Source: Chloroflexota bacterium (GTDB lineage: Bacteria; Chloroflexota; Dehalococcoidia; Bin125). From it: a DNA stretch of 64,000 bases. Under the pieces are notes generated by a model. The model saw nothing but the letters and a program-made list of their open reading frames with translations, had not been told where the DNA came from and ran no database searches. Made by a program: the position numbers and the translations under genes. The stretch covers positions 62,001 to 126,000 of the forward strand of contig JAPOXK010000023.1 in the NCBI GenBank assembly GCA_026707145.1. Reading direction: 5' to 3'. Positions 1-64,000 of this stretch are shown piece by piece (the first letter of the stretch is position 1; each line of letters opens with the position of its first letter).

Positions 1-596
1 GGCGTCCACGCTAGGCCGCGCTGGCGACTCGCGTCCCAGCGCCAGGCGGTGGCTAAGTGCGGGCGCAGGCCGATCAAGGCGTCTCCGATGGGGACGTCGC
101 TTCCGCCGGTCCAGGCGACGACGTTGCGCCCCGCTCGCAACTGGAACAAGTGGTCCGCCGGTGCCGCCGCGCGCCGCCAGGTGACCGGACTCGGCCCACC
201 GATCCGGAACCAGTAGCCGACGCCATAGCGAAGCACCTGCAGCCCCTGGGCGTCTTGGGCCGCCGTCCGGGTGGCAGCGCGGCCGTCGACGTGATGAATG
301 GCCTCGACCTGCGGCAATGCATTGAAGACCTCACCGACGGCGCGGTCCTCGTCGATCCAGCCGACCAAGTTCCAACCGGGATACAACGTCGTCGTCACAT
401 CGTCCGCCGCCGAGATCCGGTCACCTGGCATCGCCAGGACAAGGGCGACGGCACACACCACTGCCAGCTTCCAAAGCAGAGGACGTAGGGAATGCAGATC
501 ACGCACACCGCGGGGGGTCGACGACAGTGGCAGCCATGCCGCCCCCAGGAGTACGGCGGCCGCGATCCCCATGACGGAGGCGTTTCCGAAGCGCAT
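1..596 (-). CDS. Secreted/membrane-anchored hypothetical protein, C-terminus beyond window edge
   Basis: Reading the minus strand from ATG at 596: MRFGNASVMGIAAAVLLGAAW...LYPGWNLVGWIDEDRAVGEVFNALPQVEAIHHV...; signal-peptide-like N-terminus and GWNLVGW motif; open to position 1. Confidence 0.6.
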   Translation of the reverse strand, partial: MRFGNASVMGIAAAVLLGAAWLPLSSTPRGVRDLHSLRPLLWKLAVVCAVALVLAMPGDRISAADDVTTTLYPGWNLVGWIDEDRAVGEVFNALPQVEAIHHVDGRAATRTAAQDAQGLQVLRYGVGYWFRIGGPSPVTWRRAAAPADHLFQLRAGRNVVAWTGGSDVPIGDALIGLRPHLATAWRWDASRQRGLAWT

Positions 597-722
597 CGAT
601 CAGGCATCTCGCTCGGAGCCGTTGTGAGTAATTATAGTCACTGCAATGGAAGAGACCGTGCGCGCTGGATTTCGACCCTCTCCAAATGACGGCTCGTTCG
701 TAGCCAACCAGAAACCCTTCCG

Positions 723-2133
723 TTACCGCGGGTTGGGGGGCTCGAAGAGGCTGCGGGCGATGGCGATGACGGCGTCGATATTACTGCCCAGTAGGCTCCC
801 GTCGTATCCGGCAATTCGATATCGGCTCTGCGTGGCGGCGTCGTAGACCCAGACCGTCACGGGGAAAAGATCAGAGTTGCTCGGCCCGGCCGGGCTGTAC
901 TGGACCAGCGCCGGCCGCCCGGCGATCAGGCGTGTCTCGGCGACGCCCAACGTATCGGCATTACTGCGCGACACCGCCGGTTCGGGCCAGCCTCTTAGTG
1001 TCGCGTGGGCTCCCTCAATGCGGACACCGAGATACCCCTCCGGGACCTGGTACGCCGCGATATACCCATAGGCCACATCTTCCGGATCGCTGGTGGCGTC
1101 TGCGAAGGTCCAACCGGCGGGCAGCACGGGGTCGCGCCAGTAGGGCAGGAGCCGGGCCTCGGCCAGGGTTTCCGCAAAGCGGCTCGTGTTGTAGGCGGGC
1201 GGCTCGTGGAATTCCGGATCCTCGGTCGCTCCCGTCCAGTCCTCCGGCACGATCTGGTAGATACCGTGGCGAATGGGGGTGGTGAGGCTGGACCCGCCCA
1301 AATTGGGCAGATCGCCCCATTCGAACGTGGCGGCGGTGTCGGCAGCGATGGGCCCGGTGCAGCCGACGAAGGCATAGGTCATCCAGGCCACGGCCAGGAG
1401 CCTCTGAGGCACCGTGCCGGTGGAGTCTGCTTTCACCTCGGTCACCTGGTAGCGCACGAAGCAGTCGTCAGCCTGGCGCCATTCGAAGAGGTCACCGGGT
1501 GCGACAGAGTCGTAGCGATCCGTTCCGGGAGATGCCGTGGGCGTCGTGCGTATGGATCAGGAGGGCCGTGGTCGTGCCATCGCGCAGTCCCTCGTAGGTG
1601 GAGACGGCGCTGGCCGGATCGTCTGGGTCGGCGAGGAAAGCGTAGTGGCCGGGCTCGGCCACCGCACCGCTGAGGTCGTAGGTGTCGTAGCGCAAGGGCA
1701 GAGGTGCAGGCTCTGGGGCTGGGGCTTCTTCTGACGCGGTTCCCGTGGGCTCGGCGGGCGGATCGACGGAATCCAACAAGACCCGGTCGCCGGGTAATGG
1801 CGGCGATTCCGGAGCGCCTATCTCAGGTGATGCAGGATCGCCAGCCGGCGAAGATGCGGCCAGCGGATCGGACTTGCTCTGGTCTCCGGGCGCTTCCGGA
1901 AGCGGAGGATCGAGCGGAGCCATTGGCGGTGACGGCGTCTCCGGCGCCGGGGCAGGAGTGGCTGGCGCGGGTGGCTCGATTGGGGCGGTAGGCGGTGTGG
2001 GGGTCTCCGTGGTCGCAGGCGGGGGATCGTCGTCTGGGGAGCCATCGCATGCTACGAGGATGCTCGCCAGCACCAGCACAAAGGCCGCTGTGAACAGGAA
2101 CGCCGGTCGCCGGAGGCCGTGCGGCACCATCAC
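723..2133 (-). pseudogene. Proline-rich lipoprotein gene split by an apparent 1-nt frameshift (ORFs 1492-2133 and 723-1457)
   Basis: Lipobox-like ...LASILVACDGS; the frame breaks at ...HGISRN|GSLRLCRTR, but the alternate frame gives DRYDSVAPGDLFEWRQADDCFVRYQVTEVKADS, matching the paralog at 43 kb (HADLYAAVEPGDLFEWRTYRD). Confidence 0.6.
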
Positions 2134-2141
2134 CCCGTCTC

Positions 2142-4406
2142 CTAATCGAGTTCGATAAAGCCGATGATCTGAGGCCAGCGCCCCTCCCCCACGACTGCGC
2201 CGTCCAGCAGGACGCGGCAGGAGCGGGCGGGATTCTCGGGACAGTCGGCGCTGGCGCGGGACGGCTCCGGCGTGGGCGCGGGATGATAGAAGAAGTGGTC
2301 AAAAAATGCGATCTCCCCGTCGAGCGTGGCCGTCACCGCCCCGATCCACGTCTCTCCGTCCAGAAGCGAGAGCAGGATGGTGCTCGAGTCGCGGGTCCAG
2401 GCGTACGGCGTGCCGTCCGAATTGCGTGCCGGATTGAGGACGACCACGGGTCCCCCGGCCCACGGAACCACGCCCGAGGCACGCGCTAGGTCGTCCCGGT
2501 CGACACGTAGGAGCACGTCCCCAGAGGGAAGAGCGAACACAACCAACGCGTCGTAGAGGGCAAGAGCGATCTTCCGTCCGTCGGGGGAGACGCGCCAAGA
2601 TGTGGGCGACGGCCAGTGATCGTCGGACAGGGTTACCAGGTGCCCATCCAGACCGACATAGAACAGCCCTTTCTCCAGCCCAGCGACGATCCCGTCCTGG
2701 GCGGCCTGCACGACATCCAACTCGCGATAGGTGAAGACGGTCCAAGTGCGGCCCGCGCCGGCGTCGTAGGCGAGCACGCGCCGCGTCGCGATCGGCTCCA
2801 CGCCTTCGGCGCCGTCGGCAACCGTCAGGTAGTCCCCTTTGACCGAGTACAGGAAAAGCGGCCCGACCATCCCCTCATGCGGAGGTGGGGCCAAGGGCAC
2901 GGGCTCCCGCGTGACTGCGCTAGGGGTGATCCCCCGCAGCGCGACCCCCGCGAGAGGCTCCACGAGCCCGTGGAACTGGGTCCAGCCCCGGCCAACCCCT
3001 TGCCACACCACCCGCCCCTGGTATTCCACAGCAGCCGAAACTGGGTGCGGGCTCACGTAATAGGGGTCCTCAGTTGCCGAGGTCATGAGGGCGGGCGGCC
3101 GCAGCGCCCGCTCGACATCAAGCGACAGCGATCGGATCTCGCCGGTCGCCGTGTCCAGGATCCTGGGCTCGTCCGACGGGATGCGAAAGGCCTCGTCAAG
3201 CGGGATGCGGAAGGCGACGTACTGCGACCCGCCCAACCAGATCCTGCCTGGAAACGCAGAAGCCTCCATGACCCCATCGGTGTCGGCAATGGTCCACCGC
3301 AGCTCCCCCGTGGCCACATCGATCACGTCCCAGCTTTCCCAAATAACCCAATACTCGCCAATCTCGCGTAGCTCTCCGAACCGCAGGGCATAGCGGAGGT
3401 CGGGGGACAGGGACGACCAGTCCTGCGGCAGAACGCGAATGCTGCCGTCGAGGCCGAGCAGCGCGGTCCGTGGCGCCCCAGATCCGCGACCCGTGATGCT
3501 GAGCGCGGTTCCGTCCGCGTGCCAGTTGCCCACCCGCCACGACCCCTTCAGCGATAGATCGGTGTCCGTGACGCGCACGACTTCCCCACCACTGACGGTA
3601 TCAAGCACGCTGAGAATGGACTCACCGTCGCCGTACAGGACCGCGACGTGCATCCCGTCCGGGGAGACCTCGATCGCCTGGATCTCGGCGTGCTCGAAGA
3701 GCATAGTCTCGCTGTGGCCGTTGAGGGCCACACGGTGGACCTGCCCCATGCTCCAGACAAGCAGGCTTGTGCTGGCCGGCTGCACGGCCGAGCGGCCGAT
3801 GCTGTCTCCGCCGGGGAGCACGTTGCGGTAGTCGAAGGCGGGCCAGTACTTATCCGTACCGACGTCATAGAGGGAAACCCGCCGGATTTCAATCTCTCCA
3901 TCGTCCGATGCCTCTTCCACACCCACGCGCTCCGAAATGATGAGCAGCGGGCCAACCACAGGCACGGCGGGGCTGTTGGGTCCAGCCGTAAGCGGCACGA
4001 TCGGAGGAAGCACGTCCGCCGCGATCGGAGCGGAGGTATCCACAGCAGCGGCAATATCCGGAGTGGCGGCGGATGCGGTTACGTCTGCTTCGGTGACGGG
4101 CGCATCCACTTCGGTGAAGGTAGGTGTGGCATCTACCGGTGGAATAGGTGGCTCGGGTGACTCGATTGCCATGGCAATCTGTGGAGCAGCCTCGCTGGGA
4201 GCGGGCGACGGGTCGTCGCCTGAGGAACCGCCACACGCCGCCAGCCCGCTGGCCAGCAGCAATGCGAGGACGGGCATTAGCAGGCCGCGCCACGATCGCC
4301 GTGCCCGCCGGACCGGCATAGGGCCCCTCTCAGCCTTCTCGTCCAACTTAACGCCACTGCCAGGGGAGTAGTTCCGCGCGGGCCCCACGATCGGGTCGCC
4401 CCGCAC
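2142..4406 (-). CDS. Lipoprotein with beta-propeller/TolB-like repeats
   Basis: ORF 754 aa; lipobox ASGLAACGGSSGDD; repeated 'SPDGRKIAL'/'SPDGMHVAV' motifs; start probably MPVRRARRSW. Confidence 0.55.
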   Translation of the reverse strand: MRGDPIVGPARNYSPGSGVKLDEKAERGPMPVRRARRSWRGLLMPVLALLLASGLAACGGSSGDDPSPAPSEAAPQIAMAIESPEPPIPPVDATPTFTEVDAPVTEADVTASAATPDIAAAVDTSAPIAADVLPPIVPLTAGPNSPAVPVVGPLLIISERVGVEEASDDGEIEIRRVSLYDVGTDKYWPAFDYRNVLPGGDSIGRSAVQPASTSLLVWSMGQVHRVALNGHSETMLFEHAEIQAIEVSPDGMHVAVLYGDGESILSVLDTVSGGEVVRVTDTDLSLKGSWRVGNWHADGTALSITGRGSGAPRTALLGLDGSIRVLPQDWSSLSPDLRYALRFGELREIGEYWVIWESWDVIDVATGELRWTIADTDGVMEASAFPGRIWLGGSQYVAFRIPLDEAFRIPSDEPRILDTATGEIRSLSLDVERALRPPALMTSATEDPYYVSPHPVSAAVEYQGRVVWQGVGRGWTQFHGLVEPLAGVALRGITPSAVTREPVPLAPPPHEGMVGPLFLYSVKGDYLTVADGAEGVEPIATRRVLAYDAGAGRTWTVFTYRELDVVQAAQDGIVAGLEKGLFYVGLDGHLVTLSDDHWPSPTSWRVSPDGRKIALALYDALVVFALPSGDVLLRVDRDDLARASGVVPWAGGPVVVLNPARNSDGTPYAWTRDSSTILLSLLDGETWIGAVTATLDGEIAFFDHFFYHPAPTPEPSRASADCPENPARSCRVLLDGAVVGEGRWPQIIGFIELD

Positions 4407-4497
4407 GCGCGGGCGTGATTTAGTGGCCCGTCAGTGGACTGTGGACCGGTCCGTCGATCGGGGCATGTTCAGAACCCCTGAAATCCTAGAGAGATTG

Positions 4498-4574
4498 TGG
4501 TCGGGGCGACTGGATTTGAACCAGCGACCTCTTGACCCCCAGTCAAGTGCGCTACCGGACTGCGCCACGCCCCG
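4498..4574 (-). tRNA. tRNA-Pro (anticodon GGG), CCA encoded
   Basis: Reverse complement CGGGGCGTGGCGCAGTCCGGTAGCGCACTTGACTGGGGGTCAAGAGGTCGCTGGTTCAAATCCAGTCGCCCCGACCA folds as a cloverleaf; 7-bp acceptor CGGGGCG/CGCCCCG; loop CTGGGGG. Confidence 0.95.
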
Positions 4575-4650
4575 ACGGCCGGTTGGAATGATGCTAGCAG
4601 GCGGGCACGCTAGTGCCGCGGCCGCGCCGGGGCGGGCGGGGGCGGCTCGT

Positions 4651-4971
4651 CTATCCGTCGCGGATCACGTTGAACAGAATGATGACGATGAAGATGACGA
4701 GCGGGATGATCCAAGAACGGTTGCGGCGGCGGGCTTTCTCGCTCGATTGCGCATCTGGGATGGGGCCCCCCTCCGGAGTGCCGGCGCGGGGAGGGGCGGC
4801 CATGGAGGGCGGTGGTTGCTCCGCACCGGGCGCGGCTTGGGTGCCTTCGGCCCGGTTCGCATCGCGCGCGATGCGGGCGGCGTCGCGCTCGGCGTCTTTC
4901 CACATGCTCGCGCCGGCGTTCTGAAAGGGGTCCTCGAAGTCGTCTGATTGCTTGTAGGGATCGTCGCTCAT
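4651..4971 (-). CDS. Small protein with C-terminal transmembrane segment
   Basis: 106 aa, C-terminus SWIIPLVIFIVIILFNVIRDG. Confidence 0.5.
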   Translation of the reverse strand: MSDDPYKQSDDFEDPFQNAGASMWKDAERDAARIARDANRAEGTQAAPGAEQPPPSMAAPPRAGTPEGGPIPDAQSSEKARRRNRSWIIPLVIFIVIILFNVIRDG

Positions 4972-5006
4972 GGGGGCTCCTTGGTTGCAGTGTAGATCGC
5001 GGACGC

Positions 5007-8000
5007 TTATGGATGCGCTGCCGGCGACGGTATCGAGGCGGCCGGCTGCGTGCTTCCGTCCGGGGCGAGCTGCAGCAGGGTGCGGAGCGCGGCCTCCAGG
5101 GCGGGTAGCCAGTCGTCGCCGAGCGCGTGGGGCTGAAACCGGATCAGGGTGCGGCCGACTGCGACGCCGGGCGGCAGCGCGGTCGGCGGCAGCTGTGGCG
5201 GCCGGATGCCCGCGGCCAGGCGCAGGACGAACGCGTTTTCCTCGCGGGCGAGTGACGTGGCGCCGAGGTTGGCGGCGAGGGTGCGGATCCGGATGGCCGC
5301 GATGAGGGTTGCCAGCGGGCGGGGGATGGGGCCGAAGCGGTCGACGAGGGCGGCGGCGAGGTCGTCCGCGGCCGAGAGCTGGGCGACGGCCGCCAGCTCT
5401 TGGTAGACCGCCAGACGCAGGTTGGTGTCCGGGATGTAGCTTTCGGGGATATGGGCGGCGATGGGGAGGTCGAGGGCGACGGCGGGGGGACGTTGTAACG
5501 GTTCGGGCGGGCGCCCTTCCTGCGCGGCCCGCAGCTGCTCGACGGCCTCGGCCAGCAGCTGCGTGTAGAGCTCGAAGCCGACGGCGCCGATGTGCCCGCT
5601 CTGCTCGGCGCCGAGCAGGCTGCCGGCTCCGCGGATCTCGAGGTCGCGCATGGCGATCTGAAAACCGGCGCCGAGTTCGGTGGCTTCGAAGATCGCTTGG
5701 AGCCGCTTTTGGGAGGGCTCGGTGAGGCCGGCGTAGCGGTCGTAGAGGAGATAAGCGTAGGCCTGCGCGGCGCCGCGCCCGACGCGCCCGCGCAGCTGGT
5801 AGAGCTGCGCCAGTCCAAGCCGGTGCGCCTGGTGGATGATGATGGTGTTGACGTTGGGGATGTCCAGGCCGGACTCGATGATGGTGGTGCAGACGAGGAT
5901 GTCGGTCGCGCCGGCGGTGAAATCGAGCATGATGCGTTCGAGGTCGCGCTCCGGCATCTGCCCGTGGGCGACGGCGATGCGGGCCTCTGGGACGAGGTCG
6001 CGCAGCCAGCCGGCGATCGTTTCGATGGAGCGAACGCGGTTGTGCACGAAGTAGAGCTGGCCCCCGCGATCGAGCTCGCGGATGATCGCCTCGCGCACGG
6101 TTTGGTCGTCGGTTTCCATGACGTAGGTGGCGATGGGCAGGCGCTCCTCCGGGGGCGTTTCAATGGTGGAGACGTCGCGGATGCCGGCGAGCGCCATGTG
6201 GAGGGTGCGGGGGATGGGGGTGGCGGAGAGGGTGAGGACGTCGACCTCCCGGCGGAGCTGCTTGAGCCGCTCCTTGTGGGCGACGCCGAAGCGCTGCTCT
6301 TCGTCGATGACGACGAGGCCGAGCGATTTGAACTGGACATCCCGCTGGAGGAGCCGGTGGGTACCGATGAGGATGTCGATGCGGCCGGCGGCCAAGTCCT
6401 GGAGGATGGCACGTTGGGCGGCGGGGGAGCGGAAGCGGGAGAGGACCTCGACGCGTACGGGAAAGGGAGCGAGCCGCGCGCGGAAGGTTTCTTCGTGCTG
6501 CTGCGCGAGGACGGTGGTGGGGACCAGCATCGCCGTCTGCTGCCCGGCGGTGGCGACCCGGAAGGCGGCACGGACGGCGATTTCGGTCTTCCCGTAGCCG
6601 ACGTCGCCGATGATGATGCGGTCCATGGGGCGGGGGCGGGCTTGGTCGGCGCGGACGGCTTGGGCGGCGGCGGCTTGATCGGGCGTTTCAATAAAAGGGA
6701 AAGAGGCCTCCAGCTCCATATGCCAGGGACCGTCGGAGGGGATGGCGACTCCCGGCAGGATCTCGCGCGCGGCGTAAAGTTTGAGGAGGGATTCCGCGAG
6801 TTCGCGGACGGAGGCGCGGACCCGCTGCTTGGCGCGCGCCCATTGCTGGGTGCCGAGGCGGGTCAGGGTGGGGGGCGCGTCGCTGGCGCCGACGTAGCGC
6901 TGGAGACGATGGAGCTGGTCGGTGGGGACGAGGAGGCGGTCGTTGCCGGCGTAGGCGAGTTGCAGATACTCCCGCTGCCGGTCGCCGACCTGCTCTCGCG
7001 TCAGTCCTACGAAGCGACCGATGCCGTGCTCAATATGCACGACGAGGTCGCCCGGTTGCAGGTCTTGGAGGAAGGTGGCGTGCTTGCGGCTCCGCTTGGC
7101 GACCGTACGGCGCTGCTTGGCGAAGCCGAAAATCTCGGCGTCGGTGAGCAGGGTGAGGGGATCTTGGTCGCGCTGGAGGCGCCAGCCCTGGGGTGCGGAG
7201 CCGTGCAGCACCGTGAGAGCGGTGCCGTCGGGAGTGACGCCGGCTGCGAGGTCGTGCTCGGCGAATAGCGAGACGAGGCGGGGTGCCTGCTGGGTGATGA
7301 GCACGGTGCGCGCCCGGGGCGCGCGCGGCCGCCTGAGGTCGTCGATGAGGGTGCGGAGCCGGCCGCCGTAGGCCTCCACCGGCTGGAAAGGGAGGCGGGT
7401 GACCGGGGTGCTGTGCGCGTCGCTGGCGAAGCGAGCGAAGTTGACGCGGGGACGGGTGTCGGCGGGGGTACTGACGGCGGAGAAGGCGACGTGGGGGAGG
7501 GGGAGACGTGCGGGGATCCGCCCGCCCGCCTCGAGATCGTCGCGGACGCGCGTGTCTTCCTGAACGATGTCGTCGAGGAGAGCGCGGGATTCGTCCGGCT
7601 CGTCCCAGATCACGAGCGTTTCCGGCGGCAGATGGTCCCAAAGGAGGCCGCGCGCGATGAAGGGCGTCCAGAAGCCGAGTTGCGAGGGCAGCGAGACCCG
7701 AGTGATCTGCTCCAGGTCGGCGGCGAAGGCGGTAGCGGCTTCGCCGCGGAGACCTTCCAGATCGAGCGAGGAGGCCAGTGCGATGGCGTCCTCGCCTGCT
7801 TCGGCCTCGGTCGCGACGCCGAGCGGGATTTCCCGCAGCGTTGCGATGGAGCGCTGCGTGGTGGGATCGAAGCGGCGCAGGCTTGCGATTTCGTCGCCGA
7901 GGAGTTCGATGCGGAGGGGGGCGTCGTCGGTGGCGGGGAAGACGTCGACGATGCCGCCGCGGCGGGCAAAGACGCCGGGCTCGTCGACCACGGTGGCGGA

Positions 8001-8579
8001 TCGGTAGCCGCCGCCGTCGAGAGCGGAGAGGAAGGGGCCGAGGGGGAGCCGTCCGCCGACCTGAAGCCGGGGGAGGCTGAGGCCGGCGGGCGCGTTGGCG
8101 TCGGCGGTCGCGGCGCGCGTGCGCTGCGCCAAGGCTTGCACGTCCGTGACGACGAGAGGGCGGGCGTCGCGGGGGGCGAGTGCGGCGAGGACGCGCAGGC
8201 GGGCACGGCTGGCGGCGCTTTCCCGCGCGGTGCGCTCGTACGGGAGCGACTCACGGGGCGGGAAGAGCAGAAGCGCGTCGCCCTGACGGGGCGGCAGCCA
8301 AGCGCGGAGCTCTTCCAGGTAGTCTTGCGCGAGGGTGGGTTTGGAGGTGACCAGGAGGATCGGTCCGTCGTATAGGCGCCGCAGGGCAGCGACCACGGCC
8401 GCCTTGGCGCCGTCGGGCAGGCCGAGGGTGTGGGACGCTCGCCGGGTCCGCGTCGGCGTGCAGCCGATCGCCTCGCGCACCGCCGCTTCGATATCGGGGA
8501 GCAAGGCCGATAAGAGGCCTGCGGATTGGATGTGGGCCGAGTCAGGGCTGGCGCTCACTCGTGCTGCCGTCCTCGCCAA
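5007..8579 (-). CDS. mfd: Transcription-repair coupling factor
   Basis: 1190 aa; GDVGYGKTEIAVRAAF, DEEQRFGV, TLSATPIPRTLHMAL, LRGRVGR helicase motifs; CarD-like domain FLQDLQPGDLVVHIEHGIGRFVG. Confidence 0.95.
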   Translation of the reverse strand: MARTAARVSASPDSAHIQSAGLLSALLPDIEAAVREAIGCTPTRTRRASHTLGLPDGAKAAVVAALRRLYDGPILLVTSKPTLAQDYLEELRAWLPPRQGDALLLFPPRESLPYERTARESAASRARLRVLAALAPRDARPLVVTDVQALAQRTRAATADANAPAGLSLPRLQVGGRLPLGPFLSALDGGGYRSATVVDEPGVFARRGGIVDVFPATDDAPLRIELLGDEIASLRRFDPTTQRSIATLREIPLGVATEAEAGEDAIALASSLDLEGLRGEAATAFAADLEQITRVSLPSQLGFWTPFIARGLLWDHLPPETLVIWDEPDESRALLDDIVQEDTRVRDDLEAGGRIPARLPLPHVAFSAVSTPADTRPRVNFARFASDAHSTPVTRLPFQPVEAYGGRLRTLIDDLRRPRAPRARTVLITQQAPRLVSLFAEHDLAAGVTPDGTALTVLHGSAPQGWRLQRDQDPLTLLTDAEIFGFAKQRRTVAKRSRKHATFLQDLQPGDLVVHIEHGIGRFVGLTREQVGDRQREYLQLAYAGNDRLLVPTDQLHRLQRYVGASDAPPTLTRLGTQQWARAKQRVRASVRELAESLLKLYAAREILPGVAIPSDGPWHMELEASFPFIETPDQAAAAQAVRADQARPRPMDRIIIGDVGYGKTEIAVRAAFRVATAGQQTAMLVPTTVLAQQHEETFRARLAPFPVRVEVLSRFRSPAAQRAILQDLAAGRIDILIGTHRLLQRDVQFKSLGLVVIDEEQRFGVAHKERLKQLRREVDVLTLSATPIPRTLHMALAGIRDVSTIETPPEERLPIATYVMETDDQTVREAIIRELDRGGQLYFVHNRVRSIETIAGWLRDLVPEARIAVAHGQMPERDLERIMLDFTAGATDILVCTTIIESGLDIPNVNTIIIHQAHRLGLAQLYQLRGRVGRGAAQAYAYLLYDRYAGLTEPSQKRLQAIFEATELGAGFQIAMRDLEIRGAGSLLGAEQSGHIGAVGFELYTQLLAEAVEQLRAAQEGRPPEPLQRPPAVALDLPIAAHIPESYIPDTNLRLAVYQELAAVAQLSAADDLAAALVDRFGPIPRPLATLIAAIRIRTLAANLGATSLAREENAFVLRLAAGIRPPQLPPTALPPGVAVGRTLIRFQPHALGDDWLPALEAALRTLLQLAPDGSTQPAASIPSPAAHP

Positions 8580-8704
8580 GGCTTGGCGGAGACCGGCCGC
8601 ATGACCCTGCCCTCCGCCGTATCGCTTTGATGGGTTGAGTGTAGGCCGCTCGAATGCTGCGGCCTTCCGCGCTCCTGCCGCGTGCGGCGGAGGGGCTCTC
8701 CGGC

Positions 8705-9355
8705 CTAGCCGTCCACGGCGGCGTTGAAGCGGTTCATGGCGGTCTCGACACCATCCCGGAGGATGGCGATGATCGCTTCGGCGGCTTTCGCTTCGGCCTG
8801 CGCGAGCGCGGCGGCTTGGTCCGGGCCGGGGTCGGCGAGGACGTAGTCGCTGACGGCGCCGGGGTCCCAGGACGGCTGACCGTGGACGAGCGGGCGGCCG
8901 ATGCCAATGCGAACGCGGGGAAAATCCAGCGAGCCGACCGCTTGCGCGATCGAGCGCATACCCTTCTGGCCGCCGTCGCCGCCGCCGGGGCGGATCCGGA
9001 CGCGGCCGTTGGGCAAGTCGACTTCGTCGTAGACGAGGATCAGGGCACTGGGATCGGCGCGGTGGCGGGTGAGCAGCGCCTGGACCGCGCGGCCGCTTTC
9101 ATTCATGTAGGTGCGTGGCTTGGCGAGGACGACCGGGCCGTAGGGTGTTTGGCCTTGTCCGCTCCAGGCGAGTTTGGCCTTGTCTTCCAGGGGCAGGCGC
9201 AGGCGCTCCGCCAGGCGCTCAACGACGCGGGCGCCCACATTGTGGCGGTGCCTGGCGTACGGAGCGCCGGGATTGCCGAGACCCACGACGATGCGGGCGC
9301 CGGGCAGCGCCGGAGAGCGGACGCGCAGCAGACGGGCGAGGCGGCGCCTGGGCAT
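8705..9355 (-). CDS. pth: Peptidyl-tRNA hydrolase
   Basis: VVGLGNPGAPYARHRHNVG ... KPRTYMNESGRAV ... LVYDEVDLPNGRVRIRPGGGDGGQKGMRSI. Confidence 0.95.
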   Translation of the reverse strand: MPRRRLARLLRVRSPALPGARIVVGLGNPGAPYARHRHNVGARVVERLAERLRLPLEDKAKLAWSGQGQTPYGPVVLAKPRTYMNESGRAVQALLTRHRADPSALILVYDEVDLPNGRVRIRPGGGDGGQKGMRSIAQAVGSLDFPRVRIGIGRPLVHGQPSWDPGAVSDYVLADPGPDQAAALAQAEAKAAEAIIAILRDGVETAMNRFNAAVDG

Positions 9356-9669
9356 AGCGGGAGACTAGGTGAGGGATAGGCTCGCGGCCAGCGGCGCGCC
9401 GCTCTCGCTGCACTGGGCCAAGGCCGGCTGCGTGTGCCTGCCCACCCCGACCAAAACCCCTTGGGCCACGGCGATCCGGAAGCGACGCACGCGGTGGAGA
9501 CGATTGGAGACGACACGGACGCTGGTGCGGCGCATCGACGGGCAGGCGCTGGCGGGTGCAGCGAGACGGCGGGGGTACGGGCTCCCTTACTGAGGGGCAC
9601 TCCCTGGCGAACGGCCGGCGAACGCCGATCCCAGACTCCTGCTGATTCCGGTATGGTGCTGACTCCGGT

Positions 9670-12600
9670 ATGGTTCCGCGCTCAGCCCTCCAGGCCAGAT
9701 CTTCCCTGACGCGTATCGCCGTCGTAATCGCCCTCCTCATCGCCCTGGGGGTGGCCGAGTCGCCGGGTGTGCGTGCCCAGTCGGGGGCCGGTGCAGCGAC
9801 CACGACGGCGGTCGAGGTGACCGTCTGGCGGAGTATCTCCGACCCCGCGCAGCTGTACGTCAGCACCCGGCCCGCCGGCGGCCGCTGGCGCACGCTGAAT
9901 ACCCCCCTCGACCTGTCCATGCGCAGCGCCTCGGGCCGCTTCCACCAGAGCAACGCCGTCCGCGTCGCGGTGCCGCTGGGGCGTGGCGTCACGGCCACCG
10001 TGGAGGTGACGGTGTGGCGGTCGGTGGCAGACCCAGCGCTGCTCTACATCAGCACCCGGCCCGCCGGCGGCCGCTGGCGCACGCTGGACACCCCCCTCGA
10101 CCTGTCCATGCGCAGCGCCTCGGGCCGGTTCCACCAGAGCAGCGCCGTCCGCGTCGCGGTACCGGTGCCCGATCTCGTGATCGACCCGCCCACCGTCAGT
10201 GCGAGCCGCCTGATGCCAGGCCAGACTTTCGCGCTCTCCGTCACGGTGCGGAACCGGGGGACCGGCGCCGCGGGCGACGCCACCCTGATCTACTACCGGT
10301 CCGACGACGCGACCATCACGGCCGGCGATACCGAGGTGGGACGGGACCGGGTCGCCGGGCTCGCTGCCTCGTCGGGCGCGAGCGAGAAGTCCCTCCGTAC
10401 GCAGGCGCCCGCCGCGCCGGGCGTCTACTACTACGGTGCCTGTGTGACCGCGGTGGCCGGCGAGGCCGACCCCACCAACAACTGCTCCGTTAACGCCGTC
10501 CGCGTCGAGGTGCAGGCGCCCGATCTCGTGGTCGACCCGCCCACGGTCAGTGCGAGCCACCCCATGGCAGGCCAGGCCTTCGCGCTCTCCATCACGGTGC
10601 GGAACCGGGGGACCGGCACCGCGGGCCCCGCCACGCTGACCTACTACCGCTCCGACGACGCAACTATTACGACCGACGATACCGAGGTGGGACGGGACTG
10701 GGTCGCCGCGCTCGACACAGTGCCGGGCACGAGTGAGGAGTCCACCCGCACGCAAGCGCCCACCACGCCGGGCGCCTACTACTACGGTGCCTGTGTGGCC
10801 GCGGTGACGGGCGAGGCCAATACCACCAACAACTGCTCCGCAGCGGTGGCCGTCCCTGTTGCGGCCTTCAACCTCCAGCAGGTGTCGTGGGTCGCGGATG
10901 GCCTCACGAGCGAGGAGCGAAGGGCGCTGGGCCGCATCCGGTACCTCGCTCAAGTGGACCTGTCGATGTCATCGCAGCGGGTGGCAGGCGCGTCGTGGCT
11001 CGCCGACGGCGTGACCGCAGACGATCTGGGCATCATCAATAACCTAGAGAGCCTGGCTGGCAGCCACGCGGCGATCGCCGCCCAACTGGCGACCGTACCG
11101 GACCGGACCGGCCATCTCATCGGGGACGCTCTTCGCTCCGTGCTATGGATTCTCTCCATTGACCCGGACCGGTCGGAGCACCTGCAGCAGCAAGCGTGGT
11201 TCCGGGACGGGCTGACCGAAGAGGAAGCGGCGCTAATCGTCGTGCTGCGCAGTGCTTCTGACACGGAAGACGTCTTCCAAGACCTGCTGCGCGGCGGACA
11301 GGTGCAGTCGGAAACGATCACCCTGCCACTGGCGGGCGCGGTGGACCTGTACGCGGTCGGCCGGTCGAGTCTTGCCCTGGCGGGACAGCTCGAACGGATG
11401 CGGTTCGCGGCCGCGTCCCTGGAGGCGTTCCTGGAGACGCCCTGGCCCAAGTCGGCCACGATCGCGCTGGTGGAGCTGGAATCGGATTTGGGCTCTGATT
11501 TCGGTGGGTGGAATAGTGGCCATTCCGTGGTGGTGAAGCATCTCTCCAAGGGCGTGACGTACCACGAGTTAGCCCACTTCTATTTCGGTGCTGCTACAGG
11601 CGTCCGGACACCGGTTTGGCTCAGCGAGGGAGCAGCGGAATTCCTGGAGCTCCACACGCTCCGGTTGACCGGAGACATCGGCTCCGTTCGCGCCCTCTAT
11701 GCCGGTGACCGGGTTCGGATAGCCGAGGAGTGCGCTCCTCAAGGCTGGGCCACGGTCCAGGGGTGGAACGAAACCGGGGAGTGGTTTCATATCTGCCCGT
11801 ATTGGCTTGGGCGTCAGTTCTTGGCGGGCATGGAACGCACCCTGGGGCAGGCGGTGGTGGTGGCGGCGCTGCGGGAGCTGTTCGAGACCGGGCGGGGCAC
11901 CGCCAGGACCACGACGGAAGACGAGATCTACCAGGCCTTTCTCACGAACACACCGCCGTCCCAGCGCGAGGCGTTCCGCCTCTGGTACTCGTGCCTCCAC
12001 GGCCGGCCCATCCCCGGGTATACCACCCCCCCACCCCGCCCCCCCGTTGCACCCCAAAGCAGGGACGCGTTGGCCGCCCTCTACCATGCCACCAACGGCC
12101 CAGGCTGGCAGAGCAGTGAGCACTGGCTGAGCGATGCGCCCGTCGACCAATGGCACGGCGTCGGGGTTGACTGTGACGGCTCCGTCATTGCGCTGGACCT
12201 CACTGAAAACCAGCTCAGCGGGCCGATTCCACCGGAGTTGGGCCGCCTCACCAAACTCACTGGGCTGAGCCTCGCTGACAACCAGCTGAGCGAGCCGATC
12301 CCCCCCGCACTGGGCCGGCTCACCCACCTAACAGCGCTGGACCTTTCCAAAAACCAGTTGACCGGGCCCATCCCCCTCGCACTGGGTCGGCTCGCCAACT
12401 TGGAAGACCTTCGGCTCAGTAGCAACCAGTTGACCGGGCCGATCCCCCCCGCCCTGGGCCGGCTCGCCAACTTGGAAGACATTCGGCTCAGTAGCAACCA
12501 GTTGACCGGGCCGATCCCGCCTGACTTGGGCCGCCTCACCAAACTCACTGGGCTGGGCCTCGCTGACAACCAGCTGAGCGGGCCGATCCCGCCCGTCCTG

Positions 12601-13380
12601 GGCGGCCTCGCCAACTTGAGATGGCTGTACGTCGAAAGAAACCTGTTAACCGGCCAGATTCCTGCGGAACTGGGTGGCCTCTCCAAGCTGGATTCACTGG
12701 ACCTCTCTGGAAACCAACTCAGTGGGCCGATCCCCCCCGCCCTGGGCCGGCTCGCCCACCTGACAAACCTGGACCTCTGGGACAATCAGTTAAGCGGGCC
12801 GATCCCGCCCGTCCTGGGCGACCTCGCCAACCTGACAGGGCTGTACCTCTCTGGAAACCAGCTCAGCGGGCCGATCCCCCCTGCCCTGGGCCGGCTCGCC
12901 ACCCTGACTCGGCTGTCCCTCTGGGGCAATCAGCTGAGCGGGCCGATCCCCCCCGCCCTGGGCCGTCTCGCCCACCTGGAATACCTGTACCTCAATGAAA
13001 ACCAGCTCAATGGGCCGATCCCGCCTGCCCTGGGCGGCCTCGCCCACCTGACAGCGCTGTCCCTCTGGGACAATCAGCTGAGCGGGCCGATCCCCCCCGC
13101 CCTGGGCCGGCTCGCCCACCTGACAAACCTGAATCTCGGTAGAAACCGGCTCAGTGGGCCGATCCCCCCCGCCCTGAGCGGCCTCGCCAACCTGACATAC
13201 TTAAATCTCGGTGGAAACCAGCTCAATGGGCCGATCCCCCCCGAACTGGGCCGCCTCGCCCACCTGGAATACCTGTACCTCTTTGGAAATCAGCTGACGG
13301 GCTGCGTGCCCCAAGGCCTGATGGCGGCGGAGGATGACGACATCGATCACCTCGGGCTGGCGATCTGCGAAGACTCCTAA
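9670..13380 (+). CDS. Large secreted multidomain protein: duplicated N-terminal module, 2 CARDB-like domains, HEXXH metallopeptidase-like domain, ~16 plant-type LRRs
   Basis: Signal peptide; VEVTVWRS...RPAGGRWRTL..PLDLSMRSASGRFHQS twice; PDLVVDPPTVSAS..GQ.FALS.TVRNRGTG twice; YHELAHFYFG; 16x ~24-aa LxGPIPPxLGxLxxLxxLxLxxNQ. Confidence 0.85.
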   Translation: MVPRSALQARSSLTRIAVVIALLIALGVAESPGVRAQSGAGAATTTAVEVTVWRSISDPAQLYVSTRPAGGRWRTLNTPLDLSMRSASGRFHQSNAVRVAVPLGRGVTATVEVTVWRSVADPALLYISTRPAGGRWRTLDTPLDLSMRSASGRFHQSSAVRVAVPVPDLVIDPPTVSASRLMPGQTFALSVTVRNRGTGAAGDATLIYYRSDDATITAGDTEVGRDRVAGLAASSGASEKSLRTQAPAAPGVYYYGACVTAVAGEADPTNNCSVNAVRVEVQAPDLVVDPPTVSASHPMAGQAFALSITVRNRGTGTAGPATLTYYRSDDATITTDDTEVGRDWVAALDTVPGTSEESTRTQAPTTPGAYYYGACVAAVTGEANTTNNCSAAVAVPVAAFNLQQVSWVADGLTSEERRALGRIRYLAQVDLSMSSQRVAGASWLADGVTADDLGIINNLESLAGSHAAIAAQLATVPDRTGHLIGDALRSVLWILSIDPDRSEHLQQQAWFRDGLTEEEAALIVVLRSASDTEDVFQDLLRGGQVQSETITLPLAGAVDLYAVGRSSLALAGQLERMRFAAASLEAFLETPWPKSATIALVELESDLGSDFGGWNSGHSVVVKHLSKGVTYHELAHFYFGAATGVRTPVWLSEGAAEFLELHTLRLTGDIGSVRALYAGDRVRIAEECAPQGWATVQGWNETGEWFHICPYWLGRQFLAGMERTLGQAVVVAALRELFETGRGTARTTTEDEIYQAFLTNTPPSQREAFRLWYSCLHGRPIPGYTTPPPRPPVAPQSRDALAALYHATNGPGWQSSEHWLSDAPVDQWHGVGVDCDGSVIALDLTENQLSGPIPPELGRLTKLTGLSLADNQLSEPIPPALGRLTHLTALDLSKNQLTGPIPLALGRLANLEDLRLSSNQLTGPIPPALGRLANLEDIRLSSNQLTGPIPPDLGRLTKLTGLGLADNQLSGPIPPVLGGLANLRWLYVERNLLTGQIPAELGGLSKLDSLDLSGNQLSGPIPPALGRLAHLTNLDLWDNQLSGPIPPVLGDLANLTGLYLSGNQLSGPIPPALGRLATLTRLSLWGNQLSGPIPPALGRLAHLEYLYLNENQLNGPIPPALGGLAHLTALSLWDNQLSGPIPPALGRLAHLTNLNLGRNRLSGPIPPALSGLANLTYLNLGGNQLNGPIPPELGRLAHLEYLYLFGNQLTGCVPQGLMAAEDDDIDHLGLAICEDS
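12190..13320 (+). repeat. 72-bp period tandem coding repeat (leucine-rich repeats)
   Basis: Repeated '...aaccagctcagcgggccgatcccccccgccctgggccggctcgcc...' with 72-nt period. Confidence 0.9.
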
Positions 13381-13579
13381 TCGCCGGCAAAGAGGAGGAC
13401 GCAGACCGACTGCAGGCACGTGCTATAGCCGTGCGGAGGCGCCGCACCAGCTCGCCCACACCGAGCATCGCAACGGACGCGACGGACCACTTGTCCGGGG
13501 TGAGTCCCGCCGACTTGAATCTCTTGCGGTCACCGTCTGGGCGGCTGGGTGAGTTGGGCGCGAGGGCGGCGGCGGTGGC

Positions 13580-14773
13580 TTAAACCGTGCTGGGAGTGGC
13601 GGGCGCGCCCGCGCGCAGCGCCGACACGATGCGCGCCAACTCGGTGAAGATGCGGTCGACATCGGCCGGCGTGTTGGTGAGGCCGAAGGAGCAGCGCAAG
13701 CTGCCGGCGGCTTGGTCTTGGTCGATGCCCATGGCGAGCAGGACGTGGCTGGGCTCCCAAGAGGCGGTGGTGCAGGCGCTGCCGCTGGAGGCGTCGATGC
13801 CGGCGCTGTCGAGCGCTTCGAGCAGCGCTTGGCCGTCGATGCCGTCGAAGCGGATGTTGGCGTTGTTCGGGAGGCGATCGCTGGCGGGGCCGTTGCGCAC
13901 GGCGCCGGGGATCTCGTCCAGGGCGCGACGGAGCAGACGATCGCGCAAGGCGGAGGTGTGGCGGACGAAGTCCGCGCGTTCGGTCTCCGCGAGGTCGAGG
14001 GCGGCGCCCAGACCCACGATGCCCGCGACGTTCTCCGTCCCGGCGCGGCGGTTGCGCTCCTGCCCGCCGCCGGTCTGTTGCGGGAGGAAGGGGGTGCCGC
14101 GCCGAAGGTAGAGGAGACCGGCGCCCTTGGGCCCGCCGAACTTATGCGCGGAGAGGCTGAGCAAGTCGACATCCAAGGCCTGGACGTCGAGTGGGAGTTG
14201 GCCGGGCGCCTGGACGGCGTCGGTGTGAAGGGGAATGCGGCGGTCCAAGGCGGCGCCTCGCCGGCGGACGGCTTGGGCGATCTCGGCGATGGGCTGCAGG
14301 GTGCCCACCTCGTTGTTGGCGAGCATGACGTTGACGAGCGCGGTGTCCGGATCCATGGCGCGGACGACGGCGCTGGGGCTGACCATGCCTTCGGCGTCGA
14401 CGGGAACGTGGGCGATCTCGAAGCCGAAGCGCTCCAGATAATCGCAGGTGTGCAAGGCGGCGTGATGCTCAATGGGCGTGGTGACGATGCGGTGCCCCGC
14501 CCCGGCCAGCCGCTGCGCGAAGGCAACGCCCTTGAGAGCGCTGTTGATGGACTCCGAGCCGCCGCTGGTGAAGATCAGCTCGCCGGGCCGGGCGTTGAGC
14601 ACGGCGGCTGCCAGCGCGCGCGCGTCGTCGACGGCGGTCGCGGCGGTGCGTCCGAGCGCGTGGAGGCTGCTGGGGTTCCCGAAGCGCTCGCTGGCAAAGG
14701 GCGCCATGGCCGCAGCCACTTGCGGGCGGACGGCGGTGGTCGCTGCGTGGTCGACGTAGATGCGGTTCCTCAT
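13580..14773 (-). CDS. Cysteine desulfurase (NifS/IscS family), paralog 1
   Basis: MRNRIYVDHAATTAVRP...FTSGGSESINSALKG...LSAHKFGGPKGAGLLYLRRG...SSGSACTTASWEPSHVLLAMG; start placed at ATG 14773. Confidence 0.9.
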   Translation of the reverse strand: MRNRIYVDHAATTAVRPQVAAAMAPFASERFGNPSSLHALGRTAATAVDDARALAAAVLNARPGELIFTSGGSESINSALKGVAFAQRLAGAGHRIVTTPIEHHAALHTCDYLERFGFEIAHVPVDAEGMVSPSAVVRAMDPDTALVNVMLANNEVGTLQPIAEIAQAVRRRGAALDRRIPLHTDAVQAPGQLPLDVQALDVDLLSLSAHKFGGPKGAGLLYLRRGTPFLPQQTGGGQERNRRAGTENVAGIVGLGAALDLAETERADFVRHTSALRDRLLRRALDEIPGAVRNGPASDRLPNNANIRFDGIDGQALLEALDSAGIDASSGSACTTASWEPSHVLLAMGIDQDQAAGSLRCSFGLTNTPADVDRIFTELARIVSALRAGAPATPSTV

Positions 14774-14867
14774 TCGGCTCGCCTCTTCGCACGCTCCCAG
14801 TCGCCGGGCGGCTTCGTTTCGGGTCCCCCGTTCGGTGCGCGCGCTGGCGCGCGACGATCGCAGGGAC

Positions 14868-16334
14868 TCAAGACTCGGCTCGCGCCGCCTGGAAGGCGAT
14901 CGCTTTCGCCAAGGCCGTGGCGGCGCGGGCAAAGGTGGGGTAGGTCGCGACGCCGCGCTGTTGGAGGGCGTCGCGCACGTCAGCGGCTTTCGCCTCGACG
15001 TGGCCGGGGTAGATGATCACGGCGAAGGTTTTCGTGCTTGCTCGGTTGAAGGCGGCCACCGTATCCAAGAGCTCTTCGAGCAGCGCAGGGTCCCTGGCCC
15101 AGCGGCCGTGCATGATGTAGGCGGACACCTCAAAGGCAATGGCGTCGATCTTGGGATCCTCGTTGAGGATGTCGAGAACGCGGCGCACGGCGGTCGCGTC
15201 GTAGAGGACGGTGTTGACGAGATCGAGAGGATTCTCGGCCGAGCCGCCGATGACGTTGACGAACTCGCGGAGACGGGCGCTGGAGGCGGCGCTGAAGAGG
15301 GGGATTTCGAAGCCGGCCTTGGCGAAGTCATCGGCGATGACGACCGACTGCCCACCGGTCATGGCGGCCAGGGCGATGCGGCGGCCGGTCGTGGGGCGCG
15401 GACGGCGCAGCGCCTTCACGACGTCGAGCATTTCGTCCAAGCTATCGACCGGGATGGCGCCGGCCTGTTTGACGAGGGCGTTCCAAACACGGCTGTTGGT
15501 CGTGAGGGAGGCCGTATGGGAGAGGGTGGCCCGCTTCCCGACTTCGGTTTGGCCGCCCTTCCATACGACGACGGGCTTGCGCCGTGCGACATCCCGGAGG
15601 ACGCGGGCGAAACGGGGACCGTCGCGGACGCCCTCAATGTACATGCCGATGACCGCGGTGGTGTCGTCGTCGGCGAAATAGTCGAGGTAGTCGGCGGCCT
15701 CCAAGACGGCGCCGTTGCCGAACGAGACGAGCGTGCTGCAGTACAACCCGTGGAGGGCTGCTCCCAGGCTGAAGTTCAGGCCGTGGGTGCCGCTCTGGGA
15801 GATGAAAGCGATGTCGCCGCCGGCCTGGACGGGCTGGTCGGTGCTGAAGCAGACACCCAAGCGGGGAATGTGCAGGCCCATGCAGTTGGGACCGATGAGA
15901 GGGAGACGGGCGTCGCGGGCGAGCTGGATGAGTTCGTGCTCGAGCTGCTTGCCCTGATCATCGCCGTGCTCGCTGAAGCCCGAAGTGAAGAGGGCGATTC
16001 CCCCCGCGCCGACGGCGATGCAGTCGCGGACGATATGGGGAGTAACCGTGCGAGGGGCGGCGCAGACGACGAAGTCGATGGGCTCGGGGATGTCCGCGAG
16101 GGCGGGAAAATTCTTGATGCCGAGCTCTTCGATGCCGGGGATCTCCCGTTCGTCGACCTGGACGGAGTAGAGGGAGCCGGTGAAAGGCTTGAGGCTCTTG
16201 AGCCAGCTGTAGTTTCGGACCTGCTTGTCGCCCACAACGGCGATGCAGCGTGGGTTCAACACGCGCGCCAGGCGCTGCCGCAGTTCGGTCTGGACGGCGT
16301 CGTGCGTTGCGTTGGCTTCGCTGGCGGTTGTCAC
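14868..16334 (-). CDS. ADP-forming acyl-CoA synthetase, CoA-binding/ligase (alpha) subunit
   Basis: CIAVVGDKQVRNYSWLKSL...FISQSGTHGLNFS...; GTG start overlaps the stop of the upstream ATP-grasp gene (GTGA). Confidence 0.8.
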   Translation of the reverse strand: MTTASEANATHDAVQTELRQRLARVLNPRCIAVVGDKQVRNYSWLKSLKPFTGSLYSVQVDEREIPGIEELGIKNFPALADIPEPIDFVVCAAPRTVTPHIVRDCIAVGAGGIALFTSGFSEHGDDQGKQLEHELIQLARDARLPLIGPNCMGLHIPRLGVCFSTDQPVQAGGDIAFISQSGTHGLNFSLGAALHGLYCSTLVSFGNGAVLEAADYLDYFADDDTTAVIGMYIEGVRDGPRFARVLRDVARRKPVVVWKGGQTEVGKRATLSHTASLTTNSRVWNALVKQAGAIPVDSLDEMLDVVKALRRPRPTTGRRIALAAMTGGQSVVIADDFAKAGFEIPLFSAASSARLREFVNVIGGSAENPLDLVNTVLYDATAVRRVLDILNEDPKIDAIAFEVSAYIMHGRWARDPALLEELLDTVAAFNRASTKTFAVIIYPGHVEAKAADVRDALQQRGVATYPTFARAATALAKAIAFQAARAES

Positions 16335-17062
16335 TGGGAGTGCTCGTTCTCGATCAGCACGATACGGGCGTCGACCGCGCACGCGCCCTCGGGGCCGGCG
16401 ATGATCGGGTTCAGGTCGAGTTCGGCGATGTCGGGATTGGCGACGGCGAAGCGGGAGACGGCGAGGAGGATCGCCTCGATGGCGGCGAGGTCCGCGGGCG
16501 GGGCGCCGCGGTAGCCCTGGAGCAGAGGGAAGCCTTTGATCTCGTGGATCATCGCGGCGGCATCGGACGGGGTCAGGGGAACGAGGCGGAGCGCGACATC
16601 TTCCAGCACTTCAACCAAGACGCCACCCAGGCCCACCATCACGACGGGTCCGAATTGGGGATCGCGCGCGAGTCCGACCACGAGTTCGACGCCTGGAGCG
16701 GCCATCGGTTGGACGGAGACGCCCTCGAGGGCGGCGAGATGGCTGGTGGCGGCGCGGATCTCGTCATAGGCGGCGCGAACCGCTGCCGCGTCCGGGAGGT
16801 TAAGGACAACGCCGCCGTGGTCGCTTTTGTGGGAGATGGCGGAGGCGACGACTTTGAGTGCGACGGGGAAGCCGAGGGCAGCAGCGAGCGCGGCGGCGTG
16901 ACTCGGGCTCGTGGCAAGCTCGGTAGGAATGGTGGGGAGACCAGCGGCCGCGAGGATCTGTTTCGATTCGACCTCGTTGAGCACGGTGCGGCCCTCCGCC
17001 CGCGCTTGATCCAGAAGGGCCTCACTCATCATTTTCTCCGGCAACGCGCTGTGTGGCTGCAA
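16331..17062 (-). CDS. ATP-grasp (beta) subunit of ADP-forming acyl-CoA synthetase
   Basis: LNEVESKQILAAAGLPTIP...ALGFPVALKVVASAISHKSDHGGVVLNL...ELDLNPIIAG. Confidence 0.85.
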   Translation of the reverse strand: MQPHSALPEKMMSEALLDQARAEGRTVLNEVESKQILAAAGLPTIPTELATSPSHAAALAAALGFPVALKVVASAISHKSDHGGVVLNLPDAAAVRAAYDEIRAATSHLAALEGVSVQPMAAPGVELVVGLARDPQFGPVVMVGLGGVLVEVLEDVALRLVPLTPSDAAAMIHEIKGFPLLQGYRGAPPADLAAIEAILLAVSRFAVANPDIAELDLNPIIAGPEGACAVDARIVLIENEHSQ

Positions 17063-17173
17063 TCCAGGGCGAGTTGAGGCTAGCCGAGCGAGCGTGGCGT
17101 GGTCGATTAGGTAGGATCCCAGGGAGCGACCGAGACTTTACTAGTTATACTCTTGCCGGTATTATTACATATG

Positions 17174-17416
17174 CAGATGAGCGATAGAGATGGAGCGGTC
17201 GTGGGCGAGGCGCCGTTCGAGAATTACCTGGATCTGGTTGAAGCCGCGCGGGAGTTGTCGGTGCATCCGCAGAGTTTGCGGCGCCTGATCAAGCAGAAAA
17301 AGGTGCCGGCGACCTTGTTCGCGGGGAAGTATTTGATCGAGCGCGACAAGCTCGAGATGTTCAAGGCGAACTATGATCCGCGGCCCGGCCGCAAGCCGCT
17401 GTGGCGGCTGTTGTAA
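17174..17416 (+). CDS. Small MerR/excisionase-like HTH DNA-binding protein
   Basis: YLDLVEAARELSVHPQSLRRLIKQKKVPATLFAGKYLIERDKLEMFKANY. Confidence 0.75.
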   Translation, partial: QMSDRDGAVVGEAPFENYLDLVEAARELSVHPQSLRRLIKQKKVPATLFAGKYLIERDKLEMFKANYDPRPGRKPLWRLL

Positions 17417-17437
17417 ACGCGCCGCTTTCCCGACCCC

Positions 17438-18085
17438 TCAGTACTCGTTGGTGCGCTGGATGTAGGCCATGCAGCGGGCGTACTGCGCCTCGGTGATGCG
17501 GTTGGATGATTCGAGATAGTTGAGCAGCATTTCGAGGGTGAGCAGGGCGTGCAGCTGGATGCCGACGGCCTTTAAGCGCTGCTGGCCCCCGGCTTGGCGG
17601 TCGAGGAGGGCGACGGCGTCGTGAACCATGAGGCCGGCGGAGCGGAGGGTCTCGGCGGTGGCGAGCATGCTGGTGCCGCCGGTGATGAGGTCGTCCACGA
17701 TGAGCGCGGTCTGGCCGGGGAAGTATGATCCCTCGATCTCTTCGTAGCGCTCTGTGCCGGCGCGTGGATGGGGATAGATGAGCGGGAGGTCGGCGACGAG
17801 GGCGTAGGCGGTCGCGATGTGGAGGCCGCCGATAGGAACGCCGGCGACGAGTTCGAAGGGGGCCATGGCGGGGCGCAACATGCCGCTGAGGGTGCGGGTG
17901 TGCTCGCGGATGAGCTGACCGACCGCGCGCAGGGCACGCGGGTTGCTGACGATGCGTCTGACGTTGACCCAGATCGGGGAGTCGGTGGTGGAGCCGACGT
18001 TGAACTTCCCAAACTCGACGGCACCCGAATCCCAAAGGATGCGGGCGAGCCATAGGTTGCCGGGGTCACTGCTACTGGCGTGCAT
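17438..18085 (-). CDS. pyrE: Orotate phosphoribosyltransferase
   Basis: PRPP motif ALIVDDLITGGTSMLATAETLRSAGL; GVPIGGLHIATAYAL. Confidence 0.85.
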   Translation of the reverse strand: MHASSSDPGNLWLARILWDSGAVEFGKFNVGSTTDSPIWVNVRRIVSNPRALRAVGQLIREHTRTLSGMLRPAMAPFELVAGVPIGGLHIATAYALVADLPLIYPHPRAGTERYEEIEGSYFPGQTALIVDDLITGGTSMLATAETLRSAGLMVHDAVALLDRQAGGQQRLKAVGIQLHALLTLEMLLNYLESSNRITEAQYARCMAYIQRTNEY

Positions 18086-18167
18086 CCGCTGCCGAAGGGA
18101 CCGTCGACGGAGTCACGAACTCGGTGTTTGGTGCTGGTCGCATCCTAGGCGGAGGCTTAAAACAGCG

Positions 18168-19151
18168 TCAACGCGTGCGCGGCTCTGGAGGCGGGATTTG
18201 GTGGGGCAGGGGTTGGCCCCGGAGACCTGCGAGGAGATTGTCGACTGCCAGATCGGCCATTTTCGTGCGGGTGGCGAGGCTGGCGGAGCCGATGTGCGGG
18301 AGGACGATCACATTGGGCATGGCGAGGAGGGGGTTGTCGGGCTCGATGGGCTCGGTCGTGGTGACGTCCAGGGCTGCGCCGGCGATCCGTCGGTTGCGCA
18401 AGGCTTCGATCAGGGCTGCTTCGTCGACGAGGGGACCGCGAGCGGTGTTGATGAGGATGGCGTGTGCGGGCATGCAGGCGAGAGCGTCTGCGTCTATGAG
18501 GTGGTGAGTTTCCGCTGTGAGGGCGCAGTGCACGCTGACGAAGTCGGATTGTGCGAGGAGCGCGGGTAAGTCCTGGTAGCTGGCCCCGAGGCGCTCTGCC
18601 GCCTGGGGCTTCTGCCGGCGCGACCAGTAGAGCGTGCGCATGCCGAAGCCGGTGGCGCGGGTGGCGAGGGCTTGGCCGATGGCTCCAAAGCCGATGATGC
18701 CGAGGGTGGCGCCGTGGATGTCTGCGCCGGCCAGCGTGGTGGGCGACCAAGTGCGCCACTGTCCGAGACGCACGTAGGAGGCTGCTTCGACGAGGCGCCG
18801 GGCGGCGGCGAGGAGCAGAGCGAAGGCAAGATCGGCGGTGGTCTCGGTGAGGACGCCCGGTGTGTTCCCGACGGGAATCCCGCGCGCGGCGCAGGCGGCG
18901 ACGTCGATATTGTCGACACCGACGGCCATCTGCGAGACGACTTTGAGCTGCGGCCCGGCGTGCTCCAAGAGATCTGCATCGACGCGGTCTGTGATGAGAC
19001 AGAGGAGGCCGGCGGCGTTGGCGGTGCGCTCCAACATGGCGCTGCGCGGTGGCGGGAACTCCTCCGGCCAGAGGTCGACGTGGAGTCCCGGCTCGTGGCG
19101 GAGGCGGTCGAGGCCGCGGCCGGGAAGGTCCCGTGTGACGAAAACTCGCAT
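18168..19151 (-). CDS. D-2-hydroxyacid dehydrogenase (glyoxylate/hydroxypyruvate reductase type)
   Basis: MRVFVTRDLPGRGLDRLRHE...GATLGIIGFGAIGQALATRA...INTARGPLVDEAALIEAL...LPHIGSAS. Confidence 0.9.
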   Translation of the reverse strand: MRVFVTRDLPGRGLDRLRHEPGLHVDLWPEEFPPPRSAMLERTANAAGLLCLITDRVDADLLEHAGPQLKVVSQMAVGVDNIDVAACAARGIPVGNTPGVLTETTADLAFALLLAAARRLVEAASYVRLGQWRTWSPTTLAGADIHGATLGIIGFGAIGQALATRATGFGMRTLYWSRRQKPQAAERLGASYQDLPALLAQSDFVSVHCALTAETHHLIDADALACMPAHAILINTARGPLVDEAALIEALRNRRIAGAALDVTTTEPIEPDNPLLAMPNVIVLPHIGSASLATRTKMADLAVDNLLAGLRGQPLPHQIPPPEPRTR

Positions 19152-19168
19152 GGCTGCGGCCAAGCGGA

Positions 19169-19753
19169 CTAGGTGGATGCTTGACGCGCCTTGCGTTTGG
19201 CGATGCGTGCAAGGCGCTGCTCGGGTTCCTTGCCGCTGAGGTAGCGCGGTTCGTAGTCGGACGGGCGGCTCTGGATTTGGGCGGCATGCTGGCGATCGTG
19301 CCGGTACAGGGAGCGGAGCCATTGCATAACGGTGAGTTCGCCGAACTCGTTGTCCTTCGCCGTGCGCTCGAAATCGGAGAGGGAGAGCGTGGCGATGAAA
19401 GCGAGTGCGCGATCCCGCTCCTCCTGCATGGCGGCGACGATTTCCGGGATCGAATGATCGGGCGCGTCCTCAATGGGGATGGCGACTCCCTCGCCGAGGG
19501 CCGTCCGCAGGCCGGTGATGTCGGCGCCGTTTTGTTCGAGCGCGGCGCGCGCGAAGTTCACGTGCATGCGATCGGACTCAAGGAGGTGCGCGAGTTGCTC
19601 TTTGGCCGTCCACTGCTCTTCTCCCACGGCGTTCTGGGGGACGGCATCGGCCAGTTCCTCGGTGAGGCTCTCGACGATCGCGAAAAGCGCGGCGCGCTCC
19701 GTTGCCATTTTTTCAGTCAGAGCGGCGATGTCGGCGTTGGAGTATTGGGGCAT
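19169..19753 (-). CDS. DinB-like superfamily protein
   Basis: 194 aa; WTAKEQLAHLLESDRMHVNF ... EFGELTVMQWLRSLYRHDRQHAAQI. Confidence 0.65.
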   Translation of the reverse strand: MPQYSNADIAALTEKMATERAALFAIVESLTEELADAVPQNAVGEEQWTAKEQLAHLLESDRMHVNFARAALEQNGADITGLRTALGEGVAIPIEDAPDHSIPEIVAAMQEERDRALAFIATLSLSDFERTAKDNEFGELTVMQWLRSLYRHDRQHAAQIQSRPSDYEPRYLSGKEPEQRLARIAKRKARQAST

Positions 19754-19761
19754 GGAAGGAC

Positions 19762-21561
19762 CTAGTCGTCTTCGAGGGTGCTGGTGTCGCCTTCGGGCAG
19801 ACCGAGCTCTCGCGCCTTGAGGAGGCGGCGCATGATCTTACCGCTGCGTGTCTTGGGGAGCGAGGGCAGAAAGTCGATCTCGCGGGGAGCGACGCCGGGG
19901 CCGAGCTTCCGGCGAGCGAAGCCGATGAGCTCGTTGCGCAGGCTGTCACTGGGGGCGTAGCCGTCCTTGAGAGCGACGAAGGCCTTGACGATCTCCATGG
20001 CGATGGGGTCGGGCTTGCCGATCACGCCGGCTTCGGCGACCGCTTCGTGCTCAATGAGGGCGCTCTCGACTTCGAAGGGGCCGACGAGGTGGCCAGCGGT
20101 GTTGATCACGTCATCCGAGCGGCCGACGAACCAAAAATAGCCGTCGGCATCGCGGCGGGCGCGATCGCCGGTGAGGTACCAGCCGTCTTTGAAGCGGCTG
20201 GCGTAGCGTTCTTGGTCTTCCCAGTAGGTGCGGAACATGGAGGGCCAGCCGGGACGGACCGCGAGGTCGCCTTCGACGCCTGGCTCGACGACCGCTTCGT
20301 ACTTTCCGGTGGCCTCGTTGTGTTGGATGATGGCCGGCTCGACGCCGGGCATCGGGCGGCCCATGGACCCGGGGCGGATGTCTTGGGAGGCGTAGTTGGC
20401 GATCATGATCATCCCGGTTTCGGTCTGCCACCAGTTGTCGTGGAAAGGGATGCCGAACGCCTCGTGCCCCCAGAGCACGGCTTCGGGATTGAGGGGCTCG
20501 CCGACGCTGGCCATGAAACGCAGAGCAGAGGTATCGAAGGACTTGACGACGGCGGTGCCGGCTTTCATGAGCATGCGAATGGCGGTGGGGGCGGTGTACC
20601 AAACGGTGACTTGCTGGTCTTGCAGAACGCGATACCAGCCGCGCGCGCCGAAGCCGCCAGCGTAGATGATATTGGTCACGCCGTTGGTCCATGGCGCGAA
20701 CATGCCGTAGGAGGTGCCGGTGACCCAGCCGGGATCGGCAGTGCACCAGTAGAGGTCCTCGGGGTGGAGATCGAGAGCGTATTTCCCCGTGAGGTAGTGC
20801 CCGAGGACGGCGCTGTGCACGTGGGCGGCGCCCTTAGGTTTGCCAGTGGTGCCACTGGTGTAATGCATGACGGACCAGTCCTCGGCGGCGGTCGGTGGGA
20901 TCTCGAACTCTTCCGAGGCGGCGTCGAGGAGGGTGTCGAGGGGCTGGGTGCCGGGGATCTCGGGGACCGTGACTCCATGGTCGGTGAGGAGAACGTGCTC
21001 GAGGTGGGGGAGGTCGGCGCGGATCTGCCCGACTTTCTTGTAGAGGGCGGGAGTGGTGACGAGAACACGGGCGTGGCTGTGCTGGAGGCGATCACGGACG
21101 GGCTCCGGTCCGAAGGCGGAGAAGAGCGGTCCGATGATGCTGAGGTTCTTGAGGGTACCGAAGACGGCTGCATAGAGCTCTGGGGTGCGATCCATGAATA
21201 CGAAGACCCGGTCGGTTTTCTGGATGCCGAGATCGCGGAGGGCGTTGGCGAACCTGTTGGAGAGGCGCTTCATATCCGCGTAGGTATAGTCTTCGACGGC
21301 GCCCGCGGCCGTGACCCAACGCATCGCCACCTTATCGGGAGTGTTGTTGGCATGGCGGTCGATCGCTTCGTGGGCAAGGTTGAGGCCGCCGCCGTTTGGG
21401 AGGCCGTCGAGTTCGGCGCGGACGGCATCCCAGTTGTGTGCGGCGCGACGCGTTTTCCAGTTATCGAGATTGGGAGGGACGGAGAATTGATCGAGCGGTG
21501 GTTTGACGATCGGCTGGTGGTCCATGGTCGTCCCCGCAGGCGGCGCGTCGCCTAACTGCAT
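19762..21561 (-). CDS. acsA: Acetyl-CoA synthetase
   Basis: MHYTSGTTGKPKGAAHVH...WCTADPGWVTGTSYGMFAPW...YLTGDRARRDADGYFWFVGRSDDVINTAGHLVGPFEVESAL...PKTRSGKIMRRLLKA; start 21561 or 21525. Confidence 0.9.
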   Translation of the reverse strand: MQLGDAPPAGTTMDHQPIVKPPLDQFSVPPNLDNWKTRRAAHNWDAVRAELDGLPNGGGLNLAHEAIDRHANNTPDKVAMRWVTAAGAVEDYTYADMKRLSNRFANALRDLGIQKTDRVFVFMDRTPELYAAVFGTLKNLSIIGPLFSAFGPEPVRDRLQHSHARVLVTTPALYKKVGQIRADLPHLEHVLLTDHGVTVPEIPGTQPLDTLLDAASEEFEIPPTAAEDWSVMHYTSGTTGKPKGAAHVHSAVLGHYLTGKYALDLHPEDLYWCTADPGWVTGTSYGMFAPWTNGVTNIIYAGGFGARGWYRVLQDQQVTVWYTAPTAIRMLMKAGTAVVKSFDTSALRFMASVGEPLNPEAVLWGHEAFGIPFHDNWWQTETGMIMIANYASQDIRPGSMGRPMPGVEPAIIQHNEATGKYEAVVEPGVEGDLAVRPGWPSMFRTYWEDQERYASRFKDGWYLTGDRARRDADGYFWFVGRSDDVINTAGHLVGPFEVESALIEHEAVAEAGVIGKPDPIAMEIVKAFVALKDGYAPSDSLRNELIGFARRKLGPGVAPREIDFLPSLPKTRSGKIMRRLLKARELGLPEGDTSTLEDD

Positions 21562-21717
21562 TCGCGCGGCGTGGTCGCTACGGCGGCGGGAGGCTAATTG
21601 AGCTGCAGAGAGGCGGTCAACCTGCGCATAGAACAGGCGGTCGCGCTGGTGGCTGGGATACACTGCGAAGAGGCATGGGCGCGAGGGCCGGTGGCCTGGC
21701 TGACGAAGGTGACGATG

Positions 21718-22062
21718 ATGAGTGAACAGCTGGCGGAACCGTTCGAGCGGATCACGGTGCAAGAGGCACGCGAGTTGCAGATCGCGGGCGTGCCGGTGAT
21801 CGACGTGCGTGAGGCGGATGAGTACGCGGAGGGGCATGTGGTCGGCGCTCCGCTGATTCCGCATAAGCACGTGTTCGCGCGCGCGGATGAGGTGGAGCAA
21901 GTGGCGGGCAGCAAAGAGGCGCCGGTGATGTTCATCTGTAAGAAGGGTCAGCGCAGCGCTGTGGCGGCGGAGTTCGCGGCGGCGGCTGGGTTTACCAAGC
22001 TGTACAATATCGAAGGTGGGACGGACGCTTGGATCGAAGCCGGGCTGCCGACGGAGAAGTAG
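21718..22062 (+). CDS. Rhodanese-like domain protein
   Basis: ITVQEARELQIAGVPVIDVREADEYAEGHVVGAPLIP...VMFICKKGQRSAVAAEFAAAAG. Confidence 0.85.
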   Translation: MSEQLAEPFERITVQEARELQIAGVPVIDVREADEYAEGHVVGAPLIPHKHVFARADEVEQVAGSKEAPVMFICKKGQRSAVAAEFAAAAGFTKLYNIEGGTDAWIEAGLPTEK

Positions 22063-22418
22063 GCACCTGTATCCGCTGTGAGTGAAAGCGGAGGGTTGTG
22101 CTTTTCGCGGTGCGGTGGCCTATGTGGCTGGGGCCCGATCGGCGGCCGCCCTGTCTGTTGGTCTTGACTGATCTTGAGAGAAGATGGGCTGAATCCACCG
22201 GCGTGCGACGGCCTGACGACGCTCGTTGCCGCGATGGGGGCCACGGACGTCCCCGGCATTGAAGGCAGGGTGGGGATAGCCCGCTATGGTCTATGCCGGA
22301 GCTGTACGACGGCAGCTGCAGGGGGTAGCCGGATGCTTGCGTTTGATGAGGCAGACGGCCGGCAGGCCTTGATTCGAGGATTTTTGCAGATCAGGAGGCT
22401 GGATCCGGTGGTGATCGA

Positions 22419-23009
22419 GTGAACTGGCAGGTTTTGCGCAGCACGCAGGTGTTCGCGTTGTTCGTTGGTGCGGTGGTGGTGGCGGTAGTGGTGTTCTTGT
22501 TCGCGACGGGTCAATTCGAGTCGGATGATGACGAAGATCCGTTAGCCCTCCCCTCGGAGGGAGCGTCCGAACTCGGCGACGCCATGGGTGGCCGAGCGGA
22601 GTTGGCCGGCGCCGTAGTGGCGCTGGCGGAGGCGTTCCAAGTGGGAGACTTGCGGCTTTTGGTTACCGAGCGCCGCTTTGGCAGTCAGGTGGGGGAGAGC
22701 CGCGATGGCGTGGACGCGCAGGGGCGCTTTGTAGTGATTGCGTTGACGGCGCGCAACACGGGAATGGATCCGATCACAGTGGGCGATCGAGTACAGCTGC
22801 TTGACGAGTTGGGTCGCAATTATTCGCCCCTGCCGGAGGCGAGTGCGACGGCGGCGTTGCGAGACCCCGCGCGGGAGGACGGGCTGACAGTGGAGCTTCA
22901 GCCGGGGCTGACTGTGGATTTCGTGTTGGTGTTCGACGTGCCAGAGGAGGCGAAGGGTCTGCGCCTGCGGGTGCGCGGTGGCTTCGCGGACGTCGATCTT
23001 GACGACTGA
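22419..23009 (+). CDS. Membrane-anchored DUF4352-like protein
   Basis: N-terminal TM; GRFVVIALTARNTGMDPITVGDRVQLLDELGRNYSP...LQPGLTVDFVLVFDVPEEAKGLRLRV. Confidence 0.65.
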   Translation: MNWQVLRSTQVFALFVGAVVVAVVVFLFATGQFESDDDEDPLALPSEGASELGDAMGGRAELAGAVVALAEAFQVGDLRLLVTERRFGSQVGESRDGVDAQGRFVVIALTARNTGMDPITVGDRVQLLDELGRNYSPLPEASATAALRDPAREDGLTVELQPGLTVDFVLVFDVPEEAKGLRLRVRGGFADVDLDD

Positions 23010-23694
23010 CGCTGCGTCCGATCCAACATCCGGGCCAATCGTTCTGTGCGATATCGATGGCACGCTGATTCGGGTGGGCGGCGCAGGCGTGCGGGCGCTG
23101 GCGCTGGCGTTTGAGCAGATGTTTGGCGTGCCGGATGCGCTGCGCTCGATCGAGCTGAGCGGCCGATCGGACTCGTGGATCGTGGGGCGAGCATTGGCGC
23201 TGCATGGACTGCCGGACAGCACCGAAACCCGAGCCGCTCTCCTAGATGCGTATACCTCGATTCTCCCGGGGGTCTTGGCGAAAACGGACGGTTGCGTCTT
23301 GCCGGGTGTACGCCAGCTATTGCGTACGTTGGGGGCGCGAGGAGCGGTGTTGGGGTTGGGGACGGGGAACTTCCGGCGATCTGGATTTATCAAGCTGGCG
23401 CATTTCGGCTTGCAGGGCTACTTCGGCGACGGCGGCTTCGGTGAGGACTCGGAGGAGCGAGCGGAGCTGTTGGCGATTGGGGTGTCGCGCTTGCGGCCGC
23501 GTGCGCCGGGCGCTGCCGTGGTAGTGATCGGGGACACGCCACACGATGTTCGAGCTGCCCGCGCGATCGAAGCGCGGGCGGTAGCGGTTGCGACCGGTTT
23601 TGCGACCCGAGAGGAACTGGAGGCAGCAAGGCCGGACGTTACGTTGCCGGACTTGTCGAATCTTGAGGCGGCGGTCGAGGCGCTCGGCGCTTGA
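22978..23694 (+). CDS. HAD-superfamily phosphatase (Gph-like)
   Basis: PIVLCDIDGTLIRVGG...VLGLGTGNFRRSGFIKL...VVVIGDTPHDVRAARAIEARAVAVATG; start overlaps the upstream ORF. Confidence 0.85.
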   Translation: MASRTSILTTDAASDPTSGPIVLCDIDGTLIRVGGAGVRALALAFEQMFGVPDALRSIELSGRSDSWIVGRALALHGLPDSTETRAALLDAYTSILPGVLAKTDGCVLPGVRQLLRTLGARGAVLGLGTGNFRRSGFIKLAHFGLQGYFGDGGFGEDSEERAELLAIGVSRLRPRAPGAAVVVIGDTPHDVRAARAIEARAVAVATGFATREELEAARPDVTLPDLSNLEAAVEALGA

Positions 23695-23766
23695 AGCAAC
23701 CTGGATTGAGGATTGCCGCAGGAGGTGATGGGGACGGCAGTGGGCTGCGGGTGTCCTTTGCGGCGC

Positions 23767-24579
23767 TCACTGTCTCTCGGCGCTGTCTTCGGTCGCGGAG
23801 TGGAAGGCGTCGATCGCGGCTGCGATATCGTCCGGGCTGTTAGCGCCCGTGACGGTGAGCGCTGTGAGCCAGGTGGCGCGGCGCTGGATCTCGGCGGCAA
23901 ATGCGTGAGGAGCAGCCCCGATCACGGCGGCGGCCCGGCGGCGGGCATCCTCGCTCTCGAGAACGACGTAGGCGTCGTGGCTGCGGTCCCACCAGGCCAG
24001 CGGCACGATGGGCGCGCCCGGTGCGAGGGCGAAGAGCTGTGCTATGCGGCGGCGCCCCGGCTCCGCGGTCATGGTGAGGATGAGGTCACAGCGCGTGAGA
24101 TCGTCCGCGGGAACGCCGCAGCCGTAGTGGAGCTGCCAGAGGCATTCCTCAGCGTGGTTGGCATGCATGGTTCCGGCCAGGGCATAGCCTTCCCGGAGGA
24201 GGGAGAAGGCGCGCTGGACAGGTGGCCCCCAGAGGTAGGTGGAGAGGTGATCGCTGATCTCGTTGATGAGGATGAAGGTGGGTGGATCGTCAGCCTGGCG
24301 GGATGGGAGATCGGCGAAGGATTCGCCGAAGCCTTGGGTGTAATAGGCGATAGTCGAGGGCGGAAGGAGGGAGAGGAGTGCGGTGAGGAGCGTGGTCTTG
24401 CCGGCGCTCCGGGGCCCTGCGGCCACAATGAGAGAGGCGCCGCCTTCAAGCAGGGTCCATAGCAGGGCGGTGAGTTCGGGCGAAAGGGTCTTCGCCTCTA
24501 TGAGGGCGGTGATGGAAAGTGGAGAGGGAGCGCGGCCGGGCGGTCCCCACCAGCCGCTTGCGTCGTTGATGGCGCGCAT
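23767..24579 (-). CDS. Stand-alone VirB11/TadA-like secretion ATPase domain
   Basis: Walker A AAGPRSAGKTTLLTAL; FILINEISD; His-box TMHANHAEECLWQL. Confidence 0.7.
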   Translation of the reverse strand: MRAINDASGWWGPPGRAPSPLSITALIEAKTLSPELTALLWTLLEGGASLIVAAGPRSAGKTTLLTALLSLLPPSTIAYYTQGFGESFADLPSRQADDPPTFILINEISDHLSTYLWGPPVQRAFSLLREGYALAGTMHANHAEECLWQLHYGCGVPADDLTRCDLILTMTAEPGRRRIAQLFALAPGAPIVPLAWWDRSHDAYVVLESEDARRRAAAVIGAAPHAFAAEIQRRATWLTALTVTGANSPDDIAAAIDAFHSATEDSAERQ

Positions 24580-24600
24580 CGCAGGGGAGGCGCGAGTGTG

Positions 24601-25257
24601 CTAGTTGCCCGCGCCGAGGCCGTGCAGCTTGTGGCGACGGTGGAGCAGCAGGCGCTGCGCGAGCGATTGATTCTCCTTCTGCAGCACGCGCAAGAGAAAT
24701 TCGAGGCGCCGGAACGCTGTGGGCTCTCCCAGGACTTCTTGCTTCACCTGCGTGGAGACGTCGAGGCGGGCGGCGATGTAGTCGGCGAGGAAGACGGGAC
24801 GGATGGGATGGGGCACCTCGCGCTGCCAGCTGTCCTGGAGAGCTAGCGCCAGGGCGGAGTATCGCCGGAACTGGGCGGCCACGGCGGGAGAGAGGCCAGC
24901 GACCGGTTCGTCGTTGGCGTCTTGGGGCTCCGGCAGGAACTCCACTTCGGCGCGGAGGTAGGGGTCCGCGCCGAGCGGCTCCAGGACGCGGAAACGCTGG
25001 ACGCCTTGGCAAATGATGTTGTACCGGCCGTCCGGGAGTCCTTCAAGGTGCCGCAGTTGCACGGCACAGCCGATGTCGTGCGTGGTGGCGCTGCCGCCGA
25101 CTTCCTGCCCTTCGCGGATGAGAGCGATGCCGAAGGGGGTGCCGTTGTCTCTGGTTTCCTGGACGAGCTGACGATAGCGCGGCTCGAAGATATGGAGCGC
25201 TTGCCTTTGTCCGGGGAAGACGACTTGGTTGAGCGGGAAGAGCGGTAGTACGGACAT
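24601..25257 (-). CDS. Lon N-terminal (LON substrate-binding) domain protein
   Basis: MSVLPLFPLNQVVFPGQRQALHIFEPRYRQLVQETRDNGTPFGIALIREGQEVG. Confidence 0.85.
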   Translation of the reverse strand: MSVLPLFPLNQVVFPGQRQALHIFEPRYRQLVQETRDNGTPFGIALIREGQEVGGSATTHDIGCAVQLRHLEGLPDGRYNIICQGVQRFRVLEPLGADPYLRAEVEFLPEPQDANDEPVAGLSPAVAAQFRRYSALALALQDSWQREVPHPIRPVFLADYIAARLDVSTQVKQEVLGEPTAFRRLEFLLRVLQKENQSLAQRLLLHRRHKLHGLGAGN

Positions 25258-25329
25258 ACGCTCGTACTGTTTAAGCCGGTGCGCCACTGGGGATCGTGCT
25301 GGCTTCTCTCGGGGCGTCCGCAGGGCGGG

Positions 25330-25980
25330 TTAGAGCCACGGCGCGGCGACCACGTAGGCAGCCTGGATTTCGGCCAGGGTGCGGTTCACGTTGCGGCTGA
25401 TGAGGTCCATCTTGGCGAGTTGCTCAATGCGCGGCTCGATGCGCTTGAGGCTGTCACTTGGGAGCAGCAGCTCTAGAAGGGAGCAGGCGCTGGCGAGACT
25501 CACCAACGCGACTTCCTCGGGCGCAGGGATTTCGTTACTCAGCAGCACGTCTATCAGGCGACGGTGCAGGTTGCGCGTGGTCATCGGATCGATCGGCGGA
25601 TAGCGCTCCGATTTGAATACCAGCAACCGGCGGCCTCGCTCCTTGCGGATCAGATTGCGCGCGAGAAGGTCATTGATCAGTTGCTGGCGCAGGGCGGGCG
25701 CGTAGCTGGCAATTTCCGAGATCCAGTACGCCGTTGGCTGATCGGGTGGACCCGCACTGATGTTTTTGAGCACCGTGTCGAGCAGCGGATCGTCGGTTGG
25801 CGCTTGATCGATGACGAAGAGGCGCTGCAAGTCGGTGTCGATGCGGTCTTGGAAGGCAAGGTCGATGAGTGTAGTCCCGGCGATGGCGTAATCGAGCTGC
25901 CTGTCGTTGGGGCGGTGCAGCACGCCGTTCTCGCCGAGCGCGAGGAGGATGATTTGGTCGCTGATCGAGAGGTCAGGCAC
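25330..25980 (-). CDS. GOLPH3/VPS74 (GPP34)-family protein
   Basis: LSISDQIILLALGENGVLHRPNDRQLDYAIAGTTLIDLAFQDRIDTD...; architecture resembles bacterial GPP34 proteins. Confidence 0.65.
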   Translation of the reverse strand: MPDLSISDQIILLALGENGVLHRPNDRQLDYAIAGTTLIDLAFQDRIDTDLQRLFVIDQAPTDDPLLDTVLKNISAGPPDQPTAYWISEIASYAPALRQQLINDLLARNLIRKERGRRLLVFKSERYPPIDPMTTRNLHRRLIDVLLSNEIPAPEEVALVSLASACSLLELLLPSDSLKRIEPRIEQLAKMDLISRNVNRTLAEIQAAYVVAAPWL

Positions 25981-26212
25981 GGGCGTTCCTTGTCGAGCAG
26001 ACGGTCTTGGATGGTCGCCGCGCGACGGTGCGCGGCGCTCTAGAGTCTAGCGGTATGGGCGCCGCTGCCAAGTATGGCGCGATGGGGCGCCTTGCACGTC
26101 TGTTCCTGACCTCGCTCCATGCTCGATCGCGATCCGGTTCGATCTTGGGTGGAGCGGGATGCTGCACTGCTGTCAGCGAATGGGTGCTCCTCGGATGCGC
26201 GGGGATATGAGG

Positions 26213-27646
26213 CTAGACGCCTGCCATGCGGTTGGCGAGATCGATCACGCGCTTGGCTGTGCCGTTCTCCTGATAGGCGCGGAAGATCTGGAGCTTTTCG
26301 GCTTCCAGGGATCCCTCCGCGTGAATGGCCAGGACCTCCTGGTAGGCGCCATAGTCGGAGGAGGTGAGATCGCGGATGAAGTTCATCATGCGGATACGCT
26401 GCTCGCCGCCGATGCCCTTGCGGCCGGCGAGGTATTTGCTGAGGAAGGGACGGAGCTCCTCGCTGGCCCAGTCTTCATCGCCGGGGCCGGTGACGAGCAG
26501 GCCGCCGGCGAGCTCTTGCACGTGTTGCACGGCTTCGTGGTAGCCGTGAGCGAAGTGACTCTTGGCGAGGTTGACGGTCATCGGGTCCGGGGCGACTTGG
26601 TGGTTGGGTTTGGAGATGCAGCGCTGCGCGGCGAGCTGGGTGAGGCCGCGGACCGTCTCGGCGTAGGAGATCAGCGCGACGAACTTATCGCGGACGTGCC
26701 CGGCTCCCACGATGCCGTTGGCGTCGGCGATGAGGGCGGCGGCACCGTTGAGCGCATCCAGGAGGGGGAGCTTGTAGGAGACGGCCGTGAAGCGGTGGTA
26801 CTCGACGAAGGTGAGAGCGAGCTGGCCGGCGGCTTCACGCTCGCCGTTGAGGAAGATGCGATCGTTGGGGATGAAGACATCGTCGAAGATGGTGATGGTT
26901 TCCATCATTTTGTGACGGGAGGCGACGGGACGCTCGCCGGGCCGGTGGTCGCCGTCGCCGTAGGGACTGGCGATCAGTCGGAGACCGGGCGTGTTGACGG
27001 GGAGCGCGAAGGCGATGGACCAATCCTCCTCGCCTGCACCCATGGCGCGGGTAGGGAGAACGACGATCTCGTGCGCTTGCGTGGAGGCGGAGGTGTGCAC
27101 CTTGGCGCCTCGCACGACAACGCCGTCGTCGCGCCGGTCGATCACGCGCAAATAGAGGTCTGGGTCCGCCTGCTCACTGGGCCGCTTGCGGCGGTCGCCC
27201 TTGACGTCCGTCTGGGCGACGGCGACGGCGAGGTCGTTGTCTCGACAGTATTCATAAAAAGCGCGCACGCGCTCGGCATAGGGTCCGTCCATGAGGGAGG
27301 TGACGGCGAATAGGGCGAAGATCGCGTCGGTGCCGATCTCTTTGATCAAGATAACGAGCGTATCGCCTTCGGTCGTGCCGGCTTCGATGAGCTGCGATCG
27401 CTTGAGCAGATCGTCGGCATCACGGGGGATCTTGTAGAAGCGGCTGAACTCACGGCCGTCCTCGTGGATGACGGCGAGATCACGATAGGCGGGATCCTCA
27501 GCCATGCGGTAATCGATGGCGGCGTGGTCGGTGGCGATGCGCATGACGGGATGGGTGGTGACGTCGTCGACGCGCGCGCCGCGGAACCAGACCTCGCGAC
27601 CGTCCCGCAATGAGGCGACGTACTCTTGGCGCGTCTTGAGGGGCAT
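26213..27646 (-). CDS. 4-hydroxyphenylacetate 3-hydroxylase (HpaB/PvcC)-family FAD monooxygenase
   Basis: MPLKTRQEYVASLRDGREVWFRGARVDDVTTHPVMR...DDGVVVRGAKVHTSASTQAHEIVVLPTRAMG...IFDDVFIPNDRIFLNGE. Confidence 0.9.
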   Translation of the reverse strand: MPLKTRQEYVASLRDGREVWFRGARVDDVTTHPVMRIATDHAAIDYRMAEDPAYRDLAVIHEDGREFSRFYKIPRDADDLLKRSQLIEAGTTEGDTLVILIKEIGTDAIFALFAVTSLMDGPYAERVRAFYEYCRDNDLAVAVAQTDVKGDRRKRPSEQADPDLYLRVIDRRDDGVVVRGAKVHTSASTQAHEIVVLPTRAMGAGEEDWSIAFALPVNTPGLRLIASPYGDGDHRPGERPVASRHKMMETITIFDDVFIPNDRIFLNGEREAAGQLALTFVEYHRFTAVSYKLPLLDALNGAAALIADANGIVGAGHVRDKFVALISYAETVRGLTQLAAQRCISKPNHQVAPDPMTVNLAKSHFAHGYHEAVQHVQELAGGLLVTGPGDEDWASEELRPFLSKYLAGRKGIGGEQRIRMMNFIRDLTSSDYGAYQEVLAIHAEGSLEAEKLQIFRAYQENGTAKRVIDLANRMAGV

Positions 27647-27758
27647 AAGGCACTCCACTCTGCTGGTGAGCCAGGTCGTCTGGCGGAGGCAATCCTACGG
27701 CGGGAACCAGGGGCCGACAATGGAGCGGGTGCCGCTGTGCGGTTCGCGGAGCGGGCGA

Positions 27759-28640
27759 CTACGAGATGACCTTGTTGAGCGGATAGGAGACGAGGCCGCT
27801 CGCGCCGGCGCGCAGGAGCTCCGGGATCATCTCGCGCTCGGTGCGCTCATCGAGGATGACCTCCAGCGCGACCCAGTCCTCATCCGTGAGGGGGCTGATG
27901 GTCGGGGAGTGCTCGCCGAAGGAGCCGATCACCGCCATGACGGCGTCCAGGGAGCGGCGCGGGGCGTTGAGCTTGAGTCCGACCTTGGCGCGCGCCGTGA
28001 TGGCTCCTTGGAGCAGGGTGTCGAGCGCTTCGATTTTTTGGCGCTTGGCGGGGTCGTTCCAAGCGGCATGGTTAGCGATAAGGCGTGTGGTGCTGACGAG
28101 AACCTCGTCCAAGACACGGAGGTTGTTGGCGCGAAGGCTGGAGCCGGTCTCGGTGAGTTCGACGATGGCGTCCAGGAGGCGCGCTTTGACTTCGGTCGCG
28201 CCCCAGCTGAATTCGACGCGAACGTCGATGCCGCGCTGCGCAAAGTATTGACGGGTCACGTTGACGAGCTCGGTTGCGACGATGCCGCCCGCGAGCTGAG
28301 CCGGCGTCTGGACGTTGCTCTCGACAGGGACGGCGAGAACCCAGCGGGCGGGCTGGGAGGTCGCTTTGCTGTACCGGAGCTCGCTGACCTCGTGGACGTC
28401 GGCGGCGCTCTCCTTGATCCAGTCGTGACCGGTGATGGCGCAATCGACGATGCCGTCCGCGGTGTAGGCGGCCAGCTCTTGGGCGCGGAAGAGGACGCAT
28501 TCGAGTGTGGGGTCGTCGATACTGGGGAAATAGGAGCGGGTGCGCACTTCGATCTCGAAGCCCGCGCGCTGGAAGAGGGCGATGGTCGCCTCTTCCAGGG
28601 ATCCCTTGGGCAGGCCAAGCTTGAGGAGAGGTGCGGTCAT
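27759..28640 (-). CDS. hisG: ATP phosphoribosyltransferase
   Basis: LKLGLPKGSLEEATIALFQRAGFEIEVRTRSYFPSIDDPTLECVLFRAQELAAYTADGIVDCAITGHDWI. Confidence 0.9.
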   Translation of the reverse strand: MTAPLLKLGLPKGSLEEATIALFQRAGFEIEVRTRSYFPSIDDPTLECVLFRAQELAAYTADGIVDCAITGHDWIKESAADVHEVSELRYSKATSQPARWVLAVPVESNVQTPAQLAGGIVATELVNVTRQYFAQRGIDVRVEFSWGATEVKARLLDAIVELTETGSSLRANNLRVLDEVLVSTTRLIANHAAWNDPAKRQKIEALDTLLQGAITARAKVGLKLNAPRRSLDAVMAVIGSFGEHSPTISPLTDEDWVALEVILDERTEREMIPELLRAGASGLVSYPLNKVIS

Positions 28641-28859
28641 CGTGCTGCGCGGCTCGGTGATCGGCCGCGTCCTGGAGGGCGGCTACTCGATCGTGTCTTG
28701 CAGGATCGCATAACAGGTTGTGCTGTGCGACCGCGCGTGCGTCACGTCGGCTACGGGCGCACTGTTCGCGCCACTGCGGCCGCTCGACTACTGGGGGGAT
28801 ACACGGCGAATGGGCGCGCCCTAGAAGCGCGCGAGACAAGACGACCCTATCCTAGCCAG

Positions 28860-29966
28860 GTGGGTGATCGGCGCGTCGAACCGGCTCGGGCGCAGCAGTA
28901 CCGCGCGATGATTGCGGAGGAGTTGGAGAGCGCCTGGATTTACGAGCAATTGGCGCGCGCGGCGCGGCATGAAGCGGCGGCGTCGCTGTTGGAGGAGTTA
29001 GCGGAGTCGGAGGTAGCGCACGCCCGGCACTGGGCGGCACTGCTCGGCGACGAGTCGCTGTTGGCGCGGCGGCCGGGTCCGAGTTTGCGCGCGCGGATGC
29101 TGGTGTTGCTGGCACGGGTGGGCGGATTGGGGATCGTCTTACCGCGGCTGCGGACGGAGGAGCTGGCGAATATCCGCTTGTACCAGGGCGATCCGGAAGC
29201 GGCCGCTCTTGTTGATGAGGAGCGCGCGCATCGGGCGGCGCTGCGCACCTTGCTGGACCCGGATCAACTGACGCAAGCGGAACATGGCTTCGCGAGCAGC
29301 AACGCGGCGAGTGTGTTCCGCGCGGCGCTGTTTGGACTCAACGACGGGCTCGTGTCGAACTTGAGCCTGGTGGCCGGGGTCGCCGGCGCATCCCTGGAAG
29401 GAGACGCGGTGTTGATCGCGGGGACGGCGGGCCTGCTGGCGGGGGCGTTTTCCATGGGCGCGGGGGAGTACATCTCGGTGCGGAGCCAGCGAGAGCTGCT
29501 GGAGCATTTGCTGGCCAAGGAACGGATGGAGTTGGAGCTGGATCCGGCGGAAGAGCGCCAAGAGCTGTTGCACATCTACCGCGGCAAAGGGATCAGTGAG
29601 GAGACCGCCACGCGCTTGGTCGACGAATTGATGGCGGATCCAGAGCAGGCGTTGGATGCGCTGGCGCGTGAGGAACTGGGGCTGGACCCGGACGACTTGG
29701 CCTCGCCTTGGTCGGCGGCGGCCGGGTCGTTCTTGGCGTTCGCGCTTGGGGCGATCGTGCCGCTGCTGCCGTTTCTCATCGGGGGTGGCTACTCGGCGTT
29801 GATCGCGGCGGTCGCAGCCGGCGCATTCGCGCTCGCGTTGGTAGGGGGAGTGTCATCGGTGTTGACGGGACGGAGTGCGTTGTTCGCCGGGGCGCGGATG
29901 GTCGTGATCGGCCTGACGGCGACTGGGGTAACGTTTGGGATCGGGTCGGCATTACCGCTGGACTGA
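28860..29966 (+). CDS. Rubrerythrin/ferritin-like + VIT1/CCC1 transporter fusion
   Basis: AMIAEELESAWIYEQLARAARHEAAASLLEELAESEVAHARHWAALLGDE then RAALFGLNDGLVSNLSLVAGVAGA...GAFSMGAGEYISVRSQRELLE; GTG 28860 or ATG 28908 start. Confidence 0.85.
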   Translation: MGDRRVEPARAQQYRAMIAEELESAWIYEQLARAARHEAAASLLEELAESEVAHARHWAALLGDESLLARRPGPSLRARMLVLLARVGGLGIVLPRLRTEELANIRLYQGDPEAAALVDEERAHRAALRTLLDPDQLTQAEHGFASSNAASVFRAALFGLNDGLVSNLSLVAGVAGASLEGDAVLIAGTAGLLAGAFSMGAGEYISVRSQRELLEHLLAKERMELELDPAEERQELLHIYRGKGISEETATRLVDELMADPEQALDALAREELGLDPDDLASPWSAAAGSFLAFALGAIVPLLPFLIGGGYSALIAAVAAGAFALALVGGVSSVLTGRSALFAGARMVVIGLTATGVTFGIGSALPLD

Positions 29967-32555
29967 GCCGTCCTCGCCGGGCCGCACCGTGACGCGGGTC
30001 TCAGTGCCGTCAAGGAGTTGGTTCACGCTTCCGCCGGCGACGAGAGCAGCGATGTAGATGGTTCCCTCTGGGACATCCTCCGTCACTTTTGCGGGAAGCG
30101 TGAGCGTCGTGCCGTTGGATCCGATCCGAGCGGCTTGTCCATTGCTGAGACCGAGGTCCGCTGCGTCGCGCGGGTGGACTTCCACAGCTTCGCTCCGGTG
30201 GAGCCGGTCGGCGTCCGGCAGGCGCAGGGCGGCGGCTTCCCGGTCCGTGTAGAGGTCGCGGCCGGTGAGCAGTACGAGGCCCGCATCGACATCGGTGGTC
30301 GCCGTCGGCTGGGCGAGAGGCAGCAGACCTTTAGCGGTCGCGGGTTTACCGGGCAGGCGACGACCGCGAAGTAGTTCGCTGTAAGCCGTGTTCTGGTAAC
30401 CGGCGACGGTGTGGCTGATCTCCGCCATGACGTCTGCGGCTGAGTCGTACTTGAAGGACACAGCGTCCGAGGGACGCTGGGCAGCATTAGCGAGAGCCAT
30501 GCCGAGGGCGGCGAGGTGAGTCCAGGCGGGAGCCGCGTGGCCCTGCCCGGTCAGCGCCTGACGCTGACGCAGCAGCTGGCGGTCGGCGGTGGTGAGGGTG
30601 CCGTCCTTGGCGTAGGGCGAGACATCGGGAAGGAGATGGGTCGCGAGGGCGGTGGTGTCGGTCGGGATGTCGTCGATGACGAGGCAGAGGTCGAGGGCTT
30701 CAAGCGCGGCACGGGTGTGGACGCGGTGGGGAAGGGTGAGTATCGGATTGTCCTTGGCGATGACCAGGGCTTTGAGCGTGCCCGCGCGGGCCGCGTCCAA
30801 CATGCTCGCGATACCGAGACCGGCGTCGCCGGGACGAACACCCATCTCGCGCAAGCCGACGGCGTTGGCGTCGGCGGGTAAGAGGTGCAGGGCTGCGGCG
30901 GCGGCCTTGGCGCCTCTGAGGGCGATGGCAAGGTTGGTGGCGACGGCGGCTTGCGCGGCGGCCTGGGTGGGATTGGAACGCGAGGGCGCACAGATAACCG
31001 CGAGGCTGTTGCCGCGGCCGGCGGCGAGGATGCCTGCTGCTTCAGCGACGTTGGCAGGGACGGTCATGGTTGGGAGATCGGGGGCCATGTCGCCGAGGTC
31101 GGCGCGGATCGCAGCGTCGGCAAGCAGGGCATGCAGCAGGGCCGAAGCGGTGCTCGCCGTGTTTCCGCGTGGAGCGCGGAGGACGACCGCGGCGAAATCA
31201 TCGATCTCCGAGGCGCGCGGGCCGATGCTGACGAGCTTGGCGCTGCGGTTGACGACGGTGTCCTTGATACGCAGCGCGGCGATGTTGTGACTGGATTCGA
31301 GGTCGTCGGCGATGACGAGTAGCGTGTCGGCATGCTCGATGTCGGCGAGGGAAGCGGGAAGGCGTTCGTGGCCGAAGGCTGTGCGGAGGGGTTGGGCCAC
31401 AGCTCCGTCGATGTAGCCGGCGCTCGAGTCGAGGTGAGGGCTGCCGATCAGAGCGGCGAGGCGGCGGAGGAGGTAGTTGTCCTCGTTGGTGGCGACGCCG
31501 GAGCCGAGGAAACCGATCGCCTCGGGGCCGTGCTGTGTGACGATCGCGTGAAGTTTGGCGGCGGCGTCTTCGATCACGGCCTGCGGGTGAGCGTCCGTGG
31601 CAGCGGGGCCGCGGCCGAGCCGTCCTGTCTTGAGACGGTGCTTATCACGGATCTGGTCGTAGCCGAAGCGGCCGCGTACGCAGATCTGGTTCCGGCTAAC
31701 GTCGTTGCCTTGCCCGGGACGAACGATGACGCCCCGGCCGTTGCGCACGCCGAGTTGAATGGTGCAGCCGATGGAGCACTCGGTGCAGGCGGTGCCGACC
31801 CAGCGGTCGGGCCGGGCGATCCACTTATTCGGGGCTTCCATGAGCGTGGCGGTGGGGCAGACGTCGATGCAAGCGCCACAGAAGTCGCAGTTGGACTCGT
31901 CGATGCGGCCTCCAGCTCCGAAAGCGATGCGGGTGGAGAAGCCGCGTCCGGCCAAGGCGATGGCCGTAGTGTGCCGGAGTTCGTCGCAGGCGCGCACGCA
32001 GCGTGAGCAGAGGATGCACATCTGAGGGTCGAATTCGAGGAAGGGATTGTGCGTGTCGGGGGGAGGCTGCTCGTACTGGTAGAACGTCCGGGCCTCGTCG
32101 AGGTAGGGCTCGATGTTGGCACGGCCGATCGCGGCCATATCGGAGGCTGTCTGAAGTTCGCACCGGTAGTTCTTGGAGCAGGTGACGCAGCGGTGCGTGA
32201 TGGTGTTGTCGCGCAGACAGATCTCGCCGGTCTTGCAGTGCTCGGTGCGGTGGCAGGTGAGGCAGCGATCGGAGTGATTGGCGAGGATGATCGCCATGAC
32301 CTCTTGGCGCATGGCGAGAACGGCTGGGGTATCGGTGCGTACGGCCATACCGTCGGCAACGAGGGTGCTGCAGGCGAGAGGGAGGCCACGGGCGCCCTCG
32401 ATCTCAACGACGCAGGTGCGGCAGCCAGCGTGAGGAGGGAGACCGTCGATATAGCAGAGATTGGAGATGTAGAAGCCGTGTTCCTTGATCACTTCGACGA
32501 GCGGGCGCCCTTCCTCCACGTCAAAGGGCTGGTTGTTGATGGTGATGCGGGCCAC
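29952..32555 (-). CDS. nuoG: NADH-quinone oxidoreductase subunit G-like (2Fe-2S + 4Fe-4S + molybdopterin-type domain)
   Basis: CRTCVVEIEGARGLPLACST; CLTCHRTEHCKTGEICL; CILCSRCVRACDEL; CDFCGACIDVCPT; CTECSIGCTIQL; GTG start at 32555. Confidence 0.85.
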   Translation of the reverse strand: MARITINNQPFDVEEGRPLVEVIKEHGFYISNLCYIDGLPPHAGCRTCVVEIEGARGLPLACSTLVADGMAVRTDTPAVLAMRQEVMAIILANHSDRCLTCHRTEHCKTGEICLRDNTITHRCVTCSKNYRCELQTASDMAAIGRANIEPYLDEARTFYQYEQPPPDTHNPFLEFDPQMCILCSRCVRACDELRHTTAIALAGRGFSTRIAFGAGGRIDESNCDFCGACIDVCPTATLMEAPNKWIARPDRWVGTACTECSIGCTIQLGVRNGRGVIVRPGQGNDVSRNQICVRGRFGYDQIRDKHRLKTGRLGRGPAATDAHPQAVIEDAAAKLHAIVTQHGPEAIGFLGSGVATNEDNYLLRRLAALIGSPHLDSSAGYIDGAVAQPLRTAFGHERLPASLADIEHADTLLVIADDLESSHNIAALRIKDTVVNRSAKLVSIGPRASEIDDFAAVVLRAPRGNTASTASALLHALLADAAIRADLGDMAPDLPTMTVPANVAEAAGILAAGRGNSLAVICAPSRSNPTQAAAQAAVATNLAIALRGAKAAAAALHLLPADANAVGLREMGVRPGDAGLGIASMLDAARAGTLKALVIAKDNPILTLPHRVHTRAALEALDLCLVIDDIPTDTTALATHLLPDVSPYAKDGTLTTADRQLLRQRQALTGQGHAAPAWTHLAALGMALANAAQRPSDAVSFKYDSAADVMAEISHTVAGYQNTAYSELLRGRRLPGKPATAKGLLPLAQPTATTDVDAGLVLLTGRDLYTDREAAALRLPDADRLHRSEAVEVHPRDAADLGLSNGQAARIGSNGTTLTLPAKVTEDVPEGTIYIAALVAGGSVNQLLDGTETRVTVRPGEDGSVQR

Positions 32556-32568
32556 GGGCGTGCTCGGC

Positions 32569-33051
32569 TTAATGGTGCTGCCGCTGGTCGGCAGGGTGGA
32601 TCGTCTGGGGCACGGCGGGTTGGCCGTTGGGGTAGAGCCAGTCGTTCTTTTGCAGGTAGTCGTTGGCGAGTTCGATGAGCTTGGGCTTGTCGCGGTAGAG
32701 CTGGTTGGGGTCGGTGACGACATCGTTATAGGGGCCGCCGACTTGGATCGCTTCGTAGGGACAGGCCTCGACGCAAAGGGCGCAGTACATGCAGAGGCGG
32801 AAGTCGATCTCGTAGCGCTCAACGAGGAATGAGCCATCCTCGCGCGGCTGGGTTTGCACGAGGATGCAGCCGTCCGGACAGGCCTGAGCGCAGGTGCTGC
32901 AGCCGGTGCAGCGCTCGACGAACCAGACGAGGTTGGTGCGTGCGCGCTTGGGGATCGGACGCGTTTCATCGGGGAACTGGACGGTGACGGGTGGGCGGAC
33001 CAAGTGCTTGACCGTGGTGAGCATGCCTTTGGCGACGCCGAGGCCGTACAT
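32569..33051 (-). CDS. nuoI: NADH-quinone oxidoreductase subunit I-like ferredoxin
   Basis: CTGCSTCAQACPDGC and CMYCALCVEACPYEAI (two 4Fe-4S motifs). Confidence 0.85.
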   Translation of the reverse strand: MYGLGVAKGMLTTVKHLVRPPVTVQFPDETRPIPKRARTNLVWFVERCTGCSTCAQACPDGCILVQTQPREDGSFLVERYEIDFRLCMYCALCVEACPYEAIQVGGPYNDVVTDPNQLYRDKPKLIELANDYLQKNDWLYPNGQPAVPQTIHPADQRQHH

Positions 33052-33743
33052 CAGGAGTTGCCGCCGAGGAGGATGTCGTGGGGTAGGGCGCCGGTTTCAG
33101 GGTCGCGAGGGAGGCCGTCCTTGCTGAGGTAGGGTGGGAAGAGCGACTCGAGCTCACGGCGGATGGGGTCGTCGGGGGGGAGCATCGCGGAGAAGTCGCC
33201 GCTGGGCTCGGGACGCTGTCGCTTTCCGGTGAGCCCTTCTTGTTTCATGACGTCCTGCAGCAGCATGAGCCCGGAGAGGAGCGATTCAGGACGGGGCGGG
33301 CAACCGGGGACGTAGACATCGACGGGGACGACGTTGTTTACGCCGGGCAGCACGCTGTAGCCGTGCGCGAAGGGCCCGCCGATATTGCTGCACGATCCCA
33401 TGGAGATCACATACTTGGGCTCCGCCATCTGGAGGTAGATGCGGCGGACCGGGACGGCCATCTTCCAGGTGACAGTGCCCGCGACGATCATGAGGTCAGC
33501 CTGGCGCGGGGAGGCTCGGAAGACTTCGGCGCCGAAGCGCGCGATATCGTAGCGGGAGGTGGCGGTGGCGATCATCTCGATCGCGCAGCAGGCGAGCCCG
33601 AACATCACCGGCCAAAGCGAGGAGCGGCGAGCCCAAGTGAGGACGGCGTCCACACGGGTGAGGAGCAGCTGCTGGCTAAGGTCGGTCTCAATGGAGTCGG
33701 CGCTCGCGTCAAGCACCGGGATGCGGTCGGGATCGTGCGGCAT
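33051..33743 (-). CDS. nuoB: NADH-quinone oxidoreductase subunit B-like
   Basis: [82 protein letters not shown]. Confidence 0.95.
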
Positions 33744-33847
33744 CTTCCGCCTTTCGCTTTCTGGCCGCGCGCGGCACGGGCTGAGCTTGGAGAACTCCTG
33801 CCGGTGCGCTTGGGCCAATCATATCTGCTCGTGGCGTCTGGGGCGCG

Positions 33848-35017
33848 TTATGCGACGGGGGAAAGGGAGCGGAGGCGGTCGATCACTTGGGGGAGTTCCG
33901 CCGCGACTCTGTCAACGTGGGAGTCATCGTTCTCGGCGCCGAAGCTGAGGCGGACGGCGGCGTGGGCGAGGTCGCTGTCGACGCCCATCGCGGTGAGGAC
34001 GTGGCTGGGTTCGGTGGAGCCGGTGCTACAGGCCGAGCCGCTGCTGGCAGCGATGCCGGCCATATCGAGCTGGAGGAGGATGCTCTCGCCTTCCACTCCA
34101 CTGAAGCAGAGGCTGAGGTTGTTGGGGAGGCGGCGGTCGAAATCCACCGGGCCGTTCAGGTGCAGGCCGTCGATGCGCTCGCGCAGATCGAGCCAAAGGT
34201 TGTCGCGGAGCCGGCGGACGTGGTCGCTGTGCTGTTCGCGCTCCCGGATGGCGAGCTCCAGCGCTGTGGCGAAGGCGACTGCGCCGGCGACGTTCTCTGT
34301 GCCCGCGCGCCGCTCGCGCTCTTGACTGCCGCCGAGGATCTGAGGCTCCAGCTCCGTGCGCCGGCGAACGTAGAGGAGGCCGATGCCTTTGGGGCCGTAG
34401 ATCTTGTGGGCAGTGAGCGAGATGAGATCGACGCCGAGGATGTCGGGGCGGATATCGAGAACGCCGGCAGCCTGCACGGCATCGGTGTGGACGAGGGTGT
34501 GGGGGTTGCGTTCCTTGACGGCGCGGGCGATCTCGGCGATGGGTTGCAGGGTGCCGACCTCGTTGTTGGCCGCCATGATGGTGACGAGGGCCGTATCTTC
34601 GCGGAGGGCGGCTTGGACGGCCGCTGGCTCGACGAAGCCTTCGCTGTCGACCGGGATCAACGTCACGTCGCAGCCCGCACGCTTGATGGCCTCCAGCGTG
34701 TGCAGGACGGCGTGATGTTCGATCGGAGTGCTGATGACGTGCCGACCGAGCTCTGAACGGGAGGCGAGCGCGCCGCGGAGGGCGAGATTGTCGGATTCGG
34801 TGCCGCCGGACGTGAAGATAATTTCGGCAGGCAGGCATTCCAGCAGACCGGCGACCTGCTCGCGGGCTTCGTCGAGGCCGCGCCGGGCCCGCTGGGCCTC
34901 CATGTAGATGCCGGAAGGATTGCCCCACGCGTTCTGGTAGTAGGGGATCATGGCGGCGAGCACGCGGGGATCGACGGGGGTGGTGGCGGCGTGGTCCAGG
35001 TAGATCCGGTCGGGCAT
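33848..35017 (-). CDS. Cysteine desulfurase (NifS/IscS family), paralog 2
   Basis: MPDRIYLDHAATTPVDPRVLAAM...FTSGGTESDNLALRG...SLTAHKIYGPKGIGLLYVRRR...SSGSACSTGSTEPSHVLTAMG. Confidence 0.95.
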   Translation of the reverse strand: MPDRIYLDHAATTPVDPRVLAAMIPYYQNAWGNPSGIYMEAQRARRGLDEAREQVAGLLECLPAEIIFTSGGTESDNLALRGALASRSELGRHVISTPIEHHAVLHTLEAIKRAGCDVTLIPVDSEGFVEPAAVQAALREDTALVTIMAANNEVGTLQPIAEIARAVKERNPHTLVHTDAVQAAGVLDIRPDILGVDLISLTAHKIYGPKGIGLLYVRRRTELEPQILGGSQERERRAGTENVAGAVAFATALELAIREREQHSDHVRRLRDNLWLDLRERIDGLHLNGPVDFDRRLPNNLSLCFSGVEGESILLQLDMAGIAASSGSACSTGSTEPSHVLTAMGVDSDLAHAAVRLSFGAENDDSHVDRVAAELPQVIDRLRSLSPVA

Positions 35018-35186
35018 GGTACGCTCTCCTGCGGAAGCGCCCGCTGGTTCCAGGCTATAGACGCTCTTTCATGGGGGTCAATATGATGCATGGGGATCGG
35101 CAACGCTGAGAATTTCCCTCTTGAGGGAGAGGCCTGCCGGACTGCAGCTAGAGTCGCCGGTGCGACGATCTTGCGGAGAAGAGTTC

Positions 35187-35570
35187 ATGACGACAGTTGT
35201 GCCAGAGATCCTTACGGTGACCGACCTCGCGGCCGAGAAGGCGGGGGCCATGCTCAAAGAGAAGGGCTACGAGGACGGATACCTGCGCGTGTTCGTGGTG
35301 GGCGGCGGCTGCAGCGGCTACCAGTATGGGATGGCGCTGGCGACGGAGAAGGAAGAGGACGATACCGAGATCGTCAAGGGCAATGTGCGCTTCCTCGTGG
35401 ACCCCGAAAGCGCGCCGCTGATCGGGGGGTCGCAGGTGGATTACATCGACGACGTGATGAAGCAGGGTTTCAGCATCTCCAATCCCAACGCGGCGCGATC
35501 CTGCGCCTGTGGAACGTCATTCGACACGGCGGAGGCGTCGGGGGCGAGCCAGGCACGGTCCTGCTGCTAA
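35187..35570 (+). CDS. Iron-sulfur cluster assembly/insertion protein (IscA/ErpA family)
   Basis: LTVTDLAAEKAGAMLKEKGYEDGYLRVFVVGGGCSGYQYGMAL...SNPNAARSCACGTSF. Confidence 0.9.
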   Translation: MTTVVPEILTVTDLAAEKAGAMLKEKGYEDGYLRVFVVGGGCSGYQYGMALATEKEEDDTEIVKGNVRFLVDPESAPLIGGSQVDYIDDVMKQGFSISNPNAARSCACGTSFDTAEASGASQARSCC

Positions 35571-35591
35571 GCGCACTCGCGTTGTAAGCTG

Positions 35592-35623
35592 AACGGCCCG
35601 CCGTCGGCGGGCCGTTTTCTTTT
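35592..35623 (+). terminator. Rho-independent terminator
   Basis: aacggcccgccgtcggcgggccgttttctttt: GC stem plus T tract after the IscA gene. Confidence 0.85.
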
Positions 35624-35682
35624 GAGACGTCCTTTCTGGTTGTCGCGCTTCGAATGGAAGCGACCGAGCCGCTAGGCTGCCA

Positions 35683-36609
35683 GTGGAGCGATATGCAGGC
35701 GTGACGGCAAGCGAGCAGGGCCCCGTGGACTATCGCCTCCGGCGCAAGCTGGATGCCGGAGAGTGGATTCTGTCCGTGGAACTGGATCCGCCCCACGGGC
35801 TCTCAGCCGAAGATGGGGTCGCCGCCGCCGAAGCCTTGCGCGAGGCCGGCGTGGATTGCGTCGACGTGGGCGACAGTCCGATGGCGTCGGTGCGGATGAG
35901 CCCGCTGGCGTTTGCGGCGGAGGTACAGCGCCGGACGCGCGTGGAGGCGATCGTCCACTTCGCCGCGCGCGACCGGAACTTGATGGCGCTCCAGTCGGAC
36001 CTGTTGGGAGGGCATATGCAGGGGATTCGCTCGGTGATCGCGCTGTCGGGCGATCCGCCGGCGCTGGGCCGCTATGCCAACGCGACCGGCGTCTGGGACG
36101 TGAAGGCGGAAGGCTTGATCGAACTGATCGCCACGCTCAACAGTGGCGTTGATTCGGCGGGTCACGCGCTGGGCGGCGAGGCGGCGTTCACGATCGCGGC
36201 GGCCGCGAATCCCGGAGCCTCCGATCTGGACACGGAGCTTGCGCGGCTGGGCGAGAAGGCCCGACGCGGAGCTGATGTGTTCTTCACGCAGCCGTCGTAC
36301 GAGTTGGAGGTGGTCGAGCGGTTCTTGGAGCGGGCGGAGGCGATAGGACGGCCGGTGATTTTGGGGGTGATGCCCTTGGTGAGCGGTCGCAACGCGCGCT
36401 ACATGGCGGAGAACGTCCCCGGTGTTACGGTGCCGCCGACGGTGGTAGAGGCCATGGAGCGTGCCGGCGATGGCGCGGCGGAGCTCGGTCTGGAGATGGC
36501 GTACGAGTTCGTGCAGGCCGTGCGGGGCTGGAGCGCGGGTGTGTATGTGATCCCGCTGCTGGGCAGGATCGCGGGCGTGGTGGAGCTCGTACGCCAGGTC
36601 CGTCAGTAG
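35683..36609 (+). CDS. metF: Methylenetetrahydrofolate reductase
   Basis: WILSVELDPPHG...VDCVDVGDSP...RDRNLMALQSDLLGGHMQGIRSVIALSGDPP...GADVFFTQPSYELEVVERFL. Confidence 0.85.
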   Translation: MERYAGVTASEQGPVDYRLRRKLDAGEWILSVELDPPHGLSAEDGVAAAEALREAGVDCVDVGDSPMASVRMSPLAFAAEVQRRTRVEAIVHFAARDRNLMALQSDLLGGHMQGIRSVIALSGDPPALGRYANATGVWDVKAEGLIELIATLNSGVDSAGHALGGEAAFTIAAAANPGASDLDTELARLGEKARRGADVFFTQPSYELEVVERFLERAEAIGRPVILGVMPLVSGRNARYMAENVPGVTVPPTVVEAMERAGDGAAELGLEMAYEFVQAVRGWSAGVYVIPLLGRIAGVVELVRQVRQ

Positions 36610-36851
36610 TCTCGGGAAGGAGCCGTCCCCAGGCCGCGCAGCGCGTCGTGCTGATCCGGCGTGCTCTCGGATGGAAGGAAGGGTGCGGGCGGGCCGAGGT
36701 ATGCTCGGACGCGAGCGAGGCGCTTCATGGCCCGCCCGCGGACGCGATGGCGGCGTGTCGCTCTTGTTGTGAACGGCCGATGCGGTGATGCAGGGGCCGG
36801 GCCACGCTGTGTGGCGCGTCGCGTTCGGTGCGGCGAGGAAGGAGCGCTTCA

Positions 36852-37058
36852 GTGCTGACGGAGATCTGGGAATCCGATCCGTTTTCGGAGAGGAAAGAGT
36901 CGCTGATCGACACGCTGGATACCGATTACTTTTGGTCGAAGGGAGATACCTTCGTGGTGACCAGAGGCGGGGGGCGCCGCCGCTTTCGAGTGCTGTCCGC
37001 CCAGGTGGAGTTCGGTGATGAGGGACTCAGACGAGAAGTGCTGGCGCTCAAGATTTAG
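36852..37058 (+). CDS. Small hypothetical protein
   Basis: GTG start; VLTEIWESDPFSERKESLIDTLDTDYFWSKGDTFVVTRGGGRRRFRVLSAQVEFGDEGLRREVLALKI. Confidence 0.45.
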   Translation: MLTEIWESDPFSERKESLIDTLDTDYFWSKGDTFVVTRGGGRRRFRVLSAQVEFGDEGLRREVLALKI

Positions 37059-37087
37059 CGCGATTCGGCGGCTGATGCGCGAGCGGG

Positions 37088-37714
37088 GTGCACATGACGC
37101 TGTCCCAGACACTCGTATCGCTGAGCGATGAGGCGCGCCGCTGCCGCCGCTGTCCTGGCATGCGGGCGGGATCGAGTGTGCTGGGGCAGGCGAACGGACC
37201 GGTGTCGGCGGCGGTCATGTTCGTGGCGGAAGCGCCGGGCTATCTGGGCGCGGTGCGCAGCGGCGTGCCTCTGCGGGGCGACCGCAGCGGCGATAATTTC
37301 GAGCGGTACTGTGGGTTGGCCGGCATCGATCGCGCGGCGGTGTTCGTGACCAATGCGGTCTTGTGCCACCCACCCGGCCCGCGGGGTGCTAACCGGACGC
37401 CCCGCAAGGAGGAGGTGGCGGCCTGCTCGCGATTCCTGCGCCGGCAGATCGTGCTTGTCGATCCGTCGTTGGTGGTGGCGCTTGGGCGGGTGGCCTTGGA
37501 TGCGCTGGGCAGGATTGAGTCGCACGGGCTGCGGTTCGGCGTGGATACCGGACGGATTGAACCTTGGGGGGATCGGCATATCGTGTCGCTCTATCACCCG
37601 TCGGGACAGACGATGGGTCGGCGCTCGCGTGCGCAGCAGGATGCCGACTACGGCGCGGTGGCTGCTTGGCTGGCGCAGCGCTGCGGGCCGGCGCTCGAAC
37701 CGCAGAGCATGTGA
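37088..37714 (+). CDS. Uracil-DNA glycosylase family protein (type 4/5-like)
   Basis: CRRCPGMRAGSSVLGQANGPVSAAVMFVAEAPGYLGAVRSGVPLRGDRSG...VFVTNAVLCHPPGPRGANRTP...LYHPSGQ. Confidence 0.85.
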   Translation: MHMTLSQTLVSLSDEARRCRRCPGMRAGSSVLGQANGPVSAAVMFVAEAPGYLGAVRSGVPLRGDRSGDNFERYCGLAGIDRAAVFVTNAVLCHPPGPRGANRTPRKEEVAACSRFLRRQIVLVDPSLVVALGRVALDALGRIESHGLRFGVDTGRIEPWGDRHIVSLYHPSGQTMGRRSRAQQDADYGAVAAWLAQRCGPALEPQSM

Positions 37715-37717
37715 GCT

Positions 37718-38542
37718 GTGGAATCCGACGCCCTGCCGTACGTGCTGTTCCTGGTGCTGGCCGAGCTCGCCCTGGGCGCGAGCATGGTGATGCTGGCCGT
37801 GGACCTGCGGGGCAATGCGACCGTAGGGTTCGTGCGGGCGACGGCGCTGATGGTGCCGCCGGTGATGGGGCTGGCGCTGTGGCTGGCGCTGGAGCTGGAT
37901 GGGGTTTCGGTGAACGGCTACCGGCTGGATACCGGCCCGCGTGATGCGATCGCCGTGCTGCTGGCGGTCGCCACGGGGTTGAGCGCGCTGTACCCTGCGC
38001 TGCTCTATGGGAAGCGCCCGCGCGCGGGCCGGGTGGCGGCGGGTTTCTTGGCGGCGCTGGCGCTGGTGGTGCTGGTGCTGCTCGCCGTGATGCTGCGCCT
38101 GCCGGCGTGGAACTTCGGACTGGTGTTCGCGAGCCTGTTGGCGGGCACGCTGACCTTGGGACTGGCCGCGATCGGCTTGAGTCTGGGCCACTGGTATTTG
38201 GTGACGCCGCGCCTGCCCGCCAAGCCGCTGAACGAGGTGACCTTCCTGCTGCTCGTGCTGCTGGCGGTGCAGGTGCTGCTGCTGGTGCTGGCGGTGGTGG
38301 CGCCGGTCGACGAGCGGCCGGCGGGAGGCCGGGACGTGGCGATCGAGGCGAACCGGGCGTTCTGGCTGCGCGTGGGCGTGGGCCTCGCCTTCACGCTGGT
38401 CCTGGGATGGATGGCGTGGTCGTCGTCGCGGATACGCTCCATGATGTCGGCGACGGGGCTGCTGTACCTGGTGACGGGGGCGGTCCTGGCGGGCGAGCTG
38501 CTCGCGCGGGCGTTGCTCTTCGATAGCGGCCGCGCCGTCTGA
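37718..38542 (+). CDS. Polytopic membrane protein
   Basis: 274 aa, about 8 hydrophobic segments; ...LSLGHWYLVTPRLPAKPLNEVTF... Confidence 0.65.
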   Translation: MESDALPYVLFLVLAELALGASMVMLAVDLRGNATVGFVRATALMVPPVMGLALWLALELDGVSVNGYRLDTGPRDAIAVLLAVATGLSALYPALLYGKRPRAGRVAAGFLAALALVVLVLLAVMLRLPAWNFGLVFASLLAGTLTLGLAAIGLSLGHWYLVTPRLPAKPLNEVTFLLLVLLAVQVLLLVLAVVAPVDERPAGGRDVAIEANRAFWLRVGVGLAFTLVLGWMAWSSSRIRSMMSATGLLYLVTGAVLAGELLARALLFDSGRAV

Positions 38543-38561
38543 ATCGGCTGGAGGGAGATCG

Positions 38562-39146
38562 ATGGACAATCCGACGCGTGCCGAGGCCTGGGCGCTGCTT
38601 TGCGAGTTCACGCAGTCCGACTCGCTGCGGAAGCACGCGCTCTGCGTGGCGGGAGTGATGCGGGCGTTCGCACGGAAGGCGGGAGCGGACGAGGAGCAGT
38701 GGGAGATCGCAGGCATGCTGCACGACTTCGATTACGAGCAGCATCCCGACGTGAATGAGCACGCGCGCGTTGGCGCGGGGATCATGCGGGAGCGGGGCTG
38801 GCCGGAGGTCCTGGCGCGGGCGGTGGAATCCCATAATCCAGCGACGGGGGTTTCGCGCGATTCGGCGCTGGAGAGGACGCTGTACGGCGTCGACGAGCTA
38901 TCCGGCTTTATCGTGGCGGTGGCGCTGGTGCGGCCGTCGAAGTCGATTCACGATGTCAAGGTGAAGTCGGTGCGGAAGAAGCTGAAGGAGCCGGCCTTCG
39001 CGCGCGCGGTGAATCGGGACGACATCATCAACGGTGCGGAAGAGCTAGGCGTCGAGCTGAACGATCATATCGGAGAGGTGATCGAGGCGATGCGGGGCAT
39101 CGCGGAGGAGATCGGGCTGGCGGGCGAGCCTGCGGGGGCGAGCTAA
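38562..39146 (+). CDS. HD-domain hydrolase
   Basis: SLRKHALCVAGVMRAFARKAGADEEQWEIAGMLHDFDYEQHPDVNEHARVG. Confidence 0.85.
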   Translation: MDNPTRAEAWALLCEFTQSDSLRKHALCVAGVMRAFARKAGADEEQWEIAGMLHDFDYEQHPDVNEHARVGAGIMRERGWPEVLARAVESHNPATGVSRDSALERTLYGVDELSGFIVAVALVRPSKSIHDVKVKSVRKKLKEPAFARAVNRDDIINGAEELGVELNDHIGEVIEAMRGIAEEIGLAGEPAGAS

Positions 39147-39217
39147 CGCTACCCGTCGTTCCGATCCGGGGTAGGACGTGTCGTGGTGCTCGCGTCGAGG
39201 CGTCCGTCGAGCCGTGC

Positions 39218-40270
39218 CTAGTGGCGCCTCTCGTCCACGACATCCTGGGCGCCGGCGTCAAAGATGAGGCCGGGCGGGAGCGGCGGCTCTTGGCCCGGAG
39301 TACGGTGCGGCGGCGGGGGCTTGCGCCGGGGCTCGGTCGCGGCGGCCGGCGCCTTTTTCTTCGCGGGCTTGCCGGGCCGGCCGGCTTGCTTGGCGTGGGT
39401 CCGGGGCTTGCGCTCGCTGATGGGGGGCAGATCGGCGGGCGCTTTCCATTCCGGGCGGGCGTGGTCCAGGAGCTTCTCGACGCCCTCGATCCCCTCGGCG
39501 ATGCGGGGGCCGTACCACGTGAGCCAGCGTCCGTCGCAGAGGTAGATCCGGTTGTCCTGGACGGCGCGGAGGTCGCTGAGGACGCGCAGCTCGTCGCGGT
39601 GGCGCGGACGAAAGCGGTAGGGCTCGTCTGGGAGCAGGATGACTTCGGGGTCGGCGGCCTTGATCTCGGCGAGGGTCACCTGGGGATAGCGCGCGCCGCC
39701 GGGGTGGCTCTCGAATACGTTCTCCCCGCCCGCTAACCGGATCAGGTCGCCGGCGTAGGTGGCGCCGGCGACGGCCATGTAGGGGTTGCGCCAGATGGGG
39801 CAGAAGACGCGGACGCGGCGGCGGGTTTGGTTCAGCGTTTCCTGCCGCTCGTTCGCCTCGTTCATCTCTTGCACGATTCTGGGGCTGGCCGGAGTGCCGA
39901 CCAGCGCGCCGATCGTCTGGAACTCGTCGATCGCTTCGCGCACGGTGCGGGGATAGCCGACGAAGACGGTGAGGCCGGCGTCGATCAGGGCCTGGACGTC
40001 TTGCCGGCGATTCTCCTCGACGTTGGCGAGGACGAGGTCGGGCTTGAGCGCGGCGATGGCGTCGATGTCCGGGTCCTTGGTGCCCCCGACTTTGCGCAAG
40101 GCTGCGGTGAGGTCCGCGGGTTCGGCGCAGAACTTCGTGCAGGCGACGAGCTTGTTTCCCTGCCCGAGCGTGGCGACGGCTTCCGTGACGCTGGGGACGA
40201 GAGAGACAACCCGCGCGGGGGCACGCTCCAGCGTGACGGTGCGGCCCAAGGCGTCGGTAGCGGAGGGCAT
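39218..40270 (-). CDS. BtuF-like (cobalamin/siderophore) binding protein with K/P-rich C-terminal tail, no evident signal peptide
   Basis: TDALGRTVTLERAPARVVSLVPSVTEAVATLGQGNKLVACTKFC...DPDIDAIAALKPDLVLANVEENR...; start at ATG 40270. Confidence 0.75.
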   Translation of the reverse strand: MPSATDALGRTVTLERAPARVVSLVPSVTEAVATLGQGNKLVACTKFCAEPADLTAALRKVGGTKDPDIDAIAALKPDLVLANVEENRRQDVQALIDAGLTVFVGYPRTVREAIDEFQTIGALVGTPASPRIVQEMNEANERQETLNQTRRRVRVFCPIWRNPYMAVAGATYAGDLIRLAGGENVFESHPGGARYPQVTLAEIKAADPEVILLPDEPYRFRPRHRDELRVLSDLRAVQDNRIYLCDGRWLTWYGPRIAEGIEGVEKLLDHARPEWKAPADLPPISERKPRTHAKQAGRPGKPAKKKAPAAATEPRRKPPPPHRTPGQEPPLPPGLIFDAGAQDVVDERRH

Positions 40271-40427
40271 GAACCCGTGGAGAACCTCGTAAACACTGCA
40301 GGACGGCGGCGAGTATAGCACCCGTCCGGGGGCCGTTTTGCCTGCAACCGGGACGCGCACCCGATCCGTCCGGCCCGCGCATACAACCGAATACGCTGGT
40401 GGATCGTAGGAGTACGCAAAGGCGGAA

Positions 40428-41117
40428 GTGCCCTCGGGTATCCTCCCCAGTGTGGAACGTGCCGAGCGAAGCGATGAAGCATTGATGGATGCGATCGGCG
40501 CACAGGACGTGCGAGCTTTCGAGGCGCTCTACGACCGGTACGCCCGGTTGGTCTACTCCACCGCCTACGGCGTCTTGGAGGACGCGCAAAGCGCCGAAGA
40601 CGTGGTGCAGGAGGTATTCACGCGGCTGTGGAAAGCGCCGCAGCGCTACGTGCCCGCGCGCGGCAAGTTCTTCAGCTGGCTGCTGAGCGTGACGCGCAAC
40701 CTGGCGATCGATGAGTACCGCGCGCGGCGGCGGCGCATGCGCAACGAGCGGCAGATCGTCGACCACGCGGCGAGTGCGTTCATAGCGGACGAGTCTTCGC
40801 CTGGGGCGTTTCATGTGGTGGAGATGCGCGATCAACGTGCGTTGGTGCGAGAGGCGCTCGCAACGCTGCCGCCGGAGCAGCGCACGGCGATTGCGCTGGC
40901 CTATTACAAGGGCATGGCGCAGTCGGAGATCGCGGCGGCGCTGGACACGCCGTTGGGCACGGTGAAGACCCGCATCCGCTTGGGGATGCAGAAGCTGCGG
41001 ACGCAGCTGGACGAGCAGGTGGGGACGCGGGAGGGAGATGCGCCGCTGCGGGGCGAGGCGGCGGCGTCAACGGCGATCGATCGAGGGAGAGTGGGCGAAG
41101 CGGAGGAACCGGCGTGA
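40428..41117 (+). CDS. ECF-family RNA polymerase sigma factor
   Basis: DVRAFEALYDRYARLVYSTAYGVLEDAQSAEDVVQEVFTRLWKAP...LPPEQRTAIALAYYKGMAQSEIAAALDTPLGTVKTRIRLGMQKLR. Confidence 0.95.
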   Translation: MPSGILPSVERAERSDEALMDAIGAQDVRAFEALYDRYARLVYSTAYGVLEDAQSAEDVVQEVFTRLWKAPQRYVPARGKFFSWLLSVTRNLAIDEYRARRRRMRNERQIVDHAASAFIADESSPGAFHVVEMRDQRALVREALATLPPEQRTAIALAYYKGMAQSEIAAALDTPLGTVKTRIRLGMQKLRTQLDEQVGTREGDAPLRGEAAASTAIDRGRVGEAEEPA

Positions 41118-41998
41118 GGGGCGACGCCGCCGCGCGCGGACGGCGGCACGCGGCCGCCGCGGAGCTGCTGGCGGAGTACGCGCTCGCCGCTCTCGATCCG
41201 GAGGAGCACGCCCTGGTCGAGCGGCATCTCGATGACGACTGCGAGGATTGTGGCCGCACGCTGGCCGCGTTCCAAAGGGTCGCCGGCGCGCTGGCGCTGG
41301 CGACGCCGCTGGTGACGCCGGCTGCGCGGCTCAAGCAGCGCGTTCTCGCGCAGGCGGTCCGGGTGGAGACGGCGGAGGGGCAGCGGGGCGGCCTTTTGAC
41401 GGGCGCCGTCAGTGCGACCTGGCTCAGCGCCTTCCGGCGTCCCGGCGGGGTGGCGGCGATGGCGGCATCGGTTGGGGTGGCGGCCTTGGTCGGGCTGGCG
41501 ACCTGGAATGCCGTGCTGCACGATCGCGTCGGTGAGCTGGAGGGTGAGAGCAGCGTGCTGGCGGTGCCCGTCCAAGAGCTCGCATTGGAGGAGGGGCGCA
41601 CGCTTATCGCCGAAGGAACGCCAGAGCCGGGCTTCGCCACGCAGGAGGCGCTGTTCTCGCTCTCCGAGCCGGACACCGAGATCATGTCGTTACGCCGCAC
41701 CGAGATGGCGCCGACGGCCCAGGCGCGCATGATCTGGGAGCCGCAGAAGCGGGTCTACACCCTGGTCGCGCACGGATTGCCGCCGACGGTGCAGGATACG
41801 GTCTATATCGTGTGGGTGGAGACGGCGGACGGGGGCAGGCGGGTCGGGCATTTCTACGTGGACCAGTCGGGGCGCGGCTTCGTCCGCCGTTACTTGGAGG
41901 GGCATTGGGACGAAGCGACGGGCTTCATCGTGACGCTGGAGCCCGGCATGCACGTGGGCCAACGCACGGCCGATCCGGTGCTGCTGCTCGATTATTAG
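41114..41998 (+). CDS. Anti-sigma factor (RskA-like)
   Basis: Overlaps the sigma gene (GTGA); LLAEYALAALDPEEHALVERHL; one TM segment; C-terminal LPPTVQDTVYIVWVETADGGRRVGHFYVDQSG. Confidence 0.85.
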   Translation: MRGDAAARGRRHAAAAELLAEYALAALDPEEHALVERHLDDDCEDCGRTLAAFQRVAGALALATPLVTPAARLKQRVLAQAVRVETAEGQRGGLLTGAVSATWLSAFRRPGGVAAMAASVGVAALVGLATWNAVLHDRVGELEGESSVLAVPVQELALEEGRTLIAEGTPEPGFATQEALFSLSEPDTEIMSLRRTEMAPTAQARMIWEPQKRVYTLVAHGLPPTVQDTVYIVWVETADGGRRVGHFYVDQSGRGFVRRYLEGHWDEATGFIVTLEPGMHVGQRTADPVLLLDY

Positions 41999-42078
41999 AT
42001 CTTTTCTAGTTCTCTTCGCTCGCCGGATCGCCGCAAGCTGCTAGGCTACGCTACTCCCGAGTGGCCGCTGGAGGATCC

Positions 42079-42933
42079 ATGGCACCTGCATCCGAAGCCG
42101 TGCTTGAGAAAACGGCCTCGCGGGCGGACGCCGCTGCGATCGCGGTGGAGCAGCTGACGACGGGGTACGCGGGTCATCATCCGGCGATCGAGGGGGTCGA
42201 GTTCGCCATTCCGGCCGGGGAGCTCGTGGGGCTGATCGGCCCCAACGGCGCGGGCAAGAGCACGCTGATCAAGACGTTGCTGGGGTTGATCGAGCCTTGG
42301 CGGGGTCGCGTGCGGGTGTTGGGGGAGGAGCCGGCCGAGGCGCGGCGGCACGTGGGCTACATGCCGCAAGCGGAGCAGGTGGATTGGAACTTTCCGGCGA
42401 CGGTCGGCGACGTGGTCGCCATGGGCGCCTACCGGCCCTGGTTCGGGCGGCGGCAGCCGCGGCGCCGCGTGTCACGGGCGACCATCACGGCGGCGATGGA
42501 TCGCGTGGGAGTGCGCGCGTTGGAGAAGCGGCAGATCGCGGAGCTCAGCGGCGGCCAGCAGCGGCGCGTGCTGCTCGCGCGGGCCCTGGTGAAGGATCCG
42601 GCGATCTTCATCTTGGACGAGCCGGCTGCCGGGCTCGATGCGGGCGTGGAAGAGGACATGCTGGATCTCTTCGATGAGCTCGTGGCGGAAGGGAAGACGC
42701 TGATCGTGGCGACGCACGACATTGCCTGCGTCTACCGGCGCTACGACCGGGCGTTGTTGCTCGACCAGCGCTTGGTGGCGCAAGGGGCGCCGCAGGAGGT
42801 CCTGACGGAAGAGACGCTGACGGGGGCCTTCGGCCGCCATGTGATGGTGTTCGAGGTAGGGCGGCAGACGTACGCGACGGAGCCGCACGCGCACCCGCAC
42901 GGGCGTCATCCAGCGGAGTTCGAGGGCCACTAG
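42079..42933 (+). CDS. Zn/Mn-type metal ABC transporter ATP-binding protein
   Basis: GLIGPNGAGKSTLIKTLLGL...HVGYMPQAEQVDWNFPATVGDVVAMGAY...LSGGQQRRVLLARAL...FILDEPAAGLD. Confidence 0.9.
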   Translation: MAPASEAVLEKTASRADAAAIAVEQLTTGYAGHHPAIEGVEFAIPAGELVGLIGPNGAGKSTLIKTLLGLIEPWRGRVRVLGEEPAEARRHVGYMPQAEQVDWNFPATVGDVVAMGAYRPWFGRRQPRRRVSRATITAAMDRVGVRALEKRQIAELSGGQQRRVLLARALVKDPAIFILDEPAAGLDAGVEEDMLDLFDELVAEGKTLIVATHDIACVYRRYDRALLLDQRLVAQGAPQEVLTEETLTGAFGRHVMVFEVGRQTYATEPHAHPHGRHPAEFEGH

Positions 42934-42987
42934 CCGCCGCCGATCTTCGCTGAGTGTCCCGGCGAGAAGTACGCTGCTCGCGGGCGT

Positions 42988-43559
42988 CTAGTCGCGATAC
43001 GTGCGCCACTCGAAGAGGTCGCCGGGTTCGACTGCAGCGTAGAGATCCGCATGGGAAATGCCGCGGGTATCAGCCGTGTGGATCAGGAGAACCGTGGCCG
43101 TGCCGTTGCGCAGCCCCTCGTAGGTGGTCACAACGCTGGCCGGATCGTCCAGATCGGCGAGGAAGGCGTAGTGGCCCGTATCCGCCACCGCACCACTGCG
43201 GTCGTAGGTGTCGTAGGGGAGGGGCGCGATCGCGGCTACCGGGACCGTGACTTCCGGTGGCGGAGTGGCTGGTTCCGGTGTGGGCGGTTCCGCTGGTGCG
43301 GCTGCCTGTTCTGGGGTAGCTGTCGGGATAGGCGAAGCCTCGTCCGTTGACGGGGATGCGTCCGGTGCGGGCGTGGCCGGTGCTGGCGGCTCGACGGGTA
43401 CGGTGGTCTCTGGAGCGGGCTCAGTGGGCGCGGACGGTGGGTCTTCGTCCGATGACTACCGCACGCCGCCAGGCTGCTCGCCAGCGCCAGCGCCAGCGCC
43501 AGGGCGAGGCCGGCGGCGAGCAGAAGTGCTGCAAAACGCCGCGCACAGAGGACCGGCAT
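42988..43559 (-). pseudogene. Frameshifted lipoprotein, paralog of 723-2133
   Basis: Signal peptide/lipobox ALALASSLAACG in one frame, then S-DEDPPSAPTEPAPETTVPVEPPAPATPAP...PYDTYDRSGAVADTGHYAFLADLDDPASVVTTYEGLRNGT in another; break near 43455. Confidence 0.55.
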
Positions 43560-43685
43560 GGTGCTCTCTCCGACCGTCTTGTCCAAGTTAACGCCGCCGG
43601 CAACGGTCTGGTTCTGCCGGCACCGCACTGCCGCTCGCGCGCGGCGCCCTCTCCGAGCCGGGCCGGAGCGGCGCGTTTCATCAAC

Positions 43686-44102
43686 TCAGTCCGGCCACTC
43701 CCCTTCGACGATGTGCTGGCGGCCGGCGAAGCCGTCGCTGATCTCGTGCCACCAGTGAATGGTCGGTTCGCCGCGGCGCCAGCAGAGATAGACGCGGCGG
43801 CCCTCGCGCAGGGCGAGGAAGTCCAGCAACCCTTGCTCCGGGTCTTTGAGTTCGGCGCCGAGTGCGTGCAGGGCCTGGAGCGCACGCCGGAGGTCCGCGC
43901 CGAGCTCCGCGGTCTCCCGCTCTTGCTCGCGCGTGTCCGCATGGGCGGAGCCGCCGTTGGAGGCGGCGGAGCGCTGGATCGTCTCCATGATGGTCTGGAG
44001 CGTCTGTAGGCGGCGCTGCTTGGTCACGAACTCTTCGATGATCGGCGCGACCTGCGGGATCAGGCCCCGCGCTTCCGCCAGCGTGAAGATCCGTTCAGAC
44101 AT
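43686..44102 (-). CDS. DUF2203-family protein
   Basis: MSERIFTLAEARGLIPQVAPIIEEFVTKQRRLQTL...FLALREGRRVYLCWRRGEPTIHWWHEISDGFAGRQHI. Confidence 0.75.
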   Translation of the reverse strand: MSERIFTLAEARGLIPQVAPIIEEFVTKQRRLQTLQTIMETIQRSAASNGGSAHADTREQERETAELGADLRRALQALHALGAELKDPEQGLLDFLALREGRRVYLCWRRGEPTIHWWHEISDGFAGRQHIVEGEWPD

Positions 44103-44120
44103 GCGGGCACTCCAGGGCGC

Positions 44121-46184
44121 TTAGGCGATGGGGTCGGGATCGACGGCCGGATCGCGCTCGGCGACGTGCACGATGGGAGCGAGAGCGCGCCGAACGGCGG
44201 ATTCGACGGCAGGTTCGGCGAGCACCGTGAGGAGGTCGTTGGCCTCGATCTCCACGTCGCCGCGGGGGATGACGACGGCGTCGTCGCGGTGGATGGTGGT
44301 TACGACGGCCTCCTTGGGCAGCGAGATCTCCCTGAGACGCCGGCCGACCAACTCGGAGTCCGGCTCGACGGCGACCTCGATGAGGACCGCCCCGGCGAGG
44401 CGCTGTACGGGGCTGGTGGGGCGCTGGGGGGGAGCTTGACCGGCGGGGCGGCGCGAGAGCGCACGGATGACGTCCTGGTGATTGATGATACCGAGCAGCC
44501 GCCGGCGGTCCCAGCGTGCCACCACGGGGAGGTGACGTACGCCATGCTCCGCGAACAGCGAGACGACGGTGCGCAGGCTGTCGTCCGGATAGGTGCGGAG
44601 AGGGCTGCTGACGGCGAGGTCGCGAGCGGTGAGCTCGGCGGCGGTGCGGTCGAGCGCGGCGGTGAAGTCGGTGGTGGTGAGAATGCCGCGGAAATGCCCC
44701 TCGGGGTCGGTGACGGCGATGATGCTGGAGTCGGTTTCGCTGAAGACGCGGGCGAGATCTTCGAGCGTGGCGTCGTTGGCGGCTAGGGGGATGTCAGTGC
44801 GCATCGCTTCGGCGACGGTCCCTTGGTCCATTTCGAAGCCGCCCGGCTCTTCGCGCAGCTGGATGCCGGTCCGGCTGAGTTTGATCGAGTAGATCGTATC
44901 GCGGGTGATGATCTGGGCGAGGGCGGTGGCGATGGCGACGCCGGTCATGAGAGGCAGGATGAGGGAGTAGTCCCTGGTGAGCTCGAAGACGATGAAGAGG
45001 GAGGTGATGGGTGCGCGGGCGGCGGCGGCGAAGACCGCCGCCATGCCGACGATGGCGTAGGCGCCCGAGGGCGCGACGGAATCGGGGAAGAGGCTGGCAT
45101 AGCCTTCTCCGAGAAGGCCGCCGAGCATCGCCCCGAGGAAGAGGGAGGGAGCGAAGACGCCGCCCGAGGCGCCGCCGCCCAAGGTCAGCGAGGTGGCGAC
45201 GACCTTGAGCACGAGGAGCAAGGCAAGGGTGCCGGTGGCGATGCCGCCGACCGTGGCCGCTTCGATCGCGCCGAAGCCGGTGCCGAAGAGTTCGTCGTGC
45301 CAGAGGCCGAGGGCGCCGACGCCCAAGAGGGCGAGGGTGAGCTTGAGGTAGGGCGAGCTGGGGAGCCACTCGATCAGGCTCTCGAAGCCGTAGAGGGTAC
45401 GCACGAAGAGGATGCCTGTGACGGCGGCGGCGACACCGAGGATGGCGTAGAGCCCGATCTCAATGGTGGACTCCAGCTCGAGTTCGCGGGGGAGGAGGAT
45501 GCCGGGCCGGTCGCCGAAGAAGGCGATCGCGATCATGTTCGCGACGACGGCGCTGACGACCACGAGCGTGAAGTTGCGAACGTTGAAGCGGCGCAGGATC
45601 ACCTCCAGCGCGAAAAAGACGCCGGCGATCGGCGCGTTGAAGGTGGCGGCGATCCCGCCGGCGGCGCCGCCCGCGACCATGAGCGTCACCATCTCGGGCG
45701 GCTGGCGCATCACTTGCCCGATCGAGGAGGCGAGGGCGGCGCCGATCTGGACGATCGGGCCCTCGCGCCCGACGGATCCGCCGGCGCCGATCGTGAGCGC
45801 GGAGGCGAGTGTCTTGACGGCGGCCACGCGGGGGCGGATGCGCCCGCCCTCGGTCTCGACGGCGCGCATGACCTCGGGAACTCCGTGGCCCTTGGCCTCG
45901 CTGGCGAAGCGGAAAACCAGGATGCCGACCGGGAGGGCGACCACGGCGGGGATCAGGAACAGAGTCCAGTGCCCTAGGGCGTTCTCCAGCGCGCCGGCCA
46001 AGTCGCCGAGGAGGAGATCGTTGAAGCCTTCGAGAGCTTCGGTGAACGCGACCGCTCCCAAGCCGGCCGCGACACCGACGGCGAGCGCGAGCGCGAAGGG
46101 GGTGAAGTCCGCCGGCACCCGCATGCGGTAGAGGGTGCGGAGGGGCGCTTGGACGCGGGAGGCCGTCGCGTCCGCGAGAGTCAT
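44121..46184 (-). CDS. clcA: ClC chloride channel/antiporter with CBS pair and RCK_C/TrkA-C domain
   Basis: GAGGSVGREGPIVQIG; GAAGGIAATFNAPIAGVFFALE; LGGGASGGVFAPSLFLGA; CBS and LVGRRLREISLPKEAVVTTIHRDDAVVIPRGDVEIEANDLLTVL. Confidence 0.95.
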   Translation of the reverse strand: MTLADATASRVQAPLRTLYRMRVPADFTPFALALAVGVAAGLGAVAFTEALEGFNDLLLGDLAGALENALGHWTLFLIPAVVALPVGILVFRFASEAKGHGVPEVMRAVETEGGRIRPRVAAVKTLASALTIGAGGSVGREGPIVQIGAALASSIGQVMRQPPEMVTLMVAGGAAGGIAATFNAPIAGVFFALEVILRRFNVRNFTLVVVSAVVANMIAIAFFGDRPGILLPRELELESTIEIGLYAILGVAAAVTGILFVRTLYGFESLIEWLPSSPYLKLTLALLGVGALGLWHDELFGTGFGAIEAATVGGIATGTLALLLVLKVVATSLTLGGGASGGVFAPSLFLGAMLGGLLGEGYASLFPDSVAPSGAYAIVGMAAVFAAAARAPITSLFIVFELTRDYSLILPLMTGVAIATALAQIITRDTIYSIKLSRTGIQLREEPGGFEMDQGTVAEAMRTDIPLAANDATLEDLARVFSETDSSIIAVTDPEGHFRGILTTTDFTAALDRTAAELTARDLAVSSPLRTYPDDSLRTVVSLFAEHGVRHLPVVARWDRRRLLGIINHQDVIRALSRRPAGQAPPQRPTSPVQRLAGAVLIEVAVEPDSELVGRRLREISLPKEAVVTTIHRDDAVVIPRGDVEIEANDLLTVLAEPAVESAVRRALAPIVHVAERDPAVDPDPIA

Positions 46185-46286
46185 GGGTTAGGCACGCGCA
46201 GCCGGCGCGGACGCGGGGGGCGCTGGTGGGGAGGGGTCGACGCGATTCACCTGCGATCGGTTCCGTGGACCGATTGGAAGCACACC

Positions 46287-47891
46287 TTAGAAGGGGCAGA
46301 GCTCTTCTGTGCCTGGGGCGGTAGCGGCACTGTAGCCGAACTGACTCCAGAAGGTACGGAACTGATCGGCGAGGGGGGCAAGCTCGTTGTTGAGGGTGGC
46401 GCAGCCGGCGCTGACATCGTTGCTGCCGGCGTAGCCGCTGAGGAAGGCGTTGGCGAGGCGGGCGTGCAGCCCTTCTTCGGTTGCGCCGAGCTGCGCTGCG
46501 GAGATGGCGGCGGCCGTATCGCCCTGGAGCGCAAGCACGATGGCCCGGCGCAAGTGGGAGAAGGCGGTGAGTTCGGCTCGCTCGTTGGGGATCTCGCCGG
46601 TCTGGAGGGCGGCGTTGCCGACCGCTTCCTCGTAGGCGGCCAGGGCGTCCTGGTAAGCGCCGGCGGCGAAGGCTTCGTTGCCGGGCACGATCGTGCAAAT
46701 GAGGGAGTCGCTGGAGCTGCTGTCCCCTTCGATGAGCTGGAGGGTGCCGGAGTGGGCGCTGTAGAGGAGGCCGCCCGTGCCGCAGGCCGGTCCGGCGTTC
46801 GGGGAGCCGGTGGCATCGCTGGCGATGGTGATATCCGCAACGCCGTCGCCGGTGCGGTCGCTAAAGTCGAATAGGGCAGCGCCGGCGATCTCGATCAAAC
46901 CCGCTGCGAGGTCCACATACGTCTGCGTGTCGCTATCCCAGCTAAGGACGTGCAGGATGGTGACGCATCCCGAGGCGCTGCAGTCAACTTCTTGGAAGGT
47001 GATGTCGGGCCACACGTCGCCGTTGATATCGCGTGTGTGCAGGACGGCGACATCGAAGGCTGGGCCGGTCGCGGAGAGTTGGTAGGCGACACGGAAGCTC
47101 GTGCCATCATCGCCAGAGGGCTCGAAGATGACAAGGTCGCTGCTGATCTGTGAGAAGTCAGAAGGGGTGGGATCCGTGAAGATAATGGCGGCGCTGCTGT
47201 ACCCGTCCAGGTTGGTGTCGACGAGATTGCAGCGGTCGCCTCCGAAGACGGGTGGCATGCCCCACTCGTTGAAGAGCGGGATGATGCAGTCGCCGACGCT
47301 TTGGCGCGCGTCGATCCAGGCAAGAGCGCTGTCGGCGAAGGTGGTGAAACCCGCGGGCCGGTCCGGCACGGCGGTGTCGTCCGTAACGGTTTCGAGGCCG
47401 GAGTCGGCCGCTTGGGGCGGGATAATCAGCTCTTGGCCGATGTCGATTCTGTCCGGATTCGTGAGGTTGTTGGCTTCGACGATGGCGTTGACGGTGACGC
47501 CAAATTGCACCGCGATCAATCCGATCGTGTCGCCCGGCTGCACGATGTAGATGATGTCTCCCTCGCGGGGCTCGATCTGACGCGAAGCGTCCGGGACGTT
47601 GGCAGGACTGCCTGCTTCCAAGATGATGGCAGGATCTTCGGGGGCGACAGGGCGGTCTTCCAGGCGATCTTCAAAGGGAGTGTCGGCAGGCTCGCCGGGG
47701 ACCGCGTCCGTGGGAGGGGGTTGGACGCCCGCGGTGGGGTCAACGTCGTCGAAGTTCGGGGTGCGGTCCTCGCCCGAGCCGGGCGCTACGTTTTCCGTGC
47801 TGAACAGGTCGTCTCCACCGCCGCACGCCACCAGGGCCACACACAGAAGAGAGATGCCCAGGAGGGCGATCGGTCGGCGCTTCCGCATCAT
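46287..47891 (-). CDS. LysM-domain lipoprotein
   Basis: LLCVALVACGGG lipobox; IIYIVQPGDTIGLIAVQFGVTVNAIVEANNLTNPDRIDIGQELIIP. Confidence 0.85.
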   Translation of the reverse strand: MMRKRRPIALLGISLLCVALVACGGGDDLFSTENVAPGSGEDRTPNFDDVDPTAGVQPPPTDAVPGEPADTPFEDRLEDRPVAPEDPAIILEAGSPANVPDASRQIEPREGDIIYIVQPGDTIGLIAVQFGVTVNAIVEANNLTNPDRIDIGQELIIPPQAADSGLETVTDDTAVPDRPAGFTTFADSALAWIDARQSVGDCIIPLFNEWGMPPVFGGDRCNLVDTNLDGYSSAAIIFTDPTPSDFSQISSDLVIFEPSGDDGTSFRVAYQLSATGPAFDVAVLHTRDINGDVWPDITFQEVDCSASGCVTILHVLSWDSDTQTYVDLAAGLIEIAGAALFDFSDRTGDGVADITIASDATGSPNAGPACGTGGLLYSAHSGTLQLIEGDSSSSDSLICTIVPGNEAFAAGAYQDALAAYEEAVGNAALQTGEIPNERAELTAFSHLRRAIVLALQGDTAAAISAAQLGATEEGLHARLANAFLSGYAGSNDVSAGCATLNNELAPLADQFRTFWSQFGYSAATAPGTEELCPF

Positions 47892-48020
47892 ATTCTCTGC
47901 TTGTCCCCGACCCTATTCGGTACTGTAGCGCGACACGTTGGCTGGCGCTCGTGCGGCCGGCCGCGGCGCTTTGCTTTCACTAGGTTCCAACGTTCGGCGA
48001 CGGCAGTTGGTTCCCCGGCC

Positions 48021-48488
48021 TTAGCGGCCACTGGATCCGAAACCGCTGCTGCCCCGGTCGGTCGTGGTCAGTTCGTCCACTTCGAGAACCTCGGTTCGCA
48101 ACACGGGGGCGACGACCAGCTGTGCGATGCGGTCGCCGTGACGGATGGGGAAGGAACGGCCGGGGTCACCACGGAAGGCCATGTCGACCAGCACTTCGCC
48201 GCGGTAGTCGCTGTCGATGGTGCCGAAGGCGACGACGACTCCTTGGCGAGACAGCCCCGATCGCGGTCGGACCTGCACCTCGTAGCCTGGCGGGGGCTCG
48301 ACGGCGATGCCCGTGCCGATGAGCTGGGGCATGGCCGTGAGATTGAGGGTCTCTCCGGCCCCGCCGAGGTCGGCGTAGAGGTCCAGGCCGGAGCTGCCCG
48401 GGGTTGCGCGCACGGGAAGGCGAGCGCTGGCGCGCAGGCGCTGGACTTTGAGGGTTGGAATGTCCGCATTACACATGCAGAAAAGCAC
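48021..48488 (-). CDS. dut: dUTP diphosphatase
   Basis: ATPGSSGLDLYAD...VRPRSGLSRQGVVVAFGTIDSDYRGEV...FPIRHGDRIAQLVVAPV...RGSSGFGSSG. Confidence 0.95.
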   Translation of the reverse strand: MLFCMCNADIPTLKVQRLRASARLPVRATPGSSGLDLYADLGGAGETLNLTAMPQLIGTGIAVEPPPGYEVQVRPRSGLSRQGVVVAFGTIDSDYRGEVLVDMAFRGDPGRSFPIRHGDRIAQLVVAPVLRTEVLEVDELTTTDRGSSGFGSSGR

Positions 48489-48660
48489 TTATTTTATAGG
48501 TAGAATGACAAATCTACGTTCCGTCATTATCACTTAGTGTATTCCGCACGATGGGACACTCCCAGGGCGCATCCGACGGGTAGGCGACCGCAACGCGCGG
48601 GTACACTCCACCACGCTCCAACAGTGCCTGTTCGGTCGGGAGAATCGGTCCACCTTCGGA

Positions 48661-49224
48661 TCAAGTGAGCGCGTTCCGGACCACGCCATCGTTGAGGAGC
48701 GCTGCTAGCTCGGAGAACGGTCCTTCATCGGTTCCTTCCTCCGGCACGTCCCAGAAGACGGTGCGGAGGCTCCCGTCGCCGATATGGTCCAGCAGCAACG
48801 CCAGCACCCGGGCGCGGCGCTCGGGAGCGATCTCGAAGTAGTCACAGAGACTCCGCAGCGGGATCCCGAGCCGCGAGCGGCCGTTCACGCGCACCTTCAC
48901 CCCCTTGAGGTTGCCGTGCTTGACATGCCAGGAGATGCTCTGCGGCGTCATGTCGAAGAGGCGCGCCGCCTGATCGCGGGAGAGGATCACGTCATCCATC
49001 GGGTAGTAAATGGCCGGGGTGGGGGAGATGCTTGCGTCCGCCAGCGAGAACCCCACCTGTTGGCGCTCATCCAGGTCCGGTGCCATGTCGACCGAGACCA
49101 AGGCGTTCGCGAGCGATTCCCAGGAAACGTCGTACGTCCGCGCGAGCTTCCACAGCTGCTCGCCCATTTGCTGCAGCATCTTCTGGTCCGGATCGATCCT
49201 CATCTTCGGGTCGGGATCGGCCAT
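48661..49224 (-). CDS. Phage-like DNA-binding regulator (HTH)
   Basis: DVILSRDQAARLFDMTPQSISWHVKHGNLKGVKVRVNGRSRLGIPLRSLCDYF. Confidence 0.55.
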   Translation of the reverse strand: MADPDPKMRIDPDQKMLQQMGEQLWKLARTYDVSWESLANALVSVDMAPDLDERQQVGFSLADASISPTPAIYYPMDDVILSRDQAARLFDMTPQSISWHVKHGNLKGVKVRVNGRSRLGIPLRSLCDYFEIAPERRARVLALLLDHIGDGSLRTVFWDVPEEGTDEGPFSELAALLNDGVVRNALT

Positions 49225-49407
49225 CGTCCTCGCTTTGCCTGCCCTGGCTCGCCGACCATCACACGATGGAACAAGCAATAGCGTACCGCAGCGCCGCTGG
49301 CAACGAGGCGGGGATTATATAGCTGAGTACCCGGGCCGATAGAACGGCAGTTGGCGTTGCCAGTCTTGCGAACGCTGCGTAAGGTGGAGAAGAGGGAGGA
49401 CGTGATC

Positions 49408-49503
49408 ATGCCGCGAAAGCCAACGGACCTCCGCATTCCCACGACCCCCGAGAAGCTGGTACAGGCGATACTCAAGCCACCGAAGAAGAAGCCCGCGCGA
49501 TAG
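49408..49503 (+). CDS. 31-aa basic small ORF
   Basis: MPRKPTDLRIPTTPEKLVQAILKPPKKKPAR*, preceded by aagagggagg. Confidence 0.4.
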   Translation: MPRKPTDLRIPTTPEKLVQAILKPPKKKPAR

Positions 49504-49568
49504 CCCGGCAGCGTGTCGCATAGGGGGCTGAGCCCTCGCACTTGCAGGTGGTAAAATTGAAAGCGCAC

Positions 49569-49602
49569 GTGAGAAACGGCCCCGAAGGGCCGCTTCTCAC
49601 GC
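49569..49602. terminator. Strong hairpin, possible (bidirectional) terminator
   Basis: CGTGAGAAACGGCCC-cgaa-GGGCCGCTTCTCACG, 15-bp stem with one mismatch. Confidence 0.5.
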
Positions 49603-49751
49603 CTATTTGGTGGCGTAGGCGCACAGGGAATTGGATTAGAGCCTCAACCCCTGGTGCCCACGCCGTACGAGGCACCTGCTGCATCGCAGCATTGCCCTTC
49701 TAGGAGCGGGCGGGGCACGGACCTCTAGATCGCCCGGCCCCGTCGCTCCAA

Positions 49752-50603
49752 TCACTGACCGTTAGCTCCGGCCAGTCCTGAACCAGCCGTCTTGGCTGAA
49801 TCCGGCCCGTTGGTGCTGCCAGGTGGCAGCATTTTCCGCTCTTCATACGCTTTCAGTTTGTCCACCAAATCGAGAACAAATTTCCTGTCGGGCTCCGACA
49901 GCGTGAAGAGATCAACAGTGACGGACATTGAGACCGTGCCACCGCTATCGAGCGTGATGCTCTTCTCCATTGCTGGTCCGGGTCCATTGCCGCCATCGCC
50001 GTTACCGCTGGATTCTTTTTCAACGGACTTATCGGCTACGGCTGTCGGCACACCACTGAACAGTGCCGCCGGGGTCACAAGGCGATCCTTTCCCTCTGAG
50101 AAATACCCAGCCTGCTCAGCGGCACGAGCCATGACCTGGCGTGCTTTCTTGCACTGCTTGGGCGCGACTCCTAGCTCCAGCATGACCCGTTCAAGGCCAA
50201 CGTCGGGCGGCAACAGTCGCCCCTTGAACTTTTCGAACACCTGGTCGAAGAGAGGAATATTTCGAAAGGCCTCGGCGCGGGCCTTATCACGAGTCTTGGG
50301 GTCCACCATTCGATGCCCGAGGTCCGCCAGCTCAACGCGATCGTCGTTAAGGTTGACGATGCCGAAATCACGAGACGCGTAGAGCTTCGTGCGGAAAGCC
50401 CCGCTCCCGACGCTGTCGTGGCCCATCCACATCGCCAGAGAGGCCGTATCGCCGCTTCCGCCTCGTCCGTGTAGCACCTCGGCCAGATTCTGAGCATCGT
50501 CGATATCGTTATAGGGGAACACGATCGTCGAGCGAATGCGAGAGCCTTCTGCCTCCTTCGATTTCTCGGTTTCAACCGGTTTCACTGGCGCTGCTTCTAC
50601 CAT
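49752..50603 (-). CDS. Hypothetical protein (accessory)
   Basis: 283 aa; STIVFPYNDIDDAQNLAEVLHGRGGSGDTASLAMWMGHDSVGSGAFRTKLYASRDFGIVNL... Confidence 0.65.
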   Translation of the reverse strand: MVEAAPVKPVETEKSKEAEGSRIRSTIVFPYNDIDDAQNLAEVLHGRGGSGDTASLAMWMGHDSVGSGAFRTKLYASRDFGIVNLNDDRVELADLGHRMVDPKTRDKARAEAFRNIPLFDQVFEKFKGRLLPPDVGLERVMLELGVAPKQCKKARQVMARAAEQAGYFSEGKDRLVTPAALFSGVPTAVADKSVEKESSGNGDGGNGPGPAMEKSITLDSGGTVSMSVTVDLFTLSEPDRKFVLDLVDKLKAYEERKMLPPGSTNGPDSAKTAGSGLAGANGQ

Positions 50604-50735
50604 GTGGTTCCTCCAGACTGCTCGGCATTAGGCACACCCAGATCCAAGCACGACTGCAGGCAACGCGTCAAGCCTATAATGCCGGAAGAGGCATTATCGG
50701 ATACAGAAGGCATTAATGGTAACTGGGTGGCGCAG

Positions 50736-51674
50736 CTAGGAAATCAGCTCCCGATATTGGAGCCGCTTCCCTACGAGACCGCGGGCAACGGAGCGCATCT
50801 GTTCAGCAGTATCGAGCGAGCGCTGATTGTGCCGTCCGGCGAACTCTGACACGTACCGACTCAGGTGCTTCTCGCTCATCTGGTGGAAGGCTCCGGAGTA
50901 GCCCCGCTTGAGCATGGACCAGAACGACTCGATCCCGTTCGTGTGGGTCTGCTCGATCGCGTACGTCCCGACGCTGTGCTGCACGTACTTGTGCCGGAAC
51001 TCACCGTCCAGCGGGAAGTAGGCTCCGTGCCCATCGGAGTAGACCTGAGCGCCGGGGGCTGCGTGCTTGCGAACGAAGTTCCGCAGTACGGGAGCCTTTG
51101 CCTGCCCAATGACCTCAGCTCGGACTTTCCCTGTGGCGCGATCCTTCGCGCCGACGATAGCGATCCTGTCTGACGTTCCGACCCGGCCAGCGCGGCGCTG
51201 GTACTCGTGCTTGTTCTTCTCTTTGCCACCAATGAACGCCTCATCCACTTCCACGGGGCCGCGTATCGGCTCATCGCCGTGGTCTCCCCATGCTTCCCGA
51301 ATCCGGTGCGCCAGATGCCACGCGGACTTCTGCGTAATGTTGAGATCGCGGTGCAGCTTCAAGCTGGAGACGCCCTTGAGGGACGTGGTGACGAGATAGA
51401 TCGCGATGGCCCAGGTGCGGTAGCCGAGCTTGGAATCGGCCATCGCCGTCCCTGTGCGGACGCTGAAGCGCTTGCGGCAGTCGCGGCAGCGGTAGGGCAT
51501 CGTGGGATGGGATGCGCCCGTCTGCACATTGCCTGAATCGCAGTGCGGGCAGATCGCGCCATCGGGCCAGCGGGAGTCATGGAACCAGCGCTCAGCCGTC
51601 TGGTCGTCAGGGAATATCTCGAACAGCTCCGTAAGGCTGATCCCGTTGCGTGTGCTCTTCCCTGGTCCCGACAT
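50736..51674 (-). mobile_element. IS1595-family transposase
   Basis: CPHCDSGNVQTGASHPTMPYRCRDCRKRFSVRTGTAMADSKLGYRTWAIAIYLVTTSLKGVSSLKLHRDLNITQKSAWHLAHRIREAW; VEVDEAFIGGKEKNKH; IRs at the element ends not recognised. Confidence 0.85.
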
Positions 51675-51861
51675 GATAACCCTCCGTAGTGATACAAGAG
51701 TACCCTAGACGGGAGGGAAAGTCAAGGGTACTCATCTATATAATCCCCAACGAGGCCGGGTCGGCCCTATGCAAGAATCGCCTCCGGCGCCCGCAGCATC
51801 AGGCGGACGGCGGTGCGGGGTCGGATTGGAAAGGGGGGGATTCGACCTGCTGGCCGCGCCG

Positions 51862-52053
51862 TCACCGCCGCCGCCGCGTGGGGGGCAATCCCCGCCGTTC
51901 CCGCTCGTCCGCGCACCAGCGCTTGACCGATTCGTAGGAGACGCCCACCTGCAGGGCGATCGCGTCCAGCGTCGGCGGCGGCCAGCCCGAGTCAAAGCGC
52001 AGCCGGATCACTCCCTGCCGGACATGGTCCGGGTAGGCCTGGCCCAAGAGCAA
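51862..52053 (-). pseudogene. Orphan HTH fragment related to the N-terminus of the 538-aa protein
   Basis: VRQGVIRLRFDSGWPPPTLDAIALQVGVSYESVKRWCADERERRG vs RLRFDLDMTPPLSYPQIGSLLGIGESTVRRWCKEERKRRAERR. Confidence 0.45.
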
Positions 52054-52137
52054 GCCGCGCCGCCGCGCCGACTGTTCCTAGTCCGTTCGCCATCGCGCCA
52101 TGGTGCACTTCCTGCATCCCCACCCCGGGTCCCGCTG

Positions 52138-53586
52138 CTACTCCTCCTGTCGCTGCTGCAGGTAGTCCAGGACGCAGCAGATCGCGGTGAGGGCGGGGCC
52201 CTCCGGGCGCTCGGATCGAGAGGCCACCCGGAGTTCCTCCCGAGACGCGGGGCAGCCTGCCTGGGCGATCGTGAACTTCCCGCCAACAAGCGTCTCCCTG
52301 AGCCACCGCCCTGGATCGGGGCCAAGAGTGTGCTGAACGACCGGGATCTCGTGGATCTTCGCATCACGCAGCCGCGACTGCAGTTCCCCGTGGATCTGCC
52401 ATTGCTTGGGATAGGCAAAGGGGCCGTGCAGGAGGGCGTCGACCGGCGCGGCCCGGTGGAATGCGCCGATGCGTGCGGCGGCCTCGTTGGTTGCGCGGAT
52501 GCCGTCCGTGACCGTCTCGGCGAACTGATGGACCTGCCCGTCCTGCCCCACGCCGACCACGACCGCGGTGATCGTGAAAGGGGCGCTATAGACCAGGCCG
52601 ACGTAGCGCTGCGCGGCTTCCGGCCAGGAGAACGGGGGCTGCGCGACGGCCAGGGTCGCATCATCGTAGGCGGGGTAGGAGGCCCGCTCCTGCTCCTCCT
52701 GCAGCTTCGTCAGGCGCTCCAGCGCGTAGCCGAGGGCGGTGAGGGCGGGCCCCGCCCCGCGGTCGCGGCCGGTGGCGGCGTGCCGAAGCTCCTGCCGGGC
52801 GGGGCCAGCGTCGGAGTCCGCGGCGATCGTGAACTGCCCCGCCTCGAGTATCTCCGTGAGACGCTCCCGGAAATCCCCGCTGCGGGGGCCCGGCGCGAAT
52901 GGAAACGGGAGGTCGTGCAGCAGCCGCTCCAGCGTCTCGTGCGTTTGCTGCCGGCGATGGGGTTCGGGATGGTCGGGGCTGTGCAGGAGCGCATCGAGCG
53001 GCCCCCAATCGTGGAGGGCGCGGATGCTCTTGGCGAGGCTGGAGGGGGGTTCGGACGTGCTCGAGTGCCGCGTGGCGAACAGGTGGACGTGCCCGTCCGC
53101 CCCGGCGCCGATCATGACCAGGGTGGTGCCGCCGTCGGCGCGGTAGACCAGGCCCGCCACGCGGAAATCCGCCTCCTGCCAGGAAAAGGGATTCTCGGCC
53201 AGGGCCATGGTCGCGTCGTCGTAGGCGGCGTAGCGAGGGCCGCGCGACGCAGCTGGCGGAAGGGCCGACGTGTCCCGATCCAGCGCCGCATCCCATCCTG
53301 GAACACCGGCTGCCGCCGAGTCCGTCTCGCGGTCCTGCCGCTGCCGGCGTTCGGCCCGCCGCTTCCGCTCTTCCTTGCACCACCTGCGCACCGTGCTCTC
53401 GCCAATCCCGAGCAGGCTGCCAATCTGCGGGTAGCTCAGGGGCGGCGTCATGTCCAGGTCGAAGCGCAGCCGGGTCGCCAGCGGCCTCGTTGCCGGGTCG
53501 CGCGCCGACCGCTGCCGCACCCGCTCGAAGCAGTCGAACAGGTCACCGCCCCATGGAACCCTGGACTCGTGGCCTGGCCGCTCCAT
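52138..53586 (-). CDS. HTH protein with tandemly duplicated ~150-aa domain of unknown function
   Basis: HTH IGSLLGIGESTVRRWCKEE; two copies of YxAYDDAT(M/L)A.A..PFSW.EA..R..GLVY.A......V..GADGHVH(L/Q)FA...LDALLH.P; start placed at ATG 53586. Confidence 0.6.
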   Translation of the reverse strand: MERPGHESRVPWGGDLFDCFERVRQRSARDPATRPLATRLRFDLDMTPPLSYPQIGSLLGIGESTVRRWCKEERKRRAERRQRQDRETDSAAAGVPGWDAALDRDTSALPPAASRGPRYAAYDDATMALAENPFSWQEADFRVAGLVYRADGGTTLVMIGAGADGHVHLFATRHSSTSEPPSSLAKSIRALHDWGPLDALLHSPDHPEPHRRQQTHETLERLLHDLPFPFAPGPRSGDFRERLTEILEAGQFTIAADSDAGPARQELRHAATGRDRGAGPALTALGYALERLTKLQEEQERASYPAYDDATLAVAQPPFSWPEAAQRYVGLVYSAPFTITAVVVGVGQDGQVHQFAETVTDGIRATNEAAARIGAFHRAAPVDALLHGPFAYPKQWQIHGELQSRLRDAKIHEIPVVQHTLGPDPGRWLRETLVGGKFTIAQAGCPASREELRVASRSERPEGPALTAICCVLDYLQQRQEE

Positions 53587-53781
53587 CAGCCGGCTCCGCG
53601 CGGCGCCTGCGTATCGTCGATGCGCCGCCGCCTCAAGCCGCCACCCACCACCGCCCCTGCATAAGGTCCAGGGAGAGAGGGGGGGAAGGGAAACGAATCC
53701 ATAAGGGACAGGGAGCCAGAAAACCCTCCGCTTCGGACTTTCGCATCTCGTCATGCCTCCGCTTCAGTTAGCGCCCCGCTC

Positions 53782-53830
53782 GGCCCGCCGGGTGGCTGGC
53801 GAACCCTCCGGTGGGGGACCCCGGCGGGCC
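53782..53830. repeat. Array hairpin A
   Basis: GGCCCGCCGGG-TGGCTGGCG...CCCGGCGGGCC, perfect 11-bp stem. Confidence 0.8.
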
Positions 53831-54033
53831 TCGCGCGGGGGAAGAGACTTTGCTTCGGACCCTTTCATGCTACTCCGAGCGCATATCCCGCCCGGAAGGC
53901 ACCCCATGTCATGGGCTTCGCCCTCCGCGAAACATCGGCCGAACCTTCGCCGAAATCCCTTCAAGCAACCAGTCAAGCTCGACCAGCCAGCCCGCACCAC
54001 GACCACTCCGACCGCCACACCGCTGCTCCATAG

Positions 54034-54133
54034 CCATGTCCATGTCCACGTCCGTCCATCCTTCTCTGACGTTACACACTGTGCACATTGTGTATTTAGG
54101 AGAAAAGCACGGTCCAGCATGGACATGGACATG
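54034..54133. repeat. ~100-bp imperfect palindrome, copy 1
   Basis: CATGTCCATGTCCA ... TACACActGTGCACatTGTGTA ... TGGACATGGACATG. Confidence 0.8.
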
Positions 54134-54370
54134 CCGCCCCGTTCTCCCTTCCTGGCCCTCCCCTATCTGGAGCCCCACCCGCGACTCCCTCGGCGAATTC
54201 GACCCCGGTCTCGGCATGCCCTCACTCTAGCCAGCCCCCACCACCCCTGTAAGGAAGACACACAGACAGATATGGGAATCCAGAGAGGGAAGGGAACGGT
54301 CCCGCACCAGAATTCCACCCCTTGTAGAAACTCGTCTCGTTGATCGTCCACATCTCGAGGCCCCCGGTCG

Positions 54371-54421
54371 CCGCGCCGGGGTGGCTGGCGACGATCCCGG
54401 TGCCGCGGGGCCCCGGCGCGG
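54371..54421. repeat. Array hairpin B
   Basis: CCGCGCCGGGG-TGGCTGGCG...CCCCGGCGCGG, perfect 11-bp stem. Confidence 0.8.
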
Positions 54422-54743
54422 CTCCTTTTGGGGCCGGAGGAAACGGACGGCGGCGTTTGGCCACTTTTCCTAGGGTCCATCTCTGGAGGAGCAATTGCGA
54501 AGGGTGCATCCAAAGCACAGCCAGGGGAGCAACAATCCGCGGCTGCTGTTCCCTTATGGAGTCCCTTTCCCCTGTCTGTGTGTCCTCCCTTATGCGGCCC
54601 GACCGCACGCGCCAACCCCCGCCGCCCCGGTAAGGGATGGGGGGGGAACTGGGAAAGAGATCCATAAGGGATTGGGTCACCCAGATCTGGTGATCCCCCA
54701 ATTGCCATTTTCGTCGAGCTATCCGTCCTCATCTCTATGCCCC

Positions 54744-54810
54744 CGATCGCCCCGCCCGGGTGGCTGGCGCGGGCCCCCGGGGCGTGGAGCAGGGCCGGGC
54801 GGGCCGATCG
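54744..54810. repeat. Array hairpin C
   Basis: CGATCGCCCCGCCCGG-g-TGGCTGGCG...CCGGGCGGGCCGATCG, 15/16 paired. Confidence 0.8.
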
Positions 54811-55047
54811 CAGGGGAAGGGACACGGGGCGGAGGCATTTCGGCATGTCTCCAGAGAAGCCCGATCCCTGTTTCCTAGGAAACGATCGGCCCAAACCATA
54901 CGGCGAAGATACGGCGAAATGCGCTTGAGTCCTCCCTGTTCCTGGTCTTGTTCCCCCCTCTCTCCCTTACTGGGATCCTAGGGACTGGCTCTTCAACCCC
55001 CCAGCCATCGGCCCGAGTCAGCCAGCATGGGTACGCCCCCGCTCCCG

Positions 55048-55152
55048 CGCCGTGCCCATGGTGCCCACCATGGCCATGCTTTCCCTATTAAGATCACAAG
55101 GTGTACACATCCTGTACTTAATAGGAAGACCATGGGCAGGATGGGCACGCGG
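55048..55152. repeat. ~100-bp imperfect palindrome, copy 2
   Basis: CGTGCCCAT...CCATGcTTTCCCTATTAAG...AGGTGTACACATCCT...CTTAATAGGAAgacCATGG...ATGGGCACG. Confidence 0.8.
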
Positions 55153-55866
55153 CCCCGGTTCCGGCCGCGGCCGCACGCCGCATGGATCGCGGCGGCCGCC
55201 GCGCCGGGGGAGGGGAGGCGCCGGCTCCCGATGCGCCGGAAGGCCGGAGGACCGGCTATCCGTCGCCCTGGTCGCCCGCGCCGCAAGGGAGGGCGAAGGC
55301 CTCGCGCTATGCGCGAGCTATTTCCTGGCCCCCGGGCCTCGCGCGGGGCATCCCCGCGCTGCCATCGTATTCCTGGACGCAACGCCCACGCCCCCAGGCC
55401 CATTCTTGGACCGGGGGCAGGCGCGGGTCTGGCCAGGCTGCGCGCCGGGCGAGGAAAGCGAGCCGGGGGTGACGTCCGCGCCTGCCCCCTGCTCTGCCAG
55501 GGTACTCCAGAGGGGCGCCGCAACCGCCCGGGCGAGAGCCGGCGCCTCGATCCCGCGCGCCGCGTACCGCCAACAGCCACTGCCGGCTCGGTTGCGGCGC
55601 CGGCGCCGCGCGTGAACACGACGCGCGCTCGGGCTCCGATCACGTAACAACGTTTACGCTGGGGGTCTCCGGACAGATCCTGCAGCGGCGCGGGCGGTTT
55701 ACACGCGCAGCTGCCGGCGCCGCGATCGCGGCGAGCTCGCCGGCGCCGGCGGTGTACACAGGCCCCATTTCCAAGATCGCCGCGGCGGCCCAGGGAGGCC
55801 GCGCGAACGTGATGGTTCCACCCGCGGGCAACCGCCGCGAACCCGAAACGTGGTCCCGCCCAGGGA

Positions 55867-56148
55867 GTCGGCTACCTCTGGGGAGGCTAGCCGACGGCCA
55901 GGTCAAGGGTGCCGGCGCGCGCTGGTCTGGGTGTGGGGACGCCCCCGGGGTGCGCGCGCCGGCATCCGCAAGCGGACTGGCTCGGCAAGCTCGCCAGCCC
56001 TGGACCTGGCCGGGACCACGCCTGCCTGCCTGCTCGCCCGAAGCTAGGCGACCCCGTCAAGGGTCTGCGGCGGCGCCGGGCATCCTGGAGAAGCAACACC
56101 CAGGCAGCGCCGCCTTGACTAAAGCTGCCCGCCGCGGCGGCGGGCAGC
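55867..56148. repeat. Cluster of consecutive strong hairpins in non-coding DNA
   Basis: GTCGGCTACCTC/GGAGGcTAGCCGAC (55867-55895); GCCGGCGCGCGC/GCGCGCGCCGGC; GTCAAGG..GGCGGCGC/GCGCCGCCTTGAC (~56057-56120); GCTGCCCGCCGC/GGCGGCGGGCAGC (56124-56148). Confidence 0.75.
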
Positions 56149-56228
56149 CCTTCGACGGGGCCGCCGCAAGTGCACAGCGAGCAGGCAGGCCAGACGAGCG
56201 TGCCAGCGAGCGAGGAAGGGAATTGGAC

Positions 56229-56507
56229 ATGTTGAATCTGCTGGATCGGTTCGATCACGGAACGCGGGCACGAGGCACCTGCGAGTACGCACTCACCAAC
56301 CGCGGCGTCGAGCACGTCGAGGGCTGTCTCGGCTGCGACGAGCGCTGGTGGAACGACCACGACCTATCAAGCATCCGCGGCGGCTTCGAGCTCAACGATC
56401 TGGACCAGCCGACGATGACGCTGAGCCCGGTCCCGACGGCACCCGGCAACATCATCGGCGTCGACTCGCGTCTCGAGCTGCACATCGACGACATCGAGTG
56501 GGTCTAG
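56229..56507 (+). CDS. Small acidic hypothetical protein with C-terminal LHIDDIEW
   Basis: MLNLLDRFDHGTRARGTCEYALTNRGVEHVEGCLGCDERWWNDHD...RLELHIDDIEWV. Confidence 0.6.
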   Translation: MLNLLDRFDHGTRARGTCEYALTNRGVEHVEGCLGCDERWWNDHDLSSIRGGFELNDLDQPTMTLSPVPTAPGNIIGVDSRLELHIDDIEWV

Positions 56508-56520
56508 AAAGGAGCCCGTG

Positions 56521-56706
56521 ATGACCGACGACACCGACGCGCAGCGCACCACCGACCGGCGGGAGCATCCCCCGATGGGCTTCGACCAACCGCAGGAGCT
56601 CAGCCTCCTGCAGATCCGCACGCGCCCGATCCTCGTCCACGAGAGCGAGCCCCTCGACGACGAAGGCCGGCTCGGCCTGACCATCGACGACATCCCCTGG
56701 GAGTAG
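56521..56706 (+). CDS. Small acidic hypothetical protein with C-terminal LTIDDIPW
   Basis: RBS gaaaggag; MTDDTDAQRTTDRREHPPMGFDQ...EGRLGLTIDDIPWE. Confidence 0.6.
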   Translation: MTDDTDAQRTTDRREHPPMGFDQPQELSLLQIRTRPILVHESEPLDDEGRLGLTIDDIPWE

Positions 56707-56739
56707 GAAGGAGCGCCCCATGACCCTGCCCGACCAGCA

Positions 56740-56914
56740 ACCCCTGACCCCCTGCGCCTGCGGAAGCCACAACGGCCCGCACGCCTGGGATTGCAGCGAG
56801 CCGGCCACCGGCCCCTGCGGCCACTGCCACAACTGCGGCTACTGCGACGGCACGAGCTCCGACCTCTGCCGCATCGCCGTCCGCACCTGGCGAGAGGAGG
56901 AACCGATCAGCTAA
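56740..56914 (+). CDS. Small Cys-rich (zinc-binding-like) protein; start may be 56720
   Basis: PCACGSHNGPHAWDCSEPATGPCGHCHNCGYCDGTSSDLC. Confidence 0.5.
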
Positions 56915-56976
56915 GCACCGGAACAACCGCATACGGCCGCATCCATCCACACCGCACAACCGTGAAGGAGATCCCC

Positions 56977-57345
56977 ATGCCCGCCAGCCTCAACAAGGTC
57001 CTGATCATCGGCAATCTCGGCGCCGACCCGGAGATGAGCTACACCGCCAACGGCACCGCCCGCACGCGGCTCAGCGTCGCCGTCAACCGCAGCTACACCA
57101 CCGGTGAGGGCGAGCGCCGCGAGGAGACCGAGTGGTTCCACGTGGTCGCCTGGAACAAGCTGGGCGAGACCGTCGCCCAGTACCTCAGCAAGGGCCGCCG
57201 CGTCTACATCGAGGGCCGGCTGCAAACCCGCCAGTACGACGACAAGGACGGCCAGCGGTGGTACTTCACGGAAGTGATCGCCCGCGACGTCCAGTTCCTC
57301 GACAACGGCCAGCAGGCCGCGCCCGCCGGAGAGGAAGCCGCCTGA
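56977..57345 (+). CDS. ssb: Single-stranded DNA-binding protein
   Basis: MPASLNKVLIIGNLGADPEMSYTANGTARTRLSVAVNRSY...EETEWFHVVAWNKLGETVAQYLSKGRRVYIEGRLQTRQYDDKDGQRWYFTEVIARDVQFL; RBS gaaggag. Confidence 0.95.
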   Translation: MPASLNKVLIIGNLGADPEMSYTANGTARTRLSVAVNRSYTTGEGERREETEWFHVVAWNKLGETVAQYLSKGRRVYIEGRLQTRQYDDKDGQRWYFTEVIARDVQFLDNGQQAAPAGEEAA

Positions 57346-57440
57346 GCCCCACCCGTTCGATCCCGACCCGTTAGAAGACAAGCCAGCGCCCCCGTGCACA
57401 GCAACTGCCGGGGGCGCCACTGCATTTAAGGAGTTCCTAA

Positions 57441-60200
57441 ATGCCTACGCAGACTACCCACTCCCAGCGCCCGCGCCAACCCGGCGCCCGCACCCACCAG
57501 ATCCTCGTCATCGGCGACGACGGCACCTACCGCCGCATCGACGCCCCGGACCAGCCCCTCACTCTCGAGGTGATGCAGGGCCTCGTCGACGGGCTCATCG
57601 AGCGCGTCAGCACCGCCGGCTTCGACGTCTGGCTCAACGAGGCAGGGCTCTTGCGCGAGAGCTTCGGGCTCAACATCGCCGCCAGCTGGCTGCTCCACGA
57701 GCACGGCGCCTCCGGCCACGAGATCTACGGGCCGGCCTTCCTCGCCCGCGTCGAGGGGGAGGAGAGCCACCCGCTACCGGTCGCCCAGGTCCAGCAGCTG
57801 GTCGACGTCATCGAGACGCTCGGCTGGGAGAACCAGCACGAGGTCATCCCGATCGCGGGCGGGAGCGGGGAGGAGGTCGAGGAGCCTCCTTCCCGCTTCT
57901 TCCAGTGCTGGCCCATGGCCGCCTACTTCGCCGACCTGGCCGAGGAGAGCTGGGACCAGACGAACGGGAACTACAACGTCGACGAGGACCTCTTCGAGGC
58001 CTGCTGCGTCGGCGCCCACCTGGCCTACTTCCTCGGCACCAAGCTGCACGACCGCGGCGCGCGCAGCGAGCACCACGACTTCATCGACGGCATCCGCGCC
58101 TTCGCCGACAAGCTCGGCATCGAGCACTGGCAACTGAACCACGTGCTCTACGCCGGCGGCGCCCAGTCCGATCCGTTCGGCAGCAAGCAATGGCACGTCC
58201 CGCCGGCCGTCGTCTTCGCCAACCTCCTCTCCATCGAGAAGGTCCCCGACTTCGAGACGGCCGAGGCCATGCACCTGGACGCGCTCGTCGCCTACGCGAA
58301 GACCCTCCTGCAGTACGACGGCGAGATCTTCGTCGACCCCGAGTACCCGACGGAGCTCTCCATGTTCCGCTGCCGAGGCCCCTGGACCGGCGTCTGCGAG
58401 GTCTGCGAGGACCAGCGACTCGCCAGCACCGACGTCGCCTTCTACGACAGCCGCGAGTGGCTCGATCACCTGGTCAACGACCCCGTTCCCATGCGCACGC
58501 CGATTGCCGGTGGCAGCATCGAGGCCAGCTGCATCGGCCGCGCCCGCTGCATCGTGCAGAAGGACCACGAGCACTGCTGGGCCCACGAGCCCGCCTGCCA
58601 CGCCGCCTTCTGCCACTGCCAGGACAGCACCCCGACGACCGAGCAGGCCTACGCGGAGCAGCTGCGCGAGGAGACGCGGCCACCCGCCCGGCCCATCGCC
58701 GGCGGGAGCGACGTTGGCACCACCACCGCGGTCGACGTCCGCTGCGACCAGTGCACCAGCACCTGGCAGATCGAGGCCGGCGACGCCCTCACCTGCCCCA
58801 TCTGCGGGACCGCCGAGCACAGCGTCATGCGCCTCGGCCCCCTGGCCAGCGAGGCGCTGCGCATCGCCGGCGAAGAGGCCCGGCTGCTGTTCTACAAGCG
58901 GACGGTCGGCGGGCCGCCGATCGAGGGAGGGAGCGGCGCGGAGGAGCCGCTCCCCCTCGTCTTTCCCACCGACAGCAGCGACGAGACGCCGACCAAGCAC
59001 CAGTTCAGCGTCGAGACCGTCGAGCGCATCGACGCCGAGCGCCGCTGGTTCGTCATCGCCTCCAGCGAGGCCGAGATCCGCGCCGAGGAGGGCGACGCGG
59101 AGTGGGAGGAAGTCGTGAAAGAGCACGGCGAGGACCTGATCGAGCAGACCATCCTCGAGATCACCCACTTCGACGATTGCGAGGCCTGCGAGGAGCTCCC
59201 ACTCATCGCCGGCGGCGCCACCGCCGCGCCCAAGCTCCTCTGGGAGACCCACGGCCGCGGCGGGCTGCGCGAGTACACGAGCGGCAACTACGCCATCTTC
59301 CACCCCTACCCCGAGGAGCTGGAGAAGCACGGCCGCGGCCCTCTGCGCCTCTCCCGCCGGTGGCGCGTCGTCTTCGAGGACCGGCACTACACCAAGGAGC
59401 ACGGCTGGGTCGGGCCCAGCACCAAGCTCGGCACCTTCGACACGCTCAGCGAGGCGAAGGCCTGCGCCCAGCGCCACGCCGACGAGCGGGCCACCGGCCA
59501 GATGGAGCTCAAGCCCATCGCCGGGGGCAGCGGCGAGGAACCACCCCCGCGGCTCACCACGCGGGAGCGGAAGGAGCGCCGCCTCTACCGCCGCGAGGAC
59601 TGGGCCGACAGCCGTCGGCGCAAGCTCGATAGCGCCCGCCAGGAGTACGACCAGCGCCTGCAGGAGCTGCCGCCCATGGGCGAGCCCATCCACGTCGGCC
59701 ATCACTCCGAGCGCCGGCACCGCAACGCTATCAAGCGCCTCGACCGCGCCTTCGACAAGATCGGCGAGCACTCGCAGATGCTGGAGCGCCACGAGAGCAA
59801 GGCCGCCGGCATCCGGCACCAGCTGGACGTCTCCATCTACGACGATGACGACGACGCCATCGAGCAGCTGCAGCTCCGCATCGCCGAGCTCGAAGCCCAG
59901 CGCGACCGCATGAAGGCCATCAACGCCTGGTTCGCCAAGCACGGCGGCATCCCCAAGCGCCGGGTGCCGCGGGGATCGAGCCGCGAGCTCTTCGAGCGGG
60001 CCGCCGACGCTATCAAGCGGGCCCACGCCGAGCTGCACTTCACCGACAAGGAAGGCCAGGACCTGGTCCGCGCCCTCGAGTTCAACGACGTGGTCGGCTA
60101 CCCGCCTTACGCCCTCTCCAATCTCGGCGGCAACATCCGCCGCCAGGTCAAGCGGCTGGAGCGCCTGCGGAAGGAGGCTGGCGATGCCTCGAAGCCTTAG
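57441..60200 (+). CDS. 919-aa multi-segment protein with six PIAGGS-type linkers (putative polyprotein; N-terminal DUF3846-like, internal zinc ribbon, C-terminal DUF3560-like)
   Basis: RBS aaggag; PIAGGS at aa 137, 354, 418, PIEGGS 493, LIAGGA 588, PIAGGS 692; CDQCTSTWQIEAGDALTCPICG; C-terminal GEPIHVGHHSERRHRNAIKRLDRAFDKI. Confidence 0.8.
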   Translation: MPTQTTHSQRPRQPGARTHQILVIGDDGTYRRIDAPDQPLTLEVMQGLVDGLIERVSTAGFDVWLNEAGLLRESFGLNIAASWLLHEHGASGHEIYGPAFLARVEGEESHPLPVAQVQQLVDVIETLGWENQHEVIPIAGGSGEEVEEPPSRFFQCWPMAAYFADLAEESWDQTNGNYNVDEDLFEACCVGAHLAYFLGTKLHDRGARSEHHDFIDGIRAFADKLGIEHWQLNHVLYAGGAQSDPFGSKQWHVPPAVVFANLLSIEKVPDFETAEAMHLDALVAYAKTLLQYDGEIFVDPEYPTELSMFRCRGPWTGVCEVCEDQRLASTDVAFYDSREWLDHLVNDPVPMRTPIAGGSIEASCIGRARCIVQKDHEHCWAHEPACHAAFCHCQDSTPTTEQAYAEQLREETRPPARPIAGGSDVGTTTAVDVRCDQCTSTWQIEAGDALTCPICGTAEHSVMRLGPLASEALRIAGEEARLLFYKRTVGGPPIEGGSGAEEPLPLVFPTDSSDETPTKHQFSVETVERIDAERRWFVIASSEAEIRAEEGDAEWEEVVKEHGEDLIEQTILEITHFDDCEACEELPLIAGGATAAPKLLWETHGRGGLREYTSGNYAIFHPYPEELEKHGRGPLRLSRRWRVVFEDRHYTKEHGWVGPSTKLGTFDTLSEAKACAQRHADERATGQMELKPIAGGSGEEPPPRLTTRERKERRLYRREDWADSRRRKLDSARQEYDQRLQELPPMGEPIHVGHHSERRHRNAIKRLDRAFDKIGEHSQMLERHESKAAGIRHQLDVSIYDDDDDAIEQLQLRIAELEAQRDRMKAINAWFAKHGGIPKRRVPRGSSRELFERAADAIKRAHAELHFTDKEGQDLVRALEFNDVVGYPPYALSNLGGNIRRQVKRLERLRKEAGDASKP

Positions 60201-60414
60201 CGATCAGCAGCACAGCCGCGTCCGCGCCCGCCTCAAGATGACCGAGCGAGCGCTCGCTGCCCACAAGCTCTTCGCTGCGGCCACCTTGCTGCGCGAGGTC
60301 CTCGGCGACGTGGAGCAGCCCGAGGGCCCATGCCCGGTCTGCACCGGCGACCGCTGCGACCTGGTCCTCTGCCGCGCCCGGCTCGCCCAGCACGAGCGCG
60401 CCCCCACCATCTAG
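60184..60414 (+). CDS. Small hypothetical protein, overlaps the 3' end of the 919-aa ORF
   Basis: MPRSLSDQQHSRVRARLKMTERALAAHKLFAAATLLREVLGDVEQPEGPCPVCTGDRCDLVLCRARLAQHE. Confidence 0.6.
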   Translation: MPRSLSDQQHSRVRARLKMTERALAAHKLFAAATLLREVLGDVEQPEGPCPVCTGDRCDLVLCRARLAQHERAPTI

Positions 60415-60427
60415 AAAGGAGCGTCCT

Positions 60428-60658
60428 ATGCCTGACTCCAACGTCCTGCGCCCCTGCCCCGGCACGCACGAGCACGACTGCGGCGCCGAGCTCGCCGGGA
60501 CCCCCAAGCACCGCAAGCGCTGCCTCGAATGCAGCAACGACTACGCCAACGAACGGCGCCGCGCGCGCCGCGCCGGCATCCCCTTCGACATCCCAAAGGA
60601 GCAGCTCGAGCTGCCCATCACCGTCGGCGAGCAAGGAGAGCAAGCGAGGTTCTCATGA
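60428..60658 (+). CDS. Small Cys/His hypothetical protein
   Basis: RBS gaaaggag; MPDSNVLRPCPGTHEHDCGAELAGTPKHRKRCLECSNDYANERRRARR. Confidence 0.6.
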   Translation: MPDSNVLRPCPGTHEHDCGAELAGTPKHRKRCLECSNDYANERRRARRAGIPFDIPKEQLELPITVGEQGEQARFS

Positions 60659-60888
60659 ACACGCCACGCCACCACCACCAGGGAAGGAGTCGGGCGCCAC
60701 CGGATGGGGGTTCTTCTTCTCCGTAAAGAGGAGCCCGCCCCTCACCATACAGATCCGACTTAAAACCGTTGGCCTTGAGAACTAGACAGGGCGTTGCTCG
60801 TGGGAGCCGCCGACCGCCGGCCGCCCAACGCCGACACAAGCCCGTACACGTCGCCTGTGGTTAGACTCCGATAGCGACTCCGAGTCGC

Positions 60889-63800
60889 CTACTCCGCCAA
60901 GCCGTCCGAGCAGACGATGCGGATCAGTTCCGGCTCCGACGGCCGCGCCGCAACGGAAGCGTCGGGAACGTTGAGGCGGTAGCGCTCGCGCAGGGCTTCA
61001 AGGCGGATCCGCAGCACTCGCCCCTCAAGCCGCAGGTGTCGGATCTCGTCTAGGGCATTCTCCGCAGCCGTAGGCAATTCGCCAATGAAGATCCGGCGAA
61101 GCGTCTCGATCCGCCGCGTCTCTTCCGAATCGTCGGCTGTGGCCCGGCTGGCAAGGGCCAGTTGCCGGGACACATAGCGCCGCGATCGCGTGTTGCGCGG
61201 CCGGCGGGTCCTGCCCAGTCGCTGCCCGAACTCCGTCTTGAAGGCCTCGGCGGCCGCCATGACCCGCTCGTTCGTGTCGTCGGGCAGCGCCTCGCCCGGC
61301 GTCTCTGGGCTGCACTGGGCCGCCGCTACGAACTGGACAGGGCTGATGGAGCGGGGTGCACGACCCGACCCCACGGCGTAGCAGCCGTGAATCTCCCCGG
61401 CGCCGAGGAGCACCAGCGTCTCGCCGGGCCGGGGATCATCGAAGGCCGCCGGAGGAGCGGCGGCTAGGTTGGCCGGTGAGAGAAGCGGTGCCTGCACTCC
61501 ATCAATGGGAAGCACGTTCTGCGCGTAGCTGTCGTTGTCAGCATCCTCCCGCGGTTGCTGCACCGGTTGCACCAGGAGTGCCGACCGGATGCCGTCCGGC
61601 AGGGAGCTGATAGTCCCCCACAGTGCCGGGTCGTCCTCCCGGATGCGCTGCAGCAGGGCCACCGCCCGCTGGTGCGCCGCCACCTCGTCGAGGCCATCGT
61701 CGCTCTCCGGCAGCCGCCGCTTATCGTAAATGCGATACATGGCACCAGCGTTGAGGCGCTCGGATTCCGACAGGAGCTTGTTGTCGAGGCCGATTAGATC
61801 ATGGAACGCCTGGATGCGCCGGTGTAGCCGCCCCGTCAGCTCGAGGCCGGCGTCGACCTCCAAGTCGGGCCACATGTTGTGCAGGTCGATCACGGCGTGC
61901 TCGGTGCCGATGCGGTCGACGCGGCCGAACCGCTGGATGAGGTGCACGGGGTTCCAGTGCAGGTCGTAGTTCAAGACGCGTGCGCAGTCCTGCAGATTCT
62001 GGCCCTCCGACACAAGGTCCGTGGCCAGCAGGAGGCGGATTTCCGGTCCCGGAAGCTCGCGCCCCGCAGGCGGGTTGGAACGCGGCGAGAACCGGGTGAC
62101 GAGCCCCTCCACTTCACCGCGATTGCTTCCGCTCAAACGCGCGATCGCTGGATCGCGGCCACCGGGATTCAGTTGCTCGTACAGGTAATCGACGGTCGTC
62201 TCGGCCTCGGAGAAGATGAGCACCTTGCCCGCCCGCACGTCGGGCCGATCGAGGAATGCCCGGAGAGCCCGCAGCTTATCGTCGTCCTCGGGCGCGATCG
62301 CCCGCACCCGTGCCGCGAGCCCGGCCAAGACGGCGTGATCCGCGTCGAGATCGGTGATCAAGCGCTCCGTATCGAAGTGGGCAACTGGATGCGCGGTACG
62401 GGAATCATCCCCGCGTGCCTGTTCTTCCTGTTGCAGAATCTCCAGCAGTTCGTCGGCATCGAACCGCTCTCCGGCGAGCACACGGCTTGCCGTCGCACCG
62501 ACGGGGACGTAGCCGGCTTCAAGGCCCTCGCGAAAGTGGCGATTGCTTCGGCTCAAGGCTTCAAGGGTGGAGAGGAAGGCGGCAGCGCTCGACTCGAAGC
62601 GCTTCAGCAGCAGCATCTTCATCAGGCCGGCGAGCTGCGTCCTGGTCCGCAGCAGCCCGCGGTACTCCGGCCGCGGCTTGAATTCCTCGTGCAGGTAGTC
62701 GGAGGCTCGATAGCGCGTGGCTTTGTGCGCCTTCAGCGCGTCCGTGATTTCCTTGAAGGTTCCCGCCCGGGCATAGACGCGGTCGAGCCGGTAGTCGACG
62801 TTCTCCAGGACCGGGGTCGGGAACTGCACCGGCCGGCCCCCGACGATCGCGCTATCGCCATAGAGGTCACGAATGTCGCGCCGGCGCCGCCGAATGAATA
62901 GAGGAGACAGCACCTGCGTGATGTCGGCGCGGGGCACGGTCGGTTCTGCGGGTGGCAGTGGCGGCGTGGGTGTGGAGCGCTCTCGGCTCCAGTCCACGTA
63001 CTCAGCCTCATAGTTCGCTTTCGCCATCCGGTGGTCGAGCCACCGCTGCGCGTTGCGAAAGTACTCCCGCAGGTCGAGCGGCTCGATGGCCAGGCCGTGA
63101 TCGGTGTCATCCAAGAACAGCCTGAGCTGGCGGTAAATGTCCAGCGGGCCGAGGTTCTGGGGCGTGGCGCTGAGCAGCACCACCTTGTGGTCGCCGGCCT
63201 CAAGGTACTCCTGCAGGCCCGCGTAGCGCTGGTTGCGATTGCGGAAGTTATGGGCTTCGTCGACCAGCACCGGCCCCCGGTCCGGGTATTCCCGACTGAG
63301 AACGATGCCGCGCTCGGGCGGCGCGGCGTCAACGTAGCGGCCAAGCTCCTCGTCGAACTCGGCCTCTCCGGACGGGACGATCATGCTGTGCGAGATCACC
63401 GAAGCGCCGAGTTGGAAACGTTCGTTGAACGACTCCCACATCGGCTTCAATCCGGCGGGACAGAGGATGAGCGGGCGGCCGTCGTGCGGGTAACTGAACT
63501 GGAGCTGGCGAAGCAACTCGGCGCCGATGAAGGTCTTGCCCAACCCTACGACGTCGCCGATGTAGCAGCCGCCGTGGATGTCGATCATTGCCAGGCCGCG
63601 GCGCACGGCGTCCAGCTGAAAGTTGGCCAACTCCTCATCCCGCGGCGGTAGCGGCAGTTCAGTCGCCCCGGCGCCCCCGTGGTAGAGCTCGTAGAGGGCC
63701 TTGAGGTACACGTGGTAGGGCGGCGTCTTCGCCAGCGCCCAGGAGCGGTCGAGTTCCAACTGCAGCGCCTCGCTGACGTCCTCCGCATCCTCCCAGAGGG

Positions 63801-64000
63801 CGTCGAACCATTCGCGCAGGGTGGCCATCTCCGCATCGCCGGTGACGCGCACGTTGAGCTCGGTGTTGCCGCTGAACCCGGCCAGCGTGAGGTTCGAGGA
63901 GCCGACGACCGCCGCGCCGGGCTCGGCGTGGTCGTGGTACCAGCAAAGGTAGGCCTTGGCGTGCAGCGGGCTGCGCCGGTAGGCCCGGATTTCCGCCTGG
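60889..64000 (-). CDS. PLD-like nuclease domain + SNF2/DEAD-type helicase (N-terminus beyond window edge)
   Basis: Open to edge: SPLHAKAYLCWYHDH...VGSSNLTLAGFSGNTELNV (HxK/N PLD-type motif); GDVVGLGKTFIGAELL; VDEAHNFRN; LLATDLVSEGQNLQDCARVLNYDLHWNPVHLIQRFGRVDRIG. Confidence 0.85.
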   Translation of the reverse strand, partial: QAEIRAYRRSPLHAKAYLCWYHDHAEPGAAVVGSSNLTLAGFSGNTELNVRVTGDAEMATLREWFDALWEDAEDVSEALQLELDRSWALAKTPPYHVYLKALYELYHGGAGATELPLPPRDEELANFQLDAVRRGLAMIDIHGGCYIGDVVGLGKTFIGAELLRQLQFSYPHDGRPLILCPAGLKPMWESFNERFQLGASVISHSMIVPSGEAEFDEELGRYVDAAPPERGIVLSREYPDRGPVLVDEAHNFRNRNQRYAGLQEYLEAGDHKVVLLSATPQNLGPLDIYRQLRLFLDDTDHGLAIEPLDLREYFRNAQRWLDHRMAKANYEAEYVDWSRERSTPTPPLPPAEPTVPRADITQVLSPLFIRRRRRDIRDLYGDSAIVGGRPVQFPTPVLENVDYRLDRVYARAGTFKEITDALKAHKATRYRASDYLHEEFKPRPEYRGLLRTRTQLAGLMKMLLLKRFESSAAAFLSTLEALSRSNRHFREGLEAGYVPVGATASRVLAGERFDADELLEILQQEEQARGDDSRTAHPVAHFDTERLITDLDADHAVLAGLAARVRAIAPEDDDKLRALRAFLDRPDVRAGKVLIFSEAETTVDYLYEQLNPGGRDPAIARLSGSNRGEVEGLVTRFSPRSNPPAGRELPGPEIRLLLATDLVSEGQNLQDCARVLNYDLHWNPVHLIQRFGRVDRIGTEHAVIDLHNMWPDLEVDAGLELTGRLHRRIQAFHDLIGLDNKLLSESERLNAGAMYRIYDKRRLPESDDGLDEVAAHQRAVALLQRIREDDPALWGTISSLPDGIRSALLVQPVQQPREDADNDSYAQNVLPIDGVQAPLLSPANLAAAPPAAFDDPRPGETLVLLGAGEIHGCYAVGSGRAPRSISPVQFVAAAQCSPETPGEALPDDTNERVMAAAEAFKTEFGQRLGRTRRPRNTRSRRYVSRQLALASRATADDSEETRRIETLRRIFIGELPTAAENALDEIRHLRLEGRVLRIRLEALRERYRLNVPDASVAARPSEPELIRIVCSDGLAE

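Follow-up and report, generated by a model that had tools for sequence, protein, structure and literature searches.

We found that a 919-aa open reading frame of this Chloroflexota genome (P0001; 57441-60200, plus strand) is an unusual fusion of small mobile-element proteins, in which a short junction motif recurs six times as a repeat at the amino-acid level. Positions refer to the window, which is the whole 64-kb stretch of DNA analysed here (C13:62001-126000 of a 2.42-Mb genome in 28 contigs; the assembly is 92.6% complete).

The composite ORF is a single gene with six repeated junctions

The translation of the composite ORF contained no stop codon, and an AAGGAG ribosome-binding site was located at about 57428, upstream of its start. 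All seven segments obtained by cutting after the GG of the junction motif (141, 217, 64, 75, 95, 104 and 223 aa) had a third-position GC of 0.93-0.99. This uniformly high value, together with the clear ribosome-binding site, indicated that the composite ORF is one real gene, and the values for the single segments ruled out a non-coding stretch or a frameshift artefact as its source. The 754-aa antisense ORF on the opposite strand (57774-60038, minus) is a by-product of the GC bias, present because the composite gene has a high third-position GC, and not a real gene. A sequence-only reading of this DNA had described a 919-aa ORF with six motifs, and the ORF, the motif positions and all seven segment lengths were reproduced exactly.

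The motif appeared as PIAGGS at 57849-57866 (residue 137, HEVIPIAGGSGEEVEEPP), 58500-58517 (residue 354) and 58692-58709 (residue 418), as PIEGGS at 58917-58934 (residue 493), as LIAGGA in the context EELPLIAGGA at 59202-59219 (residue 588), and again as PIAGGS at 59514-59531 (residue 692, MELKPIAGGSGEEPPP), all on the plus strand. From the composition of the protein, 0.0011 occurrences of [PL]I[AE]GG[SA] were expected per composite ORF against the six observed, and in 20,000 shuffles of the composite protein P[ILV][AE]GG[SA] occurred at most once per shuffle, which together ruled out a chance origin of the six motifs. No other ORF of the 64-kb window carried clustered junction motifs; across the whole genome the corresponding DNA pattern matched 24 times, five times inside the composite gene and otherwise as scattered singles.

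We then compared the copies at the DNA level. The four exact PIAGGS copies had a codon identity of 0.47, compared with 0.63 expected under independent codon choice, and the DNA flanking these copies was identical to about the level of chance in all pairs. The codon differences and the chance-level flanks ruled out duplication of a linker at the DNA level; having fewer common codons than expected and unlike flanks, the motif repeat must have been kept, or gained, as amino acids, as the sequence-only reading had proposed. The motif was often followed by a stretch that is disordered, acidic or rich in proline, and the six motif positions ranked high in disorder propensity within the protein, with as high a score in 0.015% of random six-position draws.

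The end segments match families that occur as separate proteins

Both ends of the composite protein belong to known families. The core of segment 1 (residues 21-122 of 1-141; 57501-57806, plus strand) matched DUF3846 (PF12957) at 7.8e-11, with 42.5 bits against a curated cut-off of 27.5 and coverage of profile positions 3-100 of 103. The core of segment 7 (residues 708-829 of 697-919; 59562-59927, plus strand) matched DUF3560 (PF12083) at 1.6e-20, with 73.9 bits against a curated cut-off of 27.2 and coverage of positions 3-121 of 124. The two end segments had been called DUF3846-like and DUF3560-like from the letters alone, and both assignments were confirmed over the Pfam cut-offs. Judged by title and abstract, none of the few papers that name DUF3560 or DUF3846 is a functional study of either family.

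Elsewhere these domains stood by themselves. A sample of 400 genomes from the window's phylum gave DUF3846 matches in five other genomes; the four over the cut-off lay in free open frames of 120-168 aa, and one weak match below it in an open frame of 261 aa. Segment 1 shares the PF12957 match over residues 21-122 with phage and mobile-element DUF3846 proteins, whereas in the phylum sample DUF3846 is a separate gene. DUF3560 was present in two other genomes of the same sample, in open frames of 207 and 218 aa, and across a second sample of the phylum open frames were 117-350 aa long. Three plasmid DUF3560 proteins were examined (265-269 aa; examples are WP_338925049.1 on Pseudomonas silesiensis pPL2 and AGH89056.1 on pMBUI4). 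In tblastn alignments segment 7 matched such proteins over nearly its whole length at 33-37% identity, with a common PIxVGHHSERRHR core, but the plasmid proteins are encoded by separate genes with an extra C-terminal domain, and none of the three was fused or carried the motif. Two of these three genes sit amid many small hypothetical genes.

The limits of the free proteins could be placed on the composite protein. Free DUF3560 proteins aligned from about residue 704-709, so that their start lies 9-14 residues beyond motif 6. The free DUF3846 proteins ended, in weak alignments, at about residue 125, some 12 residues before motif 1. The start after motif 6 and the end before motif 1 indicate that the outer junctions delimit independent proteins. 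Hence the idea that the motifs fall between domains held at both outer junctions, while the inner segments 2-5 had no relatives by which to place boundaries. Likewise, the proposed fusion of normally separate proteins stood for segments 1 and 7, but no relatives were found for segments 2, 3, 5 and 6.

The inner segments have no detectable relatives

No meaningful match in Pfam or PHROGs was obtained for segment 2 (57864-58514, 217 aa), the Cys/His-rich segment 3 (58515-58706, 64 aa), the acidic segment 5 (58932-59216, 95 aa) or segment 6 (59217-59528, 104 aa), all on the plus strand. Segment 4 (58707-58931) does contain a CxxC..CxxC stretch (58725-58826, plus strand) of the kind that had been called a zinc ribbon, but its HypA-like match of 3e-4 was below the Pfam and all other cut-offs. 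The single-sequence AlphaFold model of the full-length protein had a mean pLDDT of 35, that is, no confidence. In the single-sequence model of segment 6, which showed a low-confidence alpha/beta core, pLDDT rose to about 75 near a C-terminal strand and helix and was 30-45 at the motifs, so that both flanking motifs were placed, with low confidence, outside the predicted core. Together with the disorder-prone positions of the motifs, this placement bears indirectly on the inner junctions. A fold search with this model gave no significant match, and many of the low-ranking ones were small phage proteins.

We searched the GTDB genomes (one genome per species, 85,000 species), IMG/VR, PLSDB and INPHARED by tblastn and pattern scans, and the matches were to the DUF3560 part only. 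In these species genomes, viral contigs, plasmids and phages we found no related fusion with conserved junctions and no relatives of segments 2, 3, 5 and 6, the single-sequence searches being of modest sensitivity, at which distant relatives of segments 2-6 may be missed. The same collections yielded no second multi-motif protein. No relatives of the composite gene were found in 19 other genomes of the same family. PIAGGxGE[ED] matched 22 times in the 85,000 genomes, nearly always off-frame or singly, and the IMG/VR matches of PIAGG[ST]G were background apart from one scaffold-like protein. The ORFs examined near DUF3560 and DUF3846 genes in other genomes contained no repeated motifs and no convincing relatives of segments 2-6. 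Apparent relatives of segment 6 in two genomes proved to be out-of-frame matches within unrelated genes, and a literature text search for the letters PIAGG matched unrelated words alone.

A PIAGG core closes a motif of phage head proteins

Five of the six PIAGGxGE[ED] matches in viral contigs lay in scaffold-like proteins. The longer pattern GRPI[YF]PIAGG was found in 45 IMG/VR contigs (L040-L084); in each of them one ORF contained LGYRxDGRPI(Y/F)PIAGG[ASD] or a close variant, mostly near its N-terminus. Among 28 distinct phage sequences the G-R-P-I and P-I-A-G-G positions were invariant, largely because the search pattern required these residues; the upstream LG, R and D were conserved as well, without having been selected for. 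When ten carriers were compared with PHROGs, nine were assigned to head proteins, of which six were scaffold proteins and three major head proteins. Among Streptomyces phages (L085, L108-L110), identical or looser forms occurred in the major capsid proteins of Yara and Rooney, the scaffold protein of Nesbitt and gp6 of SV1. Judged by sequence, LGYRxDGRPI(Y/F)PIAGG is a conserved N-terminal motif common to non-homologous scaffold and HK97-type major head proteins, for which our literature search found no paper; its candidate roles are prohead protease, portal or shell docking.

The phage motif and the composite junctions share the PIAGG[S/A] core, and the acidic SGE[ED] tail seen in some phages has a counterpart in the SGEE that follows two of the composite copies. 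In contrast, the phage proteins carry a single copy near the N-terminus and the composite protein six internal copies, and the upstream half, LGYRxDGRPI, is missing at all six junctions, which places them outside the phage motif. Since most matches of PIAGG[ST]G by itself in viral contigs are background, we treat the link between the phage and composite proteins as unproven.

No dedicated protease was found with the composite gene

The recognition sequence of C39 peptidases has Leu-12, Glu-8 and Leu-7 before GG (PMC6363468). The composite junctions resemble the double-glycine sites of this family (PCAT/AMS) in having I at -4, GG at -2/-1 and S/A thereafter, but they are six internal sites of a 919-aa protein and lack Leu-12. 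Glu-8 with Leu or Val at -7 was present at three of the six junctions, which read E-[LV]-x-x-I-x-G-G, a likeness that was noticed after the fact and has a post hoc chance of about 1e-4; with Leu-12 at none of the six, the junctions depart from the C39 consensus. No C39 peptidase was detected in the 92.6% complete assembly, and its absence, together with that of Leu-12, led us to reject the reading of the composite protein as a C39 substrate.

Two JAB matches were found in the genome, on contigs C4 and C24, away from the composite gene, and no ubiquitin-like family was detected in any composite segment, so the pairing of a ubiquitin-like protein with a JAB peptidase does not apply. No peptidase family was detected within the composite ORF, and no peptidase gene was found in its operon, although a protease of an unrecognised kind may act on it. 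The sole peptidase-like gene nearby encodes an SDH/ClpP-like protein (1.2e-5, sub-threshold), about 9 kb downstream on the opposite strand and amid defence genes. The sequence-only reading had compared the junctions with processing sites; neither cleavage at GG nor the co-occurrence of a dedicated protease was borne out.

The composite gene lies in a genomic island

The gene for a single-strand DNA-binding protein (SSB; 56977-57345, PF00436, 5.4e-37) lies directly 5' of the composite gene in the same operon-like run. It is preceded by two small accessory ORFs, of 61 aa (56521-56706) and, Cys-rich, of 64 aa (56720-56914). Two further ones of 76 aa each lie downstream, one of which starts before the composite gene ends (60184-60414) and the other Cys/His-rich (60428-60658); all five are on the plus strand. 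Further downstream are an HKD+Snf2 helicase, a type IIG restriction enzyme, the SDH/ClpP-like protein and an AAA/DUF4143 ATPase, followed by VapE and a tyrosine integrase. The helicase, the type IIG restriction-methyltransferase, a small coiled-coil-like protein and, on the other strand, the SDH/ClpP-like protein form a defence-like cluster (window 60889-64000 and L032:418-6468).

The VapE-domain protein adjoins the P4-type tyrosine integrase outside the window (C13:147054-149959; L033:1054-3959). This integrase has the arm domain PF13356 and adjoins an AP-endonuclease-family gene (PF01261), which is taken to be chromosomal. A comparison of the integrase end with the left part of the island revealed no direct repeats of at least 16 bp. 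Upstream of the composite gene lie an IS1595-family transposase (50736-51674, minus) and a 538-aa ORF (52138-53754, minus) with a weak N-terminal helix-turn-helix and no family over the cut-off; the latter consists of two internally similar halves, with YDDAT.A.A..PFSW.EA occurring twice. Taken together, the composite gene lies in a genomic island, one end of which is satellite-like; within this island, the gene may be part of an older element.

Discussion

In bacterial elements, small accessory proteins are usually encoded by individual genes. Segments 2-6 are probably normally separate small proteins like segments 1 and 7. We favour, at not quite an even chance, the reading of the composite gene as a fused, bead-on-string accessory protein of the integrative island that stays uncut. 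The fusion would probably act as a single scaffold, by which small, partly Cys/His-rich domains are kept close together and in a fixed ratio, with the PIxGG[S/A] junctions serving as hinges; from its adjacency to the SSB gene, we infer that it may act with this neighbour in the entry or replication of the element. A permanent scaffold is the commoner outcome of gene fusion, and we rank it first because of this and because it needs no extra enzyme. A plain hinge, however, needs no identical P-I-x-G-G, so the scaffold leaves the precision of the motif unexplained; this precision at six junctions suggests that a partner or a protease recognises the motif.

Cleavage would account for the recurrence of the same residues from junction to junction. 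An element or host protease would then cut PIxGG|[S/A] and release seven equimolar small proteins, which we consider rather unlikely, and we are similarly sceptical of the form in which a mobile-element polyprotein yields seven unrelated accessory proteins as equal early-entry factors. The protein does have six near-identical, cleavage-like sites with unrelated domains between them and no duplication at the DNA level, and the outer sites, at the two ends where boundaries could be placed, border the free-standing DUF3846 and DUF3560 proteins. Three of the six sites recall C39 double-glycine sites, but no C39 peptidase was detected in the genome, Leu-12 occurs at no site, and the composite protein is without a leader or exporter context. 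Candidate enzymes could be sought in the JAB-family proteins and the SDH/ClpP-like protein about 9 kb away; the former are encoded on other contigs, however, and the latter outside the operon among defence genes. No collection searched held a second multi-motif protein, which also speaks against a processed polyprotein.

Recognition by a partner would instead make the ORF a multivalent scaffold, each PIxGG[S/A] binding the same protein as a docking peptide and the phage motif representing a related use. Such a role fits both the PIAGG core that closes LGYRxDGRPI(Y/F)PIAGG[AS], a motif shared by phage scaffold proteins and major head proteins that are not homologous, and the acidic stretch that often follows the phage motif and also follows composite copies 1 and 6. 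This proposal is doubtful, because the composite protein lacks the LGYRxDG part that is strongly conserved in phages, the phage proteins have one copy each near the N-terminus, and PIAGG[ST]G is mostly a chance match in viral contigs, so that the overlap may be a coincidence. Finally, serial gene fusions may have left behind linkers that resemble one another and are now without a specific role. That no relative of the composite gene was found in 85,000 species and 19 family genomes is in line with such a historical accident, as the fusion may be young or transient. Yet linkers from one source should have common codons or flanks, and neither was observed, while six independent chance gains of one 6-mer are implausible with 0.001 expected; we regard an accident as very unlikely.

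If the uncut scaffold or the virus-style polyprotein is true, an apparent seven-in-one gene with a repeated junction would be a different way of controlling the stoichiometry of accessory proteins. The junction motif also offers a search handle for the DUF3560 and DUF3846 accessory proteins.
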